From NCBI RefSeq assembly GCF_005952805.1, contig NZ_CP040709.1:3162001-3226000 (forward strand): a stretch of 64,000 nucleotides of DNA, in the 5' to 3' direction. The position numbers and the translations under genes are program-made. Shown here one piece after another: positions 1 to 64,000 of the stretch (its first letter is position 1; every line of letters starts with the position of its first letter). The stretch is from Inhella inkyongensis. Lineage in GTDB: Bacteria; Pseudomonadota; Gammaproteobacteria; Burkholderiales; Burkholderiaceae_C. The notes beneath the pieces are model-generated. The model was not told the DNA's origin, did not search any database, and saw nothing but the letters and a program-made list of their open reading frames with translations.

Positions 1-1296
1 GACTCGGACAAGATGGTGGACGTGATGCACCAGGCCGAGGGCTACGAAAAGACCGATGACCCCGAGGCCGCCGACCTGATCCTCTTCAACACCTGCTCGG
101 TGCGCGAGAAGGCGCAAGAGAAGGTCTTCAGCGACCTCGGGCGTGTGCGCCACCTCAAAGCCAAGGGCGTGAAGATCGCCGTGGGCGGCTGCGTCGCCTC
201 GCAGGAAGGCGCCGCCATCATCGACCGCGCGCCCTATGTGGACGTGGTGTTCGGCCCGCAGACTCTGCACCGCCTGCCCGAGCTGCTGGCCAAGCGCACG
301 GAAGTAGCCAAGCCGCAAGTGGACATCTCCTTCCCGGAGATCGAGAAGTTCGACCACCTGCCACCCGCCAAGGTCGAGGGCCGCTCGGCCTTCGTCTCCA
401 TCATGGAAGGTTGCAGCAAGTACTGCAGCTACTGCGTGGTGCCCTACACCCGTGGCGAAGAGGTCAGCCGCCCGTTTGAGGATGTGCTGGTGGAAGTCGC
501 CGGACTTGCCGAACAGGGTGTTCTTGAAGTGACCTTGCTGGGCCAGAACGTCAACGCCTATCGCGGCAAGATGGGCGAGTCTGGAGAGATTGCCGACTTC
601 GCCATGCTGCTGGAATACGTGGCAGAGATCCCCGGCATCCAGCGCATCCGCTACACCACCAGCCATCCCAACGAGTTCAGTCAGCGCCTGATCGAGGCCT
701 ACGGCAAGATCCCGCAGCTGGTGAACCACCTGCACCTGCCGGTGCAGCATGGCTCGGACCGCATCCTGGCCGCCATGAAGCGCGGCTACAGCGCCATCCA
801 GTTCAAGAGCATCGTGCGCAAACTGCGCGCCATCCGCCCGGACATCCGCATCGCTTCCGACTTCATCGTTGGCTTCCCCGGCGAGACGGACGAGGATCAC
901 GCGCAGACCATGAAGTTGATTCAAGACGTCGGCTTTGATGCCTCGTTCAGCTTCATCTTCAGCCCGCGCCCCGGCACCCCTGCCGCCAATCTGCCCGACG
1001 ACACGCCCTACGAGGTGAAAGTGGCCCGTCTGCAGCAGCTCCAAGCGGCCATCGAGGCGCATGCGCTGTCGATCTCGCAGACCCTGGTGGGCACGCGTCA
1101 AAAGGTGCTGGTGGTGGGCAATGCCAAGAAGGACCCCAGCGAGCTGATGGGCCGCACCGAGTGCAACCGCATCGTCAACTTCAAGGGTCATGCCCGGCTG
1201 ATGAATGAGCTCATTGAGCTCGACATCACCGACGCCTACCCCCACTCGCTGCGCGGCGCCGTGCCTATCACCGAGAGCCACACCGAAGCGGTCTGA
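1..1296 (+). CDS. miaB: tRNA-2-methylthio-N6-dimethylallyladenosine synthase MiaB (5' end missing)
   Basis: This is a radical-SAM methylthiotransferase that adds a methylthio group to i6A at position 37 of tRNAs reading UNN codons. The reading frame is already open at base 1 with D-S-D-K ahead of the first visible Met, so the true start lies upstream. Cysteines for the auxiliary cluster are visible in [10 protein letters not shown] and GGCVASQEG. The radical-SAM CxxxCxxC triad is in [22 protein letters not shown]-like region forms the C-terminus. All expected cluster cysteines in the visible part are present, apart from any upstream of the window. A GC-rich hairpin follows the stop. Confidence 0.96.
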
Positions 1297-1309
1297 GAGC
1301 CAGCCAAAC

Positions 1310-1334
1310 GCCCCGGGCATCCCCCGGGGCTTTG
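1310..1334 (+). terminator. Putative terminator after miaB
   Basis: GCCCCGGG and CCCGGGGC form an 8-bp hairpin with a five-base loop, followed by CTTTG. The T-tract is short, so termination may be partial. The next gene starts only about 20 bases further on. Confidence 0.45.
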
Positions 1335-1354
1335 TGGCCCTGGGCTGCTGGACA

Positions 1355-1993
1355 ATGCGCGCCATGCGCCTAGCCGACCTCATGGGCCCCTTGCTGGGCT
1401 TCATTGCGCGCGCGATCACCGGGGCCCAGGGCCACTGGTTGGGCTGTCCGCCCTCGAACGAACAGCGCATCTACATCGCCAATCACCAGAGCCACTTTGA
1501 TTTGGTGCTGATCTGGGCCGCCCTGCCGGCCGAGTTGCGGCCGCGCGTGCGCGCCATCGCCGCACGCGACTACTGGACCAAGAGCAAGTTCAAGACTTGG
1601 CTGACCACCGACGTGTTCAACACCGTCTATGTGAGCCGCACCCGCGCCAACCCCGATGAGGACCCGCTGGAACCCCTGGTCGAAGCCCTGCGTCAGGGTG
1701 ACTCGCTGCTGATCTTCCCGGAGGGCACGCGCTCGGCCAAAGGCGAGCCCCTGCCCTTCAAGGCCGGCATCTATCACCTGGCTGAGCAGTTCCCCAACGT
1801 GCAGATCATCCCGACCTGGATCGACAACGTGCAACGCGTGATGCCCAAGGGCGAAGTGGTGCCGGTGCCCATCTTGTGCACGGTCACTTTCGGGACGCCG
1901 ACGCAGATTCAGCCTGAGGAAGACAAGAAGGCTTTTCTGGAGCGCACCCGCGCCGAGATGATGGCCCTCAAGCCCGGAGGGTGGCGGCAATGA
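1355..1993 (+). CDS. 1-acyl-sn-glycerol-3-phosphate acyltransferase family protein (PlsC-like)
   Basis: The product is a 212-residue member of the glycerolipid acyltransferase family, expected at the inner membrane and transferring an acyl group to a lysophosphatidate-like acceptor. The catalytic HX4D motif is NHQSHFD (His44, Asp49 from this start), and the acceptor-binding motif is FPEGTRS. I chose ATG 1355, with ATG 1364 as an alternative; the longer upstream reading frame runs back into miaB and lacks family similarity. The next gene is a CdsA-like membrane enzyme, so the pair would cover two successive steps: acylation to phosphatidate and its activation with CTP. Whether it is the main PlsC or a paralogue cannot be told here. 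Confidence 0.85.
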   Translation: MRAMRLADLMGPLLGFIARAITGAQGHWLGCPPSNEQRIYIANHQSHFDLVLIWAALPAELRPRVRAIAARDYWTKSKFKTWLTTDVFNTVYVSRTRANPDEDPLEPLVEALRQGDSLLIFPEGTRSAKGEPLPFKAGIYHLAEQFPNVQIIPTWIDNVQRVMPKGEVVPVPILCTVTFGTPTQIQPEEDKKAFLERTRAEMMALKPGGWRQ

Positions 1994-2035
1994 TGGCCCT
2001 GCACCGTTTGCCCGTGCGCCCGCAGGAGCCCTGCC

Positions 2036-3022
2036 ATGAGTGAGCTCAAGCACTGGAGCCCGGCCGATCAGATCGCGCTGCTCTTCGGCCTGCTCTTCGG
2101 TCTGCTGCTGCTCATCACGGCCGGTGGTGTGCTCTATCGCGCCAAGAACCCGGTGGAAGAGTTGACCATCGAGCCGCGCAGCGCGCGCGCGCAGTTCCGC
2201 CGCGACCTGAACGCTTCCTGGATCGGCGCCCTGCTGTTTTGGCTGGCCTGGATCAGCGGCGCCGTGGGCTCCACCATCCTGTTCGGCCTGTTCTCGTTCT
2301 TTTGTCTGCGCGAGTTCATCACGCTGCAGCACACCACCCGCAGCGACCATCGCACCCTGATCGCCGCCTTCTTCGTGATCTTGCCGCTGCAGTACATCGT
2401 GGTGGCCAATCGGCGCTTTGACCTCTTCACCGTGTTGATCCCGGTCTACGCCTTTTTGGCCATTCCGGTCATCAGCGCGCTCTCGGGCGATCCCAAGCGC
2501 TTTTTGGAGCGCAACGCCAAGATCCAGTGGGGCGTGATGGTCTGCGTCTACGGCCTGAGCCATGCCCCGGCCCTGCTGCTCTTGGAGTTTCCGCGCTACC
2601 AGGGCCGCGGCGCCTTCCTGCTGTTCTTCCTGGTCACCGTGGTGTCCATCGCGCAAATCATGCAGGAGGTGGCCAGCCGCAGCCTGCGTCGCCGCCCCGC
2701 CGTGCGGGCCATCAGCCGCTCGTTCAGCAAGCGCGCCTGGTGGATCGGCGCGCTCAGCGGGGCCTTTGTCGGCGCCCTGCTCTACTGGGTCACGCCCTTC
2801 AAGGCGGGGCAAGCCTTTGTGCTGGCCTTTTTGGCCGCCGGCTCCGGCACCCTGGGCGCCTTGGTGATGAAGGCCATGAAGCGTGAGGCCGGTGTGCACT
2901 ACTGGGGCAATCGCAGCTCCATCACCGGCGCCATCGGTCTTTTGGACCGCACCGCCGCGCTGTGCTTTGCCGCGCCGATCTTTTTCCATTCGGTGCGCTG
3001 GTACTTCAAGCTCTCCGTATGA
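2036..3022 (+). CDS. Phosphatidate cytidylyltransferase-like integral membrane protein (CdsA/YnbB type)
   Basis: This 328-residue, very hydrophobic protein has about eight predicted membrane segments. Its C-terminus keeps a divergent form of the CDS signature: KAMKREAGVHYWG followed by GAIGLLDRTAAL, where the family normally has a K-R-x4-K-D segment and then G-x-x-D-R-x-D. The family makes CDP-diacylglycerol from phosphatidate and CTP. The second conserved aspartate after DR is replaced (DRTAA), as in diverged YnbB-type proteins, so activity is inferred. It follows the acyltransferase gene by 42 bases, presumably in one transcript. The start is ATG 2036. Confidence 0.75.
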   Translation: MSELKHWSPADQIALLFGLLFGLLLLITAGGVLYRAKNPVEELTIEPRSARAQFRRDLNASWIGALLFWLAWISGAVGSTILFGLFSFFCLREFITLQHTTRSDHRTLIAAFFVILPLQYIVVANRRFDLFTVLIPVYAFLAIPVISALSGDPKRFLERNAKIQWGVMVCVYGLSHAPALLLLEFPRYQGRGAFLLFFLVTVVSIAQIMQEVASRSLRRRPAVRAISRSFSKRAWWIGALSGAFVGALLYWVTPFKAGQAFVLAFLAAGSGTLGALVMKAMKREAGVHYWGNRSSITGAIGLLDRTAALCFAAPIFFHSVRWYFKLSV

Positions 3023-3023
3023 C

Positions 3024-3086
3024 CCCCCCGAAGCGGCTGCGCCGCCTCCCCCCAGGGGGCGCCGCCAGTGGCCTGGCGAAGCCAGT
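3024..3086. repeat. Hairpin-rich dispersed-type repeat between the cdsA-like gene and ruvC
   Basis: Three adjacent small inverted repeats lie here: GCGGC-TGC-GCCGC at 3033-3045, a CCCCC/GGGGG hairpin around 3047-3059, and CTGGC-GAA-GCCAG at 3073-3085. Burkholderiales genomes commonly carry such short intergenic C-tract palindromes (general knowledge). The word GCGGCTGCGCCGCC recurs in the spacer before the functional ruvC start, and CCGAAGCGG recurs in the spacer before murC. Confidence 0.6.
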
Positions 3087-3149
3087 TCCACGGCGGCCGC
3101 TTGATCTTTCTTTGACTGCAGCCTGTTGTGCTGCAAATCAGTCGGGCTT

Positions 3150-3302
3150 ATGAGAATTCTGGGCATCGATCCGGGTCTGCAAACGACGGGCTTTGCCGGC
3201 GCGCTCTGCGCGCATGGGCGGCTGCGCCGCCATGCCAACCCGTCAAGCCCTTTTGGCGGCACTCACCTGCGGAGCCCGGCGACATGCGCATCCTCGGAAT
3301 AG
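3150..3302 (+). pseudogene. Vestigial second ruvC start (50-codon micro-ORF)
   Basis: ATG 3150 opens a frame whose first 15 residues, [15 protein letters not shown], are identical to the start of the intact ruvC 134 bases downstream. The two DNA copies differ at 10 of 45 bases, and all ten changes are synonymous. After codon 15 the similarity stops and the frame continues through unrelated spacer to TAG at 3300-3302, overlapping the first codons of the real gene out of frame. It could be a remnant of a replaced ruvC allele or a translated leader. Confidence 0.75.
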
Positions 3303-3844
3303 ACCCCGGCCTGCAAACCACGGGCTTTGGGGTCATTGAGGCCGACGGCCCGCGCCTGGGCTATGTGGCCAGCGGCACCATTCGCACCACGGGTGCGGCG
3401 GCCGGGGTGGCCACGGGGGATCTGCCTGGGCGCATCAAGATCCTGTTCGAGGGCGTGCGCGAGGTGGTGCAAACCTACAGCCCCGACTGCGCGGCGCTGG
3501 AGATCGTGTTCGTCAATGTGAATCCGCAGTCCACGCTGCTGCTGGGCCAGGCCCGCGGCGCGGCCCTGGCCGCACTCACCACCTCGGGCCTCACCGTCAA
3601 CGAATACACCGCACTACAGATGAAGAAAGCCGTGGTCGGTCATGGTCACGCGAAGAAGGAACAAATCCAGGCCATGGTGCAGCGCCTCCTGAATCTGCCG
3701 GGGCTGCCGGGCAAGGATGCCGCCGATGCCCTGGGGCTGGCCATCATGCACGCACACGCGCAGACCAGCTTTGCCGCCATGAGTGCCAAGGGCAGTCTGG
3801 CACGCCGCCAACACGCCCAGTTCAAGGGCACGAGAACCTATTGA
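3284..3844 (+). CDS. ruvC: Crossover junction endodeoxyribonuclease RuvC
   Basis: RuvC cuts Holliday junctions during recombinational repair, normally working with RuvAB. The 186-residue length is typical. Visible landmarks are [11 protein letters not shown] (catalytic Asp7), [13 protein letters not shown] (catalytic Glu), the [12 protein letters not shown] helix and the C-terminal [15 protein letters not shown] with the last acidic residues. I chose ATG 3284, preceded by GGAG, because it is where family similarity begins; the frame is open further upstream but that part is spacer. ruvA and ruvB are not adjacent; an ABC exporter follows. A diverged copy of its first 15 codons lies upstream at 3150. 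Confidence 0.95.
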
Positions 3845-3849
3845 CCCGC

Positions 3850-5610
3850 ATGAACCCACACCCGCAGACCCTCAGCGGCCTGCTGCGCGCCTTCGTCTGG
3901 GAGCACCGCCGCGCCTATGGCAGCGCGGCGCTGATGCTGACGGGCATCAGTCTGCTGCTGGTCTGGATCCCGACCCAGGTCGGGCACATCGTCGATGGCC
4001 TGGTCGAACGCGGCCTGCAGGGGCCTGGGCTCTACCGGGAACTGGCCTGGCTGGCCGGCGCGGGCCTGGCGGTTTATGGCCTGCGGGTGGCCTGGCGCCT
4101 GGCGCTCTTTGGCGCGTCGTTCCGGCTCGGGCAACGCCTGCGCGTTGCTTTGTTCGAGCGCCTGGGCGCCCAGGCGCCGCGCTTCTTCCAGACCCAGCGT
4201 GCCGGCGACCTGATGGCCCTGGCCACCAACGACGTGGATGCGGTCGAAACCGCCAGTGGCGACGCCATGCTGGCTGCCTTTGACGGCACCCAGACCCTGA
4301 TCCTGGTGGTGCTGAGCATGCTGGTGGTGATCGACTGGCGCCTGAGCCTGGCCGCCCTGCTGCCCTTCCCCTTCATGGCCTGGGCTTTCTGGTGGATCTC
4401 CAACCGGGTGCACGAGGCCTGGAGCGCTTCGTTGGAGGACTTCTCCAAGATGAGCCGGCAGGCTCAGCAGACCCTGGGCGCGCTGCGCACCGTGCGCGCC
4501 ATGGGGCTGGCCGATCAAGAGCAGGCCGCCTTCCAGGCTTGGGCCCAGACCTCCGGCCAGGCCGCCTACCGCGCCCAGCGCTGGGAAGCAGCCTACGAAC
4601 CGGCCGTCGGCATTGCCCTGACGGTCTCCACCGCGGCTGCGCTGGGCTGCGGCGCCTGGTTGATCGGACGGGGCGAGCTCACGGTCGGACAACTCACCGC
4701 CTTCATCCTGCTGCTGGATCGCCTGATCTGGCCGATGTTCGCGGCCGGCTGGGTGCTCTCGCTGCTCGAACGTGGCCGCGCCGGCTGGGCCCGGCTGGCG
4801 CCGGTGCTGCAAGCCGAAGCCACACGCGTGGACAGCGGCACGCGCGGCCCGGTGCGCGAGGCCGCCCTGAAGGTGCGCGACCTGCACTTCGCCTACGACC
4901 CCGCCAGCCCGGTGCTGCGGGGCCTCGATGTCGAACTGCGCCCCGGCCAGATGCTGGCGGTCGTCGGCCCCACAGGCAGCGGCAAAAGCACGCTGCTGCG
5001 GCTGCTGCTGCGCCAATGGGAGCCCGACAGCGGCCAAATCGAACTCGACGGCGCCCCGCTGCCCGAATGGCAGCGCAGCGCCCTGGCCGAAGCCCTGGCC
5101 TGGGTGCCGCAAGAGCCCTTCTTGTTCTCAGCCAGCGTGGCCGAGAACATCGCGCTGGCCCGCGCCACCGCCACGCCCGCCGAGGTCGAAGCCGCCGCCC
5201 AGGCGGCCGCCTTGCACGGCGATTTGCTACGCCTGCCCCAGGGCTATGCCACCACAGTGGGCGAAAAGGGCGTCTCGCTCTCGGGCGGCCAACGGCAGCG
5301 GGTGGCCATTGCCCGCGCCCTGCTGAGCGAGGCCAAGCTCACGCTGTTGGATGACGCCCTTTCGGCCGTAGACACCGGCACCGAGACACAAATCCTGCAA
5401 GCCCTGCGCGAGCGCCGCAGCCAACGCCCCGAATGCGCGCTGGTGGTCGTCACCCACCGGCTCTCGGCCGCTGTCGACGCCGACGAGATCATCGTGCTGC
5501 GCGAGGGGCGGATCAGCGAACGCGGCCGGCACGCCGAGTTGCTGGCGCTGAATGGCTGGTACGCCACGCAGTGGCGCTACCAACAGTTGGAGCAAAGCCT
5601 TGAGGACTGA
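3850..5610 (+). CDS. mdlA: ABC exporter half-transporter, MdlA-like (degenerate ATPase site)
   Basis: This 586-residue protein joins an N-terminal six-helix exporter domain to a C-terminal ATPase domain. Walker A is GPTGSGKST, the signature is [15 protein letters not shown], and Walker B reads LTLLDDALSAVD, so the usual catalytic glutamate is an aspartate. That asymmetry is characteristic of MdlA-type subunits in heterodimeric exporters, and the partner is the next gene. ATG 3850 is chosen; TTG 3841, overlapping the ruvC stop, is possible. Substrate is unknown; lipids, peptides or drugs are usual for the family. The 3' end overlaps mdlB. Confidence 0.85.
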   Translation: MNPHPQTLSGLLRAFVWEHRRAYGSAALMLTGISLLLVWIPTQVGHIVDGLVERGLQGPGLYRELAWLAGAGLAVYGLRVAWRLALFGASFRLGQRLRVALFERLGAQAPRFFQTQRAGDLMALATNDVDAVETASGDAMLAAFDGTQTLILVVLSMLVVIDWRLSLAALLPFPFMAWAFWWISNRVHEAWSASLEDFSKMSRQAQQTLGALRTVRAMGLADQEQAAFQAWAQTSGQAAYRAQRWEAAYEPAVGIALTVSTAAALGCGAWLIGRGELTVGQLTAFILLLDRLIWPMFAAGWVLSLLERGRAGWARLAPVLQAEATRVDSGTRGPVREAALKVRDLHFAYDPASPVLRGLDVELRPGQMLAVVGPTGSGKSTLLRLLLRQWEPDSGQIELDGAPLPEWQRSALAEALAWVPQEPFLFSASVAENIALARATATPAEVEAAAQAAALHGDLLRLPQGYATTVGEKGVSLSGGQRQRVAIARALLSEAKLTLLDDALSAVDTGTETQILQALRERRSQRPECALVVVTHRLSAAVDADEIIVLREGRISERGRHAELLALNGWYATQWRYQQLEQSLED

Positions 5611-7402
5611 AGCCCAAGACACCGCGCGTTCCAGCAGCCGCGCCGCCGCGGGCCTGCTGCTGCGCATGGCCGCACCCGAGCGCGCCACCGTGTGGGCCGG
5701 CATTGCCTGGTTGGCCCTGGCGGCCGGCCTGGAGGCCCTGGGGCCCATCTTGGGCCAGCGCCTGATCGACCACTATCTGCGTCCGGCCAAGTTGGATGAC
5801 TGGCAGCCCCTGGCCTTGCTGCTGGGCCTGATGACCACGGTCGGCGTCGCTGCCAGTCTGATCCGCTATTTGCAGCTCACCCGCATGGCCGGGGTGGCAA
5901 GGCGCTCGGTGCTGCGCTTGCGCGAACAGGTCTATGCCCATGTGCTGGCCCTGCCTATGGCGTATTTCGATCGCCACATCACCGGCGCCCTGGTCAGCCG
6001 CGTGACCAACGACACCGAGGCCGTCAACCAGCTCTACCGCCAGGTGCTCTACGTGATGCTGGACTCCAGCATCGTGGTGACGGGTGCCCTGGTGGCCATG
6101 GCCTGGCTGGACTGGCGGCTGATGCTCATCATCGCCGCGCTGATCCCCGCCATGGTCGGGGTGATCTGGGGCTACCAACGGCTGTCCGCTCCGGCCGTGG
6201 CCGAGGCGCGCGCCCTGAAGAGCGACATCAATGCCCAGATTGCCGAGAACCTCAACGGCCTGGCGGTGCTGCAGGCCAGCGGCGCGCTGGGCCGCTTCCA
6301 GGCCCGCTTTGCCGGCCACAACCAGCGCCACTACCAGGCCCGCATGAAAGAGCTGGGCGCCAACGCCTGGCTGCTGCGCCCGGCCCTGGACCTCTTGAAT
6401 GTGCTGCTGATGGTGGCGCTCATCTACGGCTTTGCGCAGCGCCAGGGCTCTGCGGTGGACGGCGGCCTGCAGGTCGGTCTGCTCTATGCGTTTTTGGCCT
6501 ATCTGACCCGGGTGGTCGAGCCCCTGATCCAGATCACCATGCAGTTCGGTCAGCTGCAGCAAAGCTTGGTGGCTGCCGCCCGGGTGGGGGTGCTGCTGCA
6601 AGAGCGCGCCGAGCCAGCGCATGAAAGCGCGCGCGGCATCCAAGCCGGCGCCATCCAACTGCGCGCCCTGCGTGCCGGCTATGGCGATGGGCCGGACGTG
6701 CTGCACCCCTTTGACGCCGACATCGCGCCCGGCCAGTTCATCGGCCTGGTGGGCCACACCGGCAGCGGCAAAAGCACGCTCCTGAGCCTGTTGCTGCGCT
6801 TCTACAGCCCGCGCGCCGGGCAGATCCTCTTTGACGGCCTGTCCTTGGACGAATTGGGCGAGGCGGCCCTGCGCCAGGACCTGGCCCTGGTGCCGCAGGA
6901 GCCCCAGCTGCTGGCGGCAAGCGCCTGGGACAACCTGCGCATGGGTCGCACCCATTTGAGCGAGGCCGCCCTGCAGACCGCCGCGCAGCAAGCGCATATC
7001 CACGATCTGCTGCAAAGCCTGCCGCAAGGCTACGACACCCTGCTGGGCGAGGGCGGTGTGCAGCTCAGCACCGGTCAGAAGCAGCTGCTGGCCATGGCCC
7101 GCGCGCTGGCCGGCGCGCCCAAGATCCTGCTGCTGGACGAAGCCACCGCCAACATCGACAGCGCCACGGAGGCCCTGCTCGGCCAGGCCCTGGAGCAATT
7201 GCGCGGACGCGTGACGGTGATCGCCGTGGCGCATCGGCTCTCCACCATCCGCGCCGCCGATGCCATCTGGGTGCTGCACCACGGCCAGCGTGTGGAGTGC
7301 GGCCGGCACGAAGAACTGATGGCCATTTCAGGCGGCGTCTACCAGCGCCTGGTGCAGCTGCAGCAGCTGGAAGAACCGCGCCCGGAAACTCAGGCGCGAT
7401 AG
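5600..7402 (+). CDS. mdlB: ABC exporter half-transporter, MdlB-like (catalytic partner)
   Basis: A 600-residue half-transporter with six membrane helices and an ATPase domain. Walker A is GHTGSGKST, the signature is degenerate (LSTGQKQLLAMARAL) and Walker B is canonical, KILLLDEATANID. A canonical Walker B here with a degenerate one in the partner predicts a heterodimer with one competent ATP site. The likely start is TTG 5600, overlapping the last codons of the partner gene; no ATG lies between it and the conserved region. It ends 13 bases inside the convergent methyltransferase gene. Confidence 0.84.
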   Translation: MRTEAQDTARSSSRAAAGLLLRMAAPERATVWAGIAWLALAAGLEALGPILGQRLIDHYLRPAKLDDWQPLALLLGLMTTVGVAASLIRYLQLTRMAGVARRSVLRLREQVYAHVLALPMAYFDRHITGALVSRVTNDTEAVNQLYRQVLYVMLDSSIVVTGALVAMAWLDWRLMLIIAALIPAMVGVIWGYQRLSAPAVAEARALKSDINAQIAENLNGLAVLQASGALGRFQARFAGHNQRHYQARMKELGANAWLLRPALDLLNVLLMVALIYGFAQRQGSAVDGGLQVGLLYAFLAYLTRVVEPLIQITMQFGQLQQSLVAAARVGVLLQERAEPAHESARGIQAGAIQLRALRAGYGDGPDVLHPFDADIAPGQFIGLVGHTGSGKSTLLSLLLRFYSPRAGQILFDGLSLDELGEAALRQDLALVPQEPQLLAASAWDNLRMGRTHLSEAALQTAAQQAHIHDLLQSLPQGYDTLLGEGGVQLSTGQKQLLAMARALAGAPKILLLDEATANIDSATEALLGQALEQLRGRVTVIAVAHRLSTIRAADAIWVLHHGQRVECGRHEELMAISGGVYQRLVQLQQLEEPRPETQAR

Positions 7403-8310
7403 ATCAGCACTTTCAGCGCACGGTCACTGGCCACATCGGCAAAGGCCGCCGGGTTGGGCAGGCGCTGCACGAACTGCAGCGCGGGCGCGGCCTCCTGCAT
7501 CTGCTCGCGCAAAAAGGCCTCGCCCAGCTTGGGCGTGTTCAGGCACAGCAAGGCATGGCCGCCCGGGGCCAACAGCTCCGGCAGGCGGCGCATCAGGCGC
7601 GCGTAGTCCTTGGTGGCCACAAAGCTGCCCTTCTGGAAGCTGGGCGGATCCACGATCACCAGCTCGTAGGGCCCGCTGCGCGTGAGCTTGCCCCAGCTCT
7701 TGAAGATGTCGTGCGCCAGAAAACTGGCACCTCCCTTAAGCCCGTTGAGCTCATGGTTACGGCGCCCCAGCGCCAAGGCCCCCGGGCTCATGTCCACATT
7801 GATGACCTGTTCAGCCCCGGCCTGCAGCGCCACCACTGAAAACGCGCAGCTGTAGGCGAACAGGTTCAGCACCTTGGCATGGGGCAGCGCCGCAATCTGC
7901 TGGCGCACCCAAGCCCGGCCCTCGGCCATGTCCAGGAACAGGCCATGGTTCTGACCCTTGAGCAAATGCACCAGATAGCGCGCCCCGCCCTCAACCACGG
8001 TGTGGGGCTCGGGCAGCTCACCGGCCATCAGGCGGGTCTCGGCCCGGCCACCCTCTTGGCGGCATTGGTAGACCCAGCACAGCGCCTGGCCCTGGGTGTC
8101 GAGTTCGGCCCAGCGTTGCGCCAGCGCCTGATGAATCTGGGCCAGGGCTTCCTCGCTCAGCGGCTCGAAGCTGGTCAGCAGCCAGGCCGGCGGATAGGCA
8201 TCCAAGGCCAGGTGCTCACACCCCGGGAACAGGCCACCGCGACCGTGGAAATGACGTTGGGCCTCGGAAGGCAGGGGCAGTTGAGCGATCGCTTCGAAAA
8301 GGGCTTGCAT
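7390..8310 (-). CDS. Class I SAM-dependent methyltransferase, RlmI/RlmK-like
   Basis: A 306-residue protein with a Rossmann methyltransferase core: VLNLFAYSCAFSVVALQAGA is the SAM-binding segment, NVDMSPGAL the acidic loop, and VIVDPPSFQKG the DPPSF motif of base methyltransferases acting on RNA. The preceding YLVHLLKGQNHGLFLDM resembles the entry to the catalytic domain of 23S rRNA m5C methyltransferases. It lacks an obvious PUA domain, so the exact rRNA target is uncertain. It converges on mdlB and is transcribed away from the small gene at 8524; a 213-base divergent spacer separates their starts. Confidence 0.8.
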   Translation of the reverse strand: MQALFEAIAQLPLPSEAQRHFHGRGGLFPGCEHLALDAYPPAWLLTSFEPLSEEALAQIHQALAQRWAELDTQGQALCWVYQCRQEGGRAETRLMAGELPEPHTVVEGGARYLVHLLKGQNHGLFLDMAEGRAWVRQQIAALPHAKVLNLFAYSCAFSVVALQAGAEQVINVDMSPGALALGRRNHELNGLKGGASFLAHDIFKSWGKLTRSGPYELVIVDPPSFQKGSFVATKDYARLMRRLPELLAPGGHALLCLNTPKLGEAFLREQMQEAAPALQFVQRLPNPAAFADVASDRALKVLIYRA

Positions 8311-8523
8311 GGAGGGCTGGGCTTTAGCTGAGGCGCGATTGCATCACTTGTTGAAACGTGCGGTGCGACGTCGCCACTACCGGGCCTCGAAAGAGCAGCC
8401 GCCCGGCCATGAACTAAACTCCGCCCCCGGCTCAGCTGCGCGCGCCAGCGCGCCTAGGCCCTGGCCCTTGACCTCGTGGACTTGCGGCTACCAAACAACC
8501 AACCCTTTTTCGAGAGCCACACC

Positions 8524-8688
8524 ATGGGCAACAAGATCGTTACCGAGGCCCAGCGCCGCGCCACCCCCCGTCCCGTCGCCCCCAAGGGCGTGACCTTCAC
8601 CACCGGCCGCGGCCAGAAGCGCAGCCTGGAGCGTGGTTCGCACACCCGCAGCAAGAAGAACCCGGGCAAGCGCCCGCACCAGGGTTAA
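8524..8688 (+). CDS. Small, strongly basic hypothetical protein (54 aa)
   Basis: The frame MGNKIVTEAQRR...GKRPHQG encodes 54 residues rich in Arg, Lys, Gly and Pro, with almost no hydrophobic core. I do not recognise a family. It is supported as a gene by its own start after the divergent spacer, its use of G/C-ending codons and a good intrinsic terminator beginning 22 bases after the stop. Its composition suggests an unstructured nucleic-acid- or ribosome-associated peptide, which is inference only. Confidence 0.6.
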   Translation: MGNKIVTEAQRRATPRPVAPKGVTFTTGRGQKRSLERGSHTRSKKNPGKRPHQG

Positions 8689-8710
8689 TCCACCCCGGTC
8701 TTCATCCAGC

Positions 8711-8736
8711 GGCGCCTCAGGCGCCGTTGTTTTTTT
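8711..8736 (+). terminator. Rho-independent terminator
   Basis: GGCGCC-TCA-GGCGCC forms a compact hairpin followed by GTTGTTTTTTT. A second copy of the stem words, GGCGCC-TGG-GGCGCC, follows at 8737-8751. It would end the transcript of the 54-residue protein and insulate the next gene. Confidence 0.75.
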
Positions 8737-8779
8737 GGCGCCTGGGGCGCCAATGTTTTTCCTGCTTTACCCTTTTGCC

Positions 8780-10444
8780 ATGCTGCGAATCACCGATCTG
8801 CGCCTGCCGCTCAACCACACCGATGCACAACTGCACGCGGCCGTGCTGCAGCGCCTGGGCCTGACGCCGCAGCAAGCCGAGCAGCTCAAGGGCTTCACCG
8901 TCTTCAAGCGCGCGCACGACGCTCGCAAGAAGACGGCCATGCAGCTGATCTACACCCTGGACTGCGAGCTGACCGACCCGGCACACGAGGCCGAGCTGCT
9001 GGCAAGCGGCGACGCCCATCTGCGCCCCAGCCCGGACACGCGCTACAAGGTGATCGGCCACGCGCCGGCCGACTTCTATGCCCAGGGCAGCAAGAAGCGC
9101 CCGGTGGTGGTGGGCTTCGGGCCTTGCGGCCTGTTTGCCGCCCTGATCCTGGCGCAAATGGGTCTGCGCCCCCTGGTGCTGGAACGCGGCCGCGCGGTGC
9201 GCGACCGCACCAAGGACACCTGGGGCCTGTGGCGTCAGGGCGTGCTCAAGCCCGAATCGAATGTGCAGTTCGGCGAGGGCGGTGCCGGCACGTTTTCGGA
9301 CGGCAAGCTCTACAGCCAGATCTCGGACCCACGCCATCTCACGCGCAAGGTACTGACCGAATTCGTCAAGGCCGGCGCGCCGGAAGAGATCCTGTTCGTC
9401 AGCAAGCCCCATATCGGCACCTTCCGCCTGGTGAGCATGATCGAGAAGATGCGCGCCGACATCGAGGCCTTGGGCGGTGAGATCCGCTTCGAGCAGAAGG
9501 TGGTGGATCTGCAGATCGAGGACGGCGCCGTGCGCGGCCTCACGCTGGAAACCGGCGAGCAGATCGAGGCCGATCACGTGGTGCTGGCCCTGGGCCACAG
9601 CGCGCGCGATACCTTTGCCATGCTGCATGCCCGTGGCGTCTACATGGAGGCCAAGCCCTTCTCGGTGGGCTTTCGCATCGAGCACCCGCAAAGTCTGATT
9701 GACGCGGCGCGCTTCGGGCCGAACGCCGGCAACCCCTTGCTGGGTGCGGCCGACTACAAGCTGGTGCACCACGCCAAGAACGGGCGTTCGGTCTACAGCT
9801 TCTGCATGTGCCCGGGGGGCACGGTGGTGGCCGCCACCTCCGAGCCCGATCGCGTGGTCACCAATGGCATGAGCCAGTACTCACGCGCCGAGCGCAATGC
9901 CAACGCCGGCATCGTGGTGGGCATCAACCCGCAGGACTACCGGCAGGACGGCAAGACCGAAGGCCCGGTGAACCCACTCGATGGCATGGCCTTCCAGCGC
10001 ATCTGGGAGTCGCGCGCCTTTGAGCTCGGCGAAGGCGGCTACCGCGCCCCGGGCGCCCTGGTGGGCGACTTCCTCAAGCGCCAGCCCTCCACGGTGCTGG
10101 GCGAGGTGATGCCCTCGTACAAGCCCGGCATCACACTGACCCAGCTGCAAGAAAAGGGCCGCACGGTACTGCCCCCCTATGTGCTGGAAGCCATCCGCGA
10201 GGCCCTGCCCGCCTTCGGCCGCCAGATCCGCGGCTTCGACCGCGCCGACGCCGTGCTCACCGGCGTCGAGACCCGCACCTCCTCGCCCCTGCGCCTGACG
10301 CGCGGCCGCGACTACCAAAGCCTGAACGTACGCGGCCTCTACCCGGCGGGCGAAGGCGCGGGCTATGCCGGCGGCATCATGTCGGCCGGCGTCGACGGCA
10401 TCGAAGTAGCGGAAGCGCTAGGGCGCGCACTGCTGGACGGCTAA
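8780..10444 (+). CDS. Uncharacterised FAD-dependent dehydrogenase (COG2509-type)
   Basis: A 554-residue flavoprotein. The FAD-binding motif VVVGFGPCGLFAALI appears only after about 110 residues; the N-terminal stretch (MLRITDLRLPLNH... KRAHDARKK) is typical of this family and resembles a small RNA-binding-like fold. NVQFGEGGAGTFSDGKLYS is the family hallmark, and the C-terminus GLYPAGEGAGYAGGIMSA closes the FAD site. The reaction is unknown; members are annotated only as NAD(P)/FAD dehydrogenases. The start is ATG 8780; the upstream open frame crosses the terminator and is not coding. It is followed by the control region of the efflux operon. Confidence 0.88.
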   Translation: MLRITDLRLPLNHTDAQLHAAVLQRLGLTPQQAEQLKGFTVFKRAHDARKKTAMQLIYTLDCELTDPAHEAELLASGDAHLRPSPDTRYKVIGHAPADFYAQGSKKRPVVVGFGPCGLFAALILAQMGLRPLVLERGRAVRDRTKDTWGLWRQGVLKPESNVQFGEGGAGTFSDGKLYSQISDPRHLTRKVLTEFVKAGAPEEILFVSKPHIGTFRLVSMIEKMRADIEALGGEIRFEQKVVDLQIEDGAVRGLTLETGEQIEADHVVLALGHSARDTFAMLHARGVYMEAKPFSVGFRIEHPQSLIDAARFGPNAGNPLLGAADYKLVHHAKNGRSVYSFCMCPGGTVVAATSEPDRVVTNGMSQYSRAERNANAGIVVGINPQDYRQDGKTEGPVNPLDGMAFQRIWESRAFELGEGGYRAPGALVGDFLKRQPSTVLGEVMPSYKPGITLTQLQEKGRTVLPPYVLEAIREALPAFGRQIRGFDRADAVLTGVETRTSSPLRLTRGRDYQSLNVRGLYPAGEGAGYAGGIMSAGVDGIEVAEALGRALLDG

Positions 10445-10467
10445 GGCCGATCCAAGACGTCCGCGCA

Positions 10468-10481
10468 CTGTCCGCGGACAG
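10468..10481. promoter_or_regulatory. Perfect 14-bp palindrome, candidate activator site for the NtrC-type regulator
   Basis: CTGTCCGCGGACAG is a perfect dyad. A further half-site GTCCGCG at 10459-10465 repeats the one at 10470-10476 with an 11-base period, one helical turn. The dyad centre lies about 88 bases upstream of the predicted +1 of the sigma-54 promoter, a normal distance for an enhancer-binding protein. The natural candidate to bind is the regulator encoded at 16339. That assignment is inferred from position and symmetry. Confidence 0.65.
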
Positions 10482-10536
10482 CAGCGCGCGCCACGCTCCG
10501 GGGCCTCGCCCCCGGGGCGCGGGGCCTGATCCCGGC

Positions 10537-10552
10537 TGGCACAGCCCTTGCA
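10537..10552 (+). promoter_or_regulatory. Sigma-54 (RpoN) promoter of the efflux operon
   Basis: TGGCAC-N5-TTGCA matches the -24/-12 consensus, with exactly ten bases between the invariant GG (10538-10539) and GC (10550-10551). Counting from the C at -12 puts +1 at about 10563, the A of the first ATG of the operon. Transcription would require an AAA+ activator, and one is the sixth gene of the operon. Confidence 0.82.
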
Positions 10553-10562
10553 ATAAGAGGGC

Positions 10563-11843
10563 ATGGACCAACCGATTCGCTCTACCGCCGCGCAGGATCG
10601 CGCGCTGCCCCCCAGCCCTTGGCGCCGCTGGCGCCGGCCCTTGATCGGCCTCGTCGCGCTGACCGCACTTGGCGGCCTGGGGGCCTTGAGTGCCCGCCAG
10701 CTGCAGAGCCAGCGCCTGCCTCAGTTCCAACTCAGTCAGCTCAGCATCGCCAGCGTCGAACGCGCCGATGTGCAGCGCGATGTGGCGGCGGAAGGCCGTG
10801 TGGTCGCGGCCAACAGTCCCACGCTCTTCGCACCCCAAGCCGGCACCCTGCAATGGCAGATCCAGGCCGGTGACTCGGTGACCCAGGGGCAGTTGCTGGC
10901 CCGCATTGCCAGCCCCGATCTGCAGGCCCGGGTGCAGCAGGAGCGGGCCGCGGCCGCGGCCGCCCAGGCCGAGGCGCGCCGCGCGCAGGCGGAAGGCGAG
11001 AGCGAGCGCGGCCGCGTCCAAGCCGCAGTGGACACCGCGCGCATCGAACTGCAGGCCGCGCTAACGGCCGACAAGCGCCAGCGCGCCGCCTTCGAGGCCG
11101 GGGCCACGGCCCGATTGCAATGGGAACAGGCCCAAGACCAGTTGGAGCGCGCGCGCATCCAGCTCAAGCAGGCCGAGAGCGCCCATCGGCTGCGCCTGCA
11201 ATCGCTGCAATACGAGCTGGAGGCCAAGCAGGCCGCCGCCAATCGCGCAGCCTCGCAGGCCGCCGAACTGGAGCGCCAACTGGCCGCCCTGGAACTGCGC
11301 GCGCCCCATGCCGGAGCCGTGGGTTCGCTGCTGGTGGACAACGGCGCCGTGGTGGCCCGCGACGCCAAGCTGCTGACCCTGGTGGACCTGAGCCAGCTGG
11401 ATGTGCAGATTCAGGTGCCCGAGGGCCAGGCGCGCGAACTCAGCCTGGGCTTGCCCGGCGAGGTGCGAGTGGCCGGCCAACCGGTGGCGGCCAAGCTGAT
11501 CTCGATCTCGCCCGAGGTCGTCAATGGCGAGGTGGCCGCGCGCCTGCGCTTTGTGGGCAGCCAACCGCCCGAGCTGCGCCAGAACCAACGTCTCTCGGCC
11601 CGGGTGCTGCTGGAACGCAAGCCCCAGGTGGCCAGCCTGCCGCGCGGCAGCTTCATCGAGCAAGGCGGTGGGCGTTTCGCCTATGTACTGCGGGCCGATG
11701 GCCGCGCCGAGCGCCGCGACATCCGCCTGGGCGCGCAGTCGCTGGAGCGGGTCGAGGTGTTGTCAGGCTTGAAGCTGGGCGAGCGTGTCGTCGTCTCGGG
11801 TCTGGATGGCGTGGGCGAGGCCCGCGAACTGCAAATCAATTGA
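10563..11843 (+). CDS. Periplasmic adaptor subunit (HlyD/MacA-type membrane fusion protein)
   Basis: A 426-residue adaptor linking an inner-membrane ABC transporter to an outer-membrane channel. A single membrane anchor lies near residues 25-45 (PLIGLVALTALGGLGAL). It is followed by a biotinyl-lipoyl-like half, an Ala/Gln/Glu-rich coiled coil at roughly residues 115-245, the second lipoyl half (LELRAPHAGAVGSLLVDNG) and a beta-barrel domain. ATG 10563 is needed to keep the anchor; it sits only two bases after AAGAGG and at the predicted transcription start, so the message may be leaderless. First gene of a seven-gene operon. Confidence 0.88.
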   Translation: MDQPIRSTAAQDRALPPSPWRRWRRPLIGLVALTALGGLGALSARQLQSQRLPQFQLSQLSIASVERADVQRDVAAEGRVVAANSPTLFAPQAGTLQWQIQAGDSVTQGQLLARIASPDLQARVQQERAAAAAAQAEARRAQAEGESERGRVQAAVDTARIELQAALTADKRQRAAFEAGATARLQWEQAQDQLERARIQLKQAESAHRLRLQSLQYELEAKQAAANRAASQAAELERQLAALELRAPHAGAVGSLLVDNGAVVARDAKLLTLVDLSQLDVQIQVPEGQARELSLGLPGEVRVAGQPVAAKLISISPEVVNGEVAARLRFVGSQPPELRQNQRLSARVLLERKPQVASLPRGSFIEQGGGRFAYVLRADGRAERRDIRLGAQSLERVEVLSGLKLGERVVVSGLDGVGEARELQIN

Positions 11844-11853
11844 GGAGAAACAG

Positions 11854-12546
11854 ATGCTGAAGATGCAAAACCTGAGCAAGGTCTACCGCACCGAGTTGGT
11901 CGAGACCCAGGCCCTGAACGACTTCCATCTGGAGGTCAAGGCGGGGGACTTCGTCGCCGTCACCGGGCCCTCGGGCTCGGGCAAGACCACTTTTCTGACC
12001 ATTGCCGGCCTGCTCGAGTCGCCCAGTGGGGGACTGTTCGAACTGGACGGCCAGGACGTGAGCCGGCTCAGCGATGCCGAACGCTCGCGCCTGCGCAACG
12101 AGAAGATCGGCTTCATCTTTCAGGCCTTCAATCTGATCCCGGACCTGAACGTGCTGGAAAACATCGAGGTGCCGCTGCATTACCGCGGTTTCAAGGCCGC
12201 CGAGCGCCGACGCCGCGCCTTGGAGGCCCTGGAGCGCGTGGGCTTGAGCGGCCGCGCCGGGCACCTGCCCAGCCAGCTCAGCGGGGGCCAGCAGCAACGT
12301 GTGGCCATCGCCCGCGCGCTGGCCGGCTCGCCCAAGATCCTGCTGGCCGACGAGCCCACGGGCAATCTGGACAGTCAGATGGCGCGTGCGGTGATGGAAC
12401 TGCTGGAAGAACTGCACCGCGACGGCGCCACCTTGGTGATGGTCACGCACGACCCACAGCTGGCCGCGCGAGCACCTCGCCATGTGCAGGTCATCGATGG
12501 CCGGGTCATCGACAGCCAGCACCTGAGTCTGGCTGCCGTCGCATGA
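11854..12546 (+). CDS. ABC transporter ATP-binding protein (MacB/LolD-type)
   Basis: A 230-residue stand-alone ATPase of the group that powers FtsX-type permeases. Walker A is GPSGSGKTT, the Q-loop is in [13 protein letters not shown], the signature is [15 protein letters not shown] and Walker B is [13 protein letters not shown]. All catalytic residues are present. ATG 11854 follows GAGGAGAAACAG, a strong ribosome-binding site. The 3' end overlaps the channel gene by four bases (ATGA), indicating translational coupling. It should pair with the two permeases downstream rather than act alone. Confidence 0.92.
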
Positions 12547-13784
12547 AGAAGCCCCTGATCGCCCTCGCCTTGGCCGCCAGCATGGCGCCCGGCTGGGCCA
12601 TGGATCTGCTGGAACTGCACAGCCAGGCCCGGGCCCAGGCCCCCAGCCTGCTCCAGAGCGAGGCTCGGGTGGGCGAGCAGCAGGCCCTGTGGCGCCAGAC
12701 CCGCGCCCAGCTGTTGCCCCAGGCCGATGCCAGCTGGGGCCCGCAGCGCGAACGCGGCGGCGCCGGCAGCGAGAGAGTCAGCCGCATCCAGGTCAGCCAG
12801 AGCCTGGTCAATCTGCAGGCCTGGCGGCAGAGCGCCGCCCAAGCCAGCGCCGTGGAAGCCCAGCAACAACTGCTGCAAGCCAGTGAACAAGCCCTGCGTC
12901 TGCGCTCGGCCAGCCTTTACCTGCAAGTTCTGGCGGCCGAAGGCCAGGCGCGGACTCAGGCCGAACTGGAGGTGGCCTACGCCACCGAGGCCCAGCGCAT
13001 GGCGGTGCGCCTGCGCGAGGGTCTGAGCGCAGCCGTGGACGCGGCGCAGGCCCAGGCCTTCCACCGCCTGGCCCAGATCAATGCCCAAGGCGCGCAGGCC
13101 CGGCTGGCGCAGGCGCGCGCGGCCCTGTTGGCCCATGCGGGATTGAGCGCCTGGCCATCACTCACCCCCCTGCCCGCCCAGCAACTGCCGCCGGCACTGA
13201 CCTTGGACATCGACAGCGCTGCGGATGCGCCGGAACTGCGCGCCCTGGCCCTGCAACGCCAGTCGCGCGCCGAACAGCTGGACGCCGAGCGCGCCGCCGC
13301 CCTGCCCGCATTGACCCTGCGCGCCGAAGCCAGCCGCGTAGATTCCGGCCGCTGGGCCCAACAGGCCCAGCTGCAGCTCAGCCTGCCCCTTCTCGATGGC
13401 GGCGCACGCAGCGCCCGCCGCGACGCTGCGGCCGAGCGCCTGCGAATCGCTGCGGCCGAACAAGACGCCGCGCAGCGCGAGCAACGCCGTGAACTCAGCA
13501 GCCAGCTGCAGCGCCTGCAAGCCGCACGCGCCCAGGCCGAGGCCGCCGCCGCAGGCGAGCAAGCCGCAGCGCAGGCACTCCAGGCCATGCGCCACGGCCA
13601 GGAACTGGGCAGCCGCAGCACCTCTGATGTCCTGCTGGCCATCCAGACCCTGGGCCAGCTGCGCACGCAGGGCCTGCAGGCCCAGCTCGAGGCCTGGCTG
13701 GCCTGGCTGGAAGCCTTGCAGGTCGCCGGTCAGTTGGACGACGCGGCACTCAACACCTTGAATCAATCGCTGAAGGAAGCCTGA
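12543..13784 (+). CDS. TolC-family outer-membrane efflux channel
   Basis: A 413-residue protein with signal peptide [19 protein letters not shown] followed by two long Ala/Gln/Arg-rich alpha-helical repeats typical of the TolC/OEP family, with stretches such as LRLRSASLYLQVLAAEGQA. It would form the trimeric outer-membrane duct of the tripartite pump. Having a dedicated channel inside the operon means the pump need not borrow a shared TolC. Start ATG 12543 overlaps the ATPase stop. It is shorter than E. coli TolC but within family range. Confidence 0.88.
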   Translation: MKKPLIALALAASMAPGWAMDLLELHSQARAQAPSLLQSEARVGEQQALWRQTRAQLLPQADASWGPQRERGGAGSERVSRIQVSQSLVNLQAWRQSAAQASAVEAQQQLLQASEQALRLRSASLYLQVLAAEGQARTQAELEVAYATEAQRMAVRLREGLSAAVDAAQAQAFHRLAQINAQGAQARLAQARAALLAHAGLSAWPSLTPLPAQQLPPALTLDIDSAADAPELRALALQRQSRAEQLDAERAAALPALTLRAEASRVDSGRWAQQAQLQLSLPLLDGGARSARRDAAAERLRIAAAEQDAAQREQRRELSSQLQRLQAARAQAEAAAAGEQAAAQALQAMRHGQELGSRSTSDVLLAIQTLGQLRTQGLQAQLEAWLAWLEALQVAGQLDDAALNTLNQSLKEA

Positions 13785-13785
13785 A

Positions 13786-15090
13786 ATGTGGCTTGAACAC
13801 CTGAAAACCGCCTGGCGCTCGCTGCGCCGCACCCCCGTGCTGAGCGCCCTGATGGTGGCCGCGCTGGGCCTGGGCGTGGGCATCTGCATGACCACGCTGA
13901 CGGTCTACCACCTGCTGGCCAAGACCCCCATGGAGCACAAGGCCGAGCGCGTGTTTCGCGTGCAGCTGGACGCCGAGGACCTGGTTGGCTTTCGCCCGGG
14001 CGAGGAGCCCGAGGCACAGCTGACCCGCACCGACGCCGAAAACCTGCTGCAGGCTGCCAAAGGCCTGCGCCAGGTCCTGATGAGTGGCAGCAATCTCGCC
14101 ATCGGCCTGCCCGACTCGACCGAAGCCCCCACGATTGAACGCCTGCGCCAGACCAGCGCCGACTTCTTCGCATTGTTTGAAACCCCGTTTGCCCATGGCA
14201 GCGCTTGGACGGCGCAGGACGATGCCGCCGAAGCCCGCGTCGTCGTGCTCGGCCATGCGCTCAACCAGCGCCTATTTGGTGGTGAGAACAGCGTGGGCCG
14301 CGAAGTCGCCGTGGGCGGCAACCGCCTGCGCGTGGTGGGAGTGCTCAAGCCCTGGGCGATGAATCCCCATGTCTACGACATGAGCAACGGCGTCTATGAC
14401 GCGCAGGAAGCCTTCTACATGCCCTTCTCCACGGCCCGCACGTTCAAGTTCGGGCGCAGCGGAAACATGAACTGCTGGGGCGATCTGCAGGGGCGCAACC
14501 CGCTGGACCGCGATGTCAGTTGCGCCTGGGTGCAGTACTGGGTCGAACTGGAGTCGGCCGCCGCCGCGCCGGCATTTCGCGACTATCTGAAACAGTACAG
14601 CGAGGCCCAGCGACAGGCCGGGCGCTTTCAACGGCCCGTGAATGTGCGCCTCTACGACATCCCCAGCGTGCTGCGCATCGACAAGGTGCTGCCCGCCGAT
14701 GTGCGGCTGCAATCTGCCCTGGCCTTCGCCTTCCTGGCCGTGTGTCTGGTGAATATGGTGGGCCTGCAGTTGGCCAAGACCCTGCGCCGCAGCAGCGAAA
14801 TCGGCGTGCGCCGGGCACTGGGCGCGCGCCGTACCCAGGTGTTCGCGCAGGTGCTGGTGGAGTCCGGGCTGATCGGCTTGCTGGGCGCGGGCTTGGGTCT
14901 GCTATTGGCCGTGGGCGGGCTGTGGCTGCTGCGCCAGGGTCCGGCGGAATACGCCAGCCTGGCGCGAATGGACTTGGCCATGCTGGGCGCCACCCTGCTG
15001 ATCTCCCTGATGGCCGCGCTGCTGGCCGGCCTGTTGCCGGCCTGGCGTGCCGCCACCCTCAACCCTGCACCGTTGCTGAAGGCCGCCTGA
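13786..15090 (+). CDS. ABC transporter permease, FtsX/MacB type (first)
   Basis: A 434-residue permease with one membrane helix near the N-terminus (residues about 18-42), a large periplasmic domain of some 240 residues, and three C-terminal helices. The conserved segment before the helices is LRRSSEIGVRRALGARRTQV, the usual FtsX-domain coupling region. It is encoded separately from its ATPase, unlike MacB, where the two are fused. It begins one base after the TolC stop. With the second permease it would make a heterodimeric mechanotransducing pump core; substrate is not evident. Confidence 0.9.
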   Translation: MWLEHLKTAWRSLRRTPVLSALMVAALGLGVGICMTTLTVYHLLAKTPMEHKAERVFRVQLDAEDLVGFRPGEEPEAQLTRTDAENLLQAAKGLRQVLMSGSNLAIGLPDSTEAPTIERLRQTSADFFALFETPFAHGSAWTAQDDAAEARVVVLGHALNQRLFGGENSVGREVAVGGNRLRVVGVLKPWAMNPHVYDMSNGVYDAQEAFYMPFSTARTFKFGRSGNMNCWGDLQGRNPLDRDVSCAWVQYWVELESAAAAPAFRDYLKQYSEAQRQAGRFQRPVNVRLYDIPSVLRIDKVLPADVRLQSALAFAFLAVCLVNMVGLQLAKTLRRSSEIGVRRALGARRTQVFAQVLVESGLIGLLGAGLGLLLAVGGLWLLRQGPAEYASLARMDLAMLGATLLISLMAALLAGLLPAWRAATLNPAPLLKAA

Positions 15091-15092
15091 TC

Positions 15093-16325
15093 ATGCTCAG
15101 CCAATTCGCTCCCATCCTCTCCACCCTCAAGCGCCACAAGATCGCCGCCGGACTGATCGTTCTCGAAGTGGCGCTGAGCTTCGCCCTGATCAGCAACGCC
15201 CTGCATGTGGTGCAACAGCGGGTGAGCGCACTCAATTCGCCCACGGGCCTGCCCGAGTCTGAACTGCTGGCGATCGAGGTGCGCGCCACCCGGCGCCTGA
15301 GCAACCCCGATCAGCTCAGCGCCGAAGACCTGCGTCGCTTGCGCGCACTGCCGGGTGTGCAGGCGGTCAGCATCGCCAACCAGGTGCTCTATGGCGACAA
15401 CAGCAACAACAGCGGCGCTTACACCGAACCCGAGCAAAAGGGTTTGCGCCTGTTCCTCTCCACCTACGAGGGCGATGAGCACATGCTCAAAGCCCACGGC
15501 ATGAAGCTGCTCGCGGGGCGCGCCTTTCTGCCCGACGAGGTGCAGCTGAGTTCCACCCTGCGCAGCCAGGCGGAACCGCGGGTGCCGGTGATCATCGTCA
15601 ACCGTGCAGTGGCCGAGGCCCTGGCCCCAGGCCGGCCGCTGGAGACGGTGCTGGGTCGGGCGCTCCACATCTATGGCGAGCCCGGGGCGCGCATCGTCGG
15701 CGTGGTCGATGGCCTGCAACCACCCTATCCGCGTGAGGCCCGAGATGGCCGCTATGCGAGCTTGGTGCCGGTCGCACACAGCTACCGCAGCGGCAGCTAC
15801 ATCCTGCGCGTGGCCCCGGCCGATCAGGCCCGCGTGCTGGCCGCGGCGCGCCAGATCTTCAAGGAGGTGGAACCCAGCCGCCTGGTGCTGCGGACCCAGA
15901 CGCTGCTCCAGATGCGCCAACGCTATTGGGCGCCGGACCGCGCCCTGGTCTGGACCCTGGTGGGCGTGTGCAGCGCGCTGCTGGTCATCACCGCACTGGG
16001 CATCGTCGGCCTGGCCAGCTTCTGGGTGGAACAACGCGGCCGCATGATCGGTATTCGTCGCGCTCTGGGCGCCACGCGCAGCGACATCCTGCGCTACTTC
16101 CAGCTGGAGAACGCGCTTCTATGCGGCCTGGGCGTGTTGCTGGGCACGGGCGCGGCCCTGGGCATCAATCAATGGCTGGTGGCCAGCCAAGGCCTGCCGG
16201 TGCGGCCTCTCATGCATCTGCTGCCGGCCGCCGTCACGCTGCTGCTGCTGGGTCAGCTGGCGGTCTGGGCCCCGGCCCGACGCGCCTCGGGCCTGGCCCC
16301 TGCCCTGGCCATGCGCGCGGGCTGA
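15093..16325 (+). CDS. ABC transporter permease, FtsX/MacB type (second)
   Basis: A 410-residue permease of the same architecture: helix near residues 18-38, periplasmic domain, then three helices after GRMIGIRRALGATRSDI. Sequence similarity to the first permease is low outside that coupling segment, so the two look like old paralogues with divided roles. ATG 15093 follows the upstream stop by two bases; the frame open before it lies inside the other permease. Members of such two-permease systems are often called antimicrobial-peptide or macrolide exporters, which I treat as class knowledge only. Confidence 0.88.
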   Translation: MLSQFAPILSTLKRHKIAAGLIVLEVALSFALISNALHVVQQRVSALNSPTGLPESELLAIEVRATRRLSNPDQLSAEDLRRLRALPGVQAVSIANQVLYGDNSNNSGAYTEPEQKGLRLFLSTYEGDEHMLKAHGMKLLAGRAFLPDEVQLSSTLRSQAEPRVPVIIVNRAVAEALAPGRPLETVLGRALHIYGEPGARIVGVVDGLQPPYPREARDGRYASLVPVAHSYRSGSYILRVAPADQARVLAAARQIFKEVEPSRLVLRTQTLLQMRQRYWAPDRALVWTLVGVCSALLVITALGIVGLASFWVEQRGRMIGIRRALGATRSDILRYFQLENALLCGLGVLLGTGAALGINQWLVASQGLPVRPLMHLLPAAVTLLLLGQLAVWAPARRASGLAPALAMRAG

Positions 16326-16338
16326 GACACTGCGCACC

Positions 16339-17658
16339 ATGCCCACGCTTCTGGTCATTGACGACAACCCCGATGTCTGCGCCGCCCTGCAGCTGATGTT
16401 CTCGCTGCACGGCATCACCACCCTCAGCGCCGGCTCGCCGGAGCAGGGTTTGAAACAGCTGGCGCGCGCCGATCTGGTGATCCAAGACATGAACTTCAGC
16501 GCCGACACCACCAGCGGCGCTGAGGGCGTGGCCCTGTTCCAGCAGATCCGGGCGCGCGCCCCCGATCTGCCCATCATCCTGCTGACCGCCTGGACGCAGC
16601 TGGAGCGCGCGGTCGAACTGGTCAAGGCCGGGGCGGCCGACTACCTGGGCAAGCCCTGGGACGACAGCAAGCTCTTGGCCACCGTGCAAAACCTGCTGGA
16701 ACTCGGTGAAGCCCAGGGCCGGCTGCGCGAACAGGCGCGCCAGCAGCGGCAACGGCGCGAACGCCTGCAGCAGCAGTTGCAGCTGGACGGCCTGGTGGCC
16801 GAGTCCCCGGCCATGCTGAGCCTGCTGGAGCTGGCGGCCCCCGTGGCGCGCTCCACCCTGCCCACCCTGATCACCGGGCCCAACGGCAGCGGCAAAGAAC
16901 GCATCGCCCAACTGCTGCACGCCAATTCGCCCCGGGCTGGCCGCCCGCTGGTGGCACTGAACTGCGGTGCCCTGCCTTCCGAGCTGATCGAGGCTGAACT
17001 CTTCGGCGCCGAAGCCGGTGCCTACACCGGAGCGCAGAAGGCGCGCATCGGCCATATCGAATCGGCCGACGGCGGGACTCTGTTTCTGGACGAGATCGGC
17101 AACCTGCCACTCTCCGGCCAGGCCAAGCTGCTGCGGGTGCTGGAAACCGGCGAATTCCAGCGCCTGGGCTCGGCCAAGCTGCAGCGCGCCGATGTGCGCC
17201 TGATCAGCGCCACCAATGCCGATCTGCCGGCCCAGATTCGCACCGGGCAGTTCCGCGAGGACTTGTACTACCGGCTCAATGGCATTGAGTTGCGCCTGGC
17301 GCCCTTGGCCGAACGGGTGGAGGACATCGAGCCCCTGGCCGAGCAGTTCCTGGGCGGCCGCGGCGTCCTCAGCGAAGGTGCGCGCGAACGCCTGCGCCAA
17401 CATCCCTGGCCGGGCAATGTGCGGGAGCTGCGCCACTGCATGGAACGGGCCCTGTTGCTGGCCCAGGAGCACCCCATCCAAACCGAGCATCTGGCCCTGG
17501 GCGCGGCCCCCATCGAAGCGCGCAATCTGGACGAACCCAGCCGCCCCGTGCTGCAAGCCGCGCTGCAGGCCGCGGGCGGCAACATCAGTCGCGTGGCGGC
17601 GCAGTTCGGTCTCTCGCGCCAGGCCGTGTACCGCCGCCTGCACCACCACGGGCTATGA
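16339..17658 (+). CDS. Sigma-54-dependent response regulator, NtrC family
   Basis: A 439-residue activator with three domains. The receiver carries LLVIDDNPDV and the probable phospho-acceptor Asp in VIQDMNFS, with Lys in YLGKPWDD. The AAA+ domain has Walker A GPNGSGKE, the sigma-54 contact loop GAYTGA and Walker B GGTLFLDEIG. A Fis-type helix-turn-helix (GGNISRVAAQFGLSRQAVYRRL) ends the protein. The intact GA(F/Y)TGA loop means it can open sigma-54 promoters, and such a promoter precedes the operon it sits in. It overlaps the kinase gene by four bases. Confidence 0.95.
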   Translation: MPTLLVIDDNPDVCAALQLMFSLHGITTLSAGSPEQGLKQLARADLVIQDMNFSADTTSGAEGVALFQQIRARAPDLPIILLTAWTQLERAVELVKAGAADYLGKPWDDSKLLATVQNLLELGEAQGRLREQARQQRQRRERLQQQLQLDGLVAESPAMLSLLELAAPVARSTLPTLITGPNGSGKERIAQLLHANSPRAGRPLVALNCGALPSELIEAELFGAEAGAYTGAQKARIGHIESADGGTLFLDEIGNLPLSGQAKLLRVLETGEFQRLGSAKLQRADVRLISATNADLPAQIRTGQFREDLYYRLNGIELRLAPLAERVEDIEPLAEQFLGGRGVLSEGARERLRQHPWPGNVRELRHCMERALLLAQEHPIQTEHLALGAAPIEARNLDEPSRPVLQAALQAAGGNISRVAAQFGLSRQAVYRRLHHHGL

Positions 17659-18953
17659 GACTGAGCACCCTGCTTGGGCTCTTGCTGCTGGCCGGCGCCC
17701 TCGCACTGCTGGGCCTGCAGCAATTGCTGCTGCGCTGGTTCAATCCCTTGGCCGCAGGCCTGGCGGCGGCGGCCCTGCTGGCCCTGCCCTTGGCCTGGAC
17801 CCTGGGCCGTTTGTTGGAGCCCCTGCGCCAGCTGCTGGCTGCGCTGGACAGCCTGGTGCAAAGCTGGCGCGAGGGCGACTTCAGCGCCCGCATGGGCGCC
17901 CCGGACCAGCCCGCCGAGCTTCGAGCGCTCGCCCTTTCGCACCAGGAGCTGTCTCGCGCCATCCAGCAGCAGCGCCAGCAACTTGCGCAGCGCGAGTTGC
18001 TGCTCGACACCCTGGTGCAGCACACTCCAGTGGCCCTGCTGCTGCTGGATGCCCAAGGCCGCGTGGCCCTGGACAACTTGGCCGCACGTACCCTGCTGGC
18101 CGAGGGCCGACGGCTGCAAGGGCTGGACTGGGAGACCCTCGTATCACGCGCCCCGGCCGAGTTGGCCGCCCTTCTGCGCGAGGGCCAGATGGGGCGGGAT
18201 GGTTTGGTGCCCGTGGAGGAAGGCCATTGGCTGCTCTCGCAGCGCGCCCTGAACCTGCAGGGACAGGCGCACCGCCTGCTGCTGCTGCGCCCCTTGAGCC
18301 AGGAGCTGGCACGCCAGGAAGTCCAGAGCTGGAAGCGCGTGCTGCGCGTGCTCAGCCACGAGCTGAACAATTCGCTGGCTCCCATCTCCTCGTTGGCCCA
18401 CAGCGGCGCCACCTTGAGCGAACGCGCGGCTCAGAGCGACATCGCCCAGGTCTTTGAGCGCATCGGCGAACGGGCTCGCCATCTGCACAGTTTTCTGAGC
18501 GGCTACGCCCAGTTCGCCAAATTGCCATCACCGCAGCCCGCGCCGCTGGACTGGGCCGCCCTGGTGCAACGCCTGGCCCTGCTGCAGCCGCTGCGCCTGG
18601 CGGGCGCCTTGCCGGAGCGCCCCGGCCACGCCGACGCCGCCCAACTCGAGCAGGCCCTGCTCAATCTGCTCAAAAACGCCCATGAGGCCGGCGGGCCGTC
18701 CGAGGCCGTGGAGCTGAGCATCCGCGAACAGCAGGGCGAATGGCAGCTCAGCGTGGCCGACCGCGGCCCGGGCGCCAGCGACGCCGTGCTGGCCCAGGCC
18801 CTACTGCCCTTCTATTCCACCAAGCGCGGCGGCACCGGCCTGGGCCTGGCCCTGGCGCGCGAGATCGCCGAGGCCCATGGCGGACGCTTGAGCCTGCGGC
18901 GGCGCGCGCAGGGCGGCTTGCGTGCGACCCTGAGCCTACCGCTGCAGGTTTGA
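17655..18953 (+). CDS. Sensor histidine kinase, partner of the NtrC-type regulator
   Basis: A 432-residue membrane kinase. Two closely spaced N-terminal helices (about residues 5-55) leave almost no periplasmic loop, so the signal is probably sensed in or near the membrane. A HAMP/PAS-like linker follows. The H-box is VLSHELNNSLAPISS, the N-box NLLKNAHEAGG and the G-box GGTGLGLALAREIAEAHGG. It resembles NtrY-type kinases. Start ATG 17655 overlaps the regulator stop. A pump with its own kinase suggests that transport load or membrane stress is monitored. Confidence 0.93.
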   Translation: MRLSTLLGLLLLAGALALLGLQQLLLRWFNPLAAGLAAAALLALPLAWTLGRLLEPLRQLLAALDSLVQSWREGDFSARMGAPDQPAELRALALSHQELSRAIQQQRQQLAQRELLLDTLVQHTPVALLLLDAQGRVALDNLAARTLLAEGRRLQGLDWETLVSRAPAELAALLREGQMGRDGLVPVEEGHWLLSQRALNLQGQAHRLLLLRPLSQELARQEVQSWKRVLRVLSHELNNSLAPISSLAHSGATLSERAAQSDIAQVFERIGERARHLHSFLSGYAQFAKLPSPQPAPLDWAALVQRLALLQPLRLAGALPERPGHADAAQLEQALLNLLKNAHEAGGPSEAVELSIREQQGEWQLSVADRGPGASDAVLAQALLPFYSTKRGGTGLGLALAREIAEAHGGRLSLRRRAQGGLRATLSLPLQV

Positions 18954-18960
18954 ACGACGC

Positions 18961-19143
18961 TCAGCCGAGCAATCGCTCCAATGCCAGCACGAAAAAGAAA
19001 CCAGCCGCAGCGATCAAAGTCCACTTCAGGAGGCTGACCCCCAGGCGCTGCCAGCGCGGCTGGCGCTTGACCAGGGCCATGACAAAGCAGCCCAGCGAAA
19101 CCAGCAGCAGCAGGCCGAAGACGACGCGAAAAAGAATCATCAT
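18961..19143 (-). CDS. Small two-helix inner-membrane protein downstream of lpxC
   Basis: A 60-residue hydrophobic protein with two predicted membrane helices ([20 protein letters not shown] and LLKWTLIAAAGFFFVLAL) joined by a basic loop. Its ATG shares a base with the lpxC stop (TGATG), so it is probably translated by coupling. I do not recognise a named family; its position at the end of the dcw-lpxC run suggests an envelope role. Confidence 0.65.
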   Translation of the reverse strand: MMILFRVVFGLLLLVSLGCFVMALVKRQPRWQRLGVSLLKWTLIAAAGFFFVLALERLLG

Positions 19144-20078
19144 CACCAAGCCGGCGGCAACTCGGCAAAGCCGGCCGGCGCATCTTTGGCGTGGTGAAAC
19201 TCGACGATTTCCCAGGCCTCGGGATCGGCCAGCAAGGCACGCAGCAGCTCGTTGTTCAGGGCATGACCGCCCTTGAAGCTGGTGTAGGCCGCCAGCAAGG
19301 GGTGCCCGGCCACCTGCATGTCGCCGATGGCATCAAGGATCTTGTGCTTCACGAACTCGTCGTCATAGCGCAGGCCCTCGGCGTTCAGGACCTTGTAGTC
19401 GTCGACGACGATGGCGTTGTCCATATTGCCGCCCAGGGTCAGGCCGCGCGAGCGCATCAGCTCGATGTCGCTGGTCATGCCAAAGGTCCGGGCGCGGGCA
19501 ATTTCCTTCTTATAGGCGCCGGAGCCCATGTCGAAGGTGTAGTGGCTGCCGGTGGCGGCCACGGCGGGGTTGTCGAACTCGATCTCGAAGGTCAGGGTGT
19601 AGCCGTGCAGGGGTTGCAGACGCGCCCACATCAGACGCTTGCCTTCGCCTCGCCGAACCTCCACCGTCTTCTTCACGCGCAAGAAGCGCTTGGGGAAGCT
19701 CTGCTCTTGCAAGCCCGCCGACTGCAGCAAATAAACAAAGCTGGCCGCCGAACCATCCAGGATGGGCACCTCGTCGGCGCTGATGTCGATGTAAAGGTTG
19801 TCCAGCCCCAATCCAGCACAGGCGCTGAGCAGGTGCTCGATGGTCTGCACCTTGGGGGCGCCGGGATCGCCACCCGGGCTGATGGTGGTGGCCATGCGGG
19901 TGTCGCACACGGCCTGCGGATTCACCGGAATCTCGACCGGCTGGGCCAGATCGGTGCGGCGAAACACCAGGCCGGTATTCACCGGCGCCGGGCGCAGCAC
20001 CAATTCGACCTTGCGACCGCTGTGGATGCCCACGCCGACGGCGCGGGTGATGGATTGAATGGTTCTTTGAGCCAGCAT
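19143..20078 (-). CDS. lpxC: UDP-3-O-acyl-N-acetylglucosamine deacetylase LpxC
   Basis: LpxC removes the acetyl group from UDP-acyl-GlcNAc, the committed step of lipid A synthesis. The 311-residue length is normal. Zinc and catalytic motifs are visible: [31 protein letters not shown] and [13 protein letters not shown]. It lies 138 bases downstream of ftsZ on the same strand, the usual end of the dcw region in proteobacteria, tying outer-membrane synthesis to the wall/division cluster. An imperfect hairpin lies in the gap before it. Confidence 0.97.
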
Positions 20079-20108
20079 GGGCGGGATTGTCGCGGCCTCA
20101 AGACAGAA

Positions 20109-20133
20109 GGGCCCACGCCTGTGGCGTGAGCCC
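20109..20133 (-). terminator. Hairpin between ftsZ and lpxC, possible partial terminator
   Basis: GGGC-C-CACGCC and GGCGTG-A-GCCC form a stem with one mismatch and a TGT loop. Reading in the ftsZ direction it is followed by TTCTGTCTT, a weak T-rich tail. It may reduce rather than end read-through into lpxC. Confidence 0.4.
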
Positions 20134-20216
20134 TGACTATTTCAGCGATAGCCCTCGAAGGGGATGTCGGACCTTGCAAGCGTCCCGCACCCCAACCCGG
20201 CCCACCGACCCAGCCC

Positions 20217-21455
20217 TCAATCGGCCTGGCGGCGCAGGAAAGCGGGAATCTCGATGTCGTCCAGGCCCGAGGCCGACAAGGCATCGACCTTCTGCGCGGC
20301 GCGGCCAAAGCGCCAGACGCTCGGCATGTCGCGCTGGCCGAAATCACCCGCCGGGGTGCCCACGCCCATCGTGGTCTGTGCGGCAGCCTGGGCGCCCATG
20401 GCCGTGCTGGCCACCGCCTGGGTCAGGATGGGCAGGTTGTCGGTGCCGGTACGGATCACGGTCATCGGCGGGCGCTCAGCCACACGCTCACGTTGCTGCT
20501 GACCGCCGCTCAGGCCGGTGGCGATCACCGTCACGCGCAGCTGGTCACCCAGGCTGTCGTCGTAGGCGGTGCCGTAGATGACATGGGCATCTTCGTGGGC
20601 CAGACGCTTGATGGCGTTCATGGCAGCACGGGACTCGGCCAGCTTGAAGGTGTTGCGCGAGGCGGCAATCAGCACCAGCACGCCGCGCGCACCGGTCAGG
20701 TTGATGCCGTCCAGCAGCGGGCAGGCCATGGCCTGCTCAGCGGCCTTGGTGGCGCGGTCCGGGCCGCCGGCCTGGGCCGTGCCCATCAAGGCCTTGCCCG
20801 GCTCTTGCATCACCGTGCGCACGTCCTGGAAGTCCAGGTTCACCAGGCCGGGCAAATGAATCACATCCGAGATGCCGCCCACGGCGTTCTTCAGCACATC
20901 GTTGCCAAAGGCGAAGGCCTGCTCCTGCGTGGCGTCGTCGCCCAGCACATCCAGCAGGCGGTCGTTCAACACCACGATCAGGGAGTCGACATTGGCTTCG
21001 AGCTCCGCCAGGCCGCTCTCGGCCTGCTTGTTGCGGCGCGAACCCTCGAAGTCGAAGGGGCGGGTCACGACACCCACCGTCAAGATGCCCATGTCCTTGG
21101 CCACCTTGGCGATCACCGGCGCCGCGCCGGTGCCGGTGCCGCCGCCCATGCCGGCCGTGATGAAGAGCAGGTCGGTGCCGTCCAGCACTTCACGCAGCCG
21201 ATCTTCGGCTTCGTGCGCGGCTTCCTTGCCGCGCTCGGGGATGGCGCCGGCGCCCAAGCCGCTGCGGCCGAGCTGGATCACGTGGTCCGCGCGGCTTTGA
21301 TTGAGCGCCTGCGCATCGGTATTGGCAGCAATGAATTCGACGCCCTGCACGTGCTGGTCAATCATGTGGTCAACGGCATTGCCGCCGCCGCCCCCCACGC
21401 CGATGACCTTGATGCGCGTACCTTGGTTGAACTCTTCGATCATTTCGATGGCCAT
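20217..21455 (-). CDS. ftsZ: Cell division protein FtsZ
   Basis: FtsZ is the tubulin-like GTPase that forms the Z ring. The 412-residue protein contains VIGVGGGGGNAVDHM at the N-terminus, the tubulin signature GGGTGTGAAPVIA, and the conserved C-terminal peptide DDIEIPAFLRRQ that binds FtsA and ZipA-type anchors. The start is ATG 21455, preceded by GGAGGTAGGT; the frame is open a little further but without family similarity. It follows ftsA after a 95-base A/T-rich gap (21456-21550), longer than other gaps in the cluster, which probably holds an extra promoter. Confidence 0.98.
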   Translation of the reverse strand: MAIEMIEEFNQGTRIKVIGVGGGGGNAVDHMIDQHVQGVEFIAANTDAQALNQSRADHVIQLGRSGLGAGAIPERGKEAAHEAEDRLREVLDGTDLLFITAGMGGGTGTGAAPVIAKVAKDMGILTVGVVTRPFDFEGSRRNKQAESGLAELEANVDSLIVVLNDRLLDVLGDDATQEQAFAFGNDVLKNAVGGISDVIHLPGLVNLDFQDVRTVMQEPGKALMGTAQAGGPDRATKAAEQAMACPLLDGINLTGARGVLVLIAASRNTFKLAESRAAMNAIKRLAHEDAHVIYGTAYDDSLGDQLRVTVIATGLSGGQQQRERVAERPPMTVIRTGTDNLPILTQAVASTAMGAQAAAQTTMGVGTPAGDFGQRDMPSVWRFGRAAQKVDALSASGLDDIEIPAFLRRQAD

Positions 21456-21550
21456 ACCTACCTCCGTGAACCGCGCGATTGTCACGCGCAAACTGCTAAA
21501 AATCTAGACTAGATACCCTCTTTTTAAGGGGATCTATTAAAAAAACTGCC

Positions 21551-22780
21551 TCAGAAAGTCCCGGCAAACCAGTCCTTGAAGCGATGCATCAGGGTTTTCA
21601 TGGAGCCCGCCTGCTGCGCCGCCTTAAAACCTCGGGTGCGGGCCAGGCGGGCCTCTTCCAGCAAACCCATGACCGTGCTGGAACGCGGATTGGCCACCAT
21701 GTCGAAAAGTGCCCCGCTATACGTCGGGTTGCCGCGTCGAACGGGTTTGAGGAACATGTCCTCAGCCAATTCGATCATCCCCGGCATGACTGCTGAGCCA
21801 CCCGCCAACACGATGCCGGAACTGAGTAACTCTTCGTACCCGGACTCACGAATGACTTGATGCACGAGCGCAAAGATTTCTTCGACACGGGGTTCAATAA
21901 CCCCTGCAAGTGCTTGTTTTGAAAGCATCCGCGGCGCCCGATCACCCAAACCCGGCACTTCCAATTGGGCCTGGGGGTCGGCCAGCATTTGCTTGGCCAC
22001 CCCAAACTCCACCTTGATTTCCTCAGCATCCTTGGTCGGGGTGCGCAGGGCCATCGCGATATCGGAGGTGATGAGGTCACCTGCGATCGGAATGACGGCG
22101 GTATGACGGATGGAGCCGCCGGTGAAGATCGCCACATCGGTGGTGCCGGCCCCAATGTCGACCAGCGCCACGCCCAATTCCCGCTCGTCGGCGGTGAGCG
22201 CGGCCAAACTGCTCGCGCTGGGATTGAGCACCAACTGCTCAACTTCCAGACCACAGCGGCGCACGCACTTGATGATGTTTTCCGCCGCCGATTGAGCCCC
22301 GGTCACGATATGCACCTTGACCTCCAGGCGCCCACCGCTCATTCCAATGGGTTCTTTGACCTCGTGGCCATCGATCACAAACTCCTGCGGCTCCACCAGC
22401 AGCAGGCGCTGATCATTCGGGATATTGATGGCCTTGGCGGTTTCCACCACCCGCGCCACATCCACCGGTGTGACTTCTTTGTCACGCACGATGACCATGC
22501 CGGTAGAGTTTTGCCCGCGAATATGGCTGCCAGTGATCCCCGTGAAAACCCGGGTGATTTTGCAATCTGCCATCATTTCGGCTTCTTTCAGCGCCTGCTG
22601 AATCGCCTGCACCGTGGCGTCGATGTTCACCACCACCCCGCGCTTCAAACCGTGGGATGGCGCCAGCCCCAAGCCCGCCAAGCGCAATTCGCCGCCCGGC
22701 ATCACCTCTCCGACCACGGCCATGATCTTGGACGTACCAATATCCAGGCCGACCACCAGATCTTTGTATTCCTTGGCCAT
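21551..22780 (-). CDS. ftsA: Cell division protein FtsA
   Basis: FtsA is the actin-like protein that tethers FtsZ to the membrane. The 409-residue sequence shows VVGLDIGTSKIMAVVGEV (phosphate loop), the SHIRGQNSTGMVIV segment of domain 1C, LVDIGAGTTDVAIF (phosphate 2) and SGIVLAGGSAVMPGM (adenosine). The C-terminal amphipathic helix is MHRFKDWFAGTF. The start immediately follows the ftsQ stop. Codon choice here is slightly less G/C-rich than in neighbouring mur genes. Confidence 0.97.
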   Translation of the reverse strand: MAKEYKDLVVGLDIGTSKIMAVVGEVMPGGELRLAGLGLAPSHGLKRGVVVNIDATVQAIQQALKEAEMMADCKITRVFTGITGSHIRGQNSTGMVIVRDKEVTPVDVARVVETAKAINIPNDQRLLLVEPQEFVIDGHEVKEPIGMSGGRLEVKVHIVTGAQSAAENIIKCVRRCGLEVEQLVLNPSASSLAALTADERELGVALVDIGAGTTDVAIFTGGSIRHTAVIPIAGDLITSDIAMALRTPTKDAEEIKVEFGVAKQMLADPQAQLEVPGLGDRAPRMLSKQALAGVIEPRVEEIFALVHQVIRESGYEELLSSGIVLAGGSAVMPGMIELAEDMFLKPVRRGNPTYSGALFDMVANPRSSTVMGLLEEARLARTRGFKAAQQAGSMKTLMHRFKDWFAGTF

Positions 22781-23596
22781 CTAGGGTTTCCTCTTGGTTT
22801 TTTGATTGACTGGGGTGGTGCCGATACCCGCCAAGCGCAGGGCATAACCGTCGGTATGGCGTAAATCGGCCGAAGCCACTGTGGTTTGGAAACGCTTGGC
22901 CACGGCCAGCGCATGGGGCAAAAACTGTCGGTAGCGCGCCAGCAACTCGTCTTCGCTGCCACGTCCGAGCTCGATCTGGGCCCCGCTCTCCCAAGCCAGG
23001 CGCCAGCTGCCGCGACCCGAGAGCTCCAGCTTGACCACGGTCTCGCCCAGGCTTTGGCTGGGGCCTTGAAGTTGCTGCCACAGACGCATCACTGTGGGCG
23101 CACTGCCATGCGGCCCGGAGAACTGCGGCAGGCCGTCGTCTTCCACATCACCCAGATTGGCCTGAAAAACCTCGCCGTGGCTGTTCAGCAAGGCGCGCTC
23201 GGGAGCCGGCTCGCCCCAATCGCCCCGGCCGTCCCACAGCGCTACGGCGCGGTGTTCTTCCAGCACCACCCGCAGCTGACCCGGCCACACGCGTTGCACG
23301 GTGGCGCGGCGCACCCAGGGGGCGGCTTCAAAGGCAGCCCGCGCGCGCGCCAAATTCATGCTCAGGAAGTTGCCCTCCAGATGCGGCATGGCATTGGCCC
23401 GCAGGGTTGCCAGGCTGTTGCGCTCGACATCGCCCTCGATGCGAATCTGGCGCCACTCAAACACCGGACGCTTGGCCAGCCACAGCGCCCCGGCCGTCAG
23501 CATCAACAGCACGGCCAGCCCCGCCAACACAGGCGCGGCCAGCTTCATCCAGCGGATGTCGCTGGGCAGGCTGTCGATGGAGGCGGCGTCAGCCAT
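22781..23596 (-). CDS. ftsQ: Cell division protein FtsQ
   Basis: FtsQ is a bitopic divisome protein linking early and late division proteins. The 271-residue product has a short cytoplasmic tail, one membrane helix (LAAPVLAGLAVLLMLTAGAL) and a POTRA domain starting around QIRIEGDVERNSLATLRAN. I chose ATG 23596, five bases after the ddl stop; the longer open frame runs into ddl. The C-terminus ends in a basic TKRKP tail. Confidence 0.94.
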   Translation of the reverse strand: MADAASIDSLPSDIRWMKLAAPVLAGLAVLLMLTAGALWLAKRPVFEWRQIRIEGDVERNSLATLRANAMPHLEGNFLSMNLARARAAFEAAPWVRRATVQRVWPGQLRVVLEEHRAVALWDGRGDWGEPAPERALLNSHGEVFQANLGDVEDDGLPQFSGPHGSAPTVMRLWQQLQGPSQSLGETVVKLELSGRGSWRLAWESGAQIELGRGSEDELLARYRQFLPHALAVAKRFQTTVASADLRHTDGYALRLAGIGTTPVNQKTKRKP

Positions 23597-23601
23597 GAAA
23601 G

Positions 23602-24573
23602 TCAGGCCTTCTTGTCCAAACGGGCTTGCGCGAGCAACCACAGACAGAGCTGCGGATAGGCCAGGCCCACCTGGGCGGCGGCCTTGGGCACCAAGGAATG
23701 ACTGGTCATGCCCGGGCTGGTGTTCATCTCCAGCAGGAAGGGCTTCATGTCGGACTTGCGCAGCATGATGTCGGCCCGGCCCCAGCCGCGGCAGCCCAGC
23801 AGGCGGTAGGCCTTCAGCACCTCGGCCTGGATCTGTGCTTCCAGCGCGGCCGGCAGGGTGCCAAACAGGTATTCGGTGCTGTCGGTGATGTACTTGTTTT
23901 CGTAGTTGTAGTCGCCACCGACCGCGCGGATCTCGACCACGGGCAGGGCCTGCGCCAGCGCCCCGTCACCCAGCACCGCGCAAGTGAGCTCGGGGCCTTC
24001 GATGCATTCCTCGAACAGCAACTCGTCGTCGAAGCCCAGTGCCAGTTCCACCGCGCCCTGCATTTCCGAATAGCCCTTGGCCTTGCTGATGCCGATCGAG
24101 CTGCCCTCGTGCGGCGGCTTGACCATGACGGGCAGGCCCAGTTCGTCGGGGATGGTGCGCACGCGCTCGCGCGTGAGTTCAGCGCGGCTCAAGGCCAGAT
24201 GGCGCGGGGTGGAGAGGCCTTCGGCCAGCCAGATGCGCTTGGTCATGGTCTTGTCCATGGCCACCGCCGAGGCCGTGACGCCCGAGCCGGTGTAAGGCAG
24301 GCCCAAGCACTCCAGGGCGCCTTGCAGGGTGCCGTCCTCACCACCGCGTCCGTGCAAGGCGATGAAGGCGCGGGCAAAGCCCTCGGTCTTCAAGTCTTGC
24401 AGTGCGCGCTCGGCCGGATCGAAGGCATGGGCATCGACGCCCACAGCCTGCAGGGCGGCCAGCACACCGCTGCCGCTCATCAGGGACACCGGGCGCTCGG
24501 CGCTGCTGCCGCCAAACAGCACGGCCACCTTGCCCAGGGCTTTCACATCGATGGAGGACAGATCGAAGCTCAT
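23602..24573 (-). CDS. ddl: D-alanine--D-alanine ligase
   Basis: Ddl joins two D-alanines for the peptidoglycan stem peptide. The 323-residue ATP-grasp enzyme shows VAVLFGGSSAERPVSLMSG, ALHGRGGEDGTLQG, VMVKPPHEGSSIGI and the C-terminal LLEMNTSPGMTSHSLVP metal- and substrate-binding segment. It lies four bases downstream of murC, whose product, UDP-MurNAc-L-Ala, is later extended with this dipeptide by MurF. All catalytic motifs are intact. Confidence 0.96.
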   Translation of the reverse strand: MSFDLSSIDVKALGKVAVLFGGSSAERPVSLMSGSGVLAALQAVGVDAHAFDPAERALQDLKTEGFARAFIALHGRGGEDGTLQGALECLGLPYTGSGVTASAVAMDKTMTKRIWLAEGLSTPRHLALSRAELTRERVRTIPDELGLPVMVKPPHEGSSIGISKAKGYSEMQGAVELALGFDDELLFEECIEGPELTCAVLGDGALAQALPVVEIRAVGGDYNYENKYITDSTEYLFGTLPAALEAQIQAEVLKAYRLLGCRGWGRADIMLRKSDMKPFLLEMNTSPGMTSHSLVPKAAAQVGLAYPQLCLWLLAQARLDKKA

Positions 24574-24577
24574 GAAA

Positions 24578-25981
24578 TCAGTTTTTGGAAAAGTGTTCGG
24601 CCACGCGGCCAGGCAGGCTGTTCATCGAACCCGCGCCCATGCCGATGACCACGTCGCCGGCCTGCGTCATGGCGGCCAGCGCGGCGGGCATGTCGGCCAC
24701 CTCGGGGACGAAGAGCGGCTCCTTGCCGCCCAGGCGCAGTGCGCGTGCCAGCGCACGGCCGTCGGCGGCCGGAATGGGCGCCTCGCCGGCGCTGTAGACC
24801 TCGGTCAGCAGCACCGCGTCGGCCTGGCCCATCACGTGCACGAAGTCTTCGAAGCAATCGCGCGTGCGGGTGTAGCGATGGGGCTGAAAGGCGAGCACGA
24901 TGCGCTGGCCCGGGAAGGCGCCGCGCGCAGCCGACAGCACCGCCGCCATCTCCACCGGATGGTGGCCGTAGTCGTCGATCAAAAGGAACTCGCCGCCGTC
25001 GCGGGCAGGCCACTGGCCGCGGCGCTGGAAGCGCCGGCCCACACCCTCGAACTTGGCCAGGGCGCGGGCAATCGCCGCGTCGTCCAGTTCCAGTTCGGTC
25101 GCAATGGCAATGGCGGCCAAGGCATTGCGCACATTGTGTTCACCGGGCAGGTTCAAGGTGACCTGCAGGTCGGGCATCTGCACCCCGTTGCGGCGCTGGC
25201 AGGTGAAGCGCATCTGCCCCCCGGCCAGGGCCTGTACGTCCACCGCACGCACCTGGCAGTCCTCGCTCAGGCCATAGCGCACCAGCGGGCGCTCAATGCG
25301 GCCGACGATGGCGGCCACACCGGGGTCGTCGCCGCAGACCACGGCTGCGCCATAGAAGGGCATGCGGTGCAGGAAGTCGACGAAGGCCTGGTGCAGGCGC
25401 TCCACCGAGTGCCCATAGGTGTCCATGTGGTCCTGGTCGATATTGGTCACGACCGAGAGCACCGGGCTCAGGTTCAGGAAGGAGGCATCGCTCTCGTCGG
25501 CCTCGACCACGATGAAGTCACCCTTGCCCAAGGCCGAGTTGGCCCCGGCCGCATTGAGCAGGCCACCGATCACGAAGGTCGGGTCCATGCCCGCCTCGAC
25601 CAGGATGGACGTCACCAGCGAAGTCGTGGTGGTCTTGCCGTGCGTGCCGGCGATGGCGATGCCGGACTTCAGGCGCATCAGCTCCGCCAGCATCACCGCA
25701 CGCGGCACCACCGGCACCCGGGCAGCGCGGGCGGCCAGCACCTCGGGGTTGTCGGCCTTGACGGCTGTGGAGGTGACCACGGCCTGCGCGCCCGCGATCT
25801 GCTCGGCCGCGTGGCCGATGAAGACTTTCAGGCCCAGGCCGGCCAGGCGCTCCGTCACCGCACTGGCATGGGCGTCGCTGCCGCTGACCGTGAAGCCCAG
25901 GTTGTGCAGGATCTCGGCGATGCCGGACATGCCCGCGCCGCCGACGCCGACGAAGTGGATGTGCTTGACCGCATGTTTCAT
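24578..25981 (-). CDS. murC: UDP-N-acetylmuramate--L-alanine ligase MurC
   Basis: MurC adds L-Ala to UDP-MurNAc. The 467-residue protein starts [20 protein letters not shown], has the ATP loop [12 protein letters not shown] and the Mur-ligase [10 protein letters not shown] and DYGHHPVEM segments. The start at 25981 is chosen for family similarity and the GGAG at -10. An alternative, diverged copy of the first 11 codons begins at 26064, overlapping the murG stop, where murC normally starts in related bacteria. That copy is out of frame and its ORF stops on this ATG (ATGA). Confidence 0.96.
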
Positions 25982-26064
25982 GCGCGGCTCCCCGAAGTCA
26001 GCAAACCGCTTCGGCGGCATGCCCCATGCGCGACAAAGTGGATGGTCTTGACCGCGTGTTTCAT
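25978..26064 (-). pseudogene. Vestigial murC start forming a 28-aa coupled micro-ORF
   Basis: ATG 26064 overlaps the murG stop (TGATG) and has AAGGAG eight bases upstream, so it should be translated. Its first 11 residues, [11 protein letters not shown], match mur[12 protein letters not shown] at ten positions. The DNA differs at 4 of 34 bases. The frame then runs through about 49 bases of spacer and ends in TGA overlapping the functional murC ATG. It is either a relic of a replaced murC allele or a coupling leader. Confidence 0.72.
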
Positions 26065-27152
26065 CAGCGGTTCTCCTTGGCCACCAGGGCCTCAATCTGA
26101 TCGGCCACGCGCTGTGCCGCGCCGGCCCGGTGTTGAGCGCGGGCGGCCTGCGCCAGTTGCAGGCAGCGCTCGCGCGTGAGTTCACGCAGCAGTTGGGCCA
26201 CGCGCTCGGGCGTGGCCTCGGCCTGCGGCAGGTGGATGGCGGCCTGCAAGCCGGCCAAGTGCTCGGCGTTGTCGCGCTGGTGCGCGGTGGTGCTCACCAC
26301 CAGGGGCACCAGCACCGCCGCCACGCCGGCGGCGCACAACTCGCTGACCGTGATGGCGCCGGCACGGCAAATCACCAGATCGGCGGCGGCCAGTTCGCCC
26401 GCCATGTCATCGATGAAGGGGCGTACGTCCACCTTAATGCCGCGCTCGTCGTAGTCGGCCTGCACCTCGGCCAGGTTGGCATTGCCGGTCTGGTGCAAGA
26501 GGTGCGGCCGCTGCGCCGGCTCCAGCAGGGCCAGTGCGGCTGGCAGGGCTTGGTTGAGCGCTCGCGCACCCAGCGAGCCGCCCACCACCAGCACGCGCAA
26601 AGGGCCAGTGCGCCCGGCATAGCGCTGGGCCGGGGGGTCCAGGCATTCGATCGCCGCACGCACCGGGTTGCCCGTGACCAAGCCGTTTTGCAGGCCGCGC
26701 ACCGCGCTGCCGTCAAAGCCAAAGGCAACGCGGTCGGCCAGGGGCAGCAAGGCCTTGTTGGAGAGCAACAGGCCAGCGTCGGCATTCACCAGCACTAGCG
26801 GCTTGTTCAGCCAGGAAGCCATCATCCCGCCAGGGAAGCAGACATAGCCTCCCATGCCCAGCACGGCGTCGGCCTTGCGCCTTTTCAGGATGGCGCGGCA
26901 ATCCCAGAACGCCTTGAGCAGGCGCAGGCCACCCAGCAGGGTCTGCACCATGTTCTTGCCACGCAGGCCGCTGAAGGCGATTCGGTCGAGCTCGATGCCC
27001 GCCTTGGGCACCAGCTGGTTTTCCATGCCGGTCTGGGTGCCCAGCCAGCTGACCGTCCAGCCCCGAGCCTTGATCTCGGCCGCAAGTGCCAGCCCCGGGA
27101 TGATGTGGCCGCCGGTGCCGGCGGCCATGATGACGAGATGCTTACGGCTCAT
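26064..27152 (-). CDS. murG: UDP-GlcNAc:lipid I N-acetylglucosaminyltransferase MurG
   Basis: MurG converts lipid I to lipid II on the cytoplasmic face of the membrane. The 362-residue GT-B enzyme shows [43 protein letters not shown] and the nucleotide-sugar site [23 protein letters not shown]. Ile replaces the more common Val or Thr in GGHI(I)PG, a conservative change. Its start overlaps a 33-residue micro-ORF stop and its own stop overlaps the vestigial murC start. Confidence 0.97.
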
Positions 27153-27250
27153 GCGCGGCCTCCGCGCATGAGTTGCCTGTTCTGGCTGGCGCCGAAACCG
27201 CTCGCCGTCCGGGCCACACCCGTCCGCACCTTGCTGCGCAAGCTGCTCAT
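27149..27250 (-). other. 33-aa micro-ORF between ftsW and murG, with duplicated junction
   Basis: ATG 27250 overlaps the ftsW stop and the frame ends at TGA overlapping the murG ATG, so both ends are coupled by ATGA. Its last ten residues, [10 protein letters not shown], repeat the ftsW C-terminus. The 35-base junction sequence occurs twice with a 98-base period, and the only differences are two bases that keep Arg (CGC/AGG). The middle is unrelated spacer. It looks like the tail of a second ftsW allele joined to murG. Confidence 0.68.
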
Positions 27251-28485
27251 GCGCGGCCTCCGCGCATGAGTTGGCGGTTTTCCAGATCCACTCTCAACAC
27301 CACCGCCAAGGCAATCAGGTTCATCAGTACCGCCGAGCCGCCAAACGACAGCAAGGGCAAGGTCAGCCCCTTGGTCGGCAAGGCGCCCAGGTTCACCCCG
27401 ATGTTGATGAAGGCCTGACCGCCCATCCAGATGCCCACGCCCTGGGCATAGAGGCCGGCGAACACGCGGTCCAGCGCGATGGCCTGGCGGCCGATCTGCA
27501 CCACACGGCGTGTCAGCCAGAAGAAGGCAAAGATCACCAGGGCCACGCCAACCAGACCGAGTTCCTCGCCGATCACGGCCAACAGAAAGTCGGTATGCGC
27601 CTCGGGCAAGTAGTGCAGCTTTTCCAGCGAGCCGCCCACACCCTGACCGAACCACTCACCGCGGCCGAAGGCGATCAGGCTATGGGTCAGCTGATAGGCC
27701 TTGCCGGCGGCGTACTTCTCGTCCCAGGGGTTCAGGTAGGCAAAGATGCGTTCGCGGCGGAACTCGCTGAAGCTGATCATCAGCACGAAGGCGCCGATCA
27801 ACACCAGCAGCACCAGGCTGAACATGCGGCCGTTCACGCCGCCCAGGAACAGCACGCCAATGGCGATGGCGGCGATCACCATGAAGGCACCCATATCGGG
27901 CTCGGCCAGCAAGAGCACACCCAGCAGGCCCACCGTGGCCAGCATGGGCCAGACGGCCTTCCAGAAGTTCTCGCGCAGGTCCATCTTGCGCACCATGTAG
28001 CTGGCGCCGTACATGGCAATCGCGATCTTGGCGAACTCCGAGGGCTGGAAGTCCATCAGTCCCAGCGGAATCCAGCGCCGCGCGCCATTCACCACCTTGC
28101 CGATGCCGGGGATCAGCACCAGGATCAAGAGCACGATGGCGCCCATCGCCATCCAGGGTGCGGCACGTTCCCACACGCGCAAAGGGATCTGGGTGCACAG
28201 CAGAGCGCAGACCAAGCCCACGCCAATGGCGCGCAGATGCCGCACCAGGAAGTGGGTGGACTCGTAGCGCGCAAACTTGGGGCTGTCCGGCAGCGCGATG
28301 CTGGCCGAATAGACCATCACCAAACCCAGGCACAAGAGACAGATCACCACCCAGACCAAGAGCAGATCGAAGCCATGCGCACGCGACACCTGGGTGCTGT
28401 GGATGGGCACGCCATCGCGCACCGGCAGGGTCAGGCCCTCGCCACCGGCGCCACGCAGCTTGGTCCACAGGCCAGCGAAGTTCAC
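27247..28485 (-). CDS. ftsW: Septal peptidoglycan glycosyltransferase FtsW
   Basis: FtsW is the SEDS-family glycan polymerase of the septum, acting with FtsI. The 412-residue protein has about ten membrane segments. The SEDS motifs include [12 protein letters not shown] near the first helix, GARRWIPLG around the catalytic loop, [11 protein letters not shown], and the C-terminal [20 protein letters not shown]. About 45 extra residues precede the first helix. Its last ten codons recur 98 bases downstream, just before murG. Confidence 0.96.
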
Positions 28486-30221
28486 AGTGCCAGCCCTCCC
28501 CGCTCGGCCACCAACTCTTGCGCGGCGGCCACAAAGACCTCGGCACGGTGGGCGTAGTTGCGGAACATGTCCAGCGAGGCACAGGCCGGGCTGAGCAGCA
28601 CGGTGTCACCGCCCTGGGCCTGGGCGTAGGACCAACGCGTGGCCTCCTCCAGGCTGGCAAAGCGCCCAACGCTCAGAGAACCGCCCTGCAACAGGGCCGC
28701 CAGTTCCTCGGCATCCTTGCCGATGAGGGCGACGCTGCGCGCATGGCGCAGGATGGGTTCGCGTAAGGGGCTGAAGTCTTGGCCTTTGCCGTCGCCACCC
28801 AAAACCAGGCAGAGCTTGGCGCCTTCCCTGTCAGCGCCCAGGCCCGCAATGGCCGCGACGGTCGCGCCCACATTGGTGCCCTTGCTGTCGTCCACAAAGT
28901 CCACGCCGTCCAGAGTCAGCACCCACTCCACACGGTGCGGCTCGCCCTGGTAATCGCGCAGCGCATGCAGCATGGGGGCGAGCGGACAGCCAATCTCGGT
29001 GGCCAGGGCCAAGGCGGCCAGCGCATTGGCGCTGTTGTGGCGCCCCCGGATGCGCAAGGCGTCGGCCGGCATCAGGCGCTGGATCTGCAGCTCCTCCTCG
29101 GCCTGGGCCGCGCCGCGCTTCTTGCGCAGGCTGGGCGTTTCATCCAAGGGCAGCGCGCGCACCAACCAGGCCACGCCGGCTTCCTCGATCAGCCCGAAAT
29201 CACCGGGCGCCTGCGGGGCATTCAAGCCAAAGCGGCAGACACTGCGCGGCGTCCACTTCACGCTCACCTTCAGCGGCTTGCCGCGCGCGCCCACCGGCGG
29301 CGGCGGGGCGGTGGGCACCAGGCCCTCCACCAAGGCGTCATCGCGGTTGATGACCATCAGCGCCTGGCTGCCATAGATGCGACCCTTGGCCGCGGCATAG
29401 GCCTGCATGTCGCCATGCCAGTCCAGATGGTCCTGCGTGATGTTGAGCACCACCGCTGCGCTGGGCTCGAAGTCCCGCACCCCGTCGAGCTGGAAGCTGG
29501 AGAGCTCCAGCACCCAGACCTGGGGCAGGTGCTCGTACTCCGGCGCGCGCGGCGGCGGGGGCTGGATGGGCAGCTCGGCCTGCTCCAACAGCTCATCCAA
29601 CTGCTCCATCGACACCCCGTCGTCTTCGGCCGGGGCGTCGGGCTGCTCTTCGGGCATGACCAGATCCAGCTGCTGTGCCTGCTCAGCGACCTTGGCGTGC
29701 CCTTGCGTGCGCAGGGCCTGGCTCAGGGTGTCCAGCAGGGTCGGGCCGATATTGCCAGCAACCGCCACGCGCAGGCCGGCGGCCGCGCAGAGCTGGCCCG
29801 TCAGCGAGGTGGTGGTGGTCTTGCCATTGGTGCCGGTGATGGCCAGCACATGGGGCGCGTATTGCCACTCGCTCTTCAGCGCAGCCAGGGCTTGGGCAAA
29901 CAGATCGAGTTCACCCTGCAGCGCCACCCCGCGTTCGCGCGCGGCCGCCAGCAGCGGCGCGATGCGCACATCAAGCGGCGCCAGGCCAGGGCTCTTGAGC
30001 ACCCGGCTCACGCCGTCTAGGGCCGTCAGCTGCAATTCACCCTGCAGCCGCTCGGCCTTGGGTACAAAGGTGCGCAGGGCGGCGTCCTGCGGTGCGTGGT
30101 CGCGCGAGTCCCAGACCTGGACGCGTGCCGCGCCCTGCCAATGGGCCCAGGCAGCCATGGCCAGGCCGGAGTCGCCCAGACCCAGCACCAGCACCGATTC
30201 GTCGCGCAGCAGATTGAGCAT
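28482..30221 (-). CDS. murD: UDP-MurNAc-L-alanine--D-glutamate ligase MurD, with large insertion
   Basis: MurD adds D-Glu to UDP-MurNAc-L-Ala. Core motifs are intact: [50 protein letters not shown] and [15 protein letters not shown]. The protein is 579 residues, well over the usual 440-500. The excess is mainly an acidic, Pro-rich insertion at about residues 168-233, between the ATP loop and the ELSSFQL motif. A second, Pro/Lys-rich expansion sits ahead of the RIRGRHN segment. ATG 30221 is three bases after the mraY stop. The 3' end overlaps ftsW by four bases. Confidence 0.94.
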
Positions 30222-30223
30222 GA

Positions 30224-31402
30224 TCAGCGCAGCTTCAGGGAGGCCAGGCCAACCAGGCAGAGCAGCATGGTGATGATCCAGAACCGGATCACCACCTGGG
30301 TCTCGGTCCAGCCGCTCTTCTCGAAGTGGTGGTGCAGCGGGCTCATCTTCAGGATGCGCCGACCCTCGCCGTACTTCTTCTTCGTGTACTTGAAGTAGCT
30401 GACCTGCAGCATCACCGAGAGCGCCTCGGCCACGAAGATGCCGCCCATGATGCCCAGCACGATTTCCTGGCGCGTGATGACGGCGATGGTGCCCAGGGCG
30501 CCGCCCAGGGCCAGCGCGCCCACATCGCCCATGAAGACCTGGGCCGGGTGGGCGTTGAACCACAGAAAGGCCAGCCCCGCACCGGCCATGGCGGCGCAGA
30601 AGATCAAGAGCTCGCCCGCCCCCGGGATGTAAGGAAAGAACAGGTACTTCGAGAACACCGAGCTGCCGGTCACGTAGGCGAACACGCCCAGGGCCGAGCC
30701 CACCATCACCACCGGCATGATGGCCAGGCCATCCAGGCCGTCGGTGAGGTTCACGGCGTTGGAGCTGCCCACGATCACGAAGTAGCTCAAGAGGATGAAG
30801 CCCCAGACGCCCAGCGGCATGCTGATGGTCTTGAAGAAGGGCACCATCAGGTCGGCCTTGGGCGGCAGCTCGGTCGCGAAGCCGCTGGTGACCCAGCGGA
30901 AGAACAACTCGGCCACGCGCAGGAAGCTCGTTTCGGACACCGAGAAGGCGAGGTAGAGCGCGGCAATCAGGCCAATCACCGACTGCCAGAAGAACTTCTC
31001 ACGGCTCTTCATGCCCTCGGGGTTCTTGTCGACCACCTTGCGCCAGTCGTCCACCCAACCGATCGCCCCGAAGCCAAAGGTCACCACCATCACCACCCAG
31101 ACGAAACGGTTGCTCCAGTCAAACCACAGCAGGGTGGAGACGGCGATGCCGATCAGGATCAGCACCCCACCCATGGTGGGTGTGCCACTCTTGGCCAGAT
31201 GGCTTTGCACGCCGTAGGCGCGCACCGGCTGGCCGATCTTCAGCGCCGCCAGGCTGCGGATCACCCAGGGGCCAAAGGCCAAGCCGATCAGCAGGGCCGT
31301 CATCGCGCTCATCACGGCGCGGAAGGTGATGTACTGAAACACGCGCAGCCAGCCCCACTCGGGGTAGAGCTGTTGCAACCATTGGGCCAGGGCCAGCAGC
31401 AT
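30224..31402 (-). CDS. mraY: Phospho-N-acetylmuramoyl-pentapeptide transferase MraY
   Basis: MraY moves phospho-MurNAc-pentapeptide onto undecaprenyl phosphate to make lipid I. The 392-residue, ten-helix protein shows [13 protein letters not shown], the aspartate pair in [23 protein letters not shown] and the C-terminal [11 protein letters not shown] signature. It is slightly longer than E. coli MraY because of a loop near [17 protein letters not shown]. Start ATG overlaps the murF stop (TGATG). Confidence 0.97.
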
Positions 31403-32880
31403 CAGGCGGCTCCTTCTTCAGAACTAGGGCCCCCTGACCTGACGCTTTGCGTCAGGCCCCCCGGGGGGGGTGAGGAAACTTGGGAGCGGCCCGGCGTTTC
31501 CTCAAGAGCACGCAGAGCGGCCACGGCCAGCTCCATGCGGGTGAAGCGCGAACCCTTGGCCAGCACGCTGCGGGCTGGCGGGTGCTCGTTCGCAATGGCG
31601 GCAGCGAGGGCGGCCGAGTCGGAGAACACACGGGCTGCAGCCCCATAGGCGGCCGCCGCGTGCTGCACGGCGCTGCCGGCGCACCACAGATGCTCGATGC
31701 CACGCTCGCGCGCCAGCTCACCCACCTCGGCGTGGAAGGCCGGGCCCTGGTCGCCGACCTCACCCATGTCGCCCATCAGCAGCCAACGCGGCCCTTCCAG
31801 GCCAGCCAGCAGCTCGATGGCGGCGCGCATCGAGTCCGGGTTGGCGTTGTAGCTGTCGTCCACCAGGGTCAGCGCGCGGCCGTCCAGACGCAGAGTGCTG
31901 AGCGCCGAGCGGCCCTTGGCGGCCTGGAATCCTTCCAGGCCCTTTTGAATCGCAGCCAGCGGCGCCCCGGCGGCCAGCGCACAGGCACAGGCCGCCAACG
32001 CATTGCGCAGGTTGTGCACACCCGGCAGGGCCAGCACCACCGGCAGCTCACCGGCCGGGGTGTGCATCTGCACCGCCCAATGCGTGCCCAGCCACTGCGC
32101 ATCGGCGCGCACATCGGCCTCGCCCTGCAGTGCAAAGCTCAGGTGCGGGCGGCTGCCGGCCAGCTCAAACCAGATCGGCGCGCAAGGGTCGTCGGCCGGG
32201 AACACCGCCACACCCGTGGGCGGCAGCGCCTGCAACACCGCACCGTTCTCGCGCGCGGTGGCTTCCACCGTGGCCATGAACTCCTGGTGCTCGCGCTGCG
32301 CGTTGTTCACCAGGGCCACGGTGGGCGCAGCCAGCCGCGCCAGCGGAGCGATCTCGCCCGGATGGTTCATGCCGATCTCGACCACGGCGGCGTGGTGACC
32401 GTGCTCCGCATCCAGGCGCAGCAGGGTCAGCGGCACGCCAATGTCGTTGTTGAAATTGCCGGCCGTGGCCAGGAAGCCCGCCTCGCCCTGCCAGGCGCGA
32501 AGGATGCTGGCGATCATCTGCGTCACGGTCGTCTTGCCGTTCGAACCCGTCACCGCAATCAGCGGCAGGCTCTGGCGGGCGCGCCAAGCGCCGGCCAATT
32601 CGGCCAGGGCGACCCGGGTGTCGCTCACCTGGATGCCATTCAACCCATCAAGGCCGCGTTCGGCCAAGGCCGCCACGGCCCCAGTGGCCGCCGCCTGAGG
32701 CAGGAAGTCGTGCGCATCAAAACGCTCACCCTTCAAAGCCACGAAGAGGTCGCCGGCCTGAAGACTGCGCGTGTCGGTGTGCACGCGCGCGAAGGCGATG
32801 GCGCCATTCCCCACCAGTTCGGCGGCGACACCGCGCTGCTGCAGGGCCTGGCAGGCCTCGGCCAAGGTCCACATGCTCAT
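31402..32880 (-). CDS. murF: UDP-MurNAc-tripeptide--D-alanyl-D-alanine ligase MurF, with extended C-terminus
   Basis: MurF adds D-Ala-D-Ala to complete the UDP-MurNAc-pentapeptide. The 492-residue protein has [28 protein letters not shown] and the [12 protein letters not shown] segment. Family similarity ends near [10 protein letters not shown]; the last 30 or so residues ([20 protein letters not shown] and on) are low-complexity and are encoded by a C-tract and hairpin repeat inserted before the stop. The extension is probably harmless. Start overlaps the murE stop by four bases. Confidence 0.95.
31439..31455. repeat. Palindromic repeat within the murF 3' end
   Basis: CTGACGC-TTT-GCGTCAG is a perfect 7-bp inverted repeat flanked by GGGCCCC and GGCCCCCC tracts. 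The same general design (palindrome next to C/G tracts) occurs in the intergenic repeats at 3024 and 53064. Here it is read through in frame and adds residues to MurF. Confidence 0.6.
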
Positions 32881-34385
32881 AGACCGGCCCGCTCGATCAG
32901 CGCCGCACGCGCCTGTTGGGAGTCGTCAAACGGGTGCTTGATGCCCTGGATCTCCTGGTAGTCCTCGTGCCCCTTGCCGGCCACCACCACCACATCGGCC
33001 GCGGCCGCGCCCAACACCGCCTGGCGAATGGCCTCGGCACGGTTCTCGATCACCTGATGCGGGGCTGCGCCCACACCGGCGGCAATGTCGGCCAGGATCT
33101 GCTCGGGCGGTTCGCTGCGCGGGTTGTCGCTGGTCAGGATCACGCGGTCGGCCAGGCGGGCGGCAATGGCGCCCATCTGCGGGCGCTTGCTGCGGTCGCG
33201 GTCGCCGCCACAACCAAACACGGCGTGCAACTGACCACCGCGCGCAGCAGCCAGGGGCTTGAGGGCCGAGAGCGCCTTGTCCAGCGCATCCGGGGTGTGG
33301 GCATAGTCCACCACCACCATCGGCAACTCGGTGCCGCGGCCGATGCGCTGCTGGCGCCCGGGCACCGGGGTCACGGGGGCGGCGGCGGCGATCGCCTCAT
33401 CCAAGCCCAGGCCCAGGGCGCGCAGGGCGCCCAGCACACCGAGCCAGTTGTGCACGTTGTAGTCGCCGATCAGGCCGGTCTGCACCGCACAGCGCTCGGC
33501 GCCTTCGATGACCTCGAAGGCCAAGCCCTGGGCGGTGTAGCGAACCTCGGCGGCGCGCAGACGTGCGCCCTCGCTCAAGCCCACGGTCCAGACCTCCAAG
33601 CGGCCCTGGCCCTGCAGCTCCGCCGCCCAGGCCGCGCCCTGCGCGTCGTCGACGTGTAGCACCGCGGCTTGCAGGCCCTCCCAGTCGAACAGCTTGCGCT
33701 TGGCGGCCGCATAGGCGGCCATGGTGCCGTGGTAGTCCAGATGGTCCTGGGTCAGGTTGGTGAACTGCGCAACCTTGATGCGCGTGCCCGGCAGGCGGTG
33801 CTCTTCGATGCCATGCGAGCTGGCCTCGATCGCGCAGGCCGCAAAGCCGGCCGCGCGCATGGCGGCAAAGCCGGCCTGCAGGCGCACCGGGTCGGGCGTG
33901 GTCAGGCCGGTGAATTCGATCGGCATGGGGCTGGCCGAGCCGTCCACCGCCGGCGGCTCGCCCACGCCCAGCGTCCCCACCACGCCGCAGCGGCGACCGG
34001 CGCGACTCAGGGCCTGAGCAGTCCACCAGGCGGTGCTGGTCTTGCCATTGGTGCCCGTCACGGCCACCACATCCAGGGCCTCGGTCGGATTGCCCAAGAA
34101 CTCGGCAGCGATGCGGCCGGTGTGACGCTTGAGTTCCGGCAGGGCGGCCACGCGGGCGTCGTCAAAGCCGAAGGCCTCGACGCCATCGGCCTCCACCAAG
34201 CAGGTCGAAGCCCCCGCCGCCAGGGCCTGGGCGACGAACTCGCGGCCGTCGCGGGCATAGCCCGGCCAGGCCACGAAGGCATCGCCCGCGCGCAGCTGGC
34301 GGCTGTCGCTGACCAATCGGCCGGTGCACCACTCGCGCAGCCAGCGCGCAGCGGCCTCGGGAGACTTGAGTCGGGTAATCGGCAT
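32877..34385 (-). CDS. murE: UDP-MurNAc-tripeptide synthetase MurE
   Basis: MurE adds the third stem-peptide residue, meso-diaminopimelate in proteobacteria. The 502-residue protein has VTGTNGKTSTAWW, the FTNLTQDHLDYHGTM segment carrying the carbamylated-Lys domain, and the specificity motif as SDNPRSEPP. The DNPR tetrad indicates meso-DAP rather than lysine. It lies six bases downstream of ftsI. Confidence 0.97.
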   Translation of the reverse strand: MPITRLKSPEAAARWLREWCTGRLVSDSRQLRAGDAFVAWPGYARDGREFVAQALAAGASTCLVEADGVEAFGFDDARVAALPELKRHTGRIAAEFLGNPTEALDVVAVTGTNGKTSTAWWTAQALSRAGRRCGVVGTLGVGEPPAVDGSASPMPIEFTGLTTPDPVRLQAGFAAMRAAGFAACAIEASSHGIEEHRLPGTRIKVAQFTNLTQDHLDYHGTMAAYAAAKRKLFDWEGLQAAVLHVDDAQGAAWAAELQGQGRLEVWTVGLSEGARLRAAEVRYTAQGLAFEVIEGAERCAVQTGLIGDYNVHNWLGVLGALRALGLGLDEAIAAAAPVTPVPGRQQRIGRGTELPMVVVDYAHTPDALDKALSALKPLAAARGGQLHAVFGCGGDRDRSKRPQMGAIAARLADRVILTSDNPRSEPPEQILADIAAGVGAAPHQVIENRAEAIRQAVLGAAAADVVVVAGKGHEDYQEIQGIKHPFDDSQQARAALIERAGL

Positions 34386-34391
34386 AGGGCC

Positions 34392-36170
34392 TCAAAAACT
34401 TTCGAGCACGGGGGCCTGCTTGGCCCCCGCGTTCATCGCCACGATCTGGCTTTGCACGTCCAGATCAGGCGCCACATTCATCAAGCGCAGGGTCTGTGCC
34501 ACCACCTGGCTGAACACCGGGGCAGCCACCGCGCCGCCGTAATAGACGCCGTTGCTGGGCTCGTCGACCATCACCGCCACCACCACGCGGGGCTTGCTGA
34601 TCGGCGACAGGCCCACAAACCAGCTGCGGTATTTGTTGCTGGCGTATCCCTTGCCTTCCTGCTTGTGCGCGGTGCCGCTCTTGCCGCCCACGCTGTAACC
34701 CAGCACCTGCGCCTTGGGGCCGGTGCCTTGGGTCGTGGTGGCCATCTCCAGCATGGTGCGCACCTCGCGCGCGGTCTCGGGGGAGAACACGCGCACGCCC
34801 TGCACCGGCTCGCCGGGCTGGCGCTTGTTCAGGGTGACGGGCAGCAACTCACCATCGTGCGCAAACACGGTGTAGGCGCGTGCCAGCTGCAACAAGCTGG
34901 CCGACAGGCCGTAGCCATAGCTCATGGTGGCCTGCTCGATCGGGCGCCAGCTCTTCCAGGGGCGCAGCCGGCCGCTGACGGCACCGGGGAACTGCAGCTG
35001 CGGGCGCTGCCCCAAGCCGATGCCGCTGAACATCTCGTGCATCTCCTGGCGCTCGAACATCATGGCCAGCTTGGTGGTGCCCACATTGCTGGACTTTTGA
35101 ATCACCTGCTGCACCGTCAGCGCGTCGTAGCGGTGCACGTCGGTGGGATGCCAGCCGCTGATGTTGATGCTGCTCGGATTGGCATTGATGACCGTGTCGG
35201 GCTTGACCTTGCCGGATTCGAGGGCCAGCGCGGCGACGAAGGGCTTCATGGTCGAGCCCGGCTCGAACACATCGGTGATGGCGCGGTTGCGCAGCTGATT
35301 GCCGGTCAGGTTTTTGCGCGTGGCGGGGTCGAAGCTGGGGTAATTGGCCAGCGCCAGCACCTCGCCGGTCTGGGCATCCAGCACCACCACCGAGCCGGCC
35401 TTGGCCTTGTGCTCGGCCACCGCGTCGCGCAGGCGCTGGTAGGCGAAAAACTGCACCTTGGCATCCAGCGAGAGCTGCACATCCTGACCATGCTGGGCCG
35501 GCAGGGTGTCGCCCATGTCTTCGACGATGCGGCCCAGGCGGTCACGCACCACGGCACGGCGGCCGTCCTGGCCCTGGAGCTGGCGCTGGAAGGCCAGCTC
35601 GATGCCCTCTTGACCACGGTCTTCCAGATTGGTGAAGCCCACCACATGGGCCGAGGCCTCGCCTTCGGGGTAGCGGCGACGGAACTCGCGGTCCTGGTAA
35701 ACGCCCTTGATCTTGGCGGCCTTCAGGGCCTGGGAACTGGCGTCGTCCAGCTCGCGCTTGAGCCACACAAAGCGGCCCGGGCTGGCGAGCTTTTTGTCGA
35801 GCTCAGCCTGAGGCAGGTCCAGCAGCTTGGCCAGTTCGGCCACACGGCTGCGGTCCACTTCCTGCGGCACGCCCCAAGCTGAGGGTACCGCCACGCTGGA
35901 AGCCAGCAAGCTGCCATTGCGATCCTGGATGCGACCGCGACTGGCGGGCAACTCCAGGGTGGCGCCATAGCGCTGCTCGCCCTGGGTCTGGAAGAAGTCC
36001 TCGGCCCAGACCTGCACGTACACCGCCCGCCCCAGCAGGCCGGCGAAGGCCAGACCCACACCGGCCACCAGCAGACGCGAGCGCCAGACCGGCGTCTTCA
36101 CGTTCAGCAGCGGACTGCTGGCATAGCTCAGCGTCGGTGCGGACTCGGTGTTGCGGCGGAACAGCTTCAT
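34392..36170 (-). CDS. ftsI: Septal penicillin-binding protein 3 (FtsI)
   Basis: FtsI is the transpeptidase that cross-links septal peptidoglycan alongside FtsW. The 592-residue protein has one N-terminal membrane helix (LLVAGVGLAFAGLLGRAVYV), the pedestal domain, and the three active-site motifs: GSTMKPF (SxxK), KSSNVG (SxN) and GGKSGTAHK (KSGT). Its start overlaps the ftsL stop by four bases. Length and motifs are typical, with no sign of altered beta-lactam sites beyond normal variation. Confidence 0.96.
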   Translation of the reverse strand: MKLFRRNTESAPTLSYASSPLLNVKTPVWRSRLLVAGVGLAFAGLLGRAVYVQVWAEDFFQTQGEQRYGATLELPASRGRIQDRNGSLLASSVAVPSAWGVPQEVDRSRVAELAKLLDLPQAELDKKLASPGRFVWLKRELDDASSQALKAAKIKGVYQDREFRRRYPEGEASAHVVGFTNLEDRGQEGIELAFQRQLQGQDGRRAVVRDRLGRIVEDMGDTLPAQHGQDVQLSLDAKVQFFAYQRLRDAVAEHKAKAGSVVVLDAQTGEVLALANYPSFDPATRKNLTGNQLRNRAITDVFEPGSTMKPFVAALALESGKVKPDTVINANPSSINISGWHPTDVHRYDALTVQQVIQKSSNVGTTKLAMMFERQEMHEMFSGIGLGQRPQLQFPGAVSGRLRPWKSWRPIEQATMSYGYGLSASLLQLARAYTVFAHDGELLPVTLNKRQPGEPVQGVRVFSPETAREVRTMLEMATTTQGTGPKAQVLGYSVGGKSGTAHKQEGKGYASNKYRSWFVGLSPISKPRVVVAVMVDEPSNGVYYGGAVAAPVFSQVVAQTLRLMNVAPDLDVQSQIVAMNAGAKQAPVLESF

Positions 36171-36478
36171 GGGGCGGAGGCGGCGGGGACGGCCGCAGCA
36201 GCCGAGGCGGCGGCCATCACAGGGGTGTTCAGGGTCACGGCCGGGGTGATGGCGCGCATCTGCAGGCGCTCGCGGGCCAGTTGCTCGACGCGTAGATTGG
36301 TGGCCTCGGCCTCGCGTTCGGCACGCAGATGCTGCAAGTCAGCATCGAGCTTGCGGGCCTCGAACTTGCCGCGCTCCAGCGCCGCGAACAGGCGGCGATG
36401 CTCATGGCTTTGGCGCACCAAATGCAAGGCCGACAGCACCACGGCCAGCAGCAGCAAGATGTTGATGCGCAGCAGCAC
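36167..36478 (-). CDS. ftsL: Cell division protein FtsL
   Basis: FtsL is a small bitopic divisome protein that forms a complex with FtsQ and FtsB and activates FtsWI. The 103-residue sequence has an N-terminal membrane helix (INILLLLAVVLSALHLV) followed by a heptad-like coiled coil (roughly residues 28-72). An Ala/Pro-rich tail ends it. Position between rsmH and ftsI supports the call more than sequence does, because FtsL is poorly conserved. Confidence 0.9.
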   Translation of the reverse strand: MLLRINILLLLAVVLSALHLVRQSHEHRRLFAALERGKFEARKLDADLQHLRAEREAEATNLRVEQLARERLQMRAITPAVTLNTPVMAAASAAAAVPAASAP

Positions 36479-36492
36479 GGTCGGCAGCCTCG

Positions 36493-37470
36493 TCAGTGGG
36501 CGCGCTGCGCCACACGCAGCACCGCGCTGCGCGAACGCGGGTTGGCGGCCACCTCGTCGGCACCCGGATGAATGCGGGCGATGGCCTGCAAGGGCATCTG
36601 TCGCGCCGGCGCGAAGGGGGCGCGGCGATCCGGCTCGTCCTTGCTATGCGTTTGAATGAAACGCTTGACGATGCGGTCTTCCAGTGAATGGAAGCTGATG
36701 ACCGCCAGCCGCCCACCTAAGCCCAGACTCTTCAGGGTGCCATCGAGCGCGCTGCGCAGCTCTTCAAGCTCGGCGTTGACATGAATCCGTAGAGCCTGAA
36801 ACGTGCGTGTCGCAGGGTCCTGGCCCGGCTCGCGGGTTTTGACGACGCGCGCCACGAGTTCGGCCAGATCTCGGGTGCGCTCAAGGGCGGGGCCGGATTC
36901 GCGGCGAGCCACAAGCGCCTTTGCAATCGGGCCAGCAAACCGTTCTTCACCGTATTCACGAATCACCTCCGCAAGCGTGCGCACGTCGGCGCGTGCCAAA
37001 AACTCGGCGGCAGACTCGCCCCGGGTCGGATCCATGCGCATGTCCAAAGGACCGTCGGCACGGAAGGAAAAACCCCGCTCGGGGGCGTCGATCTGCGGGC
37101 TGGAAACACCCACATCCAAAAGCAATCCGCTGACCGGACCCAAACCCAGCTCGGCCACCACCTCGGCCCACTCGGAAAAACGGGCGTGGCGCAGCGAAAA
37201 GCGCGGATCCTGGATGCTGGCCGCCGCGATCTGCGCAGCCGGGTCACGGTCCAACGCCACCAGGCGCCCCTGCGGACCCAGGCGCGAGAGCAGCAAACGG
37301 CTGTGCCCGCCGCGCCCGAAGGTACCGTCCACATACAGACCGTTGGGGTCCGCATCGGCATGCAACAAGGCATCCACCGCCTCGTGCAGGAGCACGGTGA
37401 TGTGCGGGCGTGCGCCCGAGCTGTCGGCGAGAGCGCCGGCGTGAAGATCGGCACCAGAGGGACTGCTCAT
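36493..37470 (-). CDS. rsmH: 16S rRNA (cytosine1402-N4)-methyltransferase RsmH (MraW)
   Basis: RsmH methylates N4 of C1402 in the 16S rRNA P site. The 325-residue protein shows [20 protein letters not shown] (SAM loop), [27 protein letters not shown] and the C-terminal [15 protein letters not shown]. An N-terminal extension of about 20 residues precedes [13 protein letters not shown]. It is 12 bases downstream of mraZ. Confidence 0.97.
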
Positions 37471-37482
37471 CGGATCAATCCC

Positions 37483-37932
37483 TTAGAAATTGAGTTCGGC
37501 AATCGAGGCTGGCATCGGCGAGGCCATGGTGGCGGCCTCGTGATCGGCGTGCACCTGGGCGTCCCAGAGCTCGAAGTGCGAGCCCACGCCCATGAACTTC
37601 AGGTCGCGCTGCAGCTTGGCAAAGCTGCGCAGCTCCGGCGCGATCAGAAAGCGACCGGCGCCATCGAGCTCGATGTCCTGGGCGCTGCCCAGCAAAAAGC
37701 GGCGCCAGGCGGCGGCGTCTTGCGGCAAGGCCAGCAGGCGAGCACGCAGTTCCAGCCAGATCGGCTGCGGGTAGAGCTTCAGGCAGCCTTCAGGGCTCTT
37801 CACCAAGGTCAGCTGGCTACCGCACTGGGCCGCCAGGGCTTCGCGAAAACGCGTGGGCACAGCGGTCCGGCCCTTGGCATCCATCGCCAAGACCGAAGTC
37901 CCCTGAAACACATCGCCCATCGTGTCGGCCAC
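37483..37932 (-). CDS. mraZ: Transcriptional regulator MraZ
   Basis: MraZ is an AbrB-like DNA-binding protein at the head of the dcw cluster that represses its own operon in E. coli. The 149-residue sequence has two DXXXR-type motifs: LAMDAKGRTAVPTRFRE and IELDGAGRFLIAPELRS. GTG 37932 is favoured because AAGGA lies six bases upstream; ATG 37920 (MGDVFQG) is nearer to the usual family start but has no such site. Three direct repeats with a 10-base period lie just upstream. Confidence 0.93.
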   Translation of the reverse strand: MADTMGDVFQGTSVLAMDAKGRTAVPTRFREALAAQCGSQLTLVKSPEGCLKLYPQPIWLELRARLLALPQDAAAWRRFLLGSAQDIELDGAGRFLIAPELRSFAKLQRDLKFMGVGSHFELWDAQVHADHEAATMASPMPASIAELNF

Positions 37933-37951
37933 GCCGCGTCCTTGTCAAAAA

Positions 37952-37978
37952 CCACTAAAAACCGCTTTTCGCAACTTT
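37952..37978 (-). promoter_or_regulatory. Candidate MraZ operator: three 10-bp-period repeats
   Basis: On the coding strand AAAGTTG, AAAGCGG and TTAGTGG follow one another with 3-base spacers (CGA, TTT), ending about 20 bases before the mraZ start. The 10-base period is that of known MraZ boxes, and the repeat resembles the AAAGTG-type boxes reported for mollicute MraZ more than the TGGG boxes of E. coli. Binding is inferred. Confidence 0.55.
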
Positions 37979-38043
37979 AACCCTTGATTTCGCCCACCGC
38001 ACCCCCTCAAAAGCAAAAAAACACGTGTCAGATCAAGCACTTA

Positions 38044-38065
38044 GAGCTGATTGCAAAACCAGCTC
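38044..38065. promoter_or_regulatory. Inverted repeat in the mraZ / membrane-protein divergent spacer
   Basis: GAGCTG and CAGCTC flank a ten-base A/T-rich centre within the unusually A/T-rich region 37930-38110 that separates mraZ from the plus-strand gene. Such a dyad could be an operator, or a hairpin in the mraZ leader. No clear -35/-10 pair could be assigned. Confidence 0.3.
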
Positions 38066-38167
38066 CGTGACAAAAATCTCAAATAAATAAAGCACTTGCG
38101 GGACTTAGCGAAAGTACCGTCTGAGGTGCGGGGGCGGGAAAGCCAGAATGCCCTACCCCCTAGCTTG

Positions 38168-38479
38168 ATGGCCCCTGCCCCGCCGACCATGCCGCGCCGC
38201 CTGTCCCAGTTATTGCTGCTGGCTCTTTGCCTGGCTGCCCTGACCTGGGCCGCCCAGGCCCAGGCAGGCATGCCCGCTCCCGCCGCCCTGACCTTGCTGC
38301 TGGCGGGTGTGATGGCCCAAGGCTTTGCCAGCTACCAGGCGCCGGGCCCCCAGTTCATCGAACTGCGCCGCCGCCCCTGGGCGGCGCGCGCGCTGGGTTG
38401 GGCTTTTCGGGCCCTGATCGGTGCCAGCCTGCTGGCCGGCCTGCTGATGGCCGCCTTCTGGCTGCTGCGCAAGATCTGA
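38168..38479 (+). CDS. Hypothetical inner-membrane protein (about 103 aa)
   Basis: A short hydrophobic protein with three predicted helices (LSQLLLLALCLAALTWA, AALTLLLAGVMAQGFA and AFRALIGASLLAGLLMAAFW) and a basic segment ELRRRPWAARALG between the last two. No family is recognised. ATG 38168 and ATG 38189 are both possible and neither has a convincing ribosome-binding site. It lies 46 bases ahead of the AraC regulator and may share its transcript. Confidence 0.55.
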   Translation: MAPAPPTMPRRLSQLLLLALCLAALTWAAQAQAGMPAPAALTLLLAGVMAQGFASYQAPGPQFIELRRRPWAARALGWAFRALIGASLLAGLLMAAFWLLRKI

Positions 38480-38525
38480 AACATCGGCACGCAAGAAGCG
38501 CGACGGTCCGGCCTACAGTGGACCC

Positions 38526-39443
38526 ATGATCGTCCTTGGCATGCCCGACCTGCCCCCGCGACCGGCCACGGCGGCCAATGCCGCCTACCGTCGCAGCTTT
38601 TATGCGCGCTGGGGCCGCGAGAACGTGGTGGTGCTGGGCCGCACCCGCTTTGCCGAGTACGTGCCCATCCGCCATCGGCTCTCGGTCAAGCGCAGCTGGG
38701 GCGGCCCCGAGGACTATCTGCTGGAGTCACGCCGTCTGACGGTGGATGAAGATCAGCTCCTGATCCTCAACGAGGGCGCCACCTATGGTTCCCGCATCGC
38801 CAGTCGGCTGCAGGTGCTGTCCATGGGCGTGTTCTTCCGCCCCGGCCTGGCGCCCGAGATGCAGGCCGCCCTGCGCCAGAGCACCGCGCAATGGCTCGAT
38901 CGTGGCCCGCTGGCAGAGTCCGGCCCGCAACCCGGATTTGCCGAGAACATCCGCCCGGTGCAGGGCGCCGTGGGACGGCGACTCGATGCCATGCGCGCCG
39001 CCATCGAAGCCGGCGAGGACGATGAACTCTGGCTGGAAGAGCAGATGCAAGCCCTGCTGGCCGCCATGTGGCAGGACGAGACGCAATGGCGGGCGCGCAG
39101 CCAGGCGCTGCACGGCATGAGCGCCAGCCAGCATGCCGAGTTGCTGCGCCGTGTAGACGCCGCCACCGACTGCCTGCACAGCCGCTATACCGAGAGCCTG
39201 ACCCTTGACGATCTGGCCCAGGCAGCGCGGCTCTCAAAGTTCCATCTGCTGCGCGCCTTTCAGCGCGTGCATGGGCAAACACCCCATCAAATGCTGACGC
39301 AACAGCGGGTTCAGGCCGCCCGGCGCCTGATGGATGCCACCGAGTTGTCGCTCGACGAAGTGGCGCGCATGAGCGGCCTGGGCACGCGGCAAACGCTATG
39401 GCGTCAACTGCGCAAGCCCGCCGGGCTCACCAAGACTCCTTGA
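38526..39443 (+). CDS. AraC-family transcriptional regulator
   Basis: A 305-residue regulator. The C-terminal hundred residues carry two helix-turn-helix motifs: LTLDDLAQAARLSKFHLLRAFQRVHGQTP and LSLDEVARMSGLGTR are their cores, with QQRVQAARRLM between them. The N-terminal domain is cupin-like but I cannot name a ligand. The last segment is shortened relative to the usual AraC tail (ends KPAGLTKTP). It converges on and overlaps the carbonic anhydrase gene by 17 bases. Target genes are not evident. Confidence 0.85.
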   Translation: MIVLGMPDLPPRPATAANAAYRRSFYARWGRENVVVLGRTRFAEYVPIRHRLSVKRSWGGPEDYLLESRRLTVDEDQLLILNEGATYGSRIASRLQVLSMGVFFRPGLAPEMQAALRQSTAQWLDRGPLAESGPQPGFAENIRPVQGAVGRRLDAMRAAIEAGEDDELWLEEQMQALLAAMWQDETQWRARSQALHGMSASQHAELLRRVDAATDCLHSRYTESLTLDDLAQAARLSKFHLLRAFQRVHGQTPHQMLTQQRVQAARRLMDATELSLDEVARMSGLGTRQTLWRQLRKPAGLTKTP

Positions 39444-40302
39444 TCAGCCGCCCGCCGGCCGGTTGGATCGGCCGCGCATTCATCGGGTAGAGCTTGCTGA
39501 AGATGGCCAACTGCGCCGCCCCGATGCCGACCGGCTGACGCATCACCAGCCACAGCACGCCTTCGCTGCAGGGCGGCGTGGTCAGACTGCCCATAAAGGT
39601 GTAGTAGCCGCGCTCGGTGGGCAAGAGCTGGTTGAGGTCCAGGGTTACAGGCGCCGCCTGGGCCTGGTGCTTTTCCAGCGGCAGGTGGTTCCAGACCTGC
39701 TGGATCTGCGCCTGATCCTTGCCCCGCTCCAACAGCACCGCCACCACCGCCAGCTTGCCCTCGGCATCCTTGTGCACCAGGTGCGCCACCATGTCGAAGC
39801 TGCGCCCGTTGATGCGTTCCTCACTGGGCTTGTGGAAGTGGAACTGCAGCAGCTCAAAGCGCCGCCCCATCACCTGCAGGCTGTTGCCAGGCTCCACATT
39901 GACCTGGATGGTGTGGCCGTTGTCCAGCACGGAGAAGCTGCTGGGCTTGTAGTCAAACTGGATGCGCTCCAGGTCCACCTTGATGGTGTCGCGGATGTCG
40001 ATGGGAGACTGGCGCGTGCCGATGGCGCAACTGCGGTTCTCGGGCGCTAGCTCGCCCCAGCGCTCGGGCGAGCCGTCGCCGGCATAGCCCCAGTGCGGCC
40101 GGTGCGCACCCTGCGCCGCCTCCGCCTTGGCGGGTTTGGCCGCCTTGCCACCGGGCTTGGGGCTGACCTTGAGCGCGGCCTGACCCTCGGCCGTCAGCTT
40201 CTCGGCCAGGCGCCCGCGCAAGTCCTTGGGGGGCTCATCAGCGCGCAGGGGCTGGGCCGTTGTCAGCAGGGTCGTCAGCAGCAGAGCAAGTCCGGGGCGC
40301 AT
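39427..40302 (-). CDS. Periplasmic alpha-carbonic anhydrase
   Basis: This 291-residue enzyme interconverts CO2 and bicarbonate. It has a signal peptide (MRPGLALLLTTLLTTAQPLRA), then a Lys/Ala/Pro-rich linker of about 45 residues before the catalytic domain starts at HWGYAGDGSPERWGEL. The zinc ligands are the two His in LLQFHFHKPSEE and the His in DMVAHLVHKD. QSPIDI and SLTTPPCSEGVLW are family signatures. The periplasmic location suggests a role in CO2 supply or pH. The long linker is unusual. Confidence 0.93.
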   Translation of the reverse strand: MRPGLALLLTTLLTTAQPLRADEPPKDLRGRLAEKLTAEGQAALKVSPKPGGKAAKPAKAEAAQGAHRPHWGYAGDGSPERWGELAPENRSCAIGTRQSPIDIRDTIKVDLERIQFDYKPSSFSVLDNGHTIQVNVEPGNSLQVMGRRFELLQFHFHKPSEERINGRSFDMVAHLVHKDAEGKLAVVAVLLERGKDQAQIQQVWNHLPLEKHQAQAAPVTLDLNQLLPTERGYYTFMGSLTTPPCSEGVLWLVMRQPVGIGAAQLAIFSKLYPMNARPIQPAGGRLIKESW

Positions 40303-40360
40303 GGGCCGTCCTCTCGAATGGATCCACCGCCATCATCGGCGCCGCTGGGCGAGGCTTGAA

Positions 40361-41581
40361 TTAGCCGGTATTTGCAGGGCTGTTCCCGCGTTGCACCCAA
40401 GCCCAAGCCCCCAATCCCACACAAAGGGCCGCCGCCGAGGCCAGGGCCAGGCCCAGCAGGCTGTGCATCACCAAGGGCACCAGGGCACCCGCCACCAGGG
40501 CGTTGGCCGCCGCCGCGATGGCCGATTGCAGCGAGGAGGCCATGCCGCGCCGATCCGGCGCCTGATCCAGCACCATCAGCGTCACCACCGGCACCATCAA
40601 GGCCCAACCCAGGCTGAAGGAGCCAATCAGCGGCAGGCTCCAAAGCGCATGCTGGGGCGCGAAGGCGTTCAGCAGCAGATTCATCAAGGTGGCGGCCAGC
40701 ATGATGGAGAAGCCGCGCCGCACCTGGCGCTCGGGCGCAATGCGCCCGGCCAGGCGCCCACTCCAGGCCGCCCCACCCATGATGCCGCCGATGCTGCACA
40801 CAAAGAACCAGAAGTACTGCGTCGGCGCAAAGCCCAGGTGCTGCCCCAGAAAGGTGGGCGCCGCCAGCACATAGAGGAACATGCCATTGAAGGGCACGCC
40901 GCTGGCCAGCACCAAGAGCAGGAAGCGGCGGTTGCGCAGCAAGCTCGAATAGCCCTGCATCAGCGGCCGCAGCGCAAAGGGCTGCACGCTGGCCGGCGGC
41001 AGGCTTTCGGGCAGCAAGCGCCAATTCACCAGCCAGAGCAAGGCCCCTACACCGCTCAAGAACCAAAAGATCGCGTGCCAATCGGCGTGCACGTAGAGGT
41101 AGCCGCCCAGGAGCGGCGCCACCGCCGGTGCCACACCGAAAAAGATCGTCACTTGCGACATCACGCGCTGGGCTTGATCGGGCGGAAACAGGTCGCGAAT
41201 CACCGCACGGCTGATCACCATGCCGGCGCCGGCACTCATGCCCTGCAGGGCACGGAAGAGGATCAGGGTTTCGATGCGCTCCGAAAGCGCGCAGCCGACC
41301 GAGGCCAGGGTGAAGAGGGCCAAGCCCCCCAGCACCACGGGGCGGCGGCCAAAGCTGTCCGAGAGCGCGCCATGAAACAGATTCATGACGGCAAAGCCCA
41401 GCAAATAGCCTGAGAGGGTCTGCTGCAACTGCACCGGCGTGGCACCGGTGGAACGTGCAATGCCCTCGAAGGCGGGCAGATAGGTGTCGATGGAAAAGGG
41501 GCCGAGCATGCCCAAGCTGGCCAACAGGATCGCCAGGGTCCAGCGCGGATGGCGCCAGAGACTGGCGGCTTGCGGATGCAT
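40361..41581 (-). CDS. Bcr/CflA-type MFS drug exporter
   Basis: A 406-residue, 12-helix major facilitator protein. The N-terminal FSIDTYLPAFEGIARS segment and the loop motif GALSDSFGRRPVVLGG are typical of the DHA1 Bcr/CflA group that exports drugs or small metabolites by proton antiport. RALQGMSAGAGMVISRAVIRD is the motif of helix 5. Substrate is unknown. It starts about 25 bases after the 3' end of the RNase P RNA, so it may be read from the rnpB promoter or its own. Confidence 0.9.
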   Translation of the reverse strand: MHPQAASLWRHPRWTLAILLASLGMLGPFSIDTYLPAFEGIARSTGATPVQLQQTLSGYLLGFAVMNLFHGALSDSFGRRPVVLGGLALFTLASVGCALSERIETLILFRALQGMSAGAGMVISRAVIRDLFPPDQAQRVMSQVTIFFGVAPAVAPLLGGYLYVHADWHAIFWFLSGVGALLWLVNWRLLPESLPPASVQPFALRPLMQGYSSLLRNRRFLLLVLASGVPFNGMFLYVLAAPTFLGQHLGFAPTQYFWFFVCSIGGIMGGAAWSGRLAGRIAPERQVRRGFSIMLAATLMNLLLNAFAPQHALWSLPLIGSFSLGWALMVPVVTLMVLDQAPDRRGMASSLQSAIAAAANALVAGALVPLVMHSLLGLALASAAALCVGLGAWAWVQRGNSPANTG

Positions 41582-41606
41582 CGATGTCCTTGATCTGCGG
41601 GGTGTC

Positions 41607-42087
41607 GTGAAGCGGCCCGATAGGCCGGATTCTGTGTCCGCTCTCTTTCGATTGCGGTGACCGCCATTCCTCTGGGCCGGGGCTCACACCCCGGCTCGAT
41701 GCCACCTACCCGCCGGCTCAGCGAGCCACCTCAAAACCGGCCTACTTGGTGTTGCTGCGCGTAGAGATTGCCCGTTTCACCTTGGGCGGGTCGAGTGCCT
41801 TGCGGCGCCCGGGCCGCCCAAGGTGCTGCGGGTTTTGGGTTGCACCCAAAGCCGGCGCTTGCGCACCGGCTCCCAGCTTGCGCTGGACCCGCAGACCACC
41901 CCTGAACGGTTTCGCGGCGGTTGCAGCTTGCACCGCGCCCGCGCTACCCACTCAAACTCGTCTCTGTTGCTCTGATCCTCGGCTCACGCCGGAGGGGTGT
42001 TACCCCCTACGCTGCTCTATGCAGTCCGGACCTTCCTCCAGGGCACCCTTTCGGGTCTTGCCCCAGCGGCGGTCTGGGCCACTTCAC
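41607..42087 (-). ncRNA. rnpB: RNase P RNA (bacterial type A), expanded
   Basis: This is the catalytic RNA that removes 5' leaders from pre-tRNAs. The ends pair as GTGAAGTGGCCC with GGGCCGCTTCAC (helix P1). Conserved core words are present in order: GGAGGAAGGTCCGGACTGC (P4 strand and J3/4), ACAGAGACGAG, GTGAAACGG, AGGTGGCTCGCTGAGCCGGC and the 3' side AGAATCCGGCCTATCGG. The span of about 481 bases is roughly 100 longer than usual type A RNAs. The excess lies in a set of added GC-rich hairpins at about 41780-41905, in the P12 region. Ends are set by P1 pairing and may be off by a few bases. Confidence 0.95.
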
Positions 42088-42121
42088 GACGGGGGCATTG
42101 TCTCTCAGTGCCGCAGGGGAT

Positions 42122-43117
42122 TCACTCGGGCTCGCCGCCCGGGTCGAGCTTGGCCTTGGCAGCCAGCTCAGGCTGCAGGGCCGCGGCATCCTTGAGCAGG
42201 TCGTCCACGCTGCGCAAGGGGGCCGCGCGCAGCGCCGGCGGCAGCACCGTCGAGAGGTAGGGCGGGCGCCAGCGGTGTTGCTGTTGATCCTGGCGTGCTG
42301 CGCTCACCCCCAACCACACCAGCAGGCCGCTGAGCGCCATCACAGCCAGCATCCGGCGCCGGCGCGGCCACACATCGCGCGCATGGCCGTAGACACAAGC
42401 CGCCAGCACGCCCGCACTCAACAGGGTCTCCAACACCAGCAAGCCCGGCGCCGAGGCCATGAAGGCCAAGGCGGGCAGCGCCGCATCGATCAGCTCAAGA
42501 CCCAGCAAGGTCAGCAGCGCACGGCGCAGATGCAGCTGCAGCGGAAAACGGCGCAGGAACAATTGGCTCAGCAAGGCCCAGAACCCCGCCCACGCCCAAA
42601 CCGCTGCGCCCACCGCGAGCACGGGAGCCAAGTAGTCCATCCAGCGCGCCGAGGCGTCGCGTGCCACCCAGAGGTCGCCCAGGAACCAGGCCAGCACCAG
42701 CAGGGCCAGCGCGGCCGTGTGCAAGCGCTTGGCCGGCCAGGCGTGGTGGCCGCGCGCCAAGGGTTGCTCGGGGGCCAGGGGCGTCGCCGCATGGCGCAGG
42801 CGCAGACGGGTCTGGCCCATCTGCAGCACGCGCTCGCTGGGCCACACCCAGGCCTGCCCGATGGGCAGGGCCTGGCCCTGATCCGATGCCCCGCTGAGAC
42901 TGGGGGCCGGCTCCAGCACCGCCTGCTCGGCATCCACCTGCAACCAGCCATGCAGGCCGGCGCAGTGGGGGTCATCAAGATGCACTTCGCAATCCAGCGC
43001 CCGCCCCAGGCGCAGACGCACCGGGCTGCCATCCGCGCTGGCGGGCACCGGCCAGCTCTGGCGCACCTGCTCGCCATCCAACAGATCCACCCGGGCCCAA
43101 ACCGTGGGGGCGTTCAT
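42122..43117 (-). CDS. FHA-domain-like membrane protein
   Basis: A 331-residue protein with an N-terminal beta-rich part resembling a forkhead-associated domain (RLRLGRALDCEVHLDDPHCAGLHGWLQVDAE), which in the family binds phosphothreonine. It is followed by a run of six or so hydrophobic segments (residues about 130-275) and a short charged C-terminus. The canonical FHA G-R-S...H pattern is only partly kept, with Gly-Arg and a later His but no clear Ser, so phosphopeptide binding is uncertain. ATGA overlap couples it to the protease upstream. Confidence 0.7.
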   Translation of the reverse strand: MNAPTVWARVDLLDGEQVRQSWPVPASADGSPVRLRLGRALDCEVHLDDPHCAGLHGWLQVDAEQAVLEPAPSLSGASDQGQALPIGQAWVWPSERVLQMGQTRLRLRHAATPLAPEQPLARGHHAWPAKRLHTAALALLVLAWFLGDLWVARDASARWMDYLAPVLAVGAAVWAWAGFWALLSQLFLRRFPLQLHLRRALLTLLGLELIDAALPALAFMASAPGLLVLETLLSAGVLAACVYGHARDVWPRRRRMLAVMALSGLLVWLGVSAARQDQQQHRWRPPYLSTVLPPALRAAPLRSVDDLLKDAAALQPELAAKAKLDPGGEPE

Positions 43118-44505
43118 CGTGCGGCTCCCTGGCGGCCGTAGCCCCGCAAGAAATGCTGGGACAGCTTGAGCGCCATCTCGAAGCCCACGCCACGCGCATC
43201 AAAGCGGCCCAGCAGGCCCTCGGTGGCGTGATCCACCGCCGTCACCAGCACGGTCAGATCGTGCACCCCTTCCATCTTGCGATAGGCGCGCAAGCAGACC
43301 ACGGCACGTGCCGGCAGGCCCTGGGCATCAATGAAGCTCTCGGTGCAATGGGCCTGGGTGCGTTCCCGCTCCTGCGGGCGCCCGAGGTTTTCGTTGGCAA
43401 AACTGCCCGAGTACTGTTTGGCAAAGCGCAGCGCCCCGATGCGACTGCCGTCGTAGATCTCGTGCTGCACTTCCAGATAGCCGGTTTGCAGGCTGCCATT
43501 GACGAACAGCGCATGGTCCTGGCGGCATTGGTTGCGCGAGAACTGCAGGCCCTTGGCCTGCGGGTCCACGCCTTTGCCCCAGCAGCGCATGAAGCTTTCC
43601 TGCGGGATGGGCATGCGATAGCGCGCATGCCCAAAGCTGCGCCAGGGCTGGGCCATGAAGCGTGCGCCCAGTTCATCGCTGAAGGCCAGCACCTGATCGC
43701 GCACCTGCGACCAGGCTGGGCCGCGCAGCGGCGGGTTGCTGCGTGCACGTGCCAGCAATTGCTCGGCAAAGCCCCCGGGGATCAAAAAGCTCATCTGCTG
43801 CGAGAACAGCATGGTGGCCACATTCACCGCCACCACACGGCCTTGCTCGTCCAGCACCGGCCCGCCACTCATGCCAGGGTTGAGCGAGCCGGCGTAATAG
43901 ATCAGGTCATCAAAACTGCGCTCGACCAGGCCGTTGTAATTGCCCTCGACGATGGCAAAGGCCACGTCGTGCGGATGGCCCAACGAGTAGATGCGCTCGC
44001 CCTTGCCCAGGGCCTCACCGGCCGGACGGAAGCGCAGCGGCTGCGTCCAGCGCAGGGGCTGGCCTTGATCGTCCACCGCGCGCAGCAGGGACAAGTCACG
44101 GCGCACATCGATGGCCAGGATCTGCAAAGAGCCCTGGCGGCCATCGGCGGTTTGGAAGCGCAGGCGGTAGCTTTCGGGCTCCAAGGCAGCCTGGCTGACC
44201 ACGTGATAGTTGCTCATCACCAGGCCGTCCTCGCTGACGGCAAAGCCCGAACCGACGCTGGCCTGGCTGTCTTGCTGGGCCAGCAGGGTGCGCACCTGCA
44301 GCAACTGCCCCCGCGCCCCCTCGAACAGGCGGCGTGCGGTGGCCGATATCGGTGCGGGCTGTGTGAGCTCGGCCGGCGCAGCAGGCACGGAGGGCGCCCC
44401 ACTTTGCGCCGCAGCGCCCTGCACATTTGCCAAGGTCAGCACCAAAGCCAGCCCCGGCAGGCCTGCCAACACACCACGCCCAAGCGACCTTCCCATCCAT
44501 CTCAT
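43114..44505 (-). CDS. Secreted trypsin-like serine protease (S1C-like)
   Basis: A 463-residue protein with signal peptide (GVLAGLPGLALVLTLANVQGAAA), then a chymotrypsin-fold protease. The catalytic triad is visible as His in MSNYHVVS, Asp in VRRDLSLLR and Ser in NPGMSGGPV. No PDZ domain follows; instead there is a C-terminal domain of about 190 residues with scattered Cys (RCWGKGV, RNQCRQD, AHCTES, VVCLRAY) that I do not recognise. It is likely periplasmic. The gene is translationally coupled to both neighbours, a DUF3025 protein and an FHA-like membrane protein. Confidence 0.82.
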   Translation of the reverse strand: MRWMGRSLGRGVLAGLPGLALVLTLANVQGAAAQSGAPSVPAAPAELTQPAPISATARRLFEGARGQLLQVRTLLAQQDSQASVGSGFAVSEDGLVMSNYHVVSQAALEPESYRLRFQTADGRQGSLQILAIDVRRDLSLLRAVDDQGQPLRWTQPLRFRPAGEALGKGERIYSLGHPHDVAFAIVEGNYNGLVERSFDDLIYYAGSLNPGMSGGPVLDEQGRVVAVNVATMLFSQQMSFLIPGGFAEQLLARARSNPPLRGPAWSQVRDQVLAFSDELGARFMAQPWRSFGHARYRMPIPQESFMRCWGKGVDPQAKGLQFSRNQCRQDHALFVNGSLQTGYLEVQHEIYDGSRIGALRFAKQYSGSFANENLGRPQERERTQAHCTESFIDAQGLPARAVVCLRAYRKMEGVHDLTVLVTAVDHATEGLLGRFDARGVGFEMALKLSQHFLRGYGRQGAAR

Positions 44506-45203
44506 GCGTCTGCGCCTCGTCTAAGCGGTCTGAAAACCGCCGCATCATCGTAGAAAGCGGGCGCCTCATTGGCCGGCCACCAACCCGGCACACCCAACAC
44601 GGGCAGGGGCATAAAGGGCTTTGCCGCCCATTGCTCGGCACTCAGTTCCAGGGGGTCACCCAGCAGCACGTGCGCGCACAGGCCCTTGCGAGGGCCCAGT
44701 GCCAATTGCTCCAACAGGGCATGACCGAACAACTGCGGCTGGCGGGTGCGCCACAGCGCTCGATGGGTCAGGAACATGGTCCGCCAGTCCCGCTGCAGCC
44801 AGGCCTGCCGGATGGGCTCCGGGCAATCGGGCCACCAGGCGCCGTTTTCATCGAACAGCGTGAGCGCGTCGCGCAACGGTCCACGCTGCGCGGCCACACC
44901 CTGCACTGCAATGGCGGCCGCCTGCAGCGCATTGAGCCGCAGCTTGCGCTCAGGCTGCGCGCACCACAGCAGGCCATTGAGCAAGTCATGCGCGTTGTCG
45001 CGCGTGGGCACTTGGCTGGTACGGGCGATGAAGGCCTCGTAGGCCTCGCCCTCGGGCAATGCGGCCTGGGGCACAAACTGACGCACCGGGCAGTCGGCCG
45101 CGTTCAGCCGCGCCGCCACCGGGCCTTCGGGCGCGATACGCGCCCAGGCTGTGCGCAGGGGGGCGCACCAGGGGGCACTAATGAAGCCGGCCGGCAGGGG
45201 CAT
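44502..45203 (-). CDS. DUF3025-family protein
   Basis: A 233-residue soluble protein of unknown function. The segment PTRDNAHDLLNGLLWCAQPERK and the C-terminal GLCAHVLLGDP...GVPGWWPANE fit the DUF3025 family, found mainly in beta- and gammaproteobacteria. It has no signal peptide or membrane helix. Start ATG 45203 lies eight bases after the NYN gene stop, and its stop overlaps the protease start, so it belongs to the same transcript. Confidence 0.78.
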   Translation of the reverse strand: MPLPAGFISAPWCAPLRTAWARIAPEGPVAARLNAADCPVRQFVPQAALPEGEAYEAFIARTSQVPTRDNAHDLLNGLLWCAQPERKLRLNALQAAAIAVQGVAAQRGPLRDALTLFDENGAWWPDCPEPIRQAWLQRDWRTMFLTHRALWRTRQPQLFGHALLEQLALGPRKGLCAHVLLGDPLELSAEQWAAKPFMPLPVLGVPGWWPANEAPAFYDDAAVFRPLRRGADA

Positions 45204-45211
45204 CCAGGAAG

Positions 45212-46258
45212 TCAGGCCTTGGGCTTGCTGGTGCGGCGTGCGCGCGGCTTGGGGGTCGGAGCGGCTGCCTCCGGTGTCGGCGCGGCCTCGGCCGCTGGGC
45301 TGGCCTCCGCCTTGCGGCGCGGGCTGCGACGCCGGGGCGTCGGGGCTTCGGCCGGCGGCTGCGCCTCGGGTTCGCTGAGCAGGCTGGCCACCACGGCAGC
45401 CACCGCATCCTCCACCGGTGCCTCACGCATACGAACACCCTCAGGCTCAGGCTTGGACTGCGGGCGCTCGACCCGGGTCGACCGAGCCGCCGCAGGTTCA
45501 GGGTTGCGCACGGGCTCGGTGCGGGCCTCCTGGCGGGGCTCAGCGCGCCCTTCGCGCCGATCGCGCACCCAGGCCACCGAACCCTCGCGGCGCAGTTCGA
45601 ACAATTGCGTCGCCTCTAGCAGGCGGCTGAAGGTGGGGTAGCCGTAGTTGCGCGCATCCACGCTGGCCTGATTGCGGATTTGCTGTGCCACCACGCCCAC
45701 CTGGGCCCAACCCTCCTCGCCGCCAGCCGCTTGCACGGCATGGCGCAGCAGGCTGATGAGCTTGGCGTCCTGGCGCAACTGGGCCGGGCTCATGCGCTGC
45801 TGCCCGGCGCTGCTGCCAGCGTCCACCTTGTCCAGGTACAGAAAGCGCGAACAAGCGTTGACGAAAGGCGCCGGCGCCTGGTGGTTGCCAAAGCCATAGA
45901 CCGCCGCGCCCTTGGCACGCAGATGCATGACCAGGGGCGTGAAGTCGGCGTCCGAGCTCACGATGCCGAAGGCGTCGGGCTGGTCGGTGTAGAGCAGCTC
46001 CAACGCGTCGATCACCATCGCCATGTCGCTGGCGTTCTTGCCCTTGCTGTAGTCGAACTGCTGCATGGGACGGATGGCATGCTCGTGCAACACCTTTTCC
46101 CAGCCCTTGAGCGCGTCTTTCTTCCAATTGCCATAGGCCCGGCGCACATTGGCCACGCCCAGGGTGGCGAGCTCGGTGAGGATGAGGTCGATCTTGGCGG
46201 CCGGCGAGTTGTCGGCATCGATCAAGAGCGCGATGCGCGCGGGGCGTTCGCCGTTCAT
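45212..46258 (-). CDS. NYN-domain protein with OST-HTH-like module
   Basis: A 348-residue protein. Residues 1-150 form a NYN (PIN-like) nuclease domain: acidic residues in [24 protein letters not shown] and [12 protein letters not shown]. Residues about 165-245 resemble an OST-HTH/LOTUS module ([32 protein letters not shown]), known from RNA-binding proteins. The last 100 residues are Pro/Ala/Arg-rich and strongly basic, ending [10 protein letters not shown]. An RNA-directed nuclease is the likely role. Its ATG overlaps the pyrC stop. Confidence 0.85.
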
Positions 46259-47304
46259 GCCTGCAGCTTCCAGTTCAAGGTGTCGCCGGCACGAAGCGGT
46301 TTGATGAGGGCGTCGCCAAAGGGCAGGGTCTCGGGCAGGGTCTGGGCCTCGCGCTTGAGAACCACGGTGCCGGTGTTGCGCGGCAGGCCGTAGAAGTCCG
46401 GACCGTGGAAGCTGGCAAAGGCCTCCAGTTTGTCCAGCGCGCCCATCGCCTCGAAGGCCTCGGCGTACAGCTCCAGCGCAGCCGGCGCGGTGAAGCAACC
46501 GGCGCCGCAAACGCTGTTCTCCTTCAGCTGCGCGGCATGCGGTGCGCTATCGGTGCCCAGGAAAAACTTGGGACTGCCGCTGGTGGCGGCTTTCAGCAAG
46601 GCCTGGCGATGAACCTCGCGCTTGAGCACCGGCAGGCAGTAAAAGTGCGGCCTCAAGCCCCCGGTAAACAGCGCATTGCGGTTGTAAAGCAGGTGCTGCG
46701 GCGTGAGCGTGGCGGCGGTGAAGCGGTCACTACCCATCACATACTGCGCGGCCTCGGCCGTGGTGATGTGCTCGAACACCACCTTGAGCTCGGGGAAGTC
46801 GGCGCGCAGCGGCTGCATCACGCGGTCGATGAAGACCGCCTCGCGATCAAACACATCGATCTCGCCGTCGGTCACTTCACCGTGCACCAGCAGCAAGAGG
46901 CCCTCGCGCTGCAGGGCTTCCAGCACCTTGTAGGTCTTGCGGATGTCGGTCACGCCGGCATCACTGTTGGTGGTGGCACCGGCCGGATAGAGCTTGACCG
47001 CCACCACGCCGGCATCACGAGCCGCGCGAATTTCGTCGGGCGCTGTGTTGTCGGTAAGGTAGAGCGTCATCAACGGCTGGAAGTCCGCCCCCGGCCCCTC
47101 CTTGGGGCGCGCGGCCAGGATGCGTTCGCGATACGCCGCCGCCTGGGCCGCCGTGGTGATGGGCGGACGCAGATTGGGCATGACGATGGCGCGTGCGAAC
47201 TGGCGCGCGGTGTGCGGCAGCACGGCCTGCAAGGCAGCACCATCGCGCAGGTGCAGATGCCAATCGTCGGGACGGGTCAGGGTGAGGGAGGCGGGGGCGT
47301 TCAT
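46255..47304 (-). CDS. pyrC: Dihydroorotase PyrC
   Basis: PyrC closes N-carbamoyl-aspartate to dihydroorotate in pyrimidine synthesis. The 349-residue type II enzyme shows the first zinc ligands in [11 protein letters not shown], the carboxylated Lys in [14 protein letters not shown], further His in LLVHGEVTD and [10 protein letters not shown], and the Asp in [11 protein letters not shown] chose ATG 47304 (MNAPASLTL); an in-frame start at 47337 would run into the divergent rhodanese leader. First gene of the overlapping run that continues to the FHA-like protein. Confidence 0.96.
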
Positions 47305-47335
47305 GCGCGCATTGTCGCGGCCGCACAATGCCGCC

Positions 47336-47731
47336 ATGCAGCGTCGAACCTATCTTCAAGTGCTGGCCGCCGGCGTCGTATTGGCAAGCCATCCCGTGCG
47401 CGCGCAAGAGCGCGAGTCCGTCACCTTGGAAGAGGCCCGCAGTGCGCTGGCCGCCGGGCGGCGCCTGGTGGATGTGCGCGAGGCCGAGGAGCATGCGGGC
47501 GGCGTAGCCCCCGGCGCCCAACGCCTGCCCATGAGCCAATTGGCACAGCGCCTGCCCGAACTGGGCAGCGCCAAGGACGAGCCCCTGCTGCTGATCTGCC
47601 GAACACAGAACCGATCCCGTGCCACGGCCAAGCGACTGCGCGAAATGGGCTACACCCGGGTGCAGTTCGTCGAAGGCGGCATGCAAGGCTGGCAGGCGCG
47701 CGGCTGGCCCATGCAACAGCCGAGCGACTAA
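47336..47731 (+). CDS. Periplasmic rhodanese-like sulfurtransferase
   Basis: A 131-residue protein with an N-terminal export signal ([21 protein letters not shown]) and a single rhodanese domain. [15 protein letters not shown] is the entry motif, and the catalytic Cys is in [13 protein letters not shown]. Members move sulfane sulfur between thiols or cyanide. The start is ATG 47336; the reading frame is open upstream but antisense to pyrC. It is divergent from pyrC by about 30 bases and overlaps the convergent kinase stop by four bases. Confidence 0.86.
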
Positions 47732-50700
47732 GGCGCCTCCACAGGCAGGATCAACTCAAAGCGGCAGCCCTGTCCCGGGCTGCTGTGGACCGTGATGACC
47801 CCGCCCAAGCGCTGCACCACCAGGTTGTGGGAGATGTGCAGGCCCAGTCCAGTGCCACCCTGCCCGCGGCGCGTGGTGAAAAAGGGGTCGAACAGACGCG
47901 CCAAGTGCTCGGCCGCCACGCCGCGGCCGTTGTCGATGACATTCAACAGCACCCGCTCACCCAGGGCCTTGGCCTCGATGCGCAGCCGCCCGGCTTGCTC
48001 GGGCTCAAAGGCATGCAGCAGCGCGTTCTGGATCAGATTGCCCACCACCTGCCCCAAGGCACCGGGGTAGCTGTTCATCCACAGCTCGGGTTCGACCTCG
48101 ATCTGCAACTCGATGGGCCGGCGCTTCCAGCTCGGCCGCAGGCTTTCGATCAAATCACCCAGATAGGCGCCGAGCTCAAAGCGGCGCCGCTCGTCGCTGG
48201 TGCGATCGACCGAGACCTCCTTGAAGTGCGTGATGAGATCGGCCGCGCGCCGCAGATTGAGTGCCAACACTTCGCTGCTGCGCTGCGCATCGTCAAGGAA
48301 GTTCGCCAAGCTGGACCGCGCCATACGACCCGACTCGAACTGAGCACGCAGGGCCTCCACGCTTTCGCCCAGATGTGAATTGGCCGTCACGGCAATGCCC
48401 AGCGGCGTGTTCACCTCGTGGGCCACGCCAGCCACCAACTGTCCCAGCGATGCCAGCTTGGCGTGCTCCACCAGCTGCTCCTGGGTGCTGCGCAACTCGG
48501 CCAAGGTGTGGTCAGCGGCCGAACGTGCCATCTCGGCCTGGGCCTGGGCACTGCGCAATTGCTCAAACGCCTGGGCATTGCCGATGGCAATGGCGGCATA
48601 GGCCGTCAGGCTGCGAAACACCTCCAACTCCTGCGGTCCGTAGGCCTGCGGCCGCCGGCTCTGCAGGGTGACGATGCCGATACGCCGCTCGTTGAGCAGC
48701 AGGGGCCGGAACACCAGCGATCGCATGGGAGCGCCCACAGTCACACCGGCCACTTCGGGGGCGCACAAGCTCTGCTCTTCGTCCAGCACCTCCAATTCAC
48801 CGACCTCGCGGAAAGCCCGCGCAGACAGCGACAGCGGGTCGTCCAAGGCCACCGTGTCGCCCTGGGTCAGGTTGCCCTCGAAGTAATAGACGAAGCGCAG
48901 CAGCCCGGCCGGTTCGTCCAACAGGGCCAGCCCGAAGGCATCCAGGGGCACCAGCCGCTCCAGCTGGCGATGCAGCAGCGCGCAGATGGACTGCGGGTCC
49001 AACTGGGCCGTCAAGGCCTTGCCGGTATCGCCCAGCAGGCGCAGGGTTTGGGCACTGCGCGCCAAAGTCTCATTGGCCTGCGAGAGCTCTTGGGTCCGAT
49101 GGCGAACCTGCGCCTCCAAGGTTTGCTGGCGCTGACGCAGCAGCCGGGTGCGCCCGTGCAACCACAGCAGCACCAGGGCCGCAATGGCCAACACCAAGCT
49201 CAGGCGGGCCCACCAAGTTTGGGTCCAGGCGGGCTGCTGCTCCATCACCAGGTCCAAGCCCTGCCAGCGCCCATCCGGACCGCGCGCCTGCACCTGCAAG
49301 GTGTAGCGCCCCGGGCTCAGTTGCCCGAACGCGGCCAAGCGCCGCGAGGCGTCGGTTTCGGTCCACTCCTCGCTCAAGCCCTGCAGCCGATAGCGGTAGC
49401 GCTGCCGCTCGGCCGCTGCATAGTCCAGGGCCGCAAATTCCACCTGCAGGCCCTGTCGATTGGGGCTCAGCTTCAGCGTCGCCCCCCCAGTGGGAATGGG
49501 CTGAGGCTGCCCATCGATGCGCAGGTCGGTCAGGACCAAGGGCGGCACGGGGGCCGCTCCGGCTGGGCTCGAGGAGCGCAGCACCACCAGCCCCCCTCCA
49601 CCCCCGAAGATCAGCTCATCGTCCGTTGTGCGAACGGCCGAGTCGATCCAAAAGCTGCGCACGGCCACGCCCTCGGCCAGGCCCAGGACGCGCGGCTCCG
49701 GGTGGCCATTGACCTTGGGATCCAGGCTAAAGAGCCCATCGGCGCTGCTGCCCCACAGGCGCCCCTGGGAATCACTCAGCAAGCTGCCGATGTTGTCGTG
49801 CGGCAGACCGCGCTTGCGCGTCCAGGTCACGAAACGTCCCTCGGCCTCGCGGTCCAGGCGGCACAGACCGCCCCCCAGAGTGCCCACCCACAGCCGGCCA
49901 CTGCCATCCTGGTGCAAGGTGGAGACCGGCCCGGGGCACAAGCTCTCGGGCCGACCGGCATCGTGGGCAAAGCGGATGAAGCGGGCATCGCCCAACCAGC
50001 GCCGCAGGCCCCCATCGGCGCCAATCCAGAGGCGCTGCGCGTCATCGCGATAGAGCACATTGACGTCATCGGACAACCACAGCAGGCGCTCGGGCGGCGC
50101 TTCGGGAGGCGCCTTCCAGCCACCGGATTCGCGCCGCAGCAGACCGCGCGAGCCGGCCACCCACAGGCCGGTGGCGTCGGCCAGCAGGGCATTGACGCGG
50201 GTGTGCCACAGCCCCTCGGCTTGCTCCACCCGCTCGGCCAGGCGACGGCGCCAATCCACGCGGTACAGACCCTGCAGGGTGCCGACCCAGAGTTCCTCGC
50301 CCAGCCAAGCGCTTGCCAACACCCGCAGGCCATCGAGTGGCGGCGCGTCACCCAAGGTCCGAAAGTTCAGGATCTCCAGCCGAGCCCAGCCCCCGGCAGG
50401 GGTGTGCAGCAAGCCCAGGCCGCTGCTCCCATAGCCCAGCAACCAGGACCAGCGATCCGGCCCTGCGCCCACATGCAACACATTGCGATCCGGCAAGCCG
50501 GTTCCGGGGCGGGGCGAGGCCAGCACATTCACCACATGGCGGGTACGCGGGTCGTAGCGGTCCACACCCTGATCCCCGCCGATCCAGATCAAACCACTCT
50601 GGTCGCGCATCAGCACCCGCACGCCGTCCGAGCTCAAGCTGGTGGGGAGGAAGGGGTCGTGACGAATGGAGCCCCCGGCCGGTGCCGGCCAACGGGCCAG

Positions 50701-51567
50701 ACCCTGGCCATAGACGCCTGCCCAGAGTTGCTCCTCATCGATCTGCAAAAGACTTTGCACCGGGCGGCCGCCCAACTGCGGATGCTCGGGGGCCCAGACC
50801 CGCACTTCCTGGCCGTCGCTGCGCACCCGGCTTAGCCCCAGGGACACACTGCCCACCCAGAGTTGCCCCTGCTCACCCGGCGCCAGCGCCTGCACGCCAC
50901 GGGCCTGCCCCACCGGCACCAACTCGCGGCCCCGCAGACGCCACAGGCCCTGGGAGCCGCCAACCCAAAGCACGCCATCGGCCGCCACCCGCAGCACCTG
51001 GATGCTGCCCTGTGGCCGTGCCCACAACTGCAACTGGCCGCGCTGCCAGCGCTGCAGGCCGAGCTCGCTGGCCACCCACAGGGTGTCGCTGCCATCGGCT
51101 GGCGCGGCCAGGGCCAGGATCTTGGCCGCCAGGGCCACACGCTCAAAGCGGTCCTGATCGGGCCGATAGCGCAACAGACCGGCGCTGCGCGTGCCCACCC
51201 AAAGCTGCCCTTGCCCATCCATCTGCAGCGCCTGCACATAGGGATCGCGCTGGGCGCCCTCGCCCAGCGGATAGGTGCGCAGGCGATGCCCATCAAAGCG
51301 CGCCAACCCACCCTGTGTGCCAATCCACACAAAGCCCTGCGCATCCTGAGCCAGCGCGGTGACGATGGGGTGCGGCAGGCCGTCATCAAAACCCAGGCGG
51401 CGGAAATGCGGCCGATCCAGCGCCGACCAGTCGGGCGCGGCGTGCAAGGGCTGGACCCAGGCACAAAAACCGACGCACAGCACCCAAAACGGGCCGACCA
51501 GCATGCGGCGGCCCAGGCTGCCTAGCGCCCTACGCCATCCGCCTAGCTGCACCACCCCCAGCCCCAT
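47728..51567 (-). CDS. Large propeller-type sensor histidine kinase with GAF domain
   Basis: A 1279-residue membrane sensor. After a signal/anchor segment, residues about 60-740 form a two-bladed-propeller sensor made of repeats like GFVWIGTQGGLARFDG and RLWVGTLGGGLCRLD. A Y_Y_Y-type domain follows (near LQVEFAALDYAAAERQRYRYRL), then a membrane helix (LSLVLAIAALVLLWLHG), a coiled coil, a GAF domain and the kinase core. The H-box is GVAHEVNTPLGIAVT and the ATP boxes are NLIQNALLHAF, DNGRGV and GGTGLGL. There is no receiver domain. ATG 51567 has AAGGAG five bases upstream. No response regulator lies beside it. Confidence 0.9.
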   Translation of the reverse strand: MGLGVVQLGGWRRALGSLGRRMLVGPFWVLCVGFCAWVQPLHAAPDWSALDRPHFRRLGFDDGLPHPIVTALAQDAQGFVWIGTQGGLARFDGHRLRTYPLGEGAQRDPYVQALQMDGQGQLWVGTRSAGLLRYRPDQDRFERVALAAKILALAAPADGSDTLWVASELGLQRWQRGQLQLWARPQGSIQVLRVAADGVLWVGGSQGLWRLRGRELVPVGQARGVQALAPGEQGQLWVGSVSLGLSRVRSDGQEVRVWAPEHPQLGGRPVQSLLQIDEEQLWAGVYGQGLARWPAPAGGSIRHDPFLPTSLSSDGVRVLMRDQSGLIWIGGDQGVDRYDPRTRHVVNVLASPRPGTGLPDRNVLHVGAGPDRWSWLLGYGSSGLGLLHTPAGGWARLEILNFRTLGDAPPLDGLRVLASAWLGEELWVGTLQGLYRVDWRRRLAERVEQAEGLWHTRVNALLADATGLWVAGSRGLLRRESGGWKAPPEAPPERLLWLSDDVNVLYRDDAQRLWIGADGGLRRWLGDARFIRFAHDAGRPESLCPGPVSTLHQDGSGRLWVGTLGGGLCRLDREAEGRFVTWTRKRGLPHDNIGSLLSDSQGRLWGSSADGLFSLDPKVNGHPEPRVLGLAEGVAVRSFWIDSAVRTTDDELIFGGGGGLVVLRSSSPAGAAPVPPLVLTDLRIDGQPQPIPTGGATLKLSPNRQGLQVEFAALDYAAAERQRYRYRLQGLSEEWTETDASRRLAAFGQLSPGRYTLQVQARGPDGRWQGLDLVMEQQPAWTQTWWARLSLVLAIAALVLLWLHGRTRLLRQRQQTLEAQVRHRTQELSQANETLARSAQTLRLLGDTGKALTAQLDPQSICALLHRQLERLVPLDAFGLALLDEPAGLLRFVYYFEGNLTQGDTVALDDPLSLSARAFREVGELEVLDEEQSLCAPEVAGVTVGAPMRSLVFRPLLLNERRIGIVTLQSRRPQAYGPQELEVFRSLTAYAAIAIGNAQAFEQLRSAQAQAEMARSAADHTLAELRSTQEQLVEHAKLASLGQLVAGVAHEVNTPLGIAVTANSHLGESVEALRAQFESGRMARSSLANFLDDAQRSSEVLALNLRRAADLITHFKEVSVDRTSDERRRFELGAYLGDLIESLRPSWKRRPIELQIEVEPELWMNSYPGALGQVVGNLIQNALLHAFEPEQAGRLRIEAKALGERVLLNVIDNGRGVAAEHLARLFDPFFTTRRGQGGTGLGLHISHNLVVQRLGGVITVHSSPGQGCRFELILPVEAP

Positions 51568-51657
51568 GCCGACTCCTTGTCCCGGCCCCGAGTGTGGCCC
51601 GCAAAGGCCAAGGCGCAATCAGGTGAAGTCGGGTGAGACGTCCAATCTGTGCAGTTT

Positions 51658-52392
51658 TCAGTGCTGCAAGATCTTGGAGAGGAAGTCTTTGGCGCGCAGG
51701 CTGCGCGCCTCGGGGTGACCAAAGAAGTCGTCTTTGCTGCAATCCTCGACGATGCGGCCGGCGTCCATGAAGATCACCCGGTGACTGACCTTCTTGGCAA
51801 AGCCCATCTCGTGCGTCACGCACATCATGGTCATGCCCTCATGGGCCAGTTGCACCATCACATCCAGCACCTCGCCGACCATTTCAGGATCCAGGGCCGA
51901 GGTGGGTTCGTCAAACAGCATGGCAATCGGGTCCATCGAGAGCGCCCGGGCGATGGCCACGCGCTGCTGCTGCCCGCCGCTGAGTTGCCCAGGGAATTTG
52001 TCCTTGTGCGCCAGCAGGCCCACTCGGTCCAACATCTTGAGGCCGCGCTGCATTGCCTCGTCCTTGGGCCGGCCCAGTACCTTGATCTGCGCCAGCGTCA
52101 GGTTCTCGGTCACCGACAGATGGGGAAACAGCTCGAAGTTCTGAAACACCATGCCCACCCGAGAACGCAGGCGCGGCAGGTTGGTGCCCGCCGCCGTGAT
52201 GGACTGGCCATCGACGCGGATATCGCCCTGCTGGATGGGCTCCAGCGCATTGACCGTCTTGATCAGGGTGCTCTTGCCCGAGCCCGATGGGCCACAGACC
52301 ACCACCACTTCGCCCTTCTTGATGGAAGTGCTGCAGTCGGTCAGCACCTGGAAATTGCCGTACCACTTGCTGACGTTTTGGATGTCGATCAT
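51658..52392 (-). CDS. gltL: Glutamate/aspartate-type ABC importer ATPase
   Basis: A 244-residue ATPase of the polar amino acid importer group. Walker A is GPSGSGKST, the signature [15 protein letters not shown] and Walker [15 protein letters not shown]. It powers the permeases encoded just upstream and takes up the amino acid delivered by the GltI-type binding protein. Eight bases separate it from gltK. It is the last gene of the operon, with a 90-base gap before the propeller kinase gene. Confidence 0.92.
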
Positions 52393-52400
52393 GGGAACCT

Positions 52401-53063
52401 CTAGCGAATGATGGCGATGCGCGACTGCAGCTTTTTGACCGCCATCGACAGGCTGAAACAGATCACGAAATAGATGCCGGCCGCCAGCAGATAGGCCTCC
52501 ACCGGGCGATTGAAGTTGCGCCCGGCCACCTCGAAACCCTTGAGCAAGTCGTAGGCGCCGATGGCGTAAACCAGCGAGGTGTCCTGGAACAGGATGATGG
52601 TTTGTGTGAGCAGCACCGGCAACATATTGCGAAAGGCCTGCGGCAGCACCACCAGACGCATGGATTGGCCATAGTCCATGCCCAAGGCCTGGGCGGCATG
52701 GCCCTGGCCCTTGGGCACCGACTGGATGCCGGCGCGCATGATCTCGGCGAAGTAGGCCGCCTCAAAGAGCGTGAAGGTGATGTAGGCCGAGAGCTCAGCG
52801 CTGATGGGCCCGGTCAGGAAGGGCACCAGCAGGAAGAACCACAGGATCACCATCACCAGCGGGATGGAGCGCATCAGGTTCACATAGGCCGCTGCAGGTG
52901 CAGCCAGCCAAGTCTTGCCAGATAGACGCATCAAGGCCAGCACGGTGCCCAGCAGGATGCCGCCCACGGTCGCCACCAGGGTGAGCATGACCGAAAAGAT
53001 CAACCCTTTGAGGACAAAGGCGCGCAGGAATTCGGCGCTCAGGAAGGAATAGTCCAGATTCAT
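52401..53063 (-). CDS. gltK: Amino-acid ABC importer permease GltK-like
   Basis: A 220-residue permease with five or six membrane segments and the HisMQ-type family motif region around [12 protein letters not shown] and [23 protein letters not shown] 53063 (MNLDYSF) is chosen; the frame stays open into the 73-base repeat-bearing spacer, but that part is not conserved. It forms a heterodimer with GltJ. Confidence 0.92.
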
Positions 53064-53136
53064 GGCAGCAGCCCCCAGGTCGCTTCGCGCCCGCCCCCCA
53101 AGGGGGTTTCGCGTCTTCGGAACGGCCGTGCGACGC
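53064..53136. repeat. C-tract palindromic repeat between gltJ and gltK
   Basis: Reading in the operon direction, CGCGAAACCCCCTTGGGGGG and a following CGCGAAGCGACC segment form GC-rich hairpins that fill the spacer. The design matches the repeats near 3024 and 31439. It was probably inserted into a short operon spacer and may affect message stability. Confidence 0.55.
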
Positions 53137-53877
53137 TCATTTCGCGACCCCGGCCACACCCGGCACCCGCACCGCCCGCTCCAGCAGGCTGGCCACCAGA
53201 TAGACCGAGAAGGCGCTGATGAAATAGGCCACGGTCACCATGGCATAGACCTCGGTCGGCCGCGAGGTTTCCTCACCCGCCTGGCGTGCGAACTGGGTCA
53301 GCTCCAGCACCGAAAGCGCAAAGGCCACCGAACTGTTCTTGACGATGCTCATGCCCTCGCTGGTGAGCGGCGGAATCACCACCCGAAAGGCCACCGGCAG
53401 CAGCACATAGCGATAGGTCTGCACCCGGGTGAGGCCCATGGCCAGACCGGCATAGGTCTGACCCTTGGGAATGCTCTGGATGCCGGCGCGCACCTGCTCG
53501 GAAATGCGCGCCGAGGTGAAGAAGCCCAGGCCGATGGCGGCCACCACCCAACTGGGCAGAGACTTGAGCACAGGCAGAAACTCGGGGGCCACGAAGTACC
53601 AGAGGAAGAGCTGGACGATCAGCGGCATGTTGCGGAACAGCTCGGTCCAGGCATTGCCCAGCATCACCAGGGGCTTGCTGGGCGTGGTGCGCAGCACGCC
53701 CATCAGACTGCCCAGCAGCAGGGCAATGACCAAGCCCACGGCGCTCACCGCCAGGGTCCAGCCCCAGGCGGTGATCAGCCAATCCAGATAAGTCTGGCCG
53801 CCATTGCTGCCAAAGCAGGCGCCCACGGTGCCATCCACCGTGTCCTTGCACCACAACTCGCGCCATTCAAATGCCAT
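53137..53877 (-). CDS. gltJ: Amino-acid ABC importer permease GltJ-like
   Basis: A 246-residue permease with a short N-terminal extension (WCKDTVDGTVGACFGSNGGQ) before the first helix, then about five helices. The inner-loop motif with conserved Gly is VRAGIQSIPKGQTYAGLAMG. GltJ and GltK form the channel. It is separated from gltI by the 496-bp repeat element, so its expression relative to the binding protein may be set by that structure. Confidence 0.92.
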   Translation of the reverse strand: MAFEWRELWCKDTVDGTVGACFGSNGGQTYLDWLITAWGWTLAVSAVGLVIALLLGSLMGVLRTTPSKPLVMLGNAWTELFRNMPLIVQLFLWYFVAPEFLPVLKSLPSWVVAAIGLGFFTSARISEQVRAGIQSIPKGQTYAGLAMGLTRVQTYRYVLLPVAFRVVIPPLTSEGMSIVKNSSVAFALSVLELTQFARQAGEETSRPTEVYAMVTVAYFISAFSVYLVASLLERAVRVPGVAGVAK

Positions 53878-53910
53878 GGGTTGGCTCCAGTTCGATCATG
53901 CCGTTCGGGC

Positions 53911-54406
53911 CGGAAGAGCCCGCCGGGATTTCGGCCCGGCGGCCGACCTACTCTCTTCGCTTCGCCGAAGAAAGTAGGCAAAGAAGGGCGACCCCGATGC
54001 GCAGCCCCAGCCTACGGCTGGGGTCCCCACCGCCAGCGCCTGAGGCGCTGTGCTTCTCGGCAGCGCATAGGGGACCCCAGGAATCGGCGCCGCCCGTCGA
54101 AGTCCGGGCTGTTCGGCTGTTGGCTGTTCGGGGGTCCCCCTATGCCAAGCCGAGCAGCGCAAGGGCTTGGGGGAGCGCGCGTAGCGCGCCACAACAACAT
54201 ACTCGGCGCGGCCGTTCAAACGCAGTGAGCGCAGCGAACGGAGTGCGTTCCGCGCCGTCCCCAAGACCTGAGCAGCGCAGGGAACCGATCGCCGCAGGCG
54301 AGCGGCGCCGGCATCGGGGGTCGCCTTTCTCTTTCCCCCTTTCTCTTTGGCGAAGCAAAGAGAAAGGGGTCGGGGTGTGGGGTTGAAGACCCCACGGGCT
54401 CTTCCG
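53911..54406. repeat. Complex inverted-repeat element between gltI and gltJ (about 496 bp)
   Basis: This fills most of the 548-base stretch 53878-54425, which has no gene. The ends are perfect 12-bp inverted repeats, CGGAAGAGCCCG (53911-53922) and CGGGCTCTTCCG (54395-54406). Inside each end the same order recurs in mirror image: a small hairpin, the word CGACC, a second hairpin built on GCTTCGCC, and GGCGACCCC(C)GATG (53987-53999 and 54312-54325). The centre holds further GC-rich palindromes. No transposase is encoded and no flanking duplication is obvious. Similar long palindromic repeats are common in Burkholderiales and Xanthomonadales genomes (general knowledge). Confidence 0.8.
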
Positions 54407-54425
54407 AGCACAGCCAAGATTCCGA

Positions 54426-55325
54426 CTACTTCTTGGCGTAGCTTTCCATCGGGTTGTCATTGGGCGCCGCCCAAGCCGCCTTGGTCGCCTCGCTGGCCGC
54501 CAGGCCGATGCGCGAGTTGGTCGGCGGAATGGGCTGCATGAACCACTTGTCGTAGAGCTTGGCGATCTCGCCGCTCTTCATCATGGCCTTGAGCACGTCG
54601 TCCACGGCCTTCTTGAAGGCCGGGTCGTCCTTGCGCATCATGATGGCGATGGGCTCCACCGAGAGCACCTCACCGACGATACGGAAGTCGCTCGGGGCTT
54701 TGCTCTTGGCGATGTTGCCGGCCAGGATGGAGCCGTCCATCACGAAGGCATCGGCGCGGCCGCTCTCCAGCAGCAGGAAGCTGTCGGCGTGGTCCTTGCC
54801 AAAGATCTCTTTGAAATCCACCCCGGTGGCGCGCTCGTGCTTGCGCAGGGTCTGCACACTGGTGGTGCCGGTGGTGGTGGCCACCGTCTTGCCGTTGAGT
54901 TGGTTGATGCTGGTGATGCCCGACTTGGCCTTCACCGCAATGCGCACCTCTTCCACATAAGTGGTGACCGCAAAGGCCACGTCCTTCTGGCGCGTCAGGT
55001 TGTTGGTGGTGGAGCCGCACTCAATGTCGACGTTGCCGTTTTGCACCAGCGGAATGCGGTTCTGCGAGGTGACCGGCTGATAGCGCACCGCGAAGTCCGT
55101 CATGCCCAACTGCTTGCGCAAGGTCTTGAGCACGGCGTCGCAAATCTCGACGTGGTAGCCGGTGTACTTGCCATCGCCCAGGGTGTAGGAGAGCGCCCCC
55201 GAGGACTCGCGCACCCCCATCGTGACGCTGCCGCTGTCCTTGATCTTCTTGAGCGTGTCGGCCTGGGCCATCGAAACCGCAGCCAAGGCCAGCGTGACCA
55301 CGCCAAGTTGGAACCATTGCTTCAT
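54426..55325 (-). CDS. gltI: Glutamate/aspartate-type periplasmic binding protein GltI-like
   Basis: A 299-residue solute-binding protein with signal peptide MKQWFQLGVVTLALAAVSMAQA. The mature part starts DTLKKIKDSGSVTMGVRESS and contains GYHVEICDAVL, RIPLVQNGNVDIECGSTTN and VAFAVTTYVEEVRIAVK, all typical of the GltI branch. ATG 55325 has AGGAG five bases upstream. It would capture acidic amino acids for GltJKL. It is preceded on the same strand by a LysR gene and followed by the 496-bp repeat element. Confidence 0.93.
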   Translation of the reverse strand: MKQWFQLGVVTLALAAVSMAQADTLKKIKDSGSVTMGVRESSGALSYTLGDGKYTGYHVEICDAVLKTLRKQLGMTDFAVRYQPVTSQNRIPLVQNGNVDIECGSTTNNLTRQKDVAFAVTTYVEEVRIAVKAKSGITSINQLNGKTVATTTGTTSVQTLRKHERATGVDFKEIFGKDHADSFLLLESGRADAFVMDGSILAGNIAKSKAPSDFRIVGEVLSVEPIAIMMRKDDPAFKKAVDDVLKAMMKSGEIAKLYDKWFMQPIPPTNSRIGLAASEATKAAWAAPNDNPMESYAKK

Positions 55326-55438
55326 AACAACTCCTGAATCCAGATAGGGGGAAGGAATCCCGCAACGATAGCGCCCGCCACCCCGGCTGCCCCGTGCCCC
55401 CGGGTTTGTCAGGGGGCGAACTGCCGCACTTTCGGGGC

Positions 55439-56356
55439 TCAGGCACGTGTGGTCAGGCGCTCCCACAGCGCACAGGCGGCCGGTTTGACGCGTTTGCGCA
55501 ACTCCGGCTTCTCGCGATAGAGCCGCAGCTCGATTTGCAGCTCGTACTCGCCGGGGGGGGCGGCAGGAGTCAGGCGGCGGGCGCGCAGTTCGCGCTTGAC
55601 CGAGCTGGCGGGCAGGAAAGCCAAGCCATGGCCTTCAAGCGCCATGGCCTTCAGGCCCTCGGCCATATCGGTCTCGTAGCAAGGGTCCAGGTGCAGGGGC
55701 ACGCCGGCCTCTTTGAGAATGATTTCCACCAGCCGGCCCAGGTAAGCGCCCTCGGCATAGGCCAGGAAGGGGATCTTCTGCCCCTTGTGCCCAGGCAGGC
55801 GGAATAAGGCCTGACCATCGGGGTCGGGGCGGGCGAAGGCCGCCAGGGTGTCGTGGCCCAGATTGATCATCTCGAAGCGTTCGGCGTCGAGCTGCAGCGG
55901 CTGACTGGCGTGGTGATAGGCGAGCAGCAGATCGCAATGCCCTTCGCTGAGCTGCAGCACGGCGTCGTGCACGTTCAAGGCATTGAGCCGACTCTTGAAC
56001 GGGTCCATCTGCTTGCGCAGTTCCATCAGCCAGTGCGGAAAAAAGGCAAAGGCCAGCGAGTGCGGGACCGCGAACTCGATCATGTCCTGGCCACCGCTTT
56101 GGTGGCTGCGCAACATATTGCGCGTGGCTTGCAGATTGCCCAGGATCTCAATCGCCTGCCCCAGCAGGGTCTCGCCGGCCGGCGTCAAGCGCGTGGGATA
56201 GCTGCTGCGATCCACCAGGTCCATGCCCGCCCAGGCCTCCAGCGCCTGAATGCGGCGCGAAAAAGCCGGCTGGGTCACATGCCGAGCCAGGGCCGAGCGC
56301 GAGAAGCTGCGCGTCTCGGCCAGGCTGACGAAATCTTCAAGCCACTTGGTTTCCAT
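55439..56356 (-). CDS. LysR-family regulator, HypT (YjiE)-like
   Basis: A 305-residue LysR protein. The N-terminus METKWLEDFVSLAETRSFSR followed by QPAFSRRIQALEAW closely resembles HypT/YjiE, the hypochlorite-responsive regulator, more than typical LysR proteins. The effector domain spans the rest. The start ATG 56356 lies inside the 3' end of the Atm1-type gene, overlapping it by 20 bases. It sits 113 bases upstream of gltI on the same strand and may control that operon; this and the oxidant response are inference. Confidence 0.82.
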   Translation of the reverse strand: METKWLEDFVSLAETRSFSRSALARHVTQPAFSRRIQALEAWAGMDLVDRSSYPTRLTPAGETLLGQAIEILGNLQATRNMLRSHQSGGQDMIEFAVPHSLAFAFFPHWLMELRKQMDPFKSRLNALNVHDAVLQLSEGHCDLLLAYHHASQPLQLDAERFEMINLGHDTLAAFARPDPDGQALFRLPGHKGQKIPFLAYAEGAYLGRLVEIILKEAGVPLHLDPCYETDMAEGLKAMALEGHGLAFLPASSVKRELRARRLTPAAPPGEYELQIELRLYREKPELRKRVKPAACALWERLTTRA

Positions 56357-58160
56357 CGGGGGCGGAGTTTCGCTCAGTGTGTTGTTCGTGTGCTTGAAGC
56401 GCCCACATCCGCGCGTAAGCACCGCCGGCGGCCAGCAACTCGGCATGCCGGCCGCGTTCCACCACGCGGCCGGCCTCCAGCACCAGAATCTGATCGGCAT
56501 CCACCACGGTGGAGAGCCGGTGCGCAATCATCAGAACCGTCTTGTTGCGGCCCACGGCGTCCAGCTGCGCCTGAATGGCGCGTTCGTTGTGCGAGTCCAG
56601 CGCCGAAGTGGCCTCGTCAAAGATCAGGATGGGCGGGTCCTTCAAGAGCGTGCGGGCAATGGCTACGCGCTGCTTCTCGCCGCCGCTGAGCTTCAGGCCT
56701 CGTTCGCCCACGCGGGTGGCATAGCCCAGCGGCGTGCTGGCCACAAAGCCATGCAGCTGGGCCGCGCGCGCCGCCGCCTCAATCTCGGCCTCGCTCGCCC
56801 CTTCCTTGGCATAGCCGATGTTGTAGGCCAGGGTGTCGTTGAACAGCACCGAGTCCTGCGGCACGATGCCCAGCGCAGCACGCAGCGAGTGCTGGCTCAC
56901 CGCACGCACATCCTGGCCGTCGATCAGCACCCTGCCCCCCTGCACGTCGTAGAAGCGGAACAACAGCCGCGCCAGGGTGCTCTTGCCCGAGCCGCTGGGC
57001 CCCACCACGGCCAGTTTCTGGCCGGCGGGGATCTCGAAGCTCACACCCTTGAGCACCGGCCGTGCCGGGTCGTAGGCAAAGTGCACGTCCTCAAACCGCA
57101 CGCTCGCGCCGCGCAACTGCAGCGCTGGCGCATCGGGCGCGTCGGCCACCTCACGCGGGCGCTCCAGCAGCGCAAACATCTTGTCCAGATCGGTCAGGCT
57201 TTGCTTGATCTCACGGTACAGCACGCCCAGAAAGTTGAGCGGGATGTAGAGCTGGATCATGAAGGCGTTGATCATCACCAGATCACCCAAGCTCAGGCGC
57301 CCGGCGGCCACACCCTCGGTGGCGCGCCACAGCATGGCTACCAGGGCGATGGCGATGATGGCCTGCTGGCCGGTGTTGAGCAGCGAGAGCGTGGTCTGGC
57401 TCTTGAGTTGCGCGCGGCGCAGCTTCTCCAGCGCGCCGTCATAGCGCCGGGCCTCGAAGTCCTCCTGGCCGAAGTACTTCACCGTCTCGTAGTTCAGCAG
57501 CGAGTCGATGGCCTGGGTATGCGTGGCCGAGTCCAGCTCGTTGAGCTGGCGGCGGAACTGGGTGCGCCACTCGGTCACCGAGATCGTGTAGACGATGTAG
57601 AGCGCCAGCGCCGCGCCGGTGATCCAGGCAAAGGCAGCATCGAACTGGGTGGCCAGGAGCGTCAGCACCAGCGCCACCTCGATCAGGGTGGGCACGATGC
57701 TGTAGAGCGAATAGCTGATCAGCGCATGCACGGCCCGTGTGCCGCGCTCGATGTCGCGCGTCATGCCGCCGGTCTGGCGCTCCAGGTGGAAGCGCAGGCT
57801 CAAGTCGTGCAGATGGCGGAACACCTGCAACGACACTTGGCGCGCCGCGCCCTCGGTGGCCTTGGCGAACACCAGCTCGCGTAGCTCGGTGAACAGCGAG
57901 GTACAAAGCCGCAGGCCGCCATAGGCCAGCAGCAGGCCCAGCGGAATCACAAAGGCCGGATTGGCCGCCGCGCCCTCCAGCCCATCCACCAGGCGCTTGA
58001 GCAAGAGCGGCACGCCCACATTGGCCAGCTTGGCGCCGACCATGAAGGCCAGGGCAAGCCCAACGCGCCAGCGATAGCGCCAGAAATAGGGCAGCAGCTT
58101 GGCCAGGGTTTCGCCATCACGGCGTTGTGCGGGGGGAGTGCTGAGTTCTGATCGACGCAT
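56337..58160 (-). CDS. Atm1-type ABC exporter (heavy-metal/glutathione-conjugate family)
   Basis: A 607-residue full-length half-transporter that should work as a homodimer. The membrane domain shows FHLERQTGGMTRDIERGTRA and YNIGYAKEGASE; LNYETVKYFGQEDFEARRYD is characteristic of the Atm1 branch, which exports glutathione-linked sulfur or metal species in bacteria. The ATPase has [24 protein letters not shown] and ILIFDEATSALDS, all canonical. It lies upstream of the HypT-like gene and overlaps it, hinting at a shared thiol or oxidant theme. Confidence 0.9.
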   Translation of the reverse strand: MRRSELSTPPAQRRDGETLAKLLPYFWRYRWRVGLALAFMVGAKLANVGVPLLLKRLVDGLEGAAANPAFVIPLGLLLAYGGLRLCTSLFTELRELVFAKATEGAARQVSLQVFRHLHDLSLRFHLERQTGGMTRDIERGTRAVHALISYSLYSIVPTLIEVALVLTLLATQFDAAFAWITGAALALYIVYTISVTEWRTQFRRQLNELDSATHTQAIDSLLNYETVKYFGQEDFEARRYDGALEKLRRAQLKSQTTLSLLNTGQQAIIAIALVAMLWRATEGVAAGRLSLGDLVMINAFMIQLYIPLNFLGVLYREIKQSLTDLDKMFALLERPREVADAPDAPALQLRGASVRFEDVHFAYDPARPVLKGVSFEIPAGQKLAVVGPSGSGKSTLARLLFRFYDVQGGRVLIDGQDVRAVSQHSLRAALGIVPQDSVLFNDTLAYNIGYAKEGASEAEIEAAARAAQLHGFVASTPLGYATRVGERGLKLSGGEKQRVAIARTLLKDPPILIFDEATSALDSHNERAIQAQLDAVGRNKTVLMIAHRLSTVVDADQILVLEAGRVVERGRHAELLAAGGAYARMWALQAHEQHTERNSAPDGNQVA

Positions 58161-58248
58161 GGCGGGTCCGGTTGGGGGGCCATTGTCCTTACGCTGCAGA
58201 CCGTGAGCGGCAGGCGTACATCCAGGCTCGCCGAGGTCCTCGACCTCC

Positions 58249-60597
58249 TCAAGTCGAGCGGCGACGCGCCAGCCAGCCCAGCAGCGTGGCGTACAGCACC
58301 TCGGGGATCAGGGGCTTGGCCACGAAATCATCCATACCCGCCGCCAAACAGCGCTCCCTGTCCTCAGCGAACGCGTTGGCGGTCATCGCCAGGATCGGGG
58401 TTTGGCGATGACGCGGCATTTTTCGAATCAGACTTGCTGCGTCCAGGCCGTTCACGTGGGGCATTTGAATGTCCATCAGGATCGCGCCATAGTCGTTCTC
58501 CCCTGCGAGCCGGATGGCAGCTTGCCCGTCTTCGGCCAAGTCCGCGATCAGCCCGGCATCGTCCAGCACCAGTTGCGCCACTTCACGGCTGATGGAATCG
58601 TCCTCAACCAACAGGATCCGGGTTCCCCTGTGGTCGCGTTTCAGGATGGACTCAGCCGAGATCGGCGCATCCGCCGTCGCCCCAGCCGATATCGGCCGGC
58701 CCTTCTTCAGACGCACGGTGAACCAGAATCGACTGCCGACGCCGAGCGTGCTTTCAGCGCCGGCATCTCCACCCATCAGGCGCGCCATTTTTTGTGTGAT
58801 GGCCAAGCCCAGACCGGTTCCGCCAAACCGGCGGGTCATGCTGTTATCGGCCTGCTCAAAGGCACCGAAGAGTCGCGGCAAGACTTCTGGCGCGATGCCG
58901 ATACCGGTATCCCGCACATCCAGGCAGATCAAGGCACTTTCAGCATCTTCCTCCAGCACCTTGGCGCCCAGGGTGATGCTGCCGGTTTCGGTGAATTTGA
59001 CGGCATTGCCGGCGTAGTTCAGCAGCGCCTGCTGGATACGGGTGGCGTCGCCCAGCAAATTGGCCGGCAAGGCCGCCATCTCCGTGCGCAGGTCCAATTG
59101 CTTGACTTGCAGACTCGGCAGGAGCATCGAGGCAATGTTGGCCACGGTCTGCTCGAGTCGAATGGGCGCTTCCTCCAGAACGAATTTACCCGCCTCGATT
59201 TTTGACAGCTCGAGGATGGCGTTGATGATGCTGAGCAGGTGTTCACTCGCCGTCTCGAGCGTACTCATGCGCTGGGCCTGCTGCTCGGTCAAGCCCGCAC
59301 GGCGGATCATCCGGGCCATGCCGAGGATGCCGTTCAGCGGAGTGCGGATCTCGTGACTCATATTGGCCAAGAAGGCGCTCTTGGCCACATTGGCGGCCTC
59401 CGCCTCCTGCTTCGCCAGGCGGAGTTCTTGGGTCCGCTCGCCCACCAGAGATTCCAAATGGTGCCGATAAGTCTCCAACTCCGTCTGCACCCGCTTCCAT
59501 TCTGTGATGTCCTCGTACACGCCCAGCACACCGATCACATCGCCATCACTGGATTTCAAAGGCGCCTTGGATGTCCGCAGCCAGACGGTGCACCCATCAG
59601 ACTTTGTTTGCGGCTCTTCGTAACCCAGACGAGGCTGCCCGGACTCCATGACCAGGCGATCGTCCGCGCGATAGCGCTCAGCCTGCGCGGACCAGTCCAT
59701 CGCGTAGTCGTCGAGTCCGATCAAGTCCGCTGGCATTTGTTTGCCAGCGTCTGCCGCAAAAGCGGGATTGCATCCAAGGTACTTGAGTTCGCGGCTCTTC
59801 CAGAACACCCGGACGGGCGCCGTATCGATGACCGATCGCAGCAAGGCCTTGGACTCCGACAACTCCGCCAGCAGGGATTCCAGCTCCTTGTTGCGCTCAT
59901 CCAAGGTCAGCAGCGCCCGCCCGCCCGCGCGCTTCAATCGAACGATGGCGGCTACCAGTTCATCGATCTCATCCTCGTCAGGGCCGTGCTCGCCCTCCAG
60001 GCCCGCATATCTGCGCAATTCGCTTGGATCAGTGCGGGTCAACTCCGCAGACAGCTGGCCCAATCGTTGTCGCACCACACCGTGATAGGCATACAGCACG
60101 ATCAGGATCACGAGGGTGGTCAGCAGGGTGTTGCCAAGAAAGGTGGCGACCACCCCACGCGCCACGGACCAGCGCTCCTGGCGCATGTCTCGGACCAGTG
60201 TCAGCGTGCCCAGAAGATGGCGCCTGCCCTCCTCGACATGGACCAAGGGAAAGGATCGCTCGAAGGCATCGGCAATACCCGGTTCACCGTAAATCTGTAC
60301 CGGGCGGCCTTTGCGTTCCAGGCGCACAGCGGAGATCTCCGGCATGCCAATGAAGCCTTTGAGCTGCACCTCAATTTGGTCCTCATTGAATGACCAGAGG
60401 TTGCGGACCATCGCGGGCGCGATGTAGGTCCCGATCGCCGCATAGTGCTCATCGATGAAGTCGATGCGGTTTCGGTAATGGAGCCAAGCATCCAGCGAAG
60501 CAATGAGGATGGCAGCGATCAAGCCGACCGAGAGGCCACGCCGGATCAAGTGCCGGCTGACTTTGCTATGGATCCCGATGAATTCAAACCAACTCAT
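58249..60597 (-). CDS. Membrane hybrid histidine kinase with PAS and receiver domains
   Basis: A 782-residue hybrid kinase. Two membrane helices (LSVGLIAAILIASLDAWL and FLGNTLLTTLVILIVLYAYHG) bracket a periplasmic domain of about 110 residues. Then come a HAMP-like linker, a PAS domain with its C-terminal cap, the H-box LANMSHEIRTPLNGILGMAR, ATP boxes (DTGIGIAPEVL, FGGTGLGLAITQKMA) and a receiver (RILLVEDDSISREVAQ, Asp in AILMDIQMPHVNG). ATG 60597 is preferred over TTG 60618. The upstream gene encodes a periplasmic binding protein that may deliver its signal. No output regulator is adjacent. Confidence 0.93.
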   Translation of the reverse strand: MSWFEFIGIHSKVSRHLIRRGLSVGLIAAILIASLDAWLHYRNRIDFIDEHYAAIGTYIAPAMVRNLWSFNEDQIEVQLKGFIGMPEISAVRLERKGRPVQIYGEPGIADAFERSFPLVHVEEGRRHLLGTLTLVRDMRQERWSVARGVVATFLGNTLLTTLVILIVLYAYHGVVRQRLGQLSAELTRTDPSELRRYAGLEGEHGPDEDEIDELVAAIVRLKRAGGRALLTLDERNKELESLLAELSESKALLRSVIDTAPVRVFWKSRELKYLGCNPAFAADAGKQMPADLIGLDDYAMDWSAQAERYRADDRLVMESGQPRLGYEEPQTKSDGCTVWLRTSKAPLKSSDGDVIGVLGVYEDITEWKRVQTELETYRHHLESLVGERTQELRLAKQEAEAANVAKSAFLANMSHEIRTPLNGILGMARMIRRAGLTEQQAQRMSTLETASEHLLSIINAILELSKIEAGKFVLEEAPIRLEQTVANIASMLLPSLQVKQLDLRTEMAALPANLLGDATRIQQALLNYAGNAVKFTETGSITLGAKVLEEDAESALICLDVRDTGIGIAPEVLPRLFGAFEQADNSMTRRFGGTGLGLAITQKMARLMGGDAGAESTLGVGSRFWFTVRLKKGRPISAGATADAPISAESILKRDHRGTRILLVEDDSISREVAQLVLDDAGLIADLAEDGQAAIRLAGENDYGAILMDIQMPHVNGLDAASLIRKMPRHRQTPILAMTANAFAEDRERCLAAGMDDFVAKPLIPEVLYATLLGWLARRRST

Positions 60598-60627
60598 CGG
60601 AAACGAGGGCCATGCCAAAGCGAATCC

Positions 60628-61332
60628 TCAATCAGCCATGACGTCGGTCATGATCCGGCTGTAACTCCCGTCCGCTTTCATCTCTCGCAAGGCCTGGGCT
60701 ATTTTCTGGACCCACGCCTCATGCTTCTTGTTCAAGTAGAGATACATATCGACCTCTTTGAGCGCGGGCGTCAAGGGCACGATGTCCTGCAAATTCAACC
60801 CGCGCACCAATGCCGAACCATCCGCACGGGTGTACAGGACCAAGTCCACACGCCCGGCATCCAGCATCTTGAACAACTGCTCCGGCTTCTCAAGCCTCAT
60901 CACGCTCTTGGCACCCGTGGCATTCGCTTCGTAGAGCTTCCAGCCGGTGATGAACGCGACTCGATGCGGTTTCAAGCTATCCCAGCCCTGATCCACCTTG
61001 ATCTGGGTTCCCTTTGAGAAGGCCACAAAGCTGACACCAACAAAGCGCTCGGGAACCTGGACCAGATTGGGGTACTGGGTGCTCAAGCCTGCAATCCGCA
61101 AGCCTTCGCCATCGACCTCACCTTCGTTGGCCATCACCAAGGAACGCTCGGAGGGGTTGCTGACCAGTTTGAACTCCAGGCCGACCCGCCGAAACGCCTC
61201 ACGCGCCAGCAGGTCCAAAGCCTTTCGATCGATCGGCGTGTTGTTGGTACTGACGACCAATCCAGGTCCGGCAGCCTGAGCGCCCATCGCCATCAGCAAC
61301 AGAATGGCACCGAACCAACGAAGACAACTCAT
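60628..61332 (-). CDS. Periplasmic solute-binding protein (SBP_bac_3-like) paired with the hybrid kinase
   Basis: A 234-residue secreted protein with signal peptide ending LLLMAMGAQAA. Its fold and motifs (REAFRRVGLEFKLVSNPSER, AGRVDLVLYTRADGSALVR, VDMYLYLNKKHEAWVQKIAQ) match the bacterial extracellular solute-binding family 3 used both in ABC import and in sensor systems. No permease or ATPase is nearby; instead the gene lies 30 bases upstream of the hybrid kinase, suggesting a sensing co-protein. ATG 61332 is chosen; the frame opens earlier without a signal-like sequence. Confidence 0.82.
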   Translation of the reverse strand: MSCLRWFGAILLLMAMGAQAAGPGLVVSTNNTPIDRKALDLLAREAFRRVGLEFKLVSNPSERSLVMANEGEVDGEGLRIAGLSTQYPNLVQVPERFVGVSFVAFSKGTQIKVDQGWDSLKPHRVAFITGWKLYEANATGAKSVMRLEKPEQLFKMLDAGRVDLVLYTRADGSALVRGLNLQDIVPLTPALKEVDMYLYLNKKHEAWVQKIAQALREMKADGSYSRIMTDVMAD

Positions 61333-61618
61333 CGCTTGCTCCCCGTATTGAGACCGCCCGCTCGCGGTCACATGCTATGCGATCCCCGTCCAGGCCCACG
61401 GCCTCAGTTGATTGCCACCGGACAGGACACAAAGGGACGACGCAAGCACGGCGCCATAGAACGCTAAGGCTCTGGGTAGGCCGGTTCTGCCAGGATGCAC
61501 GCCAGAGGGTAGACCCTGCCCCTGGCTCGGGTGTCCCTGCATTGACAGTCCCGGCGCAGAACGCCGCCAATCGAGATTCCGCTGCCCATTCGGGCAGGGC
61601 CATCCAGGAGTCCTTCCG

Positions 61619-62565
61619 ATGAGAGTCCGATTTTTTGCCGCCCTATGCGCGGGTGCATTGGGATTTGGAGCTACTTCCGCGTTCGCTCACCCACCCAAAG
61701 AAGTGCCCTTCGTCCTCGAGGGCCGCTCCTTCGTCAACAAAAAGGCCTTCATCGACGCAGGCCTGCGTTGCGGCGCGCGGCATGTGGATGAAGATAAAGC
61801 CGCCTAGATTGATGCGACCGTCGAGCGTCATAGGGCGGCCAAGAGGGCCTCCTCGCGGCCAGGTGATCTGGTGGGCACGGCAGCCGCAAGCATGATCAAC
61901 GTCTACTGGCATGTCATCAACAACGGGACGGGCATTGGGAACGGCGATATCCGCCCAGCCAGATCACGGACCAGATCAACGTCCTGAACAATGCCTATGC
62001 CGGCTCCGGCTTTAGCTTCAACCTGGTCCAAACCACCCGCACCACCAACAGCAGCTGGTACACCGCAGGGCCTGGCTCGACGGCCGAGAGCCAAATGAAG
62101 ACGGCACTGCGCCAAGGCTCGGCCGACGATCTCAACATCTACAGCAACAACGCTGGCGGCGGCTTGCTTGGCTGGGCCACCTTCCCGTCCAGCTACGCCA
62201 GCAAGCCCAAGGATGACGGCGTGGTGATTCTCTTTTCGTCCGTTCCGGGCGGCACCGCAGCCCCCTACAACGAAGGAGACACCGGCACGCACGAGGTCGG
62301 TCACTGGCTGGGGCTGTATCACACCTTCCAGGGTGGATGCGCGCGCAGCGGCACCAAGGGCGGCGACCTGGTGGAAGACACCCCGGCCGAGAAGTCACCG
62401 GCCTATGGTTGCCCGACCGGTCAGGACAGTTGCACCCGGCTCGCTGGCCTGGACCCGATCACCAATTTCATGGACTACACCGACGATGTGTGCATGAACC
62501 AGTTCTCGGCCGGCCAACGTGCGCGCATGCAGGCCCTCTGGTCCACCTACCGCGCCGGCAAGTAA
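61619..62565 (+). pseudogene. Broken secreted M43-type zinc metalloprotease
   Basis: The gene starts with a good ribosome-binding site (CCAGGAG) and a signal peptide (MRVRFFAALCAGALGFGATSAFA). It is interrupted by an in-frame TAG at 61805-61807 and by the loss of one base near 61950, after which the frame changes and continues to TAA at 62565. Restoring both would give about 315 residues of a cytophagalysin/pappalysin-like protease. The zinc motif [11 protein letters not shown], the Cys-rich stretch and the Met-turn NFMDYTDD are intact. Two independent lesions favour a real pseudogene over a sequencing error. Confidence 0.85.
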
Positions 62566-62576
62566 GTGCGTAACGG

Positions 62577-62604
62577 GCCGCCGCGCCAGGGATGGCGCGG
62601 CGGC
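62577..62604 (+). terminator. Strong hairpin after the metalloprotease pseudogene
   Basis: GCCGCCGCGCC and GGCGCGGCGGC pair perfectly over 11 bases around an AGGGAT loop. No T-tract follows, so it may be a Rho-assisted terminator or message stabiliser. Confidence 0.45.
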
Positions 62605-62676
62605 GCCCCAGACCCGCGCAGTGGTTTCACTGCACGCTGGCGCATCGACTGCGCGGGTTCCCCCTAGGATGCGGGC

Positions 62677-63096
62677 ATGACCGAAACCGCCAGCCCCTTC
62701 ATGCATCCCAGCCAACTGCCCAGTGAGCGCGAGTTGGTGCTGCGGGTGATGCCCATGCCCGCCGACGCCAACGCCAATGGCGACATCTTTGGCGGTTGGA
62801 TCATGGCCCAGGTGGACATTGCCGCCTCGGTGATGCCCGCGCGCATCTCGCGCGGCCGTGTGACCACCGTGGCCGTCAAGGAATTTCTGTTCAAGCAGCC
62901 CGTGAGCGTGGGCGACCTGCTGAGCTTTTATTCCACCGTGCTGCGCATCGGCCGCACTTCGATCACGGTGCGGGTGGAGGTCTTTGCCGAGCGCAACCCC
63001 GAGAACCCGCAAGTGGTGAAGGTGACCGATGCCGAGCTGACCTTCGTCGCCATCGACAACGAAGGCAAGCCGCGCGCCTTTCAATTGCAGAACTAA
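62677..63096 (+). CDS. Acyl-CoA thioesterase, YciA-type hotdog protein
   Basis: A 139-residue single-hotdog enzyme that hydrolyses acyl-CoA esters to free acids and CoA. The family active-site segment is NANGDIFGGWIMAQVDIAAS, with the catalytic Asp in GDIFGG. VAVKEFLFKQPVSVGDLLSFY and the C-terminal VTDAELTFVAIDNEGKPR complete the fold. Length is normal. Substrate range is usually broad in this group. It stands alone on the plus strand. Confidence 0.92.
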   Translation: MTETASPFMHPSQLPSERELVLRVMPMPADANANGDIFGGWIMAQVDIAASVMPARISRGRVTTVAVKEFLFKQPVSVGDLLSFYSTVLRIGRTSITVRVEVFAERNPENPQVVKVTDAELTFVAIDNEGKPRAFQLQN

Positions 63097-63142
63097 GCCC
63101 GGAACTCAGGCGTCGGGCGCGCGGGCCCATCGGCTTGACAGC

Positions 63143-63174
63143 TCCCCCTGCCCGCCAGTTCCCCCTGCCCGCCG
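63143..63174. repeat. Short tandem repeat in the thioesterase-hydrolase spacer
   Basis: CCCCCTGCCCGCC occurs twice, separated by AGTT, within a 102-base spacer. It may be slippage-prone; no role is evident. Confidence 0.5.
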
Positions 63175-63198
63175 CATCACTCACTTCCCGAGAAATCA

Positions 63199-64000
63199 TT
63201 GCGACCCCTTCTTTGGATCCTCCTCAGCCTGACGCTGAGCCCCTGCACCACTTGGGCGGAAGCCCCGCGTTGGCAGTTCCTCCAGCACCAAGGGCACCGA
63301 CTGGCCTACCAATGCCAGGGCCAGGGCAGCCCGGTCATCGTGCTGCAGCCGCCCTCCGGCATCGCCGCCGCCGAGGCCTTTGGCCCGGTATTGAGCGACT
63401 TGAGCGCGCGGCGCAAGGTCTGCTTCTATGAACGCCTGGGCTTTGCCCCCAGTGCCCGGCCCGCACCCGGGCTGCTGCAGACCGCAGCCGACTACGCGCA
63501 GGAGCTGGCCGCCGTGATGAACCATGCCGCCCCGGGCGAGGCGCAGGTGGTGCTGGGTTACTCCTTTGGCGGCTTTGTGGCCCGCCTGCATGCCGCAACC
63601 CACCCGCACCAGGTCAAGGGCCTGCTGCTGATCGACGCCGCCGAAGAAGACTGGCTGCGCAGCATGAAGGCGCAGATGACGCCCGAGGACTGGGGCCGGA
63701 TGCAGGACATCCTGGATTGGTTCCAGCGCCGCCTGGCCCACAACGTGTGGGACAGCCAGGACGAGGTGCGGCAGACCCAGCTGCGGGCCGACCTGCCCGT
63801 TCGTTTGCTGTCGCGTGGCCTGTCCTTCCAGCGCATTCGCCAGGCCAAGCTGTCCGAGGCCGGCGTGGCGCTCTACAACACGCTGCACGATGCCGGACAG
63901 GCGCGCATGGAACAGCTGACGCAGCGCACCACGCGCCGGATTGCCACCCGCAGCGAGCACCTGATCGTCGAGTCCGAGCCCGAGGCCGTGCTGGCCGAGC
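63199..64000 (+). CDS. Alpha/beta hydrolase, exported (3' end missing)
   Basis: The frame is open to the end of the window (267 codons visible). A signal-like start (RPLLWILLSLTLSPCTTWA) from TTG 63199 precedes an alpha/beta hydrolase fold: SPVIVLQPPSG is the first strand and oxyanion loop, and the nucleophile elbow is GYSFGG (GxSxG with the catalytic Ser). The predicted location is periplasmic or secreted, and the substrate is unknown. I see no ATG that keeps the signal peptide, hence the TTG start, which has only a weak ribosome-binding site. Confidence 0.75.
   Translation, partial: MRPLLWILLSLTLSPCTTWAEAPRWQFLQHQGHRLAYQCQGQGSPVIVLQPPSGIAAAEAFGPVLSDLSARRKVCFYERLGFAPSARPAPGLLQTAADYAQELAAVMNHAAPGEAQVVLGYSFGGFVARLHAATHPHQVKGLLLIDAAEEDWLRSMKAQMTPEDWGRMQDILDWFQRRLAHNVWDSQDEVRQTQLRADLPVRLLSRGLSFQRIRQAKLSEAGVALYNTLHDAGQARMEQLTQRTTRRIATRSEHLIVESEPEAVLAE

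Follow-up and report, generated by a model that had tools for sequence, protein, structure and literature searches.

The start of ruvC is present twice

The window, by which we denote the whole stretch of 64,000 nucleotides of Inhella inkyongensis DNA analyzed here, belongs to a genome assembled as a single contig of 4.08 Mb. On its forward strand lies an intact ruvC gene encoding 186 residues (3284..3844), as seen in the list of open reading frames and substantiated by family search (TIGR00228, 155.9 bits versus a cut-off of 100.65). Codons 1-15 of this gene occur a second time upstream on the same strand: copy 1 (3150..3195, the 15 codons plus one base) precedes copy 2 (3284..3329), which is continuous with the gene body, at a start-to-start spacing of 134 bp. 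The pair is the first-listed and longest of three close direct repeats in the window, at a minimum length of 28 and a distance of at most 220. Identity amounts to 78% across 46 nt; within the 45 nt of the codons, 10 base differences affect nine codons and not a single amino acid, and when 10 random changes in the ruvC start were simulated 200,000 times, the peptide never remained intact. An initial sequence-only reading had described two diverged starts, 134 bases apart and with 10 of 45 bases different, that encode the same residues, and had taken both to be the starts of working ruvC genes. Repeat and codon comparison bear out the description, and the exclusively silent differences, together with the simulations, support its interpretation. 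Its further proposal, that a foreign ruvC or its 5' part was placed beside the resident gene and the resident body was lost, appears to hold as regards a diverged 5' part but is not supported as regards the lost body, as the RuvC of the window is nearest to that of other Inhella (86-89%; at most 81% outside the genus). The structured element between the copies, and its presence at other genes, are additional to that reading.

Copy 1 heads a frame of 50 codons (3150-3302) with an ATG at 3150, which the list of open reading frames starts at an earlier TTG. Ahead of copy 2, the putative replacement start, a leader (3251..3283, forward strand) with a possible ribosome site GGAG (3271-3274) can be read from the sequence; by eye, such a site is absent in the ruvC leaders of several relatives. 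The intergenic stretch that separates copy 1 from the preceding gene (3023-3149) is GC-rich and palindromic.

The doubled start recurs in related genomes

A comparison with the ruvC loci of relatives, as the sequence-only reading had suggested, establishes that the layout recurs. In 18 loci compared, from Inhella and five other genera, a displaced start lies 134-145 bp upstream and is directly followed, at codons 14-15, by a structured insert, which in relatives is the element that we term E. An assembly artefact at the doubled start is very unlikely, since other genomes have the identical layout. Among 111 ruvC locus rows, a second start was found upstream in 10, corresponding to 8 distinct loci, the window included. 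The five other genomes of the window's genus comprise one with the layout (G003) and four in which it is absent (L003, L005-L007). In the genus of G018, referred to as g14, a search of 18 genomes with a degenerate pattern yielded 10 with displaced start and insert, 6 with a single start and 2 without a ruvC match.

Summed over the 18 loci, and with ATG/GTG/TTG start variants scored as silent, the copies show 112 base differences, with 82 silent and 11 non-silent codons; the latter are confined to G326 (4), G339 (2), G341 (1), G022 (2) and G234 (2). Codons 2-4 differ in 14, 10 and 10 loci, codons 12 and 13 in 8 each and codon 15 in 1, a profile without a simple gradient. Up to 11 nt separate the copy-1 sequences of seven g14 genomes, all without effect on the encoded residues; this silent-only change and the near-constant gap could also be read as signs of an old insertion whose copy 1 is under constraint.

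Which of the two copies is the resident one? At codon 2, copy 2 has CGY in all 10 g14 loci and copy 1 has AGA in 8, with CGT in G339 and G341. A start of the copy-1 type (ATG AGA ATT CTY) is found in four of the six single-start g14 genomes (G329, G331, G332, G337), whose upstream sequence, by eye, resembles that before copy 1 in congeners carrying E. G175, likewise a single-start g14 genome, has a CGT start, and in G336 the single start stands behind a leader and an apparent remnant of E; its displaced start may have been lost. The last codons are common to both copies in several loci (TTA in G333, as in the single start of G337, and TGC in G003), a mosaic that would fit recombination within the repeat. 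In Inhella the sequence is indecisive, the E-less starts of four genomes (CGC ATC CTS) resembling copy 2 more than copy 1, and position favors copy 1 as the resident, since it overlaps the stop codon of the upstream gene in G003.

A folded element between the copies

In relatives, E is a three-way junction of about 70 nt with strong covariation. Eight sequences, six of them at ruvC and two elsewhere, went into its covariance model; they show 88.8% paired cells versus 77.9% when shuffled. In the alignment of 82 matches (63 distinct), paired cells make up 97.7%, compared with 82.2% after shuffling, and 14 of 17 pairs display two-sided changes, compared with 7.7; neither value was reached in any of 500 shuffles. 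This alignment was fitted to the model, and versions in which it is slid drop to 24-45% paired. By eye, the core reads, in order, GTTKTGGC, TTCGGCC, a hairpin, CTTCAC, a hairpin, GAGCC and GCCGMAAC, with the first hairpin missing in some copies. The covariance model detected E in 120 of the 299 family genomes searched (E-value at most 0.001), and in 2 of 274 genomes of a class-wide draw (E-value at most 0.0001), both from the same family. Removal of repeat fetches of one place reduces the 82 matches to 69, and removal of identical ones to 67, in 59 loci that represent mostly the best match per genome plus some multi-copy genomes and are not a random sample.

A search of five E loci (L057, L008, L157, L147, L002) against Rfam 15 gave no match on E itself; one sub-threshold match, 22.1 versus 111 bits, lay outside it. 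Among plasmids, a 206-base query of ruvC and E was without a match, and among open-licence papers we found no description of the element. On viral contigs, 77 stretches fit a loose pattern, and the model gave 12 matches in 8 of the 77; this shows carriage of E, not a mover. As a side observation, E lies within phage gene clusters on the viral contigs L325 (3100-3260), L336 and L372, and at 3125 of L325 a gene start encoding MAYF was seen by eye both before and after E.

The insert of the window, taken with its closing stem (3188..3250, forward strand), was delineated by a predicted fold of the single-stranded DNA and by matches to our own covariance models R1 and R2, whose E-values are rough. 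The left arm (3188-3199) takes in the GGGCTTT of copy 1; in the prediction, it is followed by hairpins at 3201-3211 and 3212-3235 and by the right arm at 3239-3250 (CCCGTCAAGCCC). Both here and in the congener, two hairpins are thus predicted within a closing stem that includes target bases, with folds that are not strong compared with shuffles (z -0.96 and -2.01). R1 matches 3189-3253 with 12.9 bits (E-value 5e-4 in 301 b, 0.1 in 64 kb) and R2 matches 3189-3252 with 9.1 bits (E-value 0.01 in 301 b), the default R2 scan returning the insert only as a partial match of 8.4 bits. The displaced gene end abuts the insert's left edge, and the restored gene end lies to its right. By sequence, the insert matches E weakly, and the architecture agrees; because of the same position, the two-hairpin layout, the closing stem with target bases and the sharing of the insert with G003 (85% over 66 nt), we treat it as a probable diverged member of E or a sister type. 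In a search of five genomes, convincing inserts of the window's type were confined to the ruvC loci of two Inhella genomes; the other places returned looked coding-like by eye, except for another tandem hairpin repeat in L048.

In the Inhella inkyongensis genome, R1 has five matches. By eye, four of these lie beside lepA, between groEL- and groES-like genes, within an array that includes argF-like end fragments, and inside an RND-type gene, for which family search of the given stretch gave no match; the fifth lies where an alanyl-tRNA editing gene ends, as judged from a fragment match below the family cut-off.

Gene ends are duplicated at other loci of the element

Direct repeats abut E in 25 of the 59 loci and, at the criterion used, are absent in the other 34. 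In a first control, left and right flanks of different loci were paired randomly (median 9.4, 95% 19, maximum 69), values that arise because loci of one gene pair up; shifted and shuffled flanks were used as final controls, with repeats in 0 of 44 and 0 of 670 cases, respectively. Named gene ends account for 21 of the 25, so that the same arrangement recurs at several genes: the 5' end of ruvC (8, of which 4 are sequences used to build the model of E) and the 3' ends of argF (8), acyl-CoA dehydrogenase (3), recA (1) and cysH (1). The names are based on fragments that mostly fall below the full-length cut-offs of the families. The remaining repeat loci are L200, at a gene given no name, and the tandem copies of E at L240, L243 and L244. 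A metK end at L183, with 9 silent and 2 non-silent codons, stays under the repeat criterion.

The displaced 3' ends sit past the stop codon of the intact gene. For argF, their codons show 58 silent versus 14 non-silent differences over 13 loci, a sum that omits G175 (identical units), single-unit loci and G340 (end not located). For acyl-CoA dehydrogenase (23 codons with the stop), silent to non-silent counts are 13:0, 6:0 and 7:1, with differing stop codon types scored as silent and the 24th codon, past the stop, omitted, which lowers the non-silent count by one per pair. Rows in the wrong frame, such as L174, L177, L196, L237 and L239, are left out of the codon tallies. As these ends past stop codons differ mainly silently and some older ones have decayed, the silent differences argue for a replacement end of diverged origin rather than for translation of an orphan.

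Tandem argF C-terminal ends separated by E were seen at L239, L241, L242, L386 (G175) and L384 (G337). In several argF arrays the end on the gene is intact and the outer ends are altered, as in unit 3 of G337 (3 non-silent) and in G328 (5), or broken, as in G334 and G329; in G175, L239 and L242 the units are nearly identical and without decay. The first codons of the gene-attached end specify N-R-M or N-R-L. A reverse complement of this end occurs 73-91 nt downstream, before E; at the best of about 75 offsets, 19 of 23 argF loci match at 8-10 of 10 bases, and G018, G338, G330 and G175 reach 5-6 of 10. In 13 of the 14 argF loci with at least two units, the gene-attached end and the first displaced end differ in their first two codons, G175 being the exception; these differences are not always silent.

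A second case in the window

The second-listed close repeat of the window (span 27147-27279) duplicates the end of ftsW over 35 nt with 94% identity. According to repeat search, reading and family search, the end attached to the gene (AAC CGC CAA ... GCA TGA) occupies 27247..27279 of the reverse strand, and the displaced end (AAC AGG CAA ...) occupies 27149..27181 of the same strand, so that its arginine codon is AGG versus the CGC of the gene; murG begins within this displaced copy. An apparent remnant of E, with both hairpins gone and arms recognized by eye (GTTCTGGC and GCGCCGAAACCGC), is found at 27178..27203 of the forward strand. It is the best match of the R2 scan (14.0 bits, E-value 0.056 in 67,546 bases) and is matched by R1 with 11.1 bits (E-value 0.38); the best R1 match in the window, with 16.6 bits, covers 27136-27199 on the other strand and overlaps the remnant. 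The third close direct repeat of the window, at 29891-30048, measures 32 nt with 75% identity and a spacing of 126.

Discussion

What could have produced a second start that differs from the first in nothing but silent positions? The answer to which we give a probability of roughly 0.7 is a small mobile element, structured and non-coding, that inserted into ruvC, displaced the old start and supplied a replacement start for the same 15 residues; similar elements appear to act likewise on the ends of several further genes of the family. This explanation builds on the 18 ruvC loci, the covariation of E, the abutting repeats, the silent excess past stop codons and the altered outer ends of argF, and further on the copy-1-type starts of g14, the reverse complement at argF and the second case at ftsW. 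Counted against it are the weak E-model scores of the window's ruvC insert and the confinement of its sequence type to ruvC in two Inhella genomes, the E-less Inhella starts that resemble copy 2 and the CGT start of G175, as are the CGT-type copy 1 of G339 and G341, the silent-only copy 1 of g14, the near-constant gap, the ungraded codon profile, the E loci without a repeat and the undecayed arrays.

In the proposed mechanism, the element would enter directly after the GGCTTT of ruvC codons 14-15, as a unit of 134 bp consisting of the folded core, the leader and the replacement ruvC start. More generally, a unit would comprise a core, an arm complementary to the target, a leader or trailer, and a new gene end that finishes in the target sequence. 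Upon insertion directly beside the target, the gene would regain an end and the old one would be displaced; ruvC would thus work on from its new start, and the displaced fragment upstream would be what is left of the old one. The silent differences would then reflect that the two starts evolved in separate functional ruvC genes before being joined, and the codons shared toward the junction in some loci are such as recombination within the repeat would give. The unit was presumably acquired by horizontal transfer and may have been recombined by a putative enzyme acting on its folded core, in an integron-like or IS200/IS605-like manner. The site would be recognized through the arm complementary to it, which could pair with target bases on either side. 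Transfer of the unit between species could also proceed by homologous exchange around it.

The competing explanation that survives best, although we regard it as unlikely, is a local duplication in which the host's own start was copied as a long target duplication, copy 2 having drifted silently and copy 1 being too young for decay. It draws on the mere 3, 2 and 5 nt that separate the copies in G022, G106 and G234, and on the lineage-specific codons shared near the junction in G003, G333 and the single-start G337. However, an orphan that had been free for as long as the 10 differences of the window imply should show several amino-acid changes, none of the simulated sets of 10 changes being silent throughout, and the near-complete split between AGA and CGY at codon 2 in g14 likewise speaks against it. 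Decidedly improbable is that copy 1 is a translated leader with selected amino acids, as the sequence-only reading had offered as its second option, or the true N-terminus, joined to the gene by a ribosome bypassing the insert. The location of copy 1 at the native start, where in G003 it overlaps the stop codon of the preceding gene, and its silent-only changes among the seven g14 genomes would suit such a role, but copy 1 has changed its amino acids in G326, G339, G341, G022 and G234, and bypassing is unneeded given that copy 2 is itself a conserved, usable start. As a main reading we rejected leader and bypass because in argF and acyl-CoA dehydrogenase the 3' ends displaced past the stop codons have the same silent excess. 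Least probable of all is ordinary homologous recombination with a foreign ruvC sequence in which a repeat was present by chance, without element-driven insertion: while the mosaic copy 2 of G333, with first codons of the other type and last codons of the native type, looks as if derived from short homology, and the unit could pass through a genus by allelic exchange, the same core accompanies gene-end repeats at the unrelated argF, recA, cysH and acyl-CoA dehydrogenase genes and, by eye, at ftsW and a phage gene, which ties the core itself to the event.

Beyond the preferred reading of an element that replaces gene ends, it is conceivable, if rather doubtful, that E represents a new class of miniature mobile DNA: non-coding cassettes that fold as single strands and are moved by a recombinase acting in trans, whose complementary arm recognizes conserved gene ends, and which, once inserted, give the gene back an end that is recoded synonymously and unlike the displaced target. 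Repeated rounds would leave integron-like arrays of fossil gene ends, as in argF, a readable record of successive replacements. If true, elements too small for coding can enter conserved genes such as ruvC, recA and ftsW without destroying them, by bringing a matching gene end. Silent-only duplicates of gene ends would provide a way of detecting such insertions and account for odd doubled gene ends in annotations, arrays of old ends would make the turnover of gene ends measurable, and the complementary arm would offer a testable hypothesis for target choice.

Gene-restoring integration is a feature of the icd prophages 21 and e14, with mostly silent differences at the regenerated end. Integrative islands in tRNA and tmRNA genes likewise split and restore their target gene, according to the part of the Islander work considered here (PMC4383910). 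E is like such islands and prophages in the regenerated gene end on one side, the displaced fragment on the other and the mostly silent differences; unlike them, its unit is about 130-160 bp long, is without a coding gene or integrase, and occurs at several unrelated protein genes, at both 5' and 3' ends. No recombinase gene was found in the 134-bp ruvC unit, which has small frames only. In being short, non-coding, hairpin-forming and dispersed, with inverted terminal arms, E is comparable to MITEs and REP/ERIC-type repeats. However, MITEs have short identical target-site duplications, whereas the flanking duplications at E are long gene ends that have often diverged, as in the window with 46 nt at 78%.

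Integron attC sites are folded sites with RYYYAAC...GTTRRRY boxes. With integron cassette arrays, E has in common folded sites between units and, in argF, an intact end on the gene with the others outward, but its units are copies of one gene end, and an integrase was not found. The attC box pattern was not seen in E by eye, its ends GTTKTGGC...GCCGMAAC standing in the opposite order. The ends of IS200/IS605 use guide pairing, which the pairing between arm and target proposed for E recalls, as it does folded attC sites.

Rickettsia palindromic elements belong to a different bacterial class. They are palindromic repeats of about 150 bp located in frame inside protein genes, as far as the portion of Ogata et al. 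(PMC10969869) drawn on here describes them. E resembles them where it lies, by eye, in frame within RND-type transporters, for example at L195 and L202; unlike the elements as described in that portion of PMC10969869, it accompanies gene-end replacement. RND-type transporter genes contain E at L195, L202, L234, L236, L189 and L209, next to an inverted target copy; the cases read by eye appear to be in frame. At L194, L201, L205, L206 and L208, again by eye, a terminator-like T-run immediately precedes E, and a lepA-like gene follows downstream.
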